35,502 bases of DNA, from NCBI GenBank assembly GCA_017467805.1, contig JAFUKJ010000032.1, positions 1 to 35,502 on the forward strand. The letters are read 5' to 3'. The notes below the pieces were generated by a model. It was not told the DNA's origin. It searched no databases and saw only the letters and a list, made by a program, of their open reading frames with translations. The position numbers were made by a program, and so were the translations under genes. Source of the stretch: Lachnospiraceae bacterium (GTDB lineage: Bacteria; Bacillota; Clostridia; Lachnospirales; Lachnospiraceae). The number at the start of each line of letters is the position of its first letter. Positions within the stretch are counted from its first letter, which is position 1. Of the stretch, positions 1 through 35,502 are shown in pieces.

Positions 1-670
1 ATAGGCAGACAAAGAATAAATACACAATATATTAATAATGTGTCAACGCTCCAACTACCGATACCGCAAATAATGCTACATAGAATAATGGATTACGCTT
101 TTTTAGTCCTTTTACCAGCAAAAGGCTTACCAATACCGTAAAGAACATTGCCATAATATACATTCTCAAAAAAGTAGTCGCCGATAAAACTCCCGATGAA
201 ATCATAAAAAAGCAGGATACCAGAAATACAATTTCCTTCTGTGCAGTTAATTCCTTTGCAAGCATTCGCAATACAAAAAGTGTCAACATTGCAAACAGAA
301 TATTTATCCCTGCCGCATACCACTGGCTATAGGTTCCTGCAAAAACTGAACATATCGTATGTATTAATGCATAATATAAAGGCGGATGTACATCCTGGCT
401 TTGCTTCTCCCATACATTACGGTAATTGAATTCCTGCCCCTCCTGCACCACCATGCTTTGTAACCACACCTCCTGCGGCTCCTCATAGGTTACATTTCTT
501 TCAGGATTTACAGTAATTGAAGTATCATAAGTATTATTGGATAACACATATGTAGATACTTCATCCGTATGTAGATTCTTCTTACCGTACATACAGACAA
601 GCAAAATTAATAAAAACCCTATATAGATTCCTATTGGAATTAGCTTTTCTATACTCCTCCAAAATTTCAT
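1..670 (-). pseudogene. GT-C (GT39-like) membrane glycosyltransferase, interrupted by an in-frame stop
   Basis: The gene starts at 670 and reads 212 codons to a TAA at 32-34. The N-terminal membrane helix (about residues 11-28) is followed by an acidic LHTDEVSTYVLSN segment, a VHPPLYYALIHT motif (about 94-105) and several further hydrophobic helices. This is the layout of polyprenol-sugar-dependent GT-C/GT39 transferases, which usually exceed 450 residues. The reading frame ends at GALTHY, TAA, and then continues in the same frame with YIVYLFFVCL to the window edge. THYYY followed by a helix is typical of the family, so TAA most likely replaces a Tyr codon. It starts 15 bp after the GH43 gene, on the same strand, and is probably co-transcribed. 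The substrate is unknown. If the stop is real the product is a truncated, probably inactive fragment. Confidence 0.6.
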
Positions 671-685
671 CCTTATTCTCCCACG

Positions 686-2014
686 TTACTCATACTTTTT
701 GCCCCACAGACATATTCCCTTATTATCCTTGCCTGTAAGAATCAATGTCGGCTTCCACAGCTCATAATCCCAAGCAGGTGAAAGCTGATAAATTTCCTCT
801 ACATTTGCATATCTGACAGCAATCGTATTCTCACTTAACATCTCCCATTTTATACGAGTCAATACTCCAAAGCAGCCTGTTCCATCAGCCCGAAGCTCCA
901 TCGCTGTCGATACCTGTATTCCCTGAGGTGTTGCAGGTGTTAATCGAATTCTTTCATACTTTCCTACAATATCCTCTGCTGTCAATGCTGCCAGCTTTTC
1001 TCCGCTGTATATTTCAGGCGAAGCAAGCGGCCAGCCATCCTTTGACCAATACATCTTTCTGACATGCATAGTAGATGGCTCTCCACCCTTAAAATTCTTC
1101 TCTCTTATATGATGCACCAAATACCATTCATCATCAAAATCATGTAAAACCGAATTATGTCCTGGTGCCATATACTCTGTTCCCTCGTGGAACGCATAAC
1201 CACAGGCAATCATATAACCGATACTGTTATCATCATCATTCAAATCCGTCATATCACGCCCATTATGGTCCAAATAAGGTCCAAGTACGTTCTTGCTTCT
1301 TGCCACACGGATATTATAATCACTACTCAACGAACCATAGGAACAAAACAAATAATAGTACTCTGTATCAGGATTATAGATAATGTACGGACCTTCTATC
1401 GCTCCGTCACACCATCGTGGTCTCCTTGCAATACACTTACCAAAGCCTTCCTCTGCTGCAAATCCAGTCTCCTTATTAAGCTCCAGTATATGAATACCAC
1501 CCCAGAAAGAACCATATACCATATACTGCTTACCATTCTCTACATCCTCAATAATATTCGCATCAATTGCATTAAGTGGACAGCTTGCATCTGTCTTGAC
1601 CACAGCTCCCTTTGCCACAAATGGTCCCTCTGCTTTATCTGCTACTGCAAGATAGATACAGGACTGCTGCACACCAAAAGAAGAGTTCGAACAGTATAAG
1701 CGGTATTCATCGCCTACCTTCACAACATCAGGCGCCCAAATATGCTTTGTTCCAACATGTGCCTGCGAATCGGCAGATGGCTCGTCCGTTACCTTACCGA
1801 TTCGTTCCCATTCTATTAAATCCTTAGAGCGAAGCCCATCTGCCCCTGTACCATATACAAAATAATCGCCTGATACGGGGTCATGATAAATTGCAGGGTC
1901 ATGTGTAAACCACAAAGATTCCTTAGGCAATGGCTCCTTATCCTTGCCAGGCTTATGTACTGGCTTAGCAATTGGTTTCTTTGGTTCCTTAGGAAAGATT
2001 ATGTTTGATTTCAT
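686..2014 (-). CDS. GH43 family arabinan endo-1,5-alpha-L-arabinosidase-like glycoside hydrolase (cytoplasmic)
   Basis: A 442-residue enzyme with the GH43 five-bladed propeller signature. It shows THDPAIYHD with the candidate catalytic base Asp39, NAIDANI with the third carboxylate Asp151, and GAIEGP with the candidate general acid Glu207. APGHNSV and a later DGWPLASPE stretch are typical of the endo-arabinanase branch. Residues from about 340 on resemble the C-terminal beta-barrel domain (GH43_C) of such enzymes. No signal peptide is present; the N-terminus is Lys/Pro-rich, so the enzyme should act inside the cell on imported oligosaccharides. The start at 2014 is chosen because GGAGGA lies 5 nt upstream; an ATG at 2032 has no such site. 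The exact substrate (arabinan, arabinoxylan or related oligosaccharides) is inferred only from the family. Confidence 0.88.
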   Translation of the reverse strand: MKSNIIFPKEPKKPIAKPVHKPGKDKEPLPKESLWFTHDPAIYHDPVSGDYFVYGTGADGLRSKDLIEWERIGKVTDEPSADSQAHVGTKHIWAPDVVKVGDEYRLYCSNSSFGVQQSCIYLAVADKAEGPFVAKGAVVKTDASCPLNAIDANIIEDVENGKQYMVYGSFWGGIHILELNKETGFAAEEGFGKCIARRPRWCDGAIEGPYIIYNPDTEYYYLFCSYGSLSSDYNIRVARSKNVLGPYLDHNGRDMTDLNDDDNSIGYMIACGYAFHEGTEYMAPGHNSVLHDFDDEWYLVHHIREKNFKGGEPSTMHVRKMYWSKDGWPLASPEIYSGEKLAALTAEDIVGKYERIRLTPATPQGIQVSTAMELRADGTGCFGVLTRIKWEMLSENTIAVRYANVEEIYQLSPAWDYELWKPTLILTGKDNKGICLWGKKYE

Positions 2015-2168
2015 ACATTCCTCCATAGTCATCTCTTTATACTTTGAACTTTACCTTCTATATTTTTTGTCTTATCCTTTTGTCGTTTTTTTGTTTTTTT
2101 CAATCAAATGCAAGGAAAATTTCATTTCCTTTGTTAATCAAATCTCTTTTTTGCTTTTTGAAAGAAAT

Positions 2169-3509
2169 CTATTGCAGCATCTTCATTTGCGTTCTATATA
2201 TCTTTATGAAATAAACTAACTCAGCAATTGCTGTAATAGACCACGAAAAGATATAGAGCAAATACAGGGATGGAATGGTCTTAAAATAAGCAAATACAGT
2301 ATATACCCATATCACACGGAATACACAGGACCCCATAATCACAATTATAGTTGGTACAACGCTCTTTCCTAAGCCCCTGCATGCCGCTATACTGGCATCC
2401 ATAAATGCAGACACTCCATACGACAGTCCCATTATTGTCAGTCGCTTCATTCCTGCTTCTATTACAATGGCGTCCTTAGTAAACAACGCCAGGAACGTTT
2501 CTCCAAATACTACAAGCAACAGTCCCATAATGGTTCCAATTCCAAAAGAATAAGCTAAACTAATAAAATAACTCTTTAGTACCCTGTCCTTTTTCTTCGC
2601 ACCAAAATTCTGACTCATGAAACTGGAGCAGGCTGTATAGAACGCCGCCATGACATCATATACTAATGCATCAGCATTTGCTGCGGCTGAGTTTCCCTCT
2701 ACCATAACTGCATCAAAGGAATTCACGCCAACCTGAACAAACAGATTTGCAACCTGAAATATAGCATACTGCAAGGAAGACGGAATACCAATTGTTAAAA
2801 TTGCCTTTACTTTATCTCCATGGAAGCGAAGCTTTGTAAACACCAATCCATATACATCCTTCACTCGTGATAAGGAAATCAAAATTAAAATTGCAGATAC
2901 ATACTGTGAAATAACACTCGCTATTGCAACACCTTCCACATCCATATGAAAGCCTATTACCAATATCAGATTCAACACTACATTCAATACACCTGCTATC
3001 ATCAGATATATTAATGGCTTCCTTGTCTCACCTACAGCACTATATACTCCATTACCAAAATTATACAATGCCAGGGCTGGCATACCTAAGAAATAGATTC
3101 TTAAATACTTGGTTGCACCGTCTATCAGCTCTTCTTTTGTATTCAAAAGCTGTAAAATATCCCTCGAAAAAGTAACGCCTGTTATTAGCAAAAATATTCC
3201 CAGCACCAAACACACTAATGCAGATGTATGTACAGTCTCCACAACCTCTTTCGGCTTCTTGGCGCCATAATGCAATGCCACCAGGACATTAACGCCACAG
3301 GACATACCAATCAATATTCCTGTGAATAACGCAACCAGCGTTGATGTTGACCCAACAGCGCCTAGTGCTTTAGAACCTGCAAACTGTCCCACAACAGCCA
3401 CATCTGCCATATTAAATAACACTTGCAATACATTAGAAAGCATCAATGGAAGACTAAATAACAATATTCGTTTCCACAAATTCCCCTGTGTTAAATCATT
3501 CTTATTCAT
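2169..3509 (-). CDS. MATE family efflux transporter
   Basis: A 446-residue integral membrane protein with about twelve hydrophobic helices in two similar halves. The N-terminal signature LTQGNLWKRILLFSLPLM, followed by NMADVAVVGQFAG, is characteristic of MATE (MatE) drug/sodium or drug/proton antiporters. The start at 3509 has GAGGA about 8 nt upstream; a TTG at 3524 in the same frame is less likely. The gene begins 1 nt after the stop of the small upstream gene, so the two are probably translationally coupled. A 154-bp gap follows before GH43. The substrate cannot be predicted. The neighbourhood hints at export of a small metabolite or toxic compound rather than a dedicated sugar. Confidence 0.93.
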   Translation of the reverse strand: MNKNDLTQGNLWKRILLFSLPLMLSNVLQVLFNMADVAVVGQFAGSKALGAVGSTSTLVALFTGILIGMSCGVNVLVALHYGAKKPKEVVETVHTSALVCLVLGIFLLITGVTFSRDILQLLNTKEELIDGATKYLRIYFLGMPALALYNFGNGVYSAVGETRKPLIYLMIAGVLNVVLNLILVIGFHMDVEGVAIASVISQYVSAILILISLSRVKDVYGLVFTKLRFHGDKVKAILTIGIPSSLQYAIFQVANLFVQVGVNSFDAVMVEGNSAAANADALVYDVMAAFYTACSSFMSQNFGAKKKDRVLKSYFISLAYSFGIGTIMGLLLVVFGETFLALFTKDAIVIEAGMKRLTIMGLSYGVSAFMDASIAACRGLGKSVVPTIIVIMGSCVFRVIWVYTVFAYFKTIPSLYLLYIFSWSITAIAELVYFIKIYRTQMKMLQ

Positions 3510-3510
3510 G

Positions 3511-3777
3511 CTAGTCTTCCTCAATTACCTGAATCTCCATATAATCAAAATCTATATCTTCAATAAAACTATCAGCTCGAAATCTTGCTTTATCATGTCT
3601 CTTAAACTCTTGTATCGTTGACTCTAACCAGATTGGCTTCCCCAAATCAAATTGATAACACACGTCATCTATTGCGTGAAACACCTTGTGTGTTCTCGTA
3701 TCCTGTGAATCATCACATACAACAGTGTCCTTTAGCATTCTATTATCCTTAAAAAGCTTTGCCCATAAACGAAACAT
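3511..3777 (-). CDS. Small conserved hypothetical protein, 88 aa
   Basis: I do not recognise a characterised family. The product is acidic at its C-terminus (ends in EIQVIEED), soluble and without a membrane helix or signal peptide. It contains an HAIDDVCYQFDLGKPIW stretch and a basic FKRHDKARFR segment. A start at 3777 is supported by AAGGGAG about 6 nt upstream. The frame is open further upstream to 3936, but that extension is AT-rich, lysine-heavy and without a ribosome binding site. The gene overlaps almost end-to-start with the MATE gene (1-nt gap), so a shared transcript is likely. From memory similar short proteins occur in other Lachnospiraceae, but this was not checked. Confidence 0.7.
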   Translation of the reverse strand: MFRLWAKLFKDNRMLKDTVVCDDSQDTRTHKVFHAIDDVCYQFDLGKPIWLESTIQEFKRHDKARFRADSFIEDIDFDYMEIQVIEED

Positions 3778-4015
3778 ATTTTTCTCCCTTGTTTTAGTTA
3801 TGTGATAAGTATAGCATATTTTATACATTTCTAACATATATATTATCTTAGTGACTTTCTTTTCACAATATATCGTCACAATCATTTTTACCAACAAACC
3901 TAAATTAATTATAAACTTTTTGTTTATTTTCAACATAAGTATACAAAAATATGGTAGAATGAAATTGGTAGAATGATTATAGTATGAAATCGCTCTACCG
4001 AAGGAGATGTTTAAA

Positions 4016-4672
4016 ATGGAATATAAGTTAAATACGAATTCAGAAGTTGACAGCTGGAAAGAAGTAATTCTCGTATATAATTCTGCCCTAAAGGAAATAG
4101 GAACAAAGCTTGAGATTCTTAATGATGAATTTCAACATGTGCATAGATACAATCCGATTGAACATATTAAGTCACGAATTAAAACATCTGAGAGTATCGT
4201 CAAGAAGCTTAAGAAAAACGGCTACGAGTCTACCATCGAGAATATGGTTAAGTATGTAAACGATATCGCAGGTATCCGAATCATTTGTTCCTTCACAACT
4301 GATATTTACCGTATCGCAGAAATGCTTACAAATCAAACAGATATTAAGGTACTTTCTGTAAAAGATTACATCAAGAATCCTAAAGCAAGCGGTTATAAGA
4401 GCTATCACATGATAGTCTCCATCCCGATTTATCTTTCCGATAGAATCGTTGATGCCAAGGTGGAGATTCAGATTCGAACTGTAGCCATGGACTTTTGGGC
4501 AAGCTTAGAGCATAAGATTCACTACAAGTTTGAAGGAAATGCTCCCGAATATATTAAGGATGACTTATACGAATGTGCCAAGATGGTATCCGAACTGGAT
4601 GCAAAGATGCTGTCACTGAATGAAGAAATTCAACAAATTGAAAAAGAAATGCTTGAAAAGGGCAATATGTGA
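4016..4672 (+). CDS. relQ: Small alarmone synthetase, RelQ/YjbM type (GTP pyrophosphokinase)
   Basis: A 218-residue synthetase-only member of the RelA/SpoT superfamily. It makes (p)ppGpp by transferring pyrophosphate from ATP to GDP or GTP. Visible motifs are PIEHIKSRIKTSESI near residues 47-61 (substrate-binding region), NDIAGIRI (82-89), GYKSYH (126-131) and EIQIRT (150-155) followed by MDFWASLEHKIHYK. No HD hydrolase, TGS or ACT domain is present. The C-terminus is a helical, acidic tail as in tetrameric RelQ proteins. The start at 4016 has AAGGAG 9 nt upstream; an ATG at 4007 abuts that site and is unlikely. It stands alone, divergent from the small gene upstream, and ends inside a long inverted repeat. 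Confidence 0.93.
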   Translation: MEYKLNTNSEVDSWKEVILVYNSALKEIGTKLEILNDEFQHVHRYNPIEHIKSRIKTSESIVKKLKKNGYESTIENMVKYVNDIAGIRIICSFTTDIYRIAEMLTNQTDIKVLSVKDYIKNPKASGYKSYHMIVSIPIYLSDRIVDAKVEIQIRTVAMDFWASLEHKIHYKFEGNAPEYIKDDLYECAKMVSELDAKMLSLNEEIQQIEKEMLEKGNM

Positions 4673-4716
4673 AAATAGCACGCAATTAGGGTTGCGTGCT
4701 ATTTTACATATTGCCC
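4660..4716. terminator. Bidirectional hairpin between convergent relQ and hemolysin III genes
   Basis: A 14-bp perfect stem (4672-4685 with 4692-4705) with a TTAGGG loop is flanked by A4 and T4, so it can terminate transcription from both sides. The complementarity continues outward for 11 more base pairs (4660-4670 with 4706-4716) after a single unpaired G at 4671. The whole 57-nt palindrome starts inside the last codons of relQ and ends at the stop codon of the opposite gene. Confidence 0.85.
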
Positions 4717-5358
4717 TTAAGCTACATATAAGAACATAAAGATAAAGTGACAGATACTCCCAGCCATTACAAATAAATGGAATATCTCGTGAGAGCCAAA
4801 ATTTTTATGAATCGAATTAAATATCGGCATCTTCAAAGCATAAATGATGCCGCCTATTGTATAAATAATTCCACCTGCTAATAACCATCCAAATGCCGCA
4901 TGAGGTAAAACATCCCATAAGGTACCAAACACTAACAGGCATAACCACCCCATTGCTATATAAATAACAGATGAGAACCATTTAGGGCAGGTAATCCAAA
5001 ATGCCTTTATCAGCATTCCCACAACCGCTACTGCCCATACCAGAGCAAGTAATGTGTATCCCATCTTGCCACCTAATACAATCAGACATACAGGTGTATA
5101 CGACCCTGCAATCAAAACAAATATCATCATATGGTCAATCTTACGATATATCTTCAATATCTTATCTGATACCGTCACACTATGATAAGCTGTACTAGCT
5201 CCATATAATAAAATCATACTTCCTGCATATATCAGCATTGCAGTCATGTGCAGCCCTCCCTGCGCCTTTACCAGCAATGCTGCTGCTGCCATCAAAGCCA
5301 TCAGCCATGCAATAAAGTGTGTAATTGCACTACCTGGTTCACGAATTGTTAATTGCAT
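4717..5358 (-). CDS. Hemolysin III family (PAQR-like) membrane protein
   Basis: A 213-residue seven-helix protein of the HlyIII/YplQ family, related to PAQR receptors. The family metal-site motifs are all visible: STAYHS near residue 55, RKIDHMMIF near 73 and GSHEIFHLFVMAGSICHF near the C-terminus. These His and Asp residues form the presumed zinc site. It is inserted in the cytoplasmic membrane. Its role in bacteria is not firmly known; the hemolysin name comes from a Bacillus cereus homologue. AAGGAAGG lies upstream of the ATG. It is convergent with relQ and shares the terminator palindrome with it. Confidence 0.9.
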   Translation of the reverse strand: MQLTIREPGSAITHFIAWLMALMAAAALLVKAQGGLHMTAMLIYAGSMILLYGASTAYHSVTVSDKILKIYRKIDHMMIFVLIAGSYTPVCLIVLGGKMGYTLLALVWAVAVVGMLIKAFWITCPKWFSSVIYIAMGWLCLLVFGTLWDVLPHAAFGWLLAGGIIYTIGGIIYALKMPIFNSIHKNFGSHEIFHLFVMAGSICHFIFMFLYVA

Positions 5359-5444
5359 CTTTCATCCTTCCTTTCATACTCCTATTCTCTACTTACTCTC
5401 TCACTATTTACATAATCCCAAGGCATAATAGTCATCTCTTTATC

Positions 5445-5465
5445 ATGTAGTTTTCAAAACTACAT
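5445..5465. promoter_or_regulatory. 21-bp perfect palindrome upstream of the hemolysin III gene
   Basis: ATGTAGTTTT and AAAACTACAT flank a single C, making a perfect dyad about 85 bp upstream of the hlyIII start and in an otherwise gene-free 243-bp gap. It could be an operator for a dimeric repressor or a small hairpin. No T-run follows on either strand, so it is not a good terminator. The rest of this gap (5359-5557) holds nothing else I can support. Confidence 0.4.
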
Positions 5466-5557
5466 CTTGTTTATCTAAATACTACTCCTTATTATATGCC
5501 GTGTCAACACGATTTATTCAAATTTTATATTCATTTTATGAAAATAGGAATTACATA

Positions 5558-5594
5558 TAAAAAAGAACTCCTTCGAGCTACCTCAAAAGAGTTC
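5558..5594 (-). terminator. Intrinsic terminator of mgtE
   Basis: On the minus strand GAACTC pairs with GAGTTC, extended by TTTTGAG with CTCGAAG (including T-G wobbles) around a GTAG loop, and is followed by six T residues. It lies directly downstream of the mgtE stop codon. Confidence 0.8.
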
Positions 5595-5601
5595 ATCATA
5601 A

Positions 5602-7008
5602 TTACAAATGCAATATATTCAATAAAAAAATCCACGCTAATCCATAATAGGTAACAACGGCAACCAAATCATTCACGGTAGTAATCAAAGGACCCGATGC
5701 TACCGCGGGGTCTACATGAATCTTATGGAAGAACATTGGAACAATGGTTCCTACTAAGCTGGAAATGAGCATTGCTAATAGTAAAGCCACTCCTACACAC
5801 GCCGAAACAGCAAAAGCATATTCCAGGCTTCTTCCTTTCGCCAAACATGCATACACGCCAATAAATCCAAAGGATAAAATACCTAGGATAAGTCCATTCA
5901 AGGCTCCTACCTTAATCTCCTTACCTACATGGGTAAGCTTTTGCTTTGCCTTCAGATTCTCATCCATCAGCACACGAATCGTAACCGCCAGTGACTGGGT
6001 TCCTACATTACCTGCCATTCCAAGAATCAGGGATTGAAAGCTTGTTAAAATTGCAAGCTCGTCTGCCACGGTCTCAAACATACCAACTACCGCAGATACG
6101 CCCATACTAAGTACCAATAAAATAGCAAGCCATGGAAGTCGCTTGCGCATACTGGCAAGAATACCTTCCTCCAAGTCTTCCTCTTCCGTCAAACCAGCCA
6201 GCTTCGCGTAGTCATCCGCCATCTCGTCATCGACTACCTCAACGATATCCTGAGATGTAATTACACCAATCAACTTATTATCTTCATTTAATACAGGAAT
6301 AGAATCCTCCGCATAATCCTTTAATCGTTCAATACAATCTGTAACGGATTCTTCCGCTCTTACATAAGGGTATGACTGACTAATTAGTGATTCCAACTCC
6401 TGATAGGTTCTGGCAATAATCAAGTCCTTCAGATTAATTGCACCGTAAAAGGTCTCATCATCGTCCCTTACATAAATAGTCGTAATATTGTCATGCTCCT
6501 CTGCCTGAGCAATCAGCTCACGCATCGCCTGTTTAATCGTAAGCTTCCTATGAATCTCGATAAAATTCGTAGTCATCTTACTACCAATCTGATCCTCTTC
6601 ATAGGAACAAATCAGCTTAATATCCTCCTGAGACTCTTCATCCATCAACTCCAAAATCTGTTGTCTGGTCTCTTCGTCCACCTCTTCAAGAACATCGACA
6701 GCATCATCCGCATCCATGTTCTCAATGATATCTGCAGCACGCTCGGGTTCTAATTCGTCCAGATACTTACCAACATCATCCAGATATGCAAAAATCTCAG
6801 ATACACGTTCTACTCCCAATATCTGATACAGCTTTCTGCGTTCTCTTTGGTCCAACTCATCCAACGCATCTGCTATATCATTATCATGATAATTGTCAAT
6901 CTCCTCTGCCAACTCTTCCGCAGGCATTCCACTTCGGATTAACTCTACCAATTCCTCTACATAGTTCTGCTCTTTAACGACTTCTTCGCTTAAAATCTCT
7001 TTCTCCAT
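5602..7008 (-). CDS. mgtE: Magnesium transporter MgtE
   Basis: A 468-residue Mg2+ channel. The N-terminal superhelical MgtE_N domain (about residues 20-125) carries repeated acidic Asp/Glu segments such as ENMDADDAVDVLEEVDEE. A CBS pair follows (about 130-260), then a five-helix membrane domain (about 285-465). The pore motif DPAVASGPLITTVND near residue 440 includes the conserved Asp that binds Mg2+ in the channel. The start at 7008 has AGGAGG 7 nt upstream; the open frame extends to 7089 without a site and overlaps the HAD gene. Gating by cytosolic Mg2+ through the N and CBS domains is known for the family. It lies 35 bp behind the HAD gene and is probably in the same operon. Confidence 0.95.
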   Translation of the reverse strand: MEKEILSEEVVKEQNYVEELVELIRSGMPAEELAEEIDNYHDNDIADALDELDQRERRKLYQILGVERVSEIFAYLDDVGKYLDELEPERAADIIENMDADDAVDVLEEVDEETRQQILELMDEESQEDIKLICSYEEDQIGSKMTTNFIEIHRKLTIKQAMRELIAQAEEHDNITTIYVRDDDETFYGAINLKDLIIARTYQELESLISQSYPYVRAEESVTDCIERLKDYAEDSIPVLNEDNKLIGVITSQDIVEVVDDEMADDYAKLAGLTEEEDLEEGILASMRKRLPWLAILLVLSMGVSAVVGMFETVADELAILTSFQSLILGMAGNVGTQSLAVTIRVLMDENLKAKQKLTHVGKEIKVGALNGLILGILSFGFIGVYACLAKGRSLEYAFAVSACVGVALLLAMLISSLVGTIVPMFFHKIHVDPAVASGPLITTVNDLVAVVTYYGLAWIFLLNILHL

Positions 7009-7043
7009 CCCCTGCCTCCTTCTGCACATGGGGTATGCGCTAT

Positions 7044-7703
7044 TTATTCTTCGAAAATATATCTTATATCTGCAAGTGTATCCACACATCGATATAAATA
7101 TTTACTAAGCTCTTCATCAGGTCTCGTCAAATCAGGTACCATTACTGGCTTACAGCCCGCTCGATACGCCGCCATAATGCCATTAGGAGAATCCTCAACT
7201 GCAATACAATCCTCAGGCTTCTCTCCTATCTGCTCACATGCATACAGATAGACATCAGGTGCAGGCTTTCCATTCTTCACCTGCTTTGCACTCACGATTT
7301 TATCAAAGCGGTCATATACTCCAATATTCTTTAAATGCTGTGTGGTCAGCTCTATCCCTGTCGCAGTCGCAACCGCCGCCTTAATCTCCTTCTCATGCAG
7401 AAAGCTCAGTATCTCATCAAGCCCTGGCTTTCTCTCTAATCCAAACTCCTCAATACGCTGTGCTACAATCTCACGTCTTCTCTCCCGCACCGCATAATAA
7501 TCAAACTCTTTACCAAATATATCCTGCATCAGCTTCTCACCAAGCTTCGCATCACAGCTTCTAAGCAAAAGTGCATGTTCTCTCGTAAAAGGAAAACCAG
7601 CTTCTGTAGCAGCCTGACACCAGCCCGCATTATAGTGCTTTTCCGTATCTAATAAAACTCCGTCCATATCAAATATAACAGCCTTTATCATGCCAATAAC
7701 CAT
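7044..7703 (-). CDS. HAD superfamily phosphatase, beta-phosphoglucomutase-like
   Basis: About 219 residues with all HAD motifs. Motif I is DMDGVLLDTE near the N-terminus (nucleophile Asp and acid/base Asp), motif II is the VATATG region, motif III is the Lys in NGKPAPDVY, and motif IV is VEDSPNGIMAA with the Mg2+-binding Asp. An alpha-helical C1 cap lies between motifs I and II, as in beta-phosphoglucomutase and related sugar- or nucleoside-phosphate phosphatases. The substrate is unknown. The start at 7703 is supported by a close GGAGAGG; an ATG at 7691 (MIKAVIFDMDG) is an alternative. It precedes mgtE by 35 bp on the same strand. Confidence 0.9.
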   Translation of the reverse strand: MVIGMIKAVIFDMDGVLLDTEKHYNAGWCQAATEAGFPFTREHALLLRSCDAKLGEKLMQDIFGKEFDYYAVRERRREIVAQRIEEFGLERKPGLDEILSFLHEKEIKAAVATATGIELTTQHLKNIGVYDRFDKIVSAKQVKNGKPAPDVYLYACEQIGEKPEDCIAVEDSPNGIMAAYRAGCKPVMVPDLTRPDEELSKYLYRCVDTLADIRYIFEE

Positions 7704-7824
7704 GCCTCTCCGACACCTGCAAACTTTCTGATGCTTTAGCATCTTGTGCAGGTACAAATTGGTGTGTGAAAATTTATTTTCACACTGTGATTATTTTAAC
7801 ATATTTCCAAACCCTTGAAAACCA

Positions 7825-7860
7825 AAAGAGTTGCTTTTCTTTTCGAAAAAGCAACTCTTT
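7825..7860 (-). terminator. Hairpin after the ATPase gene
   Basis: A 14-bp perfect stem (7825-7838 with 7847-7860) built of AAAGAGTTGCTTTT and its complement lies 4 nt beyond the ATPase stop on the minus strand. The following run is T-rich but interrupted (TTTTGGTTTTC), so it is a moderate terminator. Confidence 0.7.
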
Positions 7861-7864
7861 ATCA

Positions 7865-9124
7865 CTACTGTGCATTCATAATTTCCTGCTTCGGTTTATT
7901 CTGATTCTGCTGTATCAAATTAAGCAACGTAATATAATTTCGAATCATATCTCTGACCGTCATATCCTCAGCATTTTGTGCCTTTGCATACTGCTGCTTT
8001 AAGAAGTAAATATAATCGTCGTGGTCAAGCTTGGACTGATAATCATATACCGCTTCATGCATCTTTGTCAGCTTCTCTATTAACACATAGGTTTCTCCAG
8101 GATTCAATGCCGCCAATCTTATAATCGGTGCAGCCATATCTCTGAATGGTACAATCCCATCCTTTGTCAGCACCTTATCTTCTAAGCGTGTACGAAGCGA
8201 CTCATAGCTGTAAATACCTCTCGTCCTATCCTCCAGTGCTTCCTTGGTAATACTCATCAGAATTCCCATATACTTTACTTTGCCCTGCATAATACTATTA
8301 TAAATATCTAAAAGCTTTCTATAATTATATTCACGTCCCACCTTACTTGGTATCTCGTAAATGTTAGATAACTCATCCACGCAAAGGTATAGCCCCTTAT
8401 ACCCCGCTCTTATAGCAAAATCAGTAAACAGCCTGATAAATTCGAACCAGTTTTCATCTGTTACAATGAGATTCACACCAAGCTCACTCTTTGCCTCAGT
8501 CTTTGTACGGTATTCTCCATAAAGCCAGCGAAAGACACTTCTTTGTATCTCTTCGTCACCATTTTTTCTGCCTTCATAATATAGCTGTAATACTCTGCCA
8601 AAATCAAAGCCGTTTATCTGCTGCTGCATCGCAGAGGTCGTTTCAAAAATCCTCTTACTTACCTCGTTTTCAAAGCCTTCATCTTTGGGCAGCACTCCCT
8701 TTTGTACCACTTCATTTTCAATGGTACTAATCCATTTATCTAAAATAATCGGCAAAGCACCACTATCAGGGCAGGAACGAATTGCCATATTATGCACAAG
8801 TTCTTTGTAAAGAGCTAATCCCTGTCCTCTATGTCCCACAAAACGTTTTTCAACAGAAAGCTCTGCATCCGTAACCACAAAATCCTTCTCCAACACATGA
8901 TTACGAAGTGCGTGCATCAAAAAAGTCTTTCCACTTCCATATTTGCCCACAACAAATCTAAAGGAAGCTCCCCCTTTTTCAATCATAGCAACATCCTGCA
9001 ATAGCGCTGCAATCTCATTTCGTCTTCCTACCGTGATGTACTCCAGCCCTACTCTTGGTACCACACCACCCTTAAGCGAATTAAGTACGGTTGCCGCTAT
9101 TTCTGCTGGTATTTCATTTCCCAT
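7865..9124 (-). CDS. P-loop ATPase of the BrxC/D (DUF2791) type
   Basis: A 419-residue STAND/AAA-like ATPase. GKYGSGKT at residues 60-67 is the Walker A and LYLCVDEL (245-252) the Walker B. The N-terminal VGRRNEI box (32-38) and the SIT...RTRLED region further on match the family known as DUF2791 or BREX ATP-binding protein BrxC/D. Members are found in BREX defence loci and in Ter-linked operons. Here no BREX methylase, PglZ or BrxL gene is present in the window. The only partner is the DUF4391-like gene 64 bp upstream on the same strand. AAGGCAGGG lies 6 nt before the start. The ATPase family call is firm for the P-loop and moderate for the subfamily; its role here is unknown. Confidence 0.82.
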   Translation of the reverse strand: MGNEIPAEIAATVLNSLKGGVVPRVGLEYITVGRRNEIAALLQDVAMIEKGGASFRFVVGKYGSGKTFLMHALRNHVLEKDFVVTDAELSVEKRFVGHRGQGLALYKELVHNMAIRSCPDSGALPIILDKWISTIENEVVQKGVLPKDEGFENEVSKRIFETTSAMQQQINGFDFGRVLQLYYEGRKNGDEEIQRSVFRWLYGEYRTKTEAKSELGVNLIVTDENWFEFIRLFTDFAIRAGYKGLYLCVDELSNIYEIPSKVGREYNYRKLLDIYNSIMQGKVKYMGILMSITKEALEDRTRGIYSYESLRTRLEDKVLTKDGIVPFRDMAAPIIRLAALNPGETYVLIEKLTKMHEAVYDYQSKLDHDDYIYFLKQQYAKAQNAEDMTVRDMIRNYITLLNLIQQNQNKPKQEIMNAQ

Positions 9125-9153
9125 TTTGCGCCCTGCCTTTCCCCTTTACTAAA

Positions 9154-9181
9154 GATGCTGAAGCATTACTACTTCAGCATC
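9154..9181 (-). terminator. Hairpin between the DUF4391-like gene and the ATPase gene
   Basis: GATGCTGAAG (9154-9163) pairs perfectly with CTTCAGCATC (9172-9181) around an 8-nt loop. On the minus strand the tail is only TTTAGT, so it could be a partial terminator or attenuator that lowers expression of the downstream ATPase gene. Confidence 0.5.
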
Positions 9182-9187
9182 TTTTAT

Positions 9188-9820
9188 CTACACCTTTAAT
9201 TGTTCCTCTACATACTTAGCGTCCTCACGAATCTTATTCAATGCCTCTGCACTAAAGTCAAACTCTGGCTCCGCTTCTGCCTTCTTCTTATTCTGAATAC
9301 TTTCAAATGCCTTCTCTATCATAATGATTCTCTTATTCTGACGGATTGTCGCCAACAAACGATTATGAATCTGTACATATGATTTATCGCAGTCTCTTTC
9401 ATAATCTAAAACCTCAATCATTCTCGATGAATCATATGGGAAGAAATCTGTAGCGCACATTCTGCCGCCCTTTCCATTCTCATTAGGAATAAAGACACCC
9501 ATTGCCAATTCTTCACCACACAAATATACAATTAACGATCTCTTAGGAATCAAAGCCGCGAACACCTCTGTTAACAGCTCAGGTGAAGCAGTCGTCTTGG
9601 TAACCACTTCAAAAACTGATATTCCTTCGCTTCTCATAAGAGCTGTTACATCCGATGTTGGTGCATCATCCGTAATCTGATAGCTCCATGTAATGCTCTC
9701 TACGCCGTTCTGAAAAATGCCACGGCACTTGGAATTCTCAATTCGCTTATATAATACCTCTGTTGGCATTCCTTTCTCTACTTTGTATTGTTTTGGAATA
9801 TTGTATCTGCCTCTACTCAT
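9188..9820 (-). CDS. DUF4391-like protein, partner of the BrxC/D-like ATPase
   Basis: A 210-residue soluble protein. An early IPKQY segment, a GIFQNGVESITWSYQI stretch (about 36-51), an ISVFEVV strand and an IPKRSLIVYLCGEE strand give the pattern I associate with DUF4391 proteins. A charged helical tail ends the protein. DUF4391 proteins have no known activity; from memory they often sit beside helicases or methylases in defence-like loci. The assignment is by pattern only. An ATG at 9832 in the same frame is possible, but the site before it (AAGGA) is too close, so 9820 is preferred. It is the first gene of the two-gene unit and has its own promoter-like sequence upstream. Confidence 0.6.
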   Translation of the reverse strand: MSRGRYNIPKQYKVEKGMPTEVLYKRIENSKCRGIFQNGVESITWSYQITDDAPTSDVTALMRSEGISVFEVVTKTTASPELLTEVFAALIPKRSLIVYLCGEELAMGVFIPNENGKGGRMCATDFFPYDSSRMIEVLDYERDCDKSYVQIHNRLLATIRQNKRIIMIEKAFESIQNKKKAEAEPEFDFSAEALNKIREDAKYVEEQLKV

Positions 9821-9902
9821 CTGCTTTCCCATCTTCCTTCGTCGTACTAACCTGTTGTCATTTATGTTAGGATGCTATGTAAACCATCCTTGCGATACCA
9901 TT

Positions 9903-9931
9903 ATAATATATTTTTCAAAAAATATCTACAA
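9903..9931 (-). promoter_or_regulatory. Candidate sigma-A promoter for the DUF4391-like/ATPase unit
   Basis: On the minus strand TTGTAG (9926-9931) and TATTAT (9903-9908) are 17 nt apart in a very AT-rich stretch, about 70 bp upstream of the gene start. A TATAAT overlaps the -10 region 3 nt further downstream. Confidence 0.45.
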
Positions 9932-9963
9932 TTTATTGTAAATTTTTTGAAAATTTTGAAAAT

Positions 9964-11109
9964 TTAATCAAATAATGCCTCCATCTCTGCCTGTACACGC
10001 TCTAAATCTTTTCTAATGGAAATCTTCTGTGGACAAACACGCTCGCATTTACCACATTTGATACAGTTCTTAGGCTTTGCCTCGTCAGGTATTTCCTTTG
10101 TCCACGACCACTTGGTATCGTTCAAATTCTGATATACATGGTACTCATTCCATACACCAAAGCTTCCTGGTATATTCACCCCTGCTGGACAAGGCATACA
10201 ATACTTACATGCCGTACAGCCATTCTGCACACGGCTATGAAGCGTCTCTGCCACATTCGCAACCACCTGCTGCTCCACATCCGATAACACCTTAAAGTCC
10301 GTAAAGGTCTTTAAATTATCCTCTACATGCTCTATCGCTGACATACCGCTTAAGATAACCTTTACATTATCAAAGGAACCTACATAACGAAGTGCCCATG
10401 AGGATGTGCTTGCCTCCTTGTCTGCCTCTCTAAACATCTTTGTAATATCCTCTGGAAGATTTGCAAGAGAACCACCCTTTATCGGCTCCATAATTACCAT
10501 AGGAATCCCTAAGCTTTCCGCAAGCTCTACCCCCTTAGTCGTTGCCTGTGTATCCTTATCCATGTAGTTAAGCTGTATCTGACAAAAATCCCATGAATAG
10601 CCTGTCACAATCTCCTTGAATACATCATAATCATCATGGAAGGAGAAACCGATATAGCGAATCCTTCCTTCCGCACGAAGCTTTTCACACCACTTTAAGA
10701 TATCCAGCTCCTTTATGGTGTTCCAACGTTCCTTATTTAAGGCATGTAAAAGATAAAAGTCCACATAATCCTTCTGTAATCTTTCCATCTGCATATCAAA
10801 GATTCTCTGAGCATCCTCGATTGTCTTTACTTCCCAGATAGGAAGCTTTGTTGCAAGATAATAAGACTCTCTTGGGTAACGGGCAAGTGCCTTTCCTACA
10901 AAGCCTTCGCTCGCACCACCATGATAAGGATATGCCGTATCATAGTAATTGACTCCTGCCTGATATGCCATATCTATCATCTTCAGAGCCTGTGTTTCTT
11001 CAATCTTCCCATTTGCATCTGTTGGAAATCTCATACAACCAAAGCCCAATAACGACACCTTGGCGTCAATGTTTTCCATTCTTCTGTACTCCATCATTTT
11101 GTAACCCAT
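9964..11109 (-). CDS. Aldo/keto reductase with C-terminal 4Fe-4S ferredoxin domain
   Basis: A 381-residue protein. The AKR TIM-barrel (about residues 10-285) has the catalytic Asp and Tyr in YYDTAYPYHGGASE, Lys in ATKLP and His in LLHAL. The C-terminal part holds two clusters of cysteines, CTACKYCMPCP starting at 298 and CIKCGKCERVCP starting at 349, which should bind two 4Fe-4S clusters. Such fused enzymes are common in anaerobic Clostridia. They probably couple carbonyl reduction to ferredoxin or flavin electron carriers; the substrate is unknown. The start is uncertain: ATG codons at 11109, 11097 and 11094 are all possible, with AGGA closest to 11109. It lies 31 bp after mfd on the same strand. 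Confidence 0.92.
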   Translation of the reverse strand: MGYKMMEYRRMENIDAKVSLLGFGCMRFPTDANGKIEETQALKMIDMAYQAGVNYYDTAYPYHGGASEGFVGKALARYPRESYYLATKLPIWEVKTIEDAQRIFDMQMERLQKDYVDFYLLHALNKERWNTIKELDILKWCEKLRAEGRIRYIGFSFHDDYDVFKEIVTGYSWDFCQIQLNYMDKDTQATTKGVELAESLGIPMVIMEPIKGGSLANLPEDITKMFREADKEASTSSWALRYVGSFDNVKVILSGMSAIEHVEDNLKTFTDFKVLSDVEQQVVANVAETLHSRVQNGCTACKYCMPCPAGVNIPGSFGVWNEYHVYQNLNDTKWSWTKEIPDEAKPKNCIKCGKCERVCPQKISIRKDLERVQAEMEALFD

Positions 11110-11140
11110 CCTTTCCTAATCTTATATCACACATTCCTCT

Positions 11141-14100
11141 TTACGCTTCCGCGTACAAATATTCCATATCACGAAGCAGCTTCTGTGTATGCTGCATCAT
11201 AAGATCTGCTTCCTTCTCCACCAAACCATATTTCTTATACTTCAAGGTAAAGCATGGCGTTCCCTTTGCAGAGAACTCAAGACTGCCCTTGTACTTTGCT
11301 AACAGCTCAGGTATACGCTCCACATGTACAGGCGCAAATGGCTCCATATAGAAAGCAACACTTCCTACCTTTCCCTTAATCTCCGTTACAAACTGCTGAT
11401 GCGCCTGCACACGAATCAGAGAAATACGAATCAGATTATCTACGGACTTTGGAATATTACCAAATCTGTCCAGAAGCTCTTCCTTCATATCCTCACATTC
11501 TGTATGACTCTCCAGGCAGGCAATTCTCTTATAAATATCCAGCTTCTGCACCTCATTTACGATATAGGAAGCAGGAATAAATGCATCCACATCCATATCC
11601 ACATAGGTATTGAAATCCTCTTGTGCCTGTAAGGCTCCCGTTCCCTTTAAATGCTTTACTGCTTCATTCAACATCTTACAATACAGGTCATAACCGACAG
11701 CCTCCATATGACCATGCTGTCTCTCACCTAACAGATTACCTGCACCTCGAATCTCCAAGTCTCGCATGGCAATCTTAAAGCCACTGCCCAAATCCGTAAA
11801 CTCCTTAATTGCCTGCAAACGCTTCTCTGCCACTTCCTTAAGCATCTTATCTCGCTTATACATAAGGAATGCATACGCTGTACGGTTCGATCTTCCCACA
11901 CGTCCGCGAAGCTGGTAAAGCTGCGACAGTCCAAGACTATCCGAATCATGTATAATCATAGTGTTCGCATTAGAAATATCAAGACCTGTCTCTATAATGG
12001 TGGTTGATACCAACACATCAATCTCACCATTAATAAAGTCAAACATAATCTTTTCAAGCTCCTGCTCCTTCATCTGACCATGTGCATATGCCACATTTGC
12101 CTCAGGTACTAGTCTTGCTACCTGGTCTGCAATATCCTCGATATTATTTACTCTGTTATACACATAGTAGACCTGACCATTTCGTGAAAGCTCTCTGACA
12201 ATCGCCTCACGCACCATCTCTTCATTATACTCCATAACATAGGTCTGAATCGGCTGACGCTCGCCAAGTGCCTCCTCTAACACGCTCATATCACGGATTC
12301 CAACAAGGCTCATATGAAGAGTTCTTGGAATCGGCGTTGCCGTCAGGGTCAATACATCCACACTATCTTTAACCTGCTTAATCTTCTCCTTATGACGAAC
12401 ACCAAAACGCTGCTCCTCATCTATGATTAACAGTCCTAAGTCCTTATACTGCACATCCGCAGATAACAGTCTATGAGTACCAATTACAATATCCACAAAA
12501 CCCTTTCGCAAATCCTCCAAGGTCTTCTTCTGCTCACCCGCGGTTTTGAATCTTGACATCAAATCCACTCGTACAGGGAAATCCTTCATTCGCTGTACAA
12601 AAGTATTGTAATGCTGCTGCGCAAGAATCGTCGTCGGCACAAGATACGCCACCTGCTTACCATCCTGCACCGCCTTAAATGCCGCTCTGATAGCAATCTC
12701 TGTCTTACCATAGCCTACATCTCCACAGATTAGTCTGTCCATGATGCGCGAGCTTTGCATATCTGCCTTGGTAGCCTCAATGGCAAGAAGCTGGTCTTCA
12801 GTCTCCTCAAATGGAAACATTTCCTCAAACTCCTGCTGCCATACGGTATCATTACTAAAGATAAAGCCCTGCTTCTCCTGACGAACCGCATAAAGCTCAA
12901 CCAAGTCCTTCGCCACCTCATTCACAGCAGTCTTTACTCTAGACTTTGTCTTAACCCATTCCTGCGACCCAAGCTTATTCAGCTTTGGTGTCTTTGCCGC
13001 ATCTGCAGAAGCATATTTCTGAATGACATCTAAGCCTGTTGCCAGGATATAAAGATTACCACCATCACGGTACTCAATCTTCATATAATCCTTAACAACC
13101 TTATCTACCTCAACCTTCTCGATACCTCGGTAAATGCCCAGTCCATGATTCTCATGCACCACATAATCGCCAACCTTCAGGTCTGAGAAGTTCTGAATCT
13201 TCTGCCCTTCATACTGCTTCTTTTTCTTCTTTTTCTTCGCCTGCTTGCCAAAAATGTCCGTTTCCGAAATCACAACAAACTTAAGCATCGGATACTCAAA
13301 GCCCTTCTGTACACCGCCATGGAAGGTCATGACCTCTCCTGCCTGCAACTCTCTGTCAGGATTATCCGAATAAAATGCCAGCAGTCCCTCATCCATCAAA
13401 TCAACCGCCAAACGCTTGGCTCTTGTCGCTGAAGGCGATACCAGTAACACTCGATAACCGTTCTTTTTATAATTCTTCAAATCTCTAACCAACTCAGCAA
13501 AGCTATTATTATAAGAAGAAACATTTCTCGTATTTATCGCATAGCGGTTCGGGAACTTCATTGGAAATCCCTTATACTCCATAGAAGAAAGCGCCATGAC
13601 ACGCTCTTTCTCCAGTCCTGCAAGAGCTTCCTTCACACTGTATAAAATATCCATCTGCTGTGGCAGAATATAGCCCTTTTGTGAACGAGCCATCATGCTC
13701 TCGCGAAACTCCAGCTCTACTGCATTGGCATGCTCCATAATTCTCATTGGCTCATCCAGATAGAAGCAACAGCTTCTGCCTGCAAAATAATCCGCAAAGC
13801 TTTCTACCTCATCATAAAAATAACCGATATAGCTTTCCAAGTTAACATAACTCTGAAACTCAGTTACACTTTCCCTTAACTGTGCAACGCTCTGCTCTAA
13901 GCGATGTGCCGCCTCTGGGTTGGTCTCCTTACGAAATACCTCTGCCGCCTTCTTACAGTCCGCTTCCATCTTACGAAGTCCCTGCTCTAACTCACTCTTG
14001 GAAAGCATCAGCTCTGTTGCAGGATAAATCGTTATCTCTTTCAAGTTCTCGATAGAACGCTGACTTAGTATATCAAAGGAACGAATCGACTCTATCTCAT

Positions 14101-14686
14101 CACCCCATAGCTCGATTCGGATTGGATTCTCTTCCGTTAAATCAAAAATATCAATAATGCCGCCACGAATGGAGAACTGCCCTGGTGCCTCTACCTGATA
14201 GTTTTTCTCATAGCCCATTTCTACGAGCTTCCTTGCAATCGCACCTTCCTCTACAATGCTGTCACCATCAATATGAATCACATTCTCTTCCCAGCTTGCA
14301 AGAGGAATCTGATGTGCCATTAACGCCGAAAAGGTGGTAACAACTGTAATTGGCCCACCCTCTAAAATTCTTCTCAATATTTGAATTCTTTCCTTTATCA
14401 GCTGATTACTATGAATATCTGCCTGATAAAAGATTAAATCCTTAGCAGGATAAAAGTAGGACTCCTTGCAATACATTCTGCAATCATCCAAAATCTCTTT
14501 CGCCTTTAAATCGCTATAGGTCACGATAATCTTCACTTCAATATCTTCATTAATTCCATATATCATATGAAGCTTCTGTGAATCTACGCAACCCGATATG
14601 CTGACCTTTCCCTGCTCTTTTTTGTGATTTAAACATATCTCCTCGTATTCCCCAAGCTCACGAAGAGGTGCTCTCAAAGCATTCAC
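11141..14686 (-). CDS. mfd: Transcription-repair coupling factor Mfd
   Basis: A 1181-residue protein of full length for the family. It displaces RNA polymerase stalled at DNA lesions and recruits UvrA. The N-terminal UvrB-like module covers about 1-350. The RNA polymerase-interacting CarD/TRCF domain (VGDYVVHENHGLGIYRG) begins near 505. The RecG-like translocase follows with Walker A GDVGYGKTE near 655 and DEEQRFG near 750, then motif VI QLRGRVGRSNR. The TRCF C-terminal domain ends the protein. A run of seven Lys near residue 485 precedes the CarD domain. GAGGG lies about 9 nt before the ATG. The order pth then mfd matches Bacillus subtilis. Confidence 0.98.
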   Translation of the reverse strand: MNALRAPLRELGEYEEICLNHKKEQGKVSISGCVDSQKLHMIYGINEDIEVKIIVTYSDLKAKEILDDCRMYCKESYFYPAKDLIFYQADIHSNQLIKERIQILRRILEGGPITVVTTFSALMAHQIPLASWEENVIHIDGDSIVEEGAIARKLVEMGYEKNYQVEAPGQFSIRGGIIDIFDLTEENPIRIELWGDEIESIRSFDILSQRSIENLKEITIYPATELMLSKSELEQGLRKMEADCKKAAEVFRKETNPEAAHRLEQSVAQLRESVTEFQSYVNLESYIGYFYDEVESFADYFAGRSCCFYLDEPMRIMEHANAVELEFRESMMARSQKGYILPQQMDILYSVKEALAGLEKERVMALSSMEYKGFPMKFPNRYAINTRNVSSYNNSFAELVRDLKNYKKNGYRVLLVSPSATRAKRLAVDLMDEGLLAFYSDNPDRELQAGEVMTFHGGVQKGFEYPMLKFVVISETDIFGKQAKKKKKKKQYEGQKIQNFSDLKVGDYVVHENHGLGIYRGIEKVEVDKVVKDYMKIEYRDGGNLYILATGLDVIQKYASADAAKTPKLNKLGSQEWVKTKSRVKTAVNEVAKDLVELYAVRQEKQGFIFSNDTVWQQEFEEMFPFEETEDQLLAIEATKADMQSSRIMDRLICGDVGYGKTEIAIRAAFKAVQDGKQVAYLVPTTILAQQHYNTFVQRMKDFPVRVDLMSRFKTAGEQKKTLEDLRKGFVDIVIGTHRLLSADVQYKDLGLLIIDEEQRFGVRHKEKIKQVKDSVDVLTLTATPIPRTLHMSLVGIRDMSVLEEALGERQPIQTYVMEYNEEMVREAIVRELSRNGQVYYVYNRVNNIEDIADQVARLVPEANVAYAHGQMKEQELEKIMFDFINGEIDVLVSTTIIETGLDISNANTMIIHDSDSLGLSQLYQLRGRVGRSNRTAYAFLMYKRDKMLKEVAEKRLQAIKEFTDLGSGFKIAMRDLEIRGAGNLLGERQHGHMEAVGYDLYCKMLNEAVKHLKGTGALQAQEDFNTYVDMDVDAFIPASYIVNEVQKLDIYKRIACLESHTECEDMKEELLDRFGNIPKSVDNLIRISLIRVQAHQQFVTEIKGKVGSVAFYMEPFAPVHVERIPELLAKYKGSLEFSAKGTPCFTLKYKKYGLVEKEADLMMQHTQKLLRDMEYLYAEA

Positions 14687-14726
14687 TGTAATCCCTCTTT
14701 CTATTATAATGTCTTTCCTATCATGT

Positions 14727-15296
14727 CTATGCTTTCTTGTTATAGCGGTTCATCGCCTCATCTACATCGTCCATCAGCATAAGCCTCACTGCACCGTCCA
14801 CCTTCTCCAAGGCATCCTTCATGACAGCCTGCTCTTCCTTACTGAAATGTCCCAAAACATAGTCCGCAAGGTCGTATCCCTTTGGCTTCTCACCAACACC
14901 TATCTTAATTCGCTGGAAGGTGTCATGTCCAAGATGCTGAATGATATTCTTAATGCCGTTATGACCGCCTGCACTTCCCTTCTTACGAATGCGAAGCTGT
15001 CCTACATCCAGACTAATATCATCATATATTACAATAAGCTCTGCTTCTTCATCTATCTTATAATAGTCCACAACTGCTCGTACTGCCTCTCCGCTGAGAT
15101 TCATATAGGTCAAAGGCTTTACGAGAATCACCTTTGTTCCATCAATAACGCCCTTTCCTAAGAGTGCCTTATGCTTTGCTTCATTTACACCAATCCCATA
15201 CTTATCTGCTAGTGCATCAATTGCCGCAAAGCCGATATTGTGTCTTGTATTATCATATTCCTTACTTGGATTTCCTAAGCCTACTATTACATACAT
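14727..15296 (-). CDS. pth: Peptidyl-tRNA hydrolase
   Basis: A 189-residue enzyme that releases tRNA from peptidyl-tRNA dropped by the ribosome. The signature GLGNPSKEYDNTRHNIGF includes Asn9 and the catalytic His19. The other active-site residues are visible in LTYMNLSG, IYDDISLD and GSAGGHNGIKN. The start at 15296 is preferred because AAGGA lies 9 nt upstream. An ATG at 15368 would add 24 residues without a ribosome binding site. In Bacillus subtilis this gene is spoVC and also lies directly upstream of mfd (with one small gene between). Here it follows the DUF6472 gene by 78 bp. Confidence 0.96.
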   Translation of the reverse strand: MYVIVGLGNPSKEYDNTRHNIGFAAIDALADKYGIGVNEAKHKALLGKGVIDGTKVILVKPLTYMNLSGEAVRAVVDYYKIDEEAELIVIYDDISLDVGQLRIRKKGSAGGHNGIKNIIQHLGHDTFQRIKIGVGEKPKGYDLADYVLGHFSKEEQAVMKDALEKVDGAVRLMLMDDVDEAMNRYNKKA

Positions 15297-15374
15297 TTTT
15301 TCATTTCCTTCATATGCTGCCGTAAAACAGCCTTTTACTTTCTCTATTATCTTATCTATTATGCTCATACACTG

Positions 15375-15554
15375 TTACATCTGATGGCGGACTACCGCAT
15401 ACTCATCGCCATTTCTGTAGTATGGACACTCCTTATAATGCCCCTGCATCAGGCGAACGGCATCATCCTCATCCATATTCACTTCACAATAATAACATTC
15501 ATCCTCGTCGTCATACCCATAGTATGCACATGTATCACAACTTAACCCTGCCAT
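15375..15554 (-). CDS. DUF6472 family small cysteine-rich protein, 59 aa
   Basis: A 59-residue acidic protein with CDTCAYYGYDDEDECYYCEV at the N-terminus and CPYYRNGDEYAVVRHQM at the end. Five Cys are placed as CxxC, CxxC and a final single Cys, which suggests a small zinc-binding fold. From memory this matches the DUF6472 family of Lachnospiraceae; its function is unknown. The start at 15554 has AAAGGAG about 6 nt upstream. The frame is open to 15704, but that extension runs into a dispersed repeat and is not coding. It precedes pth on the same strand. Confidence 0.82.
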   Translation of the reverse strand: MAGLSCDTCAYYGYDDEDECYYCEVNMDEDDAVRLMQGHYKECPYYRNGDEYAVVRHQM

Positions 15555-15626
15555 GACGTTCTCCTTTACTACATATATTTGTATCTTAGCATATGGGGGA
15601 TTTTTTCTCAACAGATTTGCGGTTTG

Positions 15627-15675
15627 GTTGAGCCATGCACAGATGTATACGGCGAAGCCGTGCGATGAGCAAGTG
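15627..15675 (+). repeat. Dispersed intergenic repeat, short copy
   Basis: GTTGAGCCATGCACAGA (15627-15643) followed by TGTATACGGCGAAGCCGTGC (15644-15663) is nearly repeated at 29564-29666, where about 56 extra bases separate the two parts. ACGGC-GAA-GCCGT forms a small hairpin. The gene-free stretch 15555-16018 around it also holds an 8-bp hairpin CCCCGACT/AGTCGGGG (15736-15772), a GTCCT/AGGAC hairpin near 15801 and an ATCCTAC/GTAGGAT hairpin (15899-15935). No gene was seen in it. Confidence 0.65.
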
Positions 15676-16018
15676 CCACAGACAATTGCGTATGCGGCAT
15701 ACAAGTTCTCTTGGAAACCATATATATCAAGTTATCCCCGACTACCAAGCAATTTTCGCACTCTAGTCGGGGAAACATGTACATTAACGATCATAGTTCG
15801 TCCTCAGAAAGGACATAATACCTGTTTATACGCCAACTCCATCTTTTACAACTGAGTTAGAAAACAGTGCTTGCGCCTAGGCATTCAAAAATAATATATC
15901 CTACCAAATCAAAGAAATGGTATTTTTAGTAGGATTTCAAGTAAGAAAATAAATTCTATTTACTCAACTAAACCATAATTTAACGTAACATGATTATTTG
16001 AATACAGAGGTAAGAGTA

Positions 16019-16456
16019 TTGAAGAAAATATATACATGGGAACCTTGGTTTTTTATGTTTTTTGGGGTATTTCATTTACATAGAATATGGGGACTTTTTA
16101 ACAGACAGTCTTATGCCAACTTTTGGCTAGAGATATTAATAAATAAAGGCATACTCTATTTTGTATTGATGGGTATTTTGCTATTATGTTGTTTTTGTGG
16201 AATCATTACATTTTATAAAAATAGAAATTTCAACTTTTGGTGAAGATGGATATATCTTTTGGGTGGTAGTTATTTACTCTTCGATTTGTTTGCAATTATA
16301 ATAGAATTAAACTTTTGGAACGAACTGTTATTTGCTATGTTTGATGTGAACTCTCCCTATTGGAACATCGTTTGGGGATTCTTTATTGCATTAGGAGCAT
16401 TTGTATTTTGTTTGGGTGTAAATTTGCTAAGGTATAAAAATAAGGGAGGTATATGA
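16019..16456 (+). pseudogene. Small four-helix membrane protein broken by an in-frame TGA
   Basis: A single frame of 146 codons from a TTG start (GAGG 8 nt upstream) is interrupted at codon 75 by TGA (16241-16243). The upstream part (IYTWEPWFFMFFGVFHLHRIWG) and the downstream part (RWIYLLGGSYLLFDLFAI) are both hydrophobic helices in the same frame. They read as one roughly 145-residue membrane protein of unknown function. A TGG to TGA or CGA to TGA change would explain the break. The next gene overlaps its stop by 1 nt and uses GGGAGG inside its last codons, so the two were an operon. Reassignment of TGA to Trp is not expected, since all other genes here respect TGA as stop. Confidence 0.7.
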
Positions 16457-16893
16457 TGGAGTGGTTTAATATTTTTGGTACTTTATTTATAATAATAATC
16501 ATGATTCCTAATATCGTGTATGCACTAAAATGCAAGGACGGTTTTGAAAATAACTGGAATAATAAAATAGTTGAAACCATAGAGCAAATAGGACGATTGG
16601 GATGCTTTGGATTTATGATTATTAATATTCCAGGAACATGGTTTGGCTGGTGGTCAGATGAGGCTTTTGCTCTATACCTTATTATAAATATATTGTTAAT
16701 TAGCTGTTACTGTGGAATATGGATTATTTATTTCAGAAAGGACACAGTTTTTAAAGCATTGGCATTATCTGTTATTCCATCAGTTGTATTCTTGTTTAGT
16801 GGTGTTATGAGCAGGTCTGTTCTATTGGTTATTTCATCCATATTATTTGCACCTGCACACATCATGATTTCATATAAAAATGTTAAGAAATAA
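16456..16893 (+). CDS. Small integral membrane protein, unknown function
   Basis: A 145-residue protein with four to five predicted transmembrane helices. A short loop with CKDGFENNWNNKIVETIEQIG lies between helices 1 and 2, and INIPGTWFGWW follows helix 2. I do not recognise a characterised family. The start at 16456 overlaps the stop of the broken upstream gene (TGATG), with GGGAGG 6 nt upstream; ATG at 16453 is an alternative with poor spacing. It may be translationally coupled to the upstream frame, whose premature stop could reduce its expression. The base composition is AT-rich relative to the housekeeping genes, which suits an accessory gene. Confidence 0.75.
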   Translation: MEWFNIFGTLFIIIIMIPNIVYALKCKDGFENNWNNKIVETIEQIGRLGCFGFMIINIPGTWFGWWSDEAFALYLIINILLISCYCGIWIIYFRKDTVFKALALSVIPSVVFLFSGVMSRSVLLVISSILFAPAHIMISYKNVKK

Positions 16894-17002
16894 ACAAAAT
16901 ATAATTTGTAGGTGACAATATCTGCACATATGCTATGATACATACAGATATAATTTGTCTATTGATATAATATGATACAAGAATAGTTGTGGAGGGCATA
17001 CT

Positions 17003-17287
17003 ATGGAATTTATGGGTAAAAAGTTAGAGGATATTGTTGTAACACTTCCCTACGAAGATGGGACAAGTCTGGATTGCGGCGTTTATTCTTATTTTGAGGT
17101 TAATAATAAAAAATACTTTGCATTACTCCCTCTGAAAGGGGAAAAGCAATTGGATTTTTCTCAAAGCTATATGATTTATGAAGTAGAAGAAGATGATGAG
17201 AACAATCCTATTGTTATGTATATAGAGGATGATATCGAATACGCTATTGCAGCACAATATTTCTCAAATCAGTTGTCAAAGAAGTAA
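17003..17287 (+). CDS. DUF1292 family protein
   Basis: A 94-residue acidic protein with the DUF1292 (YrzB-like) pattern. It shows a central beta region NKKYFALLPL, then MIYEVEEDDENNPIVMYIEDD, and an aromatic C-terminal helix. Function is unknown; members are widespread in Bacillota and often sit near the ruvX/alaS region, which is not the case here. GGAGGG lies 6 nt before the ATG. It is a stand-alone gene between the membrane-protein pair and the GNAT gene. Confidence 0.85.
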   Translation: MEFMGKKLEDIVVTLPYEDGTSLDCGVYSYFEVNNKKYFALLPLKGEKQLDFSQSYMIYEVEEDDENNPIVMYIEDDIEYAIAAQYFSNQLSKK

Positions 17288-17311
17288 ATATATGAGAAAG
17301 GGAAATAGCAT

Positions 17312-17346
17312 ATTCCGAATGACGCATAGCGGAATAGCGAATAAGA
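17312..17346. repeat. Dispersed hairpin repeat CCGAATG...GCATAGCGG
   Basis: ATTCCG and CGGAAT flank AATGACGCATAG (17312-17335). A second hairpin CGAAT-AAG-ATTCG follows (17338-17350). The same ATTCCGAATG..GCATAGCGG core recurs at 29682-29703 at the head of the 52-bp tandem array. It lies between the DUF1292 stop and the GNAT gene. Confidence 0.5.
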
Positions 17347-17371
17347 TTCGAATTTGATAAAGGCTATTATT

Positions 17372-17872
17372 ATGAGATTAGAAACGAACAGATTGGATAT
17401 CCGCCATCTGAATGAATCAGATTGGCAAGAGATGAAAAATATATTTATTGATTTTAACAATTCAAAATATGCTGTCTATGATATGCCTCTACCGACAGAG
17501 GATGAACAAGCCAAAGCATTAACAAAAAGATTTGCTGACAGTAACTTGTTTTTTGCAATTTTTCTAAAAGAATCAAACAATATGATAGGATATGTATGCT
17601 TTCATAAAAGTGGAGATATCTACGATCTTGGTTATTGTTTCCACTCTGCATATCATTCAAATGGTTATGCTTACGAAAGTATAAATTCTCTTATCAAATA
17701 CTTTGTTGATGAATGTGGTGCAATGGGCTTCACAGCAGGTACAGCGATTGACAACATACCATCTTGCAAATTACTAGAAAAGCTGGGATTTGTTTGCACC
17801 TCAACTGAAACAGTATCTTTTGATAATGTTTTTTCATTTCAAGGTGGAAATTATGAGTTGAAAATAAAATAA
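17372..17872 (+). CDS. GNAT family N-acetyltransferase (RimJ/RimL-like)
   Basis: A 166-residue acetyl-CoA-dependent transferase. It begins with MRLETNRLDIRHLNESDW, typical of the RimJ/RimL branch. The DLGYCFHSAYHSNGYAYES segment holds the acetyl-CoA pyrophosphate-binding loop. NIPSCKLLEKLGF is the conserved motif near the C-terminus. The acceptor is unknown and could be a ribosomal protein, an antibiotic or a metabolite. The ATG at 17372 has AAAGG 8 nt upstream; a TTG at 17354 in frame is less likely. Confidence 0.9.
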   Translation: MRLETNRLDIRHLNESDWQEMKNIFIDFNNSKYAVYDMPLPTEDEQAKALTKRFADSNLFFAIFLKESNNMIGYVCFHKSGDIYDLGYCFHSAYHSNGYAYESINSLIKYFVDECGAMGFTAGTAIDNIPSCKLLEKLGFVCTSTETVSFDNVFSFQGGNYELKIK

Positions 17873-18038
17873 TCAAATTTCAATAGGTAGAACAGTTAGA
17901 TAATTTTGAAGTTTCACATGTGATAACTATCATTTTTTGAAATTTCTTGCTTACAAAAAGTTGGCTTGTGGTTAAATATCTCTTTAAGAGAAGAAAACCT
18001 TGTAATTGGTAGATGTAAGTCCAGCAGAATTTATGCAT

Positions 18039-18079
18039 GTAATCTAAAGTAGTTTAACTACGGGGATTACACCCTTTTT
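18039..18079 (+). promoter_or_regulatory. Terminator-like hairpin in the leader of a broken gene (possible attenuator)
   Basis: GTAATC (18039-18044) pairs with GATTAC (18065-18070) and inside it GTAG with CTAC. A T5 run follows at 18075-18079, only about 10 nt before the AGGAGG of the next gene. The 228-bp gap before it (17873-18100) includes other small inverted repeats but no gene. The position between a leader and a coding region is typical of transcription attenuation; no ligand class was recognised. Confidence 0.4.
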
Positions 18080-18100
18080 ATGTTCTGAAGGAGGAAAAAG

Positions 18101-18363
18101 ATGATTAAGATTATTACAATCAGCAGAAAGTTTGGCAGTGGTGTAAGAACCATTGGCAAGGAAGTGGCAGAAAAACTTGGTATTCCATGTTATGACAAGT
18201 ATTAAATTGAAAAGATAGCAGAGGATTGGACGGATTATCTAATGCAGATAAGATTTGGATAGCACAGATGAAAGTTATTGAGGAACTGACAGAAAAGGGC
18301 GCTATGTTATTGTATTAAGATGTGCGGACTATGTGCTTAGAGAGTGTAAAGATGTCTTAGCAA
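18101..18363 (+). pseudogene. Decayed cytidylate kinase-like (PF13189-type) gene
   Basis: The frame begins well, with GAAGGAGG upstream and ITISRKFGSGVRTIGK followed by EVAEKLGIPCYDKY, which is the P-loop region of cytidylate kinase-like proteins. It stops at TAA 18203-18205. Later fragments of the same family are readable in other frames: ADKIWIAQMKVIEELTEKG near 18244 and YVIVLRCADYVLRECKDVL near 18304. So the gene has a nonsense codon plus frameshifts and a deletion. The P-loop also has Val in place of a Gly expected in the family. In related bacteria I recall this kinase-like gene next to a DUF2798 gene, as here. Confidence 0.75.
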
Positions 18364-18555
18364 GATGATTACAGAAAAGTTCATATGATTTTTCTTGACT
18401 TTTTGAGCTTTTATTTGATACACTTTGCATTGTTAAAACAAAATATTGCAAAAAACGACACAAGTATTGCTTTGGCAAGTAAATCTGATTACGGTACAAG
18501 AAATAGGATTTCACAAAGCATACTTGTATTTTTTTGCGCAAAAGGGAGGATTATT

Positions 18556-19119
18556 ATGCCTAGAAATCAATTTCAGCGAATGATATTCGCACTACTGACA
18601 GTTATTGTCACCGTTCATTCCTATGTGTTTTACAGCTTATATGTAGTGAATGGAGATTACTTTTTATCAATCGAAGGTGCTACCAGTGTAATTGATGGTA
18701 TCAATTTAAACGGTGGTGTCATGATGTTTGGAAGAATGTTCCCGATTTGGGCGGTAGTATTATTGGAGTTCTGTCTTGCATATACACTTGAATGTGTAAT
18801 GGGAAGTCCATGTTCTTTCAAACTAGCTTGTATAGTGTTTGACCCTAAGACTACACATCCGGTCTTATTTGAAACAGCAATAATATGTGCAACAGTAGGT
18901 CTTATGTGTCCAGCTATGAGCTTTTTGGCAGCTTTTATCTACTATCCATACTATGCTGGATTTAATGTATTTACCTTTTTGGCAAACTGGTTAGAGCTTA
19001 TATGCTACAATTTTCCGTTTGCTTTCTTTACACAGTTATTCTTTATACAGCCTTTGATTCGTACACTGTTTAAGGTTATTTTTGCAAAGGATATTAAAAA
19101 CAGAAAAGAGCAGTGGTAA
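18556..19119 (+). CDS. DUF2798 domain membrane protein
   Basis: A 187-residue protein with four main hydrophobic helices in a duplicated arrangement. Each half shows the DUF2798 pattern: FALLTVIVTVHSYVFYSLYV in the first, and AIICATVGLMCPAMSFLAA with FFTQLFFIQPLIRTLF in the second. The start at 18556 has GGGAGGA about 5 nt upstream. The frame continues upstream to 18385, but that part is poorly conserved in character and lacks a ribosome binding site. Function is unknown. A weak TTGACT/GATACA promoter pair (18395-18422) lies upstream, so it could be expressed without the decayed kinase gene. Confidence 0.82.
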   Translation: MPRNQFQRMIFALLTVIVTVHSYVFYSLYVVNGDYFLSIEGATSVIDGINLNGGVMMFGRMFPIWAVVLLEFCLAYTLECVMGSPCSFKLACIVFDPKTTHPVLFETAIICATVGLMCPAMSFLAAFIYYPYYAGFNVFTFLANWLELICYNFPFAFFTQLFFIQPLIRTLFKVIFAKDIKNRKEQW

Positions 19120-19202
19120 ATTAAATCTTTGGATGTAGGTGTTCAATTTCAGTTTGTCGAAGTTTCTTCCAATCCCAATTTATAAAAACATATACATCAT
19201 TA

Positions 19203-19236
19203 AAAGAAAATGTTATTAGGCATTTTCTTTTTCTTT
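19203..19236 (+). terminator. Terminator after the DUF2798 gene
   Basis: AAAGAAAATG (19203-19212) pairs perfectly with CATTTTCTTT (19221-19230), followed by TTCTTT. Confidence 0.75.
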
Positions 19237-19312
19237 GTACCAAATATCTTGAGTGTACAGGTGTAGTGCCCCTTTAAAATCCGCCATGCCGACAGACTCA
19301 CAAGCTTGCGCG

Positions 19313-19342
19313 CAAAATGGCCTGCCGCTTATGCGACAGGCC
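19313..19342 (-). terminator. Terminator after spoVG
   Basis: On the minus strand GGCCTGTCGC pairs with GCGGCAGGCC (one wobble) around an ATAA loop (19319-19342), followed by ATTTT. It lies 23 bp beyond the spoVG stop. Confidence 0.8.
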
Positions 19343-19365
19343 TATAACCCACATTTATTAAAAAC

Positions 19366-19638
19366 TTACTCCTCTACTGGCTCAAGAAGCGCTTTCTCAT
19401 AAGCCTTAAGGATAGTAGTCTGAATCATCTCACGTGTTCCTGAGTTGATTGGATGAGCAATATCTCTGTACTCTCCGTCAGCAGATTTCTTACTTGGCAT
19501 TGCGATGAAGAGCCCCTTCTCGCCCTCAATAACCTTAATGTCGTGAACGACAAATTCATCATTGATAGTAATGGAAACCACTGCCTTCATTTTTCCTTCT
19601 TTTGTAATAATACGAACGCGAACATCTGTAATCGTCAT
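19366..19638 (-). CDS. spoVG: Septation/sporulation regulator SpoVG
   Basis: A 90-residue protein of the usual length. It begins with [10 protein letters not shown] and has the conserved [17 protein letters not shown]-like strand-helix region, FIAMPSKK and RDIAHPINS(G)TR. SpoVG is a small nucleic-acid-binding regulator needed for spore cortex and septum control in Bacillus and for global control in other Bacillota. AAGGGGG lies upstream of the ATG. No convincing sigma-H promoter was found in the 97-bp gap to glgD. In Bacillus subtilis spoVG lies near prs and pth; here prs is about 7 kb away on the other strand. Confidence 0.97.
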
Positions 19639-19735
19639 TCTTAAGTTCCCCCTTTTGCAAGCTATTCCGGTTATTTACACAAACACTCACAGAGTTTCAT
19701 TGCGAAACCCCTGCGCTATTCTTACGCGCAATTAC

Positions 19736-20854
19736 TTATAATACATACCTCTCATTTTTCTCGACCACAACCTTTATACCATTTTCCCCAACATGGTATG
19801 AGTTTGCTCTAATGGTGTCTCGGCTTTCTACGATACAATTCTCAATGTGGGTGTTGTCTCCAAGATATACACCATTCAAAATGATAGAGTTTTTAATATA
19901 ACAGTTGTTGCCTACATACACCTCTTTAAAGATAACGGAATCCTCAACAGTTCCATTAACAATACATCCACTGGAGATTAAGCTGTTCTTAATCTTGGCA
20001 CCAGGGTTGTACTTTGCAGGTGGCAGGTCATCAACTCTTGAATATACGTCAGGATACTGCTTGAAGAAGTAATCTCTGACCTCTGGCTTTAAGAAATCCA
20101 TATTGGTCTCGAAATAATCTTCTACTGAAGCGATATTCTTCCAATACTCATCAATCTTGTAGCCGTATATTCTCTTTAAATCTTTATAGCGAATAAGAAT
20201 GTCCTGTACAAAATCGTACCTTCCATCTTCTGCGCACTTCTCCAAAAGTTCGATAAGCTGTCTTCTTCTGATGACATAGATACCGCAGGAAACGGTATGT
20301 GACTTCGCCACCATCGGCTTCTCCTCGAACTCGTAAATACGTCCGTCATCATCCATCTTCACGGTTCCGTATCTCTCCATATCTGTCTCAACAGGCATAT
20401 CCTTTACTACTACGGTAATATCTGCCTTCTTTGCGATATGGTGCTCTAAAACTTTATTATAATCCATCTTATAAACGCAATCACCTGTTGCGATTACAAC
20501 ATATGGCTCATGACTTCTCTTTAAGAATAAGAGATTCTGATAAATACTGTCCGCTGTACCACGGTACCAGTTACTGTTATCTGGTGTAACAGTTGGTGAA
20601 AATACATATAAACCACCCTGCTTACGACCAAAATCCCACCACTTGGATGAGCTTAAATGCTCATGAAGACTTCTGGCATTATACTGTGTAATGACAGCAA
20701 CCTTCTGAATATGAGAGTTTGACATATTACTCAATGTAAAGTCAATACTTCTGTAGCTGCCTGCAACCGGCATAGCTGAAATGGCTCTCTTATTAGAAAG
20801 CTCTCTCATTCTTCTATTATTTCCACCTGCTAATACAATACCTACTGCTCTCAT
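19736..20854 (-). CDS. glgD: Glycogen biosynthesis protein GlgD (ADP-glucose pyrophosphorylase-like subunit)
   Basis: A 372-residue paralogue of GlgC. The nucleotidyltransferase domain starts with GIVLAGGNNRRM in place of the GlgC GGQGSR loop, and continues with KRAISAMPVAGSYRSIDFTLSN. GDCVYKMDY corresponds to the Glg[10 protein letters not shown] site, and FEEKP is kept. The C-terminus is a left-handed beta helix of hexapeptide type (SVIFKEVYVGNNCYIKNSII). In Bacillota GlgD partners with GlgC in a heterotetramer and modulates its activity. The start at 20854 lies 1 nt beyond the glgC stop, so translation is coupled; a GTG at 20863 is an alternative. Confidence 0.95.
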   Translation of the reverse strand: MRAVGIVLAGGNNRRMRELSNKRAISAMPVAGSYRSIDFTLSNMSNSHIQKVAVITQYNARSLHEHLSSSKWWDFGRKQGGLYVFSPTVTPDNSNWYRGTADSIYQNLLFLKRSHEPYVVIATGDCVYKMDYNKVLEHHIAKKADITVVVKDMPVETDMERYGTVKMDDDGRIYEFEEKPMVAKSHTVSCGIYVIRRRQLIELLEKCAEDGRYDFVQDILIRYKDLKRIYGYKIDEYWKNIASVEDYFETNMDFLKPEVRDYFFKQYPDVYSRVDDLPPAKYNPGAKIKNSLISSGCIVNGTVEDSVIFKEVYVGNNCYIKNSIILNGVYLGDNTHIENCIVESRDTIRANSYHVGENGIKVVVEKNERYVL

Positions 20855-20855
20855 A

Positions 20856-22124
20856 TTACTCACCCGCCTTTACCAATGTCTTGCCGCTATCTAAGATGCC
20901 TTCCGGATAATCCTCAGGTGTCGTGCTGCCGGATACCACACTGTTCTTACCGATTTTAACGTTATCAGGAATAACCGTCCTGTCTCCGATGGTAACAAGT
21001 CCCTGATTATAAATATGAGGAGCTGTATCATTGTCCTTCTCAGGCATGGTACCAAGCTCTACATGATTACCTATTCTAACCTCTTCTGCAATAATTGCCT
21101 TCTCTACAACACAGTTATCCCCAATCTGTGTCTGATTCATAATAATAGAATCTCGGATTACTGTTCCTTTACCTATCGTTACACCGCAGCCAATAACGGA
21201 ATTGTACACTTCTCCATATATCTCAGAGCCTTCTCCGATGATACAACGCTCAATAACGCTATCTGAAGCTATGTACTGTGGTGGAAGCACGTCACTCTTA
21301 GTATAAATTCTCCAATACTCTTCATACAAATTAAACTCAGGTACAATATCGATAAGCTCCATATTTGCTTCCCAATATGAACTTAATGTTCCTACGTCCT
21401 TCCAGTATCCGTTAAATTCGTAGGTATACATTGGTGTACCCTTTCCATGACAATATGGAATGATATGTTTACCGAAATCCAATGCAGACTGATCCTTCAT
21501 GGTAATCAGCGCTTCCTTCAAAGTCTTCCAATTGAAAATATAAATACCCATGGAAGCTAAGTTACTTCTTGGATTCTCAGGCTTTTCTTCAAAATCAACA
21601 ATTCTCTTATTCTCATCTGCAATAACAATACCAAATCTCTTTGCCTCTTCCATTGGTACAGGCATTGATGCAATCGTTACCTCTGCTCCGCTCTCTTTAT
21701 GGAAATCGAGCATTACCTCGTAATCCATCTTATAAATATGATCACCTGACAAAATCAATACATAATCAGGATTATATGACTCCATATACTCCAGATTCTG
21801 ATAAATCGCGTTGGCAGTTCCTGTGTACCACTCGCTGTTACCACTCTTCTCATATGGTGGCAATACCGCAACGCCTCCGATATTCCTATCCAAATCCCAA
21901 GGAATACCAATTCCAATGTGACCATTCAGCTTTAATGGCTGGTACTGGGTTAAAACTCCGACAGTATCTACGCCAGAATTAATACAATTACTCAGTGGAA
22001 AATCGATAATTCTGTACTTCCCCCCAAAAGCAACTGCAGGTTTTGCCATCTTGGATGTCAGGATACCCAGTCTTGAACCCTGTCCACCTGCTAAAAGCAT
22101 GGCTATCATTTCTTTCTTAATCAT
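20856..22124 (-). CDS. glgC: Glucose-1-phosphate adenylyltransferase GlgC
   Basis: A 422-residue enzyme that makes ADP-glucose from glucose 1-phosphate and ATP, the first committed step of glycogen synthesis. It contains [14 protein letters not shown] with [20 protein letters not shown], the catalytic Asp in [10 protein letters not shown] and FEEKPENP for glucose 1-phosphate binding. A C-terminal left-handed beta helix starts near residue 290. The start at 22124 has AGGGGTGA upstream. It is the first gene of the glgC-glgD pair, with a strong promoter 95-125 bp upstream. No glgA, glgB or glgP is present in the window. Confidence 0.97.
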
Positions 22125-22219
22125 GTTGTCACCCCTTCTAAGTAATCCGAAAGTTAATGAACATATGCTCATTACACCTATACAACAATCACGTGTTAAC
22201 CATGAAAATGTGTATTCCT

Positions 22220-22248
22220 ATTATAACATATCATTTACATAAAGTGAA
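22220..22248 (-). promoter_or_regulatory. Sigma-A promoter of glgCD
   Basis: On the minus strand TTCACT (22243-22248) and a perfect TATAAT (22220-22225) are spaced by exactly 17 nt, giving a leader of about 90 nt before glgC. The gap 22125-22471 is divergent; on the plus strand a TATAAT near 22422 may serve murC. Nothing else was recognised there. Confidence 0.65.
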
Positions 22249-22471
22249 CAATTTTAGGCTTTTTCGGAGAGATTCCAAGTATTGTATATTATTACAACAA
22301 TTAACTGCTTTACACTATATATATCGACAGTTTTCAGAAAACATAAAGAGTTTACAATCATTATTTTTCAAAAAATTTTTTATACCTCATTTTAAGATGG
22401 AAATATTGACTGAAAGGGTATATAATTTCATATAATTGACAATAACTCTAAAGCTATGGAGGATAATATAT

Positions 22472-23851
22472 ATGTATCAGATAAATTTTAAACAGCCTAT
22501 TCATGTTCACTTTATGGGAATTGGCGGTATCAGCATGAGTGGACTCGCCGAGGTTTTATTAGATGCGGGTTTTACCATCAGCGGTTCTGATGACCGTAAA
22601 TCGCCGCTCACTGAGCATTTGGCATCTCTTGGTGCAAAGATATCTTATGGATTACGCGCTGAAAATATTACCACTAACATTGATTTGGTCGTATACACTG
22701 CTGCCATTTCTGCAGACAATCCTGAATATGTTGAAGCTGCTTCTAAGGGAATTCCTATGATGACCAGAGCTTCTCTATTAGGACAGATTATGCGAAATTA
22801 TAAGACACCAATTGCAATCAGTGGAACGCACGGCAAGACTACAACTACCTCCATGGTATCAGAGGTACTTCTTGCTGCCGATGCTGACCCAACACTTTCT
22901 ATTGGTGGAATCTTAAAGTCCATTGGTGGAAATATCCGTGTCGGTAAGTCAGAGTACTTCGTAACAGAAGCTTGTGAATACACCAACTCTTTTTTCAGTT
23001 TTTTTCCACGAATCAGCATTATTTTAAATATAGAAGAAGACCATATGGATTTCTTTAAGGATATTCATGAAATAAGAGATTCTTTCCATCGTTTTGCAGG
23101 TCTTTTACCTGAGGATGGTTATCTCATCATGAATAGCGGTATTGAAAATTATAAAGAGCTGACTTCTGATTTGGCCTGCGATGTGATTACCTTTGGAAAA
23201 GACCATGCATCCGATTATAGCTATACTGATATCAGCTATGATGAGTTTGGCAGACCAACCTATACTTTATTAAAGAAAGGCGAACCACAATATCAGGTAT
23301 CCCTTGGCGTTGTAGGTGAGCATAACATACTTAATTCACTTTCTGTTATTGCTTTAATGGACATTCTTGGAATGGATTCTTCGACAGTACTTAGTGCGCT
23401 TAAAAGATTCACAGGTACCGACCGTCGTTTTGAGGTAAAGGGTAAAATCGGCGGTATCACAATATTAGATGACTATGCACATCATCCAACAGAAATTGAA
23501 GCAACCTTAAAGGCTGCTGCTAACTATCCGCATAGCAGATTGTGGTGTGTATTCCAGCCTCATACTTATACACGTACCAAGGCATTTTTGACTGATTTTG
23601 CTAAAGCACTTTCTCTTGCTGATGAGATTGTCTTAACTGATATCTATGCCGCAAGAGAGAAAAATACGATTGGAATTACCTCCAATGATTTAAGAAAGGA
23701 AATTGAAAAGCTGGGCAAAACCTGTCATTATTTCCATTCTTTCGACGAAATAGAAAATTTTTTATTAGAAAATTGTATCAACGGTGATTTGTTGATAACT
23801 ATGGGCGCGGGAGATGTTGTAAAAATCGGCGAAAATCTCTTAGGAAATTAA
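22472..23851 (+). CDS. murC: UDP-N-acetylmuramate--L-alanine ligase MurC
   Basis: A 459-residue Mur ligase that adds L-Ala to UDP-MurNAc using ATP in peptidoglycan synthesis. The N-terminal UDP-binding Rossmann motif is FMGIGGISMSGLA (14-26). The ATP loop is SGTHGKTTTTSM (117-128). The central EACEYTNSFF and NIEEDHMDFF segments and the C-terminal DDYAHHPTEI and HTYTRT motifs are all present. The start at 22472 has GGAGGA 8 nt upstream. It stands just before the DnaA-box cluster and the dnaD-dnaI-prs genes, and is divergent from glgC. Confidence 0.97.
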   Translation: MYQINFKQPIHVHFMGIGGISMSGLAEVLLDAGFTISGSDDRKSPLTEHLASLGAKISYGLRAENITTNIDLVVYTAAISADNPEYVEAASKGIPMMTRASLLGQIMRNYKTPIAISGTHGKTTTTSMVSEVLLAADADPTLSIGGILKSIGGNIRVGKSEYFVTEACEYTNSFFSFFPRISIILNIEEDHMDFFKDIHEIRDSFHRFAGLLPEDGYLIMNSGIENYKELTSDLACDVITFGKDHASDYSYTDISYDEFGRPTYTLLKKGEPQYQVSLGVVGEHNILNSLSVIALMDILGMDSSTVLSALKRFTGTDRRFEVKGKIGGITILDDYAHHPTEIEATLKAAANYPHSRLWCVFQPHTYTRTKAFLTDFAKALSLADEIVLTDIYAAREKNTIGITSNDLRKEIEKLGKTCHYFHSFDEIENFLLENCINGDLLITMGAGDVVKIGENLLGN

Positions 23852-24048
23852 TTATCCACACTATCCACATCTTTTTTGGTTCAAAACGGACAAAACTGAT
23901 GTGGATATTTTTATTTTCCATCCACATAATCGCCGTCATTTTTTCACACCCTCAAAGCCCTTATTTTATATGGCTTTTATCTGTTACCCCTTACCCTGCA
24001 TCCACAATATCCACATTATCCACATTTGGCGCAAACCCAGTATTCACA
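23852..24048 (+). promoter_or_regulatory. Cluster of DnaA-box-like 9-mers upstream of dnaD-dnaI
   Basis: Perfect TTATCCACA boxes lie at 23852-23860 and 24016-24024. Near matches lie at 23861-23869 (CTATCCACA), 23900-23908 (ATATCCACA, minus strand), 23918-23926, 23998-24006, 24007-24015 (ATATCCACA) and 24040-24048 (GTATTCACA). Three boxes at 23998-24024 are directly contiguous, as are two at 23852-23869. The box at 23852 abuts the murC stop codon. DnaA boxes bind the initiator DnaA. Here they could control the replication genes downstream or titrate DnaA. Confidence 0.65.
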
Positions 24049-24071
24049 AGGCTTTGCGGACCTCGGGGGAC

Positions 24072-24099
24072 TTGTTTTTTTTTAGGGTTATGTTACAAT
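24072..24099 (+). promoter_or_regulatory. Candidate promoter of dnaD-dnaI-prs
   Basis: TTGTTT (24072-24077) and TACAAT (24094-24099) are 16 nt apart, 24 bp after the last DnaA-like box and 77 bp before dnaD. This places the DnaA boxes just upstream of the RNA polymerase site. Confidence 0.45.
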
Positions 24100-24175
24100 A
24101 CATTTACTTTAAGAGACAACATACAGGAAGCGGAAATATCAGACGCCGTTTCTGCGAAAGGCATGGTTAAAAGGG

Positions 24176-25306
24176 ATGAATCGTCTAAACATTTATAAAC
24201 CTTCACACAAAGAGCAGACAATGCTTTCTAACTATTTTATTGATGAATTTATGGCTGACGCAAATGATGCACAGCTTAAGATATATTTATTTCTTATCCG
24301 CATGATGAGTGCAAATCTTCCAACCAGCGTTTGTGATATTGCAGACAAATTCAACTACACAGAGAAGGATGTTTTACGAGCATTGATGTACTGGGAATCC
24401 AGACAGCTTCTTAGCTTAGAGTACGATGCTGCTCATAACTTAACAGGTATTCAGGTACTTTCTTTGGATAATCCATACGAGATTCAGAAGCCTGCAACAC
24501 GCATCACTCCAGTTCTATCCTTTGTAAGACCAGCGTCCATGCAGACAGGCATGACTGCACCAGCTGCAAGACCTGTAGCACAGACTGCTTTTACAACGCC
24601 TGTAACTACAGCTTCTATCAGCCAGTATCCGATACAGCAGGTTGCGAACACTCCAGTTAAGCCTGAGTACTCTTTGGATGATTTGAAAGTATTTAAGAGC
24701 AACGAAGATGCTCAGCAGATTCTCTTTGTTGCAGAGCAGTATCTTGGCAGACAGCTTACCCGCAAGGATATGGAGACTGTTCTCTTCATCTATGATACAC
24801 TTGGCTTCACATCAGATTTAATCGATTATCTGATTCAGCACTGTGTAGAGAAGGGAAAGAAAGATTTCCGCTATATCGAAAAGGTAGCTCTTGCATGGGC
24901 TGACCAGGGAATCACCACTCCAAAGGAGGCACAGGAGATTTCCAAGCAGTATGACAAGACTGTATATACGATTATGAAGTCCTTAGGTAAGAACAGTTTA
25001 CCTGCTCCTAAGGAGATGGAATATATCAATAAATGGACTAAGGAATACGGCTTCCTCTTAGATGTCATTCAGGAGGCATGTGATAAAACAGTTTTAACCA
25101 CTGACAATCACCGTTTTGCATACGCAGATGGTATTCTTACCAAGTGGTATCAGGCAGGTGTTCATCACAAGTCAGATATTCCACAGGCTGATGCTTCATA
25201 TCAGCGCATGAACCAGAATCAAAAGATGCAGAATAATAAGTTCAATCGTTTTGAGCAGAATACATATGATTATGATGAGCTTGAAGCGGCAATACTTAGC
25301 AACTAG
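24176..25306 (+). CDS. DnaD/DnaB_2 domain replication initiation protein
   Basis: A 376-residue protein. The N-terminal winged helix (about 16-85, SNYFIDEFMADANDAQLKIY) resembles DnaD. A Pro/Thr/Ala-rich linker covers about 105-160. Two DnaB_2/DnaD C-terminal-type helical domains follow, about 180-250 (YLGRQLTRKDMETVLFIYDT) and about 265-345 (YINKWTKEYGF). DnaD and DnaB help load the replicative helicase in Bacillota. The ATG at 24176 is tight to AAAAGGG; an ATG at 24221 is an alternative start with a weak site. It is followed 16 bp later by the DnaI-like gene, and both probably form one helicase-loading operon. Confidence 0.9.
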   Translation: MNRLNIYKPSHKEQTMLSNYFIDEFMADANDAQLKIYLFLIRMMSANLPTSVCDIADKFNYTEKDVLRALMYWESRQLLSLEYDAAHNLTGIQVLSLDNPYEIQKPATRITPVLSFVRPASMQTGMTAPAARPVAQTAFTTPVTTASISQYPIQQVANTPVKPEYSLDDLKVFKSNEDAQQILFVAEQYLGRQLTRKDMETVLFIYDTLGFTSDLIDYLIQHCVEKGKKDFRYIEKVALAWADQGITTPKEAQEISKQYDKTVYTIMKSLGKNSLPAPKEMEYINKWTKEYGFLLDVIQEACDKTVLTTDNHRFAYADGILTKWYQAGVHHKSDIPQADASYQRMNQNQKMQNNKFNRFEQNTYDYDELEAAILSN

Positions 25307-25322
25307 AAGAAAGGTCGACACA

Positions 25323-26294
25323 ATGCCACTTACTAACAGTCAATATGATAGCATTATCCGAGCATATGAAGAAAAACAACGAGCTTCCAGACATCGTCTG
25401 GAGGCTCATACTGAAATTGTATACAGACAAATTCCTAACTATGAGGAGCTGGACAGACAGGTTTCCCGTATTTCTATTGAACAGGGACGTAAGCTCCTTA
25501 GTGGTGACGAAAGCGCACTTCCCGAGTTGAAGAAAAAGCTTCGTGAGCTTTCTGCAAAGAAAGCTTCTCTTTTAGAACAGCATGGCTTTGCCGCAGATTA
25601 TCTGACACAGACCTACGAATGCAATGCCTGCAAGGACACAGGTTATGTGGATAATCGCAAATGCACTTGTTTCCGCAGAGCCGAAATCGACCTTATCTAC
25701 GAACAATCCAACATTAAGAATTTATTGAAAACCGAGAATTTTGACCACCTCTCCTATGATTATTATCAGGGTGAAGACCTTGAAAGATTTAGGAATGCTG
25801 TAAAAGAGTGCGAAAAATTCATAAAAAACTTTAATTCGGACTACCATAATCTGTTTTTTTATGGTACAGTAGGTACTGGTAAGTCATTCCTATCTTCATG
25901 CATTGCCAAAGAAATCATTGAGCAAGGGAAGTTAGTTATCTATTTTAGCTCTACTCAATTGTTTGATGCTTTATCAAAGAGTACCTTTGATAAGGACAGC
26001 AAGGAGGCAATGTCGGGGATTTACGAAGATATTTATGAGTGTGATTTACTGATTATTGATGACCTGGGAACAGAACTTACTAATGCATTTGTATCGTCTC
26101 AGCTTTTTTCCTGTTTAAACAACAGACATCTGCGTAAGAAATCTACGATTATTACAACGAATCTGTCATTACCAGAATTAAGAGACCGATACTCCGACAG
26201 AATCTTTTCCCGCATTACAAGCAATTATGGGATATGCAAACTATCCGGTAAAGATATCCGGATACAGAAAAAAATGTCGAACAATAGAAAGTGA
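25323..26294 (+). CDS. DnaI/DnaC-like helicase loader ATPase
   Basis: A 323-residue AAA+ protein. The N-terminal helical region (1-90) is followed by a four-Cys zinc-binding set (Cys100, 103, 114, 116). The ATPase domain has Walker A GTVGTGKS (181-188), Walker B LLIIDDLG (242-249), a sensor-like TTNLSLPEL and an Arg-rich RYSDRIFSRI. This layout matches DnaI/DnaC loaders that put the replicative helicase on DNA. The start at 25323 has AAAGG 8 nt upstream. It lies 16 bp after the DnaD-like gene and 10 bp before prs. Confidence 0.93.
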   Translation: MPLTNSQYDSIIRAYEEKQRASRHRLEAHTEIVYRQIPNYEELDRQVSRISIEQGRKLLSGDESALPELKKKLRELSAKKASLLEQHGFAADYLTQTYECNACKDTGYVDNRKCTCFRRAEIDLIYEQSNIKNLLKTENFDHLSYDYYQGEDLERFRNAVKECEKFIKNFNSDYHNLFFYGTVGTGKSFLSSCIAKEIIEQGKLVIYFSSTQLFDALSKSTFDKDSKEAMSGIYEDIYECDLLIIDDLGTELTNAFVSSQLFSCLNNRHLRKKSTIITTNLSLPELRDRYSDRIFSRITSNYGICKLSGKDIRIQKKMSNNRK

Positions 26295-26304
26295 GGATTT
26301 TCGC

Positions 26305-27501
26305 ATGCCAGTACGCGAAGAAAAAAGAAATCTTAATTCGATACCCGTTGGTTCTTTAGGAATTATTCCTTTAGAAGGTTGTAAGGCTCTCGGAGACAAG
26401 GTAGATGAATATCTTGTTAAGTGGAGAACCGAACGAGAAAGTGAGCATAAGAACAGTCTTGCATTTTCAGGCTATCAGCGTGATTCTTATATTTTGAAAA
26501 CCAAAGTACCTCGTTTCGGTACAGGTGAAGCAAAGGGTCAGATCTTAGAGTCTGTTAGAGGTGATGACCTTTACTTACTCGTTGATGTTACGAACTATAG
26601 CTTAACTTATTCTCTCTGCGGACATGACAATCATATGTCTCCAGACGATCATTATCAGGATTTGAAGAGAATTATTGCAGCTGTAGGTGGTAAGGCTAGA
26701 AGAATTACCGTTATTATGCCATTCTTATATGAAAGCCGTCAGCATAAGAGAAACTCACGTGAGTCTCTTGATTGTGCACTTGCATTACAGGAAATGGTTA
26801 AGATGGGCGTTGATAATATTATCACATTTGACGCACATGACCCTCGTGTACAGAATGCTATTCCGTTACATGGTTTTGAGACAGTGTCTCCTACTTACCA
26901 GTTCATTAAGGGACTATTAACACATGTTCAGGATCTTAAGATTGATTCATCTAATATGATGATTATCAGCCCAGATGAAGGCGGTATGAACCGTGCTATT
27001 TATATGGCAAACGTACTTGGTCTTGATATGGGTATGTTCTATAAGAGACGCGATTATACTAAGATTGTAGATGGACGTAATCCTATCGTTGCACATGAGT
27101 TCTTAGGAACAAGTGTTGAAGGCAAGGATGTTTTAATCATTGATGATATGATTTCTTCAGGCGAAAGCGTTCTTGAGGTCGCTGCCGCATTAAAGGCTAG
27201 AAAGGCTAAGAGAATTTTCGTATGTGCTACTTTCGGTTTATTCACAAGCGGACTTGAAAGCTTTGATAAGGCATACGAGGAAGGTTTGATTGACAAGGTT
27301 CTTACTACTAACCTTATTTACCAGACTCCAGAGTTATTAGAGAAGCCATACTATATCAACTGCGATATGAGTAAGTACATTGCATATATCATCGATACTT
27401 TGAATCATGATTCTTCTATCAGCGATTTATTGAATCCTATCGATAGAATCCATAGCATTGTCGAGAGATATAATAATGGCGAGTTAGAGTGCCAGAAATA
27501 A
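26305..27501 (+). CDS. prs: Ribose-phosphate pyrophosphokinase, long form
   Basis: A 398-residue protein, longer than the usual 310-320 residues. It makes PRPP from ribose 5-phosphate and ATP for nucleotide, His and Trp synthesis. The N-terminal 60 residues, including a charged DKVDEYLVKWRTERESEH stretch, are an addition. The core shows a GGKARRITVIMPFLYESRQH catalytic flexible region, DAHDPRVQNAIP and the PRPP loop VLIIDDMISSGES near 275-287. Canonical enzymes have DDIIDTAGT at the last site, so this is a divergent subgroup. GAGGA lies 8 nt before the ATG. It ends with a strong terminator. Confidence 0.88.
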   Translation: MPVREEKRNLNSIPVGSLGIIPLEGCKALGDKVDEYLVKWRTERESEHKNSLAFSGYQRDSYILKTKVPRFGTGEAKGQILESVRGDDLYLLVDVTNYSLTYSLCGHDNHMSPDDHYQDLKRIIAAVGGKARRITVIMPFLYESRQHKRNSRESLDCALALQEMVKMGVDNIITFDAHDPRVQNAIPLHGFETVSPTYQFIKGLLTHVQDLKIDSSNMMIISPDEGGMNRAIYMANVLGLDMGMFYKRRDYTKIVDGRNPIVAHEFLGTSVEGKDVLIIDDMISSGESVLEVAAALKARKAKRIFVCATFGLFTSGLESFDKAYEEGLIDKVLTTNLIYQTPELLEKPYYINCDMSKYIAYIIDTLNHDSSISDLLNPIDRIHSIVERYNNGELECQK

Positions 27502-27510
27502 GTTTTATAT

Positions 27511-27548
27511 ACGGTTACTTTCAGAAATGGAAGTAACCGTTTTCTTTT
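27511..27548 (+). terminator. Terminator of the dnaD-dnaI-prs operon
   Basis: ACGGTTACTT (27511-27520) pairs with AAGTAACCGT (27531-27540), extended by TC/GG, followed by TTTCTTTT. Confidence 0.85.
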
Positions 27549-27589
27549 GTGAATACAGGTCGACAAATTCGGGTTTGTCGACTTCTTAC

Positions 27590-27822
27590 GGCGCCCGCCC
27601 TAACAGGTTTCATTCGAAAGCTAGAGCTTCGGGCTAAGAGTTTCTAAGTACTTTTGTATATGCGTTCTCTATGTACGGAACCGGCGGATATTCGGCATCC
27701 ATGCCTCAGTTTCCGCCTACTGCCTCCGTCCAGTCGGCAGTTTCCTATGTACTCCAAAAGTACTAAGAAACTCTAACACCCTGCGCAATGCTTTCTCCAT
27801 GAAATCTGTTAGGGCTTGCGCC
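27590..27822 (+). ncRNA. Structured element copy A (candidate structured RNA)
   Basis: The base stem pairs 27590-27613 with 27799-27822 (21 of 24 positions plus one wobble). A second stem pairs AGAGTTTCT.AGTACTTTT at 27637-27655 with 27756-27774. The core at 27667-27753 folds into three small hairpins: GGCGGA/TCCGCC, GGCA-TCCA-TGCC and ACTGCC/GGCAGT, closed by GGAA/TTCC. The strand is given by the core motif shared with copy B; transcription is not shown by the sequence. Confidence 0.5.
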
Positions 27823-27859
27823 TAGGGAGTCGAATAAAAGTGGAGTTGTCATGTACACA

Positions 27860-28124
27860 GGCACTCTGTCCTGCTCTAGGAAGTGGATTATATGTTTGAA
27901 AGCAAAAGTATTGCGAAGAGTATTAGATTTGGTTAATGTTTTTTAAGTAAATAGGGAAGCGCCGCTTGGATGAAGGCGCTAGGCGTATTTGAGACATGGA
28001 TGTCGAATATACGCCGGTCCCGTAAATAAAGAACACTTAGATAAAAACATTTAGCAAATCTTTACTCGTAGCGTCTACTTTTGCGTCAAACATAAATCCT
28101 CTGGCAAGAGGAGGACAGAGTGCC
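27860..28124 (-). ncRNA. Structured element copy B (inverted, diverged copy)
   Basis: The base stem GGCACTCTGTCCT (27860-27872) pairs perfectly with AGGACAGAGTGCC (28112-28124). Long partly paired arms follow. Read on the minus strand, the core (28031-27946) matches copy A at about three of four positions, with the same hairpins: GGCGTA/TACGCC, GACA-TCCA-TGTC and AGCGCC/GGCGCT, closed by GGGA/TCCC. The arms share almost no sequence with copy A except CGCAAT.CTTT in the 3' arm. Confidence 0.5.
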
Positions 28125-28316
28125 GTCCGTTAGCCCGACAAACCCGAATTGATAGAATTGAAAACACCTTGCTTTTTATTATTGTTTATGATAAATTTAA
28201 AAAGTTGCAAAGCCTAAAAACAAGGTCACAAAGCATTGCCAATAGGCAATACTTGCAAGAATCAACTATGTTGATTCTTGTGTGAATGTACAGGCTCACT
28301 TTGTAAGTGAAATGAA

Positions 28317-28361
28317 ACCGAGTGTTCGAGACCTTCCACTCGTAAAACAAAACTAAAGGAG
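28317..28361 (+). promoter_or_regulatory. Probable preQ1 riboswitch (class I-like) of queT
   Basis: CGAGTG (28319-28324) pairs with CACTCG (28337-28342) around a loop starting TTCGAGACC. A-rich TAAAACAAAACTAAAGGAG follows and contains the queT ribosome binding site. This small stem plus A-rich tail is the layout of preQ1-I aptamers. CCTT in the loop (28332-28335) can pair with AAGG (28356-28359), which would hide the ribosome binding site. Upstream, 28236-28311 holds three further hairpins, including AAGAATCAAC/GTTGATTCTT. The class assignment is not certain; preQ1-II or III was not excluded. Confidence 0.5.
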
Positions 28362-28369
28362 AAATTATA

Positions 28370-28855
28370 ATGAAAAACAAGAAGATTCTAATGATGACGC
28401 AGGCATCTATGATTGCTGCGTTGTACGTCGTGCTTACCTTAGTCGCTAATGCTCTTGGCTTAGCCAATTACGCCATTCAGGTAAGATTCTCAGAGGCACT
28501 CACGATTCTGCCTTACTTTACCCCAGTTGCCATTCCTGGCTTATTTATCGGATGCTTACTTAGTAACATATTAACAGGATGTCCTCCTCTTGATATTGTC
28601 TTTGGAAGTCTTGCTACCTTATTAGGTGCTTCGGGTACTTATGCTCTTAGACGCCACAAGTGGTTAGCTCCTATTCCACCAATTCTTGCTAATGTGGTGA
28701 TTGTTCCCTTTGTATTAGCTTATGTGTATAAGTTCGAAGGAAGCCTTCCTTATTTTGCACTTACAGTTGGTATCGGCGAAATAATTTCCTGTGGGGTATT
28801 AGGAATGATTCTGCTCTTTGGACTTAAGAAATATGAAAATGTAATTTTTAGATAA
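28370..28855 (+). CDS. queT: QueT family queuosine-precursor transporter
   Basis: A 161-residue membrane protein with about five helices. It matches the QueT family (PF06177): a cytoplasmic N-terminus, QASMIAALYVVLTLVANALGL, the conserved VRFSEALTILPYFTP and GCLLSNILTGCPPLDIVFGSLATLLGA. It is an ECF-type substrate-binding component that imports a queuosine precursor such as preQ1, and needs the shared ECF energising module encoded elsewhere. AAAGGAG lies 8 nt before the ATG. A preQ1 riboswitch-like leader is consistent with this job. Confidence 0.93.
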   Translation: MKNKKILMMTQASMIAALYVVLTLVANALGLANYAIQVRFSEALTILPYFTPVAIPGLFIGCLLSNILTGCPPLDIVFGSLATLLGASGTYALRRHKWLAPIPPILANVVIVPFVLAYVYKFEGSLPYFALTVGIGEIISCGVLGMILLFGLKKYENVIFR

Positions 28856-28860
28856 ACAAC

Positions 28861-28901
28861 AACAACTGACACTTCCGCAACAAAGTGTCAGTTGTTTTTC
28901 A
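28861..28901 (+). terminator. Terminator of queT
   Basis: AACAACTGACACTT (28861-28874) pairs perfectly with AAGTGTCAGTTGTT (28883-28896) and is followed by TTTCAT. It is also in place for the convergent HD gene, though the minus-strand tail is weaker. Confidence 0.85.
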
Positions 28902-29486
28902 TATAGTAAAATTTTCTTTATCTACTACAACATAAATATCTTTTCCTGCTTTTTCTTCAAAATAACGCTTTAAACCGAGATTACTGTCCCATTTTGCCTG
29001 TGGATAGGAGCCGTATCTTCTCTTCACATCCAACATTCGTTCTTCAATATCCAATACACCCTCGGCTCCAGCAAGGGAATCACACAGCTGAATCAATCTG
29101 TCATATTCATCCATAACAGTTGCTTTCAAGGCATCTTGAACCATCTTCAATTCTTCATCTGTTGTATCAAAGTTCCCTATGTATTCATCAGTGGTCTGAT
29201 TATTAAATGAGTGGGTAAGACATATCTGTGCCACCTCATCATATCCAAGGGACATCATGTAAGAATATCCATCTGACACATGTCCCATATGTCTTCCACC
29301 AAACTTTCTACCTATATCATGCAGCAAGCCTACTATATATGCTTTATCTGCGTCCATATCGCCACATGCTAATGCTATCTTTTCTGCACAATGCGCCGCC
29401 ACACGACTATGATTCCCCCATGGACCAGGGTTACATCTTTCTGCCTCTTTTAGAATTTCTTCTGCTTCTTCTCTTGTTGGTAACAT
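28899..29486 (-). CDS. HD domain phosphohydrolase
   Basis: A 195-residue protein with an HD metal-binding domain. The ligands are visible as His26 in NHSRVAAHC, His56-Asp57 in GLLHDIGRK, His in HMGHVSDG, the later LTHSFNN, and Asp in LCDSLAG. This resembles stand-alone HDIG hydrolases that cleave nucleotides or small phosphorylated compounds. The substrate is unknown. GAGGTG lies about 8 nt before the ATG. It is convergent with queT and shares its terminator region. Confidence 0.88.
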   Translation of the reverse strand: MLPTREEAEEILKEAERCNPGPWGNHSRVAAHCAEKIALACGDMDADKAYIVGLLHDIGRKFGGRHMGHVSDGYSYMMSLGYDEVAQICLTHSFNNQTTDEYIGNFDTTDEELKMVQDALKATVMDEYDRLIQLCDSLAGAEGVLDIEERMLDVKRRYGSYPQAKWDSNLGLKRYFEEKAGKDIYVVVDKENFTI

Positions 29487-29563
29487 ATTCTTTCACCTCT
29501 GCTTTATACTACTTTTTAAGAAACTGTTCTTGAATCACAACTTTTCAGTTAAATTGGGATTCA

Positions 29564-29666
29564 GTTGAGCCATGCACAGACAAGACGGAAGGCATGCGTG
29601 GGAGCTTGCTCACAAAAGCATGCATTACGGCTTGGATGTATACGACGAAGCCGTACATGAGGAAGT
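29564..29666 (+). repeat. Dispersed intergenic repeat, long copy
   Basis: GTTGAGCCATGCACAGA (29564-29580) and TGTATACGACGAAGCCGTAC (29637-29656) match the short copy at 15627-15675. The 56 extra bases between them hold a strong hairpin in which GCATGC pairs with GCATGC and GTG.GAGC with GCTCAC. The whole gap 29487-30193 holds only this and the following repeats; no gene is supported in it. Confidence 0.6.
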
Positions 29667-29681
29667 AGCCCGTAAGGGCGG

Positions 29682-29703
29682 ATTCCGAATGGAGCATAGC
29701 GGG
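29682..29703. repeat. Second copy of the CCGAATG...GCATAGCGG repeat
   Basis: ATTCCGAATGGAGCATAGCG matches the copy at 17312-17332 at all but two positions and runs directly into the first unit of the 52-bp array. Confidence 0.45.
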
Positions 29704-30099
29704 TATAAATCACTCTTCTGACTGCTCCTATACCCGCAACATTGCTTGAGTCGGGTACAAAACGCCCTTTTGACTGCTCCTGTACCCGTGACATTACTTG
29801 AACAGGGTATAAATCGCTCTTCTGACCGCTCCTGTACCCGAGATATTGATTGAGCAGGGTATAAACCGCTCTTCTGACCGCTCCTGTACCCGTGACATTA
29901 CTTGAACAGGGTATAAATCGCTCTTCTGACCGCTCCTGTACCCACGCCATTGCTTGAACAGGGTACAAACCACTCTTTTGACCGCTCCTATACCCCACAG
30001 CAAGTACAGTCCAGGGTATTGGAGAGCAAAATAGCCTTCTATACCCTGCCTCAAGTGTTTCCCTGGGTACTGAAGAGCAAAATGTCAATCTATACCCTG
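29701..30099. repeat. 52-bp tandem hairpin repeats, six regular units plus two diverged
   Basis: Units start at 29701, 29753, 29805, 29857, 29909 and 29961, each exactly 52 bp. Diverged units start at 30014 and 30065. Each unit begins GGGTAYAAA and ends TRTACCC, so every unit forms a hairpin of 6-7 bp with a conserved loop containing GCTCTTCTGACCGCTCC. Between hairpins lies about 17 bp of more variable sequence (for example CATTACTTGAACA). The period is 3n+1, so all three frames are read through in turn, which leaves a long but false open frame. Confidence 0.9.
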
Positions 30100-30193
30100 C
30101 GCCTGCAAAGTCCACAGTCAAGCAACACAAAAAGTGATTTTGTACCTCATTGTTGCTCTTGCATCTAGCTCTAATACTCAACTAACTTAAAAT

Positions 30194-30595
30194 TTAGTTT
30201 ATTTTTATCTTTTTATAGATTTCTTCTATTTCGCAATTTGCCCCGTCAAATTTAGGCCACACATCCACATTATCGTTGCTTCTTCTCGGAATAATACGAA
30301 TATGAAAATGTGGAACAGATTGACCAGCACTTTCGTCACTTGCATTCAGTAAATTTACACCTTCGTATCCACATTCATCAACACAATAGTTGGCAACCTT
30401 CTTCACTGTGGACATTAAATGACTAAGCGTATCTACATCACAATCGAGAATATTATTAATATGCTTTTGGGGTATTGCAACCATGTGGCCGTCAACATCT
30501 TTTGCAATATCCATAAAAACCATCGTGTATTCATCTTCATATACTTTCAAACTCGGAATTTCTCCGTTTACTATCTTACAAAATATACAATCCAT
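30194..30595 (-). CDS. HIT family protein
   Basis: A 133-residue histidine-triad nucleotide hydrolase or transferase. The N-terminal CIFCKIVNGEIPS (3-15) gives Cys3 and Cys6, as in zinc-binding HIT proteins. IPQKHINNI follows. The HIT motif is VPHFHIRIIPR (95-105). The family pattern is His-x-His-x-His; here the third His is replaced by Arg100. The second His (98), which carries the covalent nucleotide intermediate, is kept. The start at 30595 has GGAG about 12 nt upstream and a small AT-rich hairpin before it. The substrate is unknown. Confidence 0.92.
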   Translation of the reverse strand: MDCIFCKIVNGEIPSLKVYEDEYTMVFMDIAKDVDGHMVAIPQKHINNILDCDVDTLSHLMSTVKKVANYCVDECGYEGVNLLNASDESAGQSVPHFHIRIIPRRSNDNVDVWPKFDGANCEIEEIYKKIKIN

Positions 30596-30782
30596 TTACG
30601 ATTTATCTCCACAAATTCAAAATTTGTTTAAACTATACTTTTCCCCTTTGAAACACCATTCACAATAAAATATAATTTGTTGACATAAATATATTACATA
30701 ACTCTTATATCTTAAGCAACCACATTTATGCCAAAAGTACCTTGTCCTTCGTCATAAGCCAAAGAACAAAGCACCATTTACC

Positions 30783-31565
30783 TCAAAGTCTACACACAAA
30801 CATTCCACATTCTTTTGGAACTTTTAAAACACCATTTTTCATATTAGCGGATAAAATCTCTTTTACAGTTTGTCTGTCTAACTTACATACTTTCGACCAT
30901 GTAATACCAGAATATATATATTCTACCAAATCATCTATATTCGTAACGTCTAGTGAATCTATATATTCCAGCATCTCCACCTCGGAAAAATATTCTACGA
31001 GTTTTTGCTTTCCATTTTGAAGAGTAAAATTATTATTTGCTTTATAATCCACTCCATATGGTTTTAATAAATCGGCAACAAACTGCATAATGTTACGCTC
31101 TCCTCCTGTAGCACAGTAGAACTTACCATTGCCTTTTAAAACTCTTGCTACCTCAGATAATCCTTTTTTCAAATCTGGCACATGATATAGCATCATATTT
31201 GCTATCACAATGTCAAAGCTATTCGCCTTAAATGGTATTTCCTGAATATCTACCACTTGATATGTAACATTAGATAACTCCCCTATATTTGCACGAGCCT
31301 CCTCCAGCATCCCCTCCGATAAATCTGTTAACCAAAGTTCGCTGCATTTCTCTATGGTATCTCCATGATTTCTCCACATACTGCCAGTTCCGCAACCAAG
31401 TTCCAATATTCTCATGCCATCTGCTACCTGATAATTAGATATAATCCAATTTCCAAAGCCCAACTTATTCACAGAATACTTGTCATGAATTGAAATTCTG
31501 GCATTTAGGTTGTCTGCATTCTTGTATTGCTTTTGAACAGATTCTTTATCATTCATCGCACTCAT
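30783..31565 (-). CDS. Class I SAM-dependent methyltransferase
   Basis: A 260-residue Methyltransf_11-like enzyme. Motif I ILELGCGTG lies at 53-61, motif II LTDLSEGML near 80 and motif IV FDIVIANMMLYHV near 118. The C-terminal 100 residues form an unrecognised substrate-specific region. It follows the MerR-methyltransferase gene by 23 bp on the same strand, and both have a tryptophan and RN pair just after motif I (MWRNH here, LWRNN there). They are probably co-expressed and may share an ancestor. The substrate is unknown. An ATG at 31556 is a weak alternative start. Confidence 0.88.
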   Translation of the reverse strand: MSAMNDKESVQKQYKNADNLNARISIHDKYSVNKLGFGNWIISNYQVADGMRILELGCGTGSMWRNHGDTIEKCSELWLTDLSEGMLEEARANIGELSNVTYQVVDIQEIPFKANSFDIVIANMMLYHVPDLKKGLSEVARVLKGNGKFYCATGGERNIMQFVADLLKPYGVDYKANNNFTLQNGKQKLVEYFSEVEMLEYIDSLDVTNIDDLVEYIYSGITWSKVCKLDRQTVKEILSANMKNGVLKVPKECGMFVCRL

Positions 31566-31588
31566 ATACTCTGCTCTCGACTTATATC

Positions 31589-32770
31589 TTATTTAGAACA
31601 CTGCCAAAAATCCGAGCTTGCTGGTACAATGATTGCGCCCTGCTGGGCAATTTTCTTTTCAAAGTATGCCTTAATCGTCTTCTCGTGCTGTGTGAAGTAC
31701 TTTTTATCTCTGGAGTATTTCTCACAAAGCATTTCAAACAGCTCATCTGCACTTTCATACTTCATGTTGCATGAAAGCTTTACGTTCTCTACTTTACCGA
31801 AATACTTCCCAAGCATCTGTACAAGCTCATCCTGCTTTGCCTGCATTCTTTCCTTCTTCTGAATTGCAAATGTCGCATCAAGCTTCATCTCCTCAAATGC
31901 CTCTTTCCAAAATGCATGTCCACTGCTTACATCACAACCGTTGCATGTGAACATCCCGCCTGCTGCCAGCTTCTTGGACGCACGTTCTACTAACAGCTCA
32001 ATATTTTTGAGAAAATCAAACAAATAATGCGCAATGATATAATCATAGGACTCTTTTCCTGATAAACCATCCCATGTTTTTTCCTCTTCCACATCTTCAA
32101 AGAAGAAATCTATCTTCGTTCCCTCTGCTAACTCTGCCTTATTTGCCTCTACAAACTCTTCAAAATTATCTGCCCAGCTGCCACGCAAATCGTAAGCATC
32201 AATCGCAACCATCTTTGGAATATACTTCCAGTTATTTCTCCAAAGCTTTGCAAAGCCACAGCCCAAATCTAATACTCTGGAAGCTTCCTTAAGGTTAAGT
32301 GTGTTATAAATCTTCACATACCAGTCTACCTCATCTGCTGTATGCTTTAACGCCTTAAAATGTCTCTCGTCCGCTCCCTGGTCCTTCTGAATCATCTTCA
32401 CAATGTCCGCCACACTATCCCAATTTGGCTCGTCCTTCTCTCTTTGAAGCACAGTCCTAATACAAGCTATCGTTCTCTCGATTTCGTGCTTCTTTGCTTC
32501 CATGATTTCCAGCTGTTTGTTTAAAGACTCTACAATGTTCATATTTTTGTCTGCAACGAGACTGTCACGAATCTCTTCCAACGAAAAGCCTATCTGCTTC
32601 AATGCGATAATCTTCTCAAGAACAAGAAGCGCCTCCTTATCATAAAGTCTATAGTTCCCCTCTGAATAGTCCGAGGGTTTGAGCAATCCTTTCTCATCGT
32701 ATAAACGAATTGCCTTTTGAGAAACGCCTGTCTTTTTTGCAATCTCTCCTGATGTCATTTTCTTATCCAT
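31589..32770 (-). CDS. MerR-type regulator fused to a class I SAM methyltransferase
   Basis: A 393-residue fusion. Residues 4-70 form a MerR winged helix (SGEIAKKTGVSQKAIRLYDE, then GNYRLYDKEAL). Residues 75-112 are a coiled coil for dimerisation. The effector position holds a methyltransferase domain, with motif I RVLDLGCGFA (165-174), an acidic motif II IDAYDLRG and motif IV YDYIIAHYLFDFL. Normal MerR proteins have only a short effector domain. The start at 32770 has GGAGG 8 nt upstream; a GTG at 32779 overlaps that site. A MerR-type promoter lies directly upstream, so it should control its own transcription and that of the following methyltransferase. Confidence 0.9.
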   Translation of the reverse strand: MDKKMTSGEIAKKTGVSQKAIRLYDEKGLLKPSDYSEGNYRLYDKEALLVLEKIIALKQIGFSLEEIRDSLVADKNMNIVESLNKQLEIMEAKKHEIERTIACIRTVLQREKDEPNWDSVADIVKMIQKDQGADERHFKALKHTADEVDWYVKIYNTLNLKEASRVLDLGCGFAKLWRNNWKYIPKMVAIDAYDLRGSWADNFEEFVEANKAELAEGTKIDFFFEDVEEEKTWDGLSGKESYDYIIAHYLFDFLKNIELLVERASKKLAAGGMFTCNGCDVSSGHAFWKEAFEEMKLDATFAIQKKERMQAKQDELVQMLGKYFGKVENVKLSCNMKYESADELFEMLCEKYSRDKKYFTQHEKTIKAYFEKKIAQQGAIIVPASSDFWQCSK

Positions 32771-32791
32771 CAAAATCACCTCCGTAACTAA

Positions 32792-32822
32792 AGCCTAATG
32801 GGTCCCCCAAGGGGAGAGTCAA
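32792..32822 (-). promoter_or_regulatory. MerR-type promoter/operator with 19-nt spacer
   Basis: On the minus strand TTGACT (32817-32822) and TAGGCT (32792-32797) are separated by exactly 19 nt. The spacer holds the dyad CTCCCC-TT-GGGGGA. Overlong spacers with a central dyad are the hallmark of MerR-activated promoters. It lies about 20 bp before the MerR-fusion gene. Confidence 0.75.
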
Positions 32823-32830
32823 CACTTAAT

Positions 32831-32873
32831 TAAAAAAATAGCGCATATTGATAATTAAATCAATACACGCTAT
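32831..32873 (-). terminator. Terminator of galE
   Basis: On the minus strand a 15-bp stem (32859-32873 with 32838-32852, two G-T wobbles) with a TTAATT loop is followed by seven T residues, just after the galE stop. It separates galE from the MerR operon. Confidence 0.85.
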
Positions 32874-32883
32874 CTCTATCTTC

Positions 32884-33900
32884 TTATTCGTCGTATCCGT
32901 TAGGATTATTTGACTGCCATCTCCAGCTGTCCTCACACATCTCCTTGATACCATACTGTGCCTTCCAGCCAAGCTCCTTCTCAGCCTTAGAAGCATCTGC
33001 GTAGCAGGTTGCGATATCGCCAGGACGTCTGTCCTTGATTACATATGGAATCTTGATGCCTGTTGCAGCTTCGAAATTCTTCACGATATCTAATACGCTA
33101 CAGCCATTACCTGTACCAAGATTGTAGATGCAAAGTCCAGCCTTCTCCTCAATCTTCTTCAAAGCCTTCACATGTCCGTCAGCTAAGTCTACTACATGGA
33201 TGTAATCTCTTACGCCTGTACCGTCATGTGTATCGTAATCATCACCAAATACACCAAGCTGTGCTAACTTACCAACTGCAACCTGTGTGATGTATGGCAT
33301 AAGGTTATTCGGAATACCGTTTGGATTCTCTCCGATAGTACCGCTCTTATGCGCACCGATTGGATTAAAGTAACGAAGAAGGATAACATTCCATTCTGGG
33401 TCTGCCTTCTGCATATCTGATAACATCTGCTCTAACATAGACTTTGTCCAACCGTATGGGTTTGTACACTGTCCCTTTGGACACTCCTCTGTAATCGGAA
33501 TAAATGCAGGATCTCCATATACTGTTGCAGATGAAGAGAAAATAATGTTCTTACAATTATGCTTTCTCATAACATCTACTAATGTTAATGTACCTGTCAC
33601 ATTATTGTGATAATATTCCCAAGGCTTTGCAACTGACTCGCCTACTGCCTTCAATCCAGCAAAGTGGATACAAGAATCAATTTGCTCCTTAGCAAAAATA
33701 TCCTCTAATGCCTCTCTATCTAAAATATCAGCCTTATAGAACTTTACAGGCTTTCCTGTAATCTTCTCTACTCTCTCTAAAGACTTCTCACTGGAATTTG
33801 CAAGATTATCAACTACTACAACATCATAACCTGCATTCTGTAACTCTACTACTGTGTGACTGCCGATAAATCCAGCACCACCTGTAACTAAAATTGCCAT
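32884..33900 (-). CDS. galE: UDP-glucose 4-epimerase GalE
   Basis: A 338-residue enzyme of the extended SDR family that interconverts UDP-galactose and UDP-glucose with bound NAD. The NAD loop is TGGAGFIG (Gly7, Gly10, Gly13). The catalytic set is Ser124 in FSSSATVYG with Tyr149 and Lys153 in [18 protein letters not shown] and the C-terminal GRRPGD-like [13 protein letters not shown] complete the substrate pocket. GGAGG lies 6 nt before the ATG. No other Leloir genes are present, so it may serve glycan synthesis as well as galactose use. Confidence 0.97.
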
Positions 33901-33942
33901 AACCTACCTCCATTTTGAGTGAACTATTTGCTTCTATATAAA

Positions 33943-33971
33943 ACTATATCCCTTTTGAAAGCATAATACAA
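33943..33971 (-). promoter_or_regulatory. Candidate sigma-A promoter of galE
   Basis: On the minus strand TTGTAT (33966-33971) and TATAGT (33943-33948) are spaced 17 nt apart, about 45 bp before galE. The gap 33901-34181 otherwise holds only a doubtful 35-codon frame (33934-34041). Confidence 0.5.
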
Positions 33972-34181
33972 TAGCATTATCACATACAATTCTTTTCATT
34001 TTCGACCACATATTCGTGTTTTTTGCCAAAATAACGCGCATATTTGTCACTCCTACCATAATTATAATCTAGAGTTTGCATATGCCGATTCATGTGATGT
34101 TAATAAGTTTTCTGTCTTCTCTCTATTTCAAATCAAATTAAGTATTTATTCGCATCCCATGGTGGATAATGTGTATAACTC

Positions 34182-35502
34182 CTATTCACAATCAATTTTT
34201 ATTGCACATTCAAACACTTCACCAGCGGATATCGGAACCTTCCACTGAAGTAAATACACAATTTCCTCCTCGCCTTGATGATTGCTGTGTTTTTGCGGTA
34301 TTACGCTAATTTCCGCATCATTTTCTACGGTCATTTTACATATACCTCGCTCCCCTTGCAAGAAAATGCAATTGTTATCCACAACAGGCTTATGCTGAGT
34401 GATAAAGTTTTCCACTATACTATCGGTTTTCTCACTTGGCTCAAAGCTATCAGTGACCAAAAGCGTTAATCCCTCCTGCTTTTCTTCATGAAGCATTCTG
34501 ATTCTCCTAGTCAAATCCTTAATCACTCCTCTAGGATAAGCATCTGCAAAAGAAATCTGCAATTCCTTCTCTTTCTCACCCCATGCGAATTTCTCCGCCC
34601 GATATTCTCTTCCCGCACATTGCTCTAAACCGTTAATCAAAGGCACAGAATGTCCAAGAGCGCGATTGCATAAAATATCATATCTTCCCTTGCCAAAGTA
34701 TTCCTTCGTATATTCTCCTGCCCCCAAATCAGTCAGAAACATTTCACCGCGATACACCACCAGAAAATGACCGACATCATTATGATTATGACTCTCCGCA
34801 TTATGACCGCCCTTTGCTGCATAGCCATTCCCATTTTCATCCTTACAAATCATCCACTGTGCCGATGGTAGTATATGATACTGCTCCCTCTGAGAAGCTT
34901 CTTCCTTCTGACTACACTGTTCTTCACCATAAGCCTGCAGCCAACGGATGTTTCTCTCATTTGTCAGCCAGCGATAGCAGTTATCCTCATGCAAGCCTCT
35001 TGCCAATGTATAATCAGGTACCTGAACTTTAGGAAAACAATGCTTCAAATATGCTGTTAATCCTGGCAAAAAGCACTCCCTGCTGCTACCGTCTGAAAAG
35101 CTGACACTTACACCATCACCAAAATAGCACTTCTGTTGAAAGGTAGCAATATTCCCACACTTTTCTCCTTTCATCAGTTGAATATCCCCATTGCTCTCCT
35201 CAAAAGCAAGCTGTGCAAATCCAGCAAAATAACTCATGCCATAGGAATAATAACCAAGTCCTTCTGTACAAGCTCCGTCCTCCTCAAGGCCTCCTATGTA
35301 ACACTGCATGGACGCACTTACTCTCTCTATACATTCATCTCTCTGCTCTTTTGTCAGTCTACCCATTCGATATAGATAAATAGCCGCCATTCCAATGGAA
35401 CCCGCACATACCGCAGACCAATTACACGGGTCTGTTTCCCATCCGTAAGTAACTCTTCTTTCCATGTAAGGCAGCATAACACGGCGCATCGCTTCATTCA
35501 GG
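34182..35502 (-). CDS. Heparinase II/III-like protein, 5' end outside the window
   Basis: The C-terminal 439 residues are present and the frame is open to the window edge, so the true start lies beyond 35502. A helical toroid region (CNWSAVCAGSIGMAAIYLYR) leads into the heparinase II/III-like beta-sandwich domain. Its characteristic KGGHNAESHNHNDVGHFLVVYRG and DLGAGEYTKEYFGKGRYD segments, with adjacent His and Asn, lie near the middle of the gene. These enzymes are polysaccharide lyases or related glycan-degrading proteins for uronic-acid polymers. No signal peptide can be judged. The substrate (heparin-like, alginate-like or other) is not determined. Confidence 0.85.
   Translation of the reverse strand, partial: LNEAMRRVMLPYMERRVTYGWETDPCNWSAVCAGSIGMAAIYLYRMGRLTKEQRDECIERVSASMQCYIGGLEEDGACTEGLGYYSYGMSYFAGFAQLAFEESNGDIQLMKGEKCGNIATFQQKCYFGDGVSVSFSDGSSRECFLPGLTAYLKHCFPKVQVPDYTLARGLHEDNCYRWLTNERNIRWLQAYGEEQCSQKEEASQREQYHILPSAQWMICKDENGNGYAAKGGHNAESHNHNDVGHFLVVYRGEMFLTDLGAGEYTKEYFGKGRYDILCNRALGHSVPLINGLEQCAGREYRAEKFAWGEKEKELQISFADAYPRGVIKDLTRRIRMLHEEKQEGLTLLVTDSFEPSEKTDSIVENFITQHKPVVDNNCIFLQGERGICKMTVENDAEISVIPQKHSNHQGEEEIVYLLQWKVPISAGEVFECAIKIDCE

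Follow-up and report, generated by a model that had tools for sequence, protein, structure and literature searches.

Two inverted copies of a branched core with compensatory base changes lie between a ribose-phosphate pyrophosphokinase gene (26227-27501, by Pfam) and queT (28370-28855, by Pfam) in a stretch of 35,502 nucleotides from a Lachnospiraceae bacterium (GCA_017467805.1, contig JAFUKJ010000032.1; hereafter the window), which raises the question of whether they have been kept as a folded RNA, as a folded DNA, or as both. A preliminary description, made from the letters of the window, had put the agreement between the copies at about three of four positions, with at least five covarying pairs. 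Both statements hold up. Alignment of 27667-27753 (copy A) with the reverse complement of 27946-28031 (copy B) gave 67 identities over 86 aligned positions with one gap, at a score of 56.0 that lies far above those of 300 shuffles (mean 14.1, maximum 22.5). On a consensus structure of 32 pairs, built from 36 family members, eight pairs are altered on both sides and still paired, 18 are identical, one is altered on one side and five are unpaired in one or both copies; across the 36 members, 31 of the 32 pairs show double-sided changes in at least one member. The hairpin loops had also been called unchanged, which is true of hairpin H2, with ATGGAT on the RNA strand (TCCA on the opposite strand) in both copies, and untrue of H1, where copy A has CTGGACG and copy B CTTGGATG. 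The structured region is wider than first described: each rod is longer than the RNA core at its tip and has several inverted-repeat arms (Table 1).

The preliminary description matched the fold to no known class and left its novelty to a comparison with Rfam, where both copies are found as TwoAYGGAY (RF01731). They score 107.2 and 87.7 bits over the full model, far above the gathering cut-off of 43, and carry the two GGA-loop hairpins of that family on an outer stem: H2 has the loop CATGGATG in both, and H1 keeps GGA while its flanking loop letters vary. In the part of the 2010 survey by Weinberg and colleagues available to us, TwoAYGGAY is rated a probable RNA, probably not cis-regulatory, with no function (PMC2864571), and it has stayed listed as a structured-RNA candidate with no function attached; Rfam enters its type as Cis-reg. 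Within the excerpts used here, CsrA binding is already proposed from motif matches (PMC4333381), and structure and stability are treated in three papers (PMC11701678, PMC7657543, PMC11661157). Titles, abstract openings and passages of the open-licence PMC literature yielded no link between TwoAYGGAY and a mobile element. The RNA class is therefore already known; that it appears to be mobile and kept as DNA, and that it tracks csrA, is new as far as our searches go. Compared with the family as listed in the excerpt of PMC2864571, the core described here is the tip of a longer, apparently mobile hairpin with terminal inverted repeats (TIRs), often in divergent pairs.

Table 1. Features of the hairpin unit and its surroundings in the window.
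Feature	Position	Strand	Basis or detail
Terminator-like hairpin following ribose-phosphate pyrophosphokinase; unit directly downstream	27511..27540	+	gene by Pfam
TIR-bounded unit, 585 bp, two hairpins inverted and divergent	27566..28150		TIR word AATTCGGGTTTGTCG
Left terminal inverted repeat	27566..27580	+	exact AATTCGGGTTTGTCG
Rod, copy A	27590..27822	-	arms 27590-27613/27799-27822 and 27637-27656/27755-27774; inverted repeats and fold
Copy A core, TwoAYGGAY RF01731	27624..27788	-	87.7 bits, full model 1-168
Copy A hairpin H2, loop CATGGATG	27683..27717	-	sequence, alignment
Copy A hairpin H1, GGA loop CTGGACG	27719..27741	-	sequence, alignment
Inter-hairpin junction, apparent degraded inner TIRs (AGTCGAATAAA, AGTTGTC)	27823..27859		compared by eye
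Rod, copy B	27860..28124	+	arms 27860-27889/28095-28124 and 27925-27943/28043-28061; inverted repeats and fold
Copy B core, TwoAYGGAY RF01731	27911..28074	+	107.2 bits, full model 1-168
Copy B hairpin H1, loop CTTGGATG	27959..27979	+	sequence, alignment
Copy B hairpin H2, loop CATGGATG	27982..28015	+	inverted repeat, alignment
Right terminal inverted repeat	28136..28150	-	exact AATTCGGGTTTGTCG

Both rods sit inside one unit whose exact inverted ends of 15 bp are of the kind that delimits MITEs, and positions 27566-28150 hold no open reading frame of 80 amino acids or more. The end word AATTCGGGTTTGTCG has 11 exact occurrences in the window's genome (G000), two of them being the ends of the unit, and its reversed control has none, even with one mismatch. 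Two further loci of this genome share these ends: L005 is a single-copy version, and in L043 the second half differs. Because the junction between the rods, with its apparently degraded inner ends, recurs at another locus of the genome (23 of 24 junction bases at L036, by eye), the divergent pair in the window appears to have moved as one unit. Inspection of the flanks by eye revealed no target duplication. The upstream gene is shared by 18 relatives, all of them without an RF01731 match close by; 17 are readable downstream of that gene with no element there, but their gene order differs, and the remaining contig ends 53 bases past the gene. Since the downstream genes differ, these relatives do not amount to a clean empty site for the window unit. 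Searches of phage and plasmid collections returned no match to it.

Several smaller observations concern these surroundings. In the window's genome, units directly follow hairpin-plus-T-run terminators at four sites (the window, L003/L043, L005 and L036; read by eye), which may reflect a preference during insertion. Contigs C16, C53 and C68 of this genome (L037, L042 and L045) start about 300-380 bp within near-identical sequence that ends in the same TIR, as contigs broken at a longer repeat would; that repeat is possibly the autonomous element. A promoter of the unit's own between the divergent copies was considered and set aside, as the single promoter-like site in 27450-28400 (against 1.9 expected in shuffles) lies outside the unit at 28158-28185. 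Overlap with a preQ1 riboswitch was likewise rejected, the match at 28314-28362 (24.6 bits, cut-off 39) also falling outside; its position directly before queT fits a divergent preQ1 riboswitch.

We then asked what the pairs themselves say about the level at which the fold is kept. A structure kept at the RNA level alone is expected to tolerate G-U pairs. In the 36 copies, G-U accounts for 15 of 1003 standard pairs (1.5%), next to 24 A-C mismatches; for the set of 100 copies (15 genomes), whose alignment was fitted to the model and whose pairing counts are thus biased toward it, the figures are 42 of 2962 pairs and 30 A-C mismatches. The outer stem and both hairpins behave alike (G-U 1.0-2.2%). 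RNA controls from the same bacterial family gave 13-17%: 40 of 299 pairs in the TPP riboswitch (26 of 30 loci fetched; a consensus of only 12 pairs, six of them variable) and 258 of 1546 in RNase P (the best 20 matches, from 24 of 40 genomes matched and none of the 40 above the Rfam cut-off). Restricting the count to variable pairs left 1.3% for TwoAYGGAY versus 9.8% and 8.3% for the TPP and RNase P controls, and single-sequence minimum-energy folds showed a smaller gap, with 3.5% in cores and 4.6% in rods versus 12.5% in TPP and 13.5% in shuffled rods. Because G-U is so much rarer than in the RNA controls, the stems seem to be kept as a DNA inverted repeat, a pattern that fits either pressure on such a repeat or arm-to-arm copying of it. 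If TwoAYGGAY is the tip of a mobile hairpin, its low G-U share offers a simple test of DNA-kept against RNA-kept structure. As for the choice that the preliminary description had posed, between an RNA and a DNA structure read by a transposase, the conserved fold stands and the DNA option is the better supported for the stems; both halves may hold, DNA for the stems and RNA for the CsrA-like loops.

Arm-to-arm copying by template switching would create compensatory stem changes without any selection, and we give it somewhat less than even odds as their source. The similar rarity of G-U pairs and A-C mismatches speaks for it, as do the copies of one genome (G268), which differ by whole stem blocks with complementarity retained; conserved loops and junction residues are left unexplained by it. 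Such copying is compatible with the other readings considered below.

Signs of movement were found in G176, a genome of another genus. There, each of the eight RNA copies examined is flanked on both sides by an end of the type ATTCGGGTGTCAAAA (at most four mismatches), the two ends being about 310 bp apart. This genome contains 57 words of that end type within one mismatch and none of the control word. Of 28 stretches, the 22 with both ends (six without two recognizable ends were excluded) were examined for target duplication in G176: at a width of 9 bp the mean match was 5.64 of 9, whereas swapped flanks gave 3.87 (permutation p = 5e-5), and at a width of 8 there was no signal (p = 0.85). These were the two widths tested, and a signal at 9 only is as expected if the true duplication length is 9. 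When six G176 sites, each with its two flanks joined, were compared with 29 genomes of that genus, two insertions proved to have empty counterparts. Five sister-species stretches align across L104 without the element (with some forty bases missing nearby in L236), and one aligns across L109, lacking 44 bases of the left flank; many other genomes matched one flank only, or both as separate pieces at various distances. Fourteen further G176 units were folded, four of which (309-311 bp) hold the core. The other ten (71, 85, 100-104, 157 and 179 bp) lack it, keep the same ends and form hairpins. The number of such tip-deleted units suggests that movement does not depend on the tip.

A search with the 18-mer TIR alone gave at least 114 stretches, of which 80 were searched with the TwoAYGGAY model. 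Thirty of the 80 contain the RNA, and the distance from TIR to core is 50-57 bases in 29 of them and 85 in the other; the stretches are titled Lachnospiraceae, Roseburia and Hespellia, among others. The core and these ends thus travel together. We therefore regard the G176 elements as very probably mobile hairpins with a TwoAYGGAY tip, and extend this reading to the window unit, which has the ends and no duplication, with somewhat less assurance. Duplication of 9 bp in G176 suggests a DDE rather than a Y1 enzyme.

An autonomous element was looked for next to the unpaired G176 ends retrieved and in 80 of the at least 114 TIR-fetched stretches, and none was found. Of two long TIR-like pairs in the 80 stretches, one (L330, 1259 bp, with four mismatches in one end) encloses an open reading frame that looks dipeptidase-like by eye, and the other (L267, 2667 bp) encloses a further open reading frame. 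Seven stretches under Muribaculum, Muribaculaceae, Chitinophaga, Gastranaerophilales and Anaerolineaceae titles (L258, L265, L272, L287, L307, L342 and L344) carry the Lachnospiraceae-type TIR, perhaps through binning contamination. Unit ends differ in other genera (G004, G268). Right feet in G268, G241, G008 and G086 have GTCCG after several hairpins, with a C-rich tail in G268, and do not resemble the TIR ends found elsewhere.

The loops tell a second story, that of a protein ligand. GGA is present in both loops of 84 of the 100 copies (15 genomes), in a single loop of 12 and in neither loop of four. H1 has the strict motif CANGGANG in 72 copies, H2 in 62 and both hairpins in 41. The loops are specific to one strand, and most are CANGGANG, the ligand motif of CsrA. 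A strict requirement for GGA is ruled out by copies that have CGA instead (CACGATG in G241, G008 and others). All four loops in the window contain GGA, and its genome encodes csrA (G000:C96:1965-2123). According to the portions consulted, the CsrA consensus is RUACARGGAUGU or (A/U)CANGGANG(U/A) (PMC6692469), two such hairpins can be bound by one CsrA dimer (PMC7366521), and the hairpins of CsrB/RsmY-type sponges expose ANGGA, the stated CsrA target (PMC7366521).

Across large genome samples, for which the scoring filters were stricter and weak matches are lost, csrA tracks the element. Of the carriers in the family sample, 44 of 45 have csrA, compared with 110 of 254 non-carriers (Fisher p = 1.7e-13; the genomes are not independent), the exception being G168, with one hit near a contig end. 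Outside the family, in the class sample, the counts are 25 of 30 carriers and 86 of 345 others (p = 2.7e-10; the genomes are related). Of these 30 carriers, 21 lie above the Rfam cut-off, and 17 of the 21 have csrA; the five of the 30 that lack it are G492, G533, G572, G590 and G632, the first three being 80-88% complete. The flagellar gene product FlhA tracks the element just as well as csrA does in the family sample (45 of 45 carriers, 110 of 254 others), so that csrA could not be separated from flagella as the correlate there. Because FlhA tracks equally and the genomes are related, the association is not proof; that the transcribed tip binds CsrA is plausible, with the chances about evenly divided.

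Taken together, these results are best explained, with a probability of roughly two in three, by a small non-autonomous, MITE-like transposon made of one or two long hairpins, the tip of which is a TwoAYGGAY RNA with a CsrA-binding role; its mobility is well supported elsewhere and less so for the window unit, and CsrA binding is the putative part. A DDE transposase supplied in trans would move the unit. Transcription from neighboring genes would let the sense-strand tip fold into a three-way junction, and its two loops, mostly C-A-N-GGA-N-G, could then occupy both RNA-binding sites of a single CsrA dimer; each transcribed copy might thereby act as a CsrA decoy or a CsrA target. In the window, two such units stand back to back, in divergent orientation, behind the terminator of the ribose-phosphate pyrophosphokinase gene and ahead of queT.

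We know of no CsrB-like sponge in these lineages. A bolder and tentative version of the same model, which we rate below an even chance, holds that a transposon family of Clostridia spreads CsrA decoys: each jump would plant a two-loop hairpin in a new transcript, copy number and site would retune the CsrA/FliW flagellar circuit, and the arms would evolve as DNA and the tip as RNA.

It is unlikely, though less so than the last alternative below, that the element is DNA throughout, with the tip serving as a folded substrate of a transposase or recombinase, the GGA loops unrelated to CsrA and the csrA link a product of ancestry or motility. Near-absence of G-U and the equal tracking of FlhA are what such an element would give. 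The tip-deleted units, with the same ends at many sites, argue that a transposase has no obvious need of the tip; the loops, moreover, match the ligand of a known protein, and the association with csrA extends beyond the window's family. Least probable of all is a host-owned structured RNA, whether small RNA or cis-regulator, that is multi-copy by chance and covaries through RNA folding alone, for although its strand-specific loops and junction residues are conserved over many genera, 31 of 32 pairs have double changes and Rfam lists it as Cis-reg, it is at odds with a G-U share about as low as that of A-C mismatches, unlike TPP and RNase P, with the TIRs, target duplication and empty sites, and with a gene context unlike the leader of one gene class. 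In that context count, 109 copies had enough flank; 14 overlap a mechanically called open reading frame, and the flanking genes of the 95 classified copies are of mixed orientation (36 -,-; 26 +,+; 22 +,-; 11 -,+), and a cis-regulatory leader was rejected on that ground.

The MITE-like transposon favored here resembles MITEs in being short and non-coding, with TIRs, target duplication (in G176), internal deletions and many dispersed copies. Six RF01731 matches, one of them cut by a contig end, were found in the window's genome, in addition to the empty sites at two G176 insertions; in the search across the bacterial family at most nine candidates were scored per genome, so that copy numbers are lower bounds, and the resulting 118-copy set leans toward the best matches. 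It differs from MITEs in its structured tip, conserved across many genera, and in that no autonomous partner was found. ERIC and REP/BIME of enterobacteria are dispersed palindromic intergenic repeats found in inverted pairs, and REP/BIME with RAYT, a comparison prompted by the inverted pairing in the window, have a GTAG-type foot and a linked Y1 transposase; the present element has, in contrast to these, TIR-type ends and, in G176, a 9-bp duplication. With CsrB/RsmY sponges, as portrayed in the passages seen of PMC7366521, it shares hairpins that expose ANGGA, but it has two loops per copy, sits on a mobile element, and its binding is putative. If TwoAYGGAY is the tip of a mobile hairpin, strong covariation alone is no proof of an RNA gene; if the tip also binds CsrA, transposons would have a route to rewire a global regulator.

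Finally, the divergent arrangement recurs beyond the window. Neighboring copies less than 500 bp apart form 14 divergent, no convergent and two tandem pairs in six genomes; the binomial value of 2.6e-7 for divergent pairing overstates the case, as G086 alone supplies six of the 14 pairs and one partner, in L070, matches weakly and in part. In six of 13 genomes, 12-mers shared between copies are concentrated in the 5′ flanks (91-221) and nearly absent from the 3′ flanks (0-4); the window's genome has 16 versus 1, five genomes have them in neither flank and G066 has them in both. In G268, all nine copies have a different hairpin, or its remnant, on the 5′ side (by eye), for which no Rfam family gave a useful score. 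This second long hairpin (L124-L131 and L027) has the ends GGACGTGGGAGCTGGC and GCCAGCTCCCACTGTGTATCGAAA, and its tip is deleted in L129.
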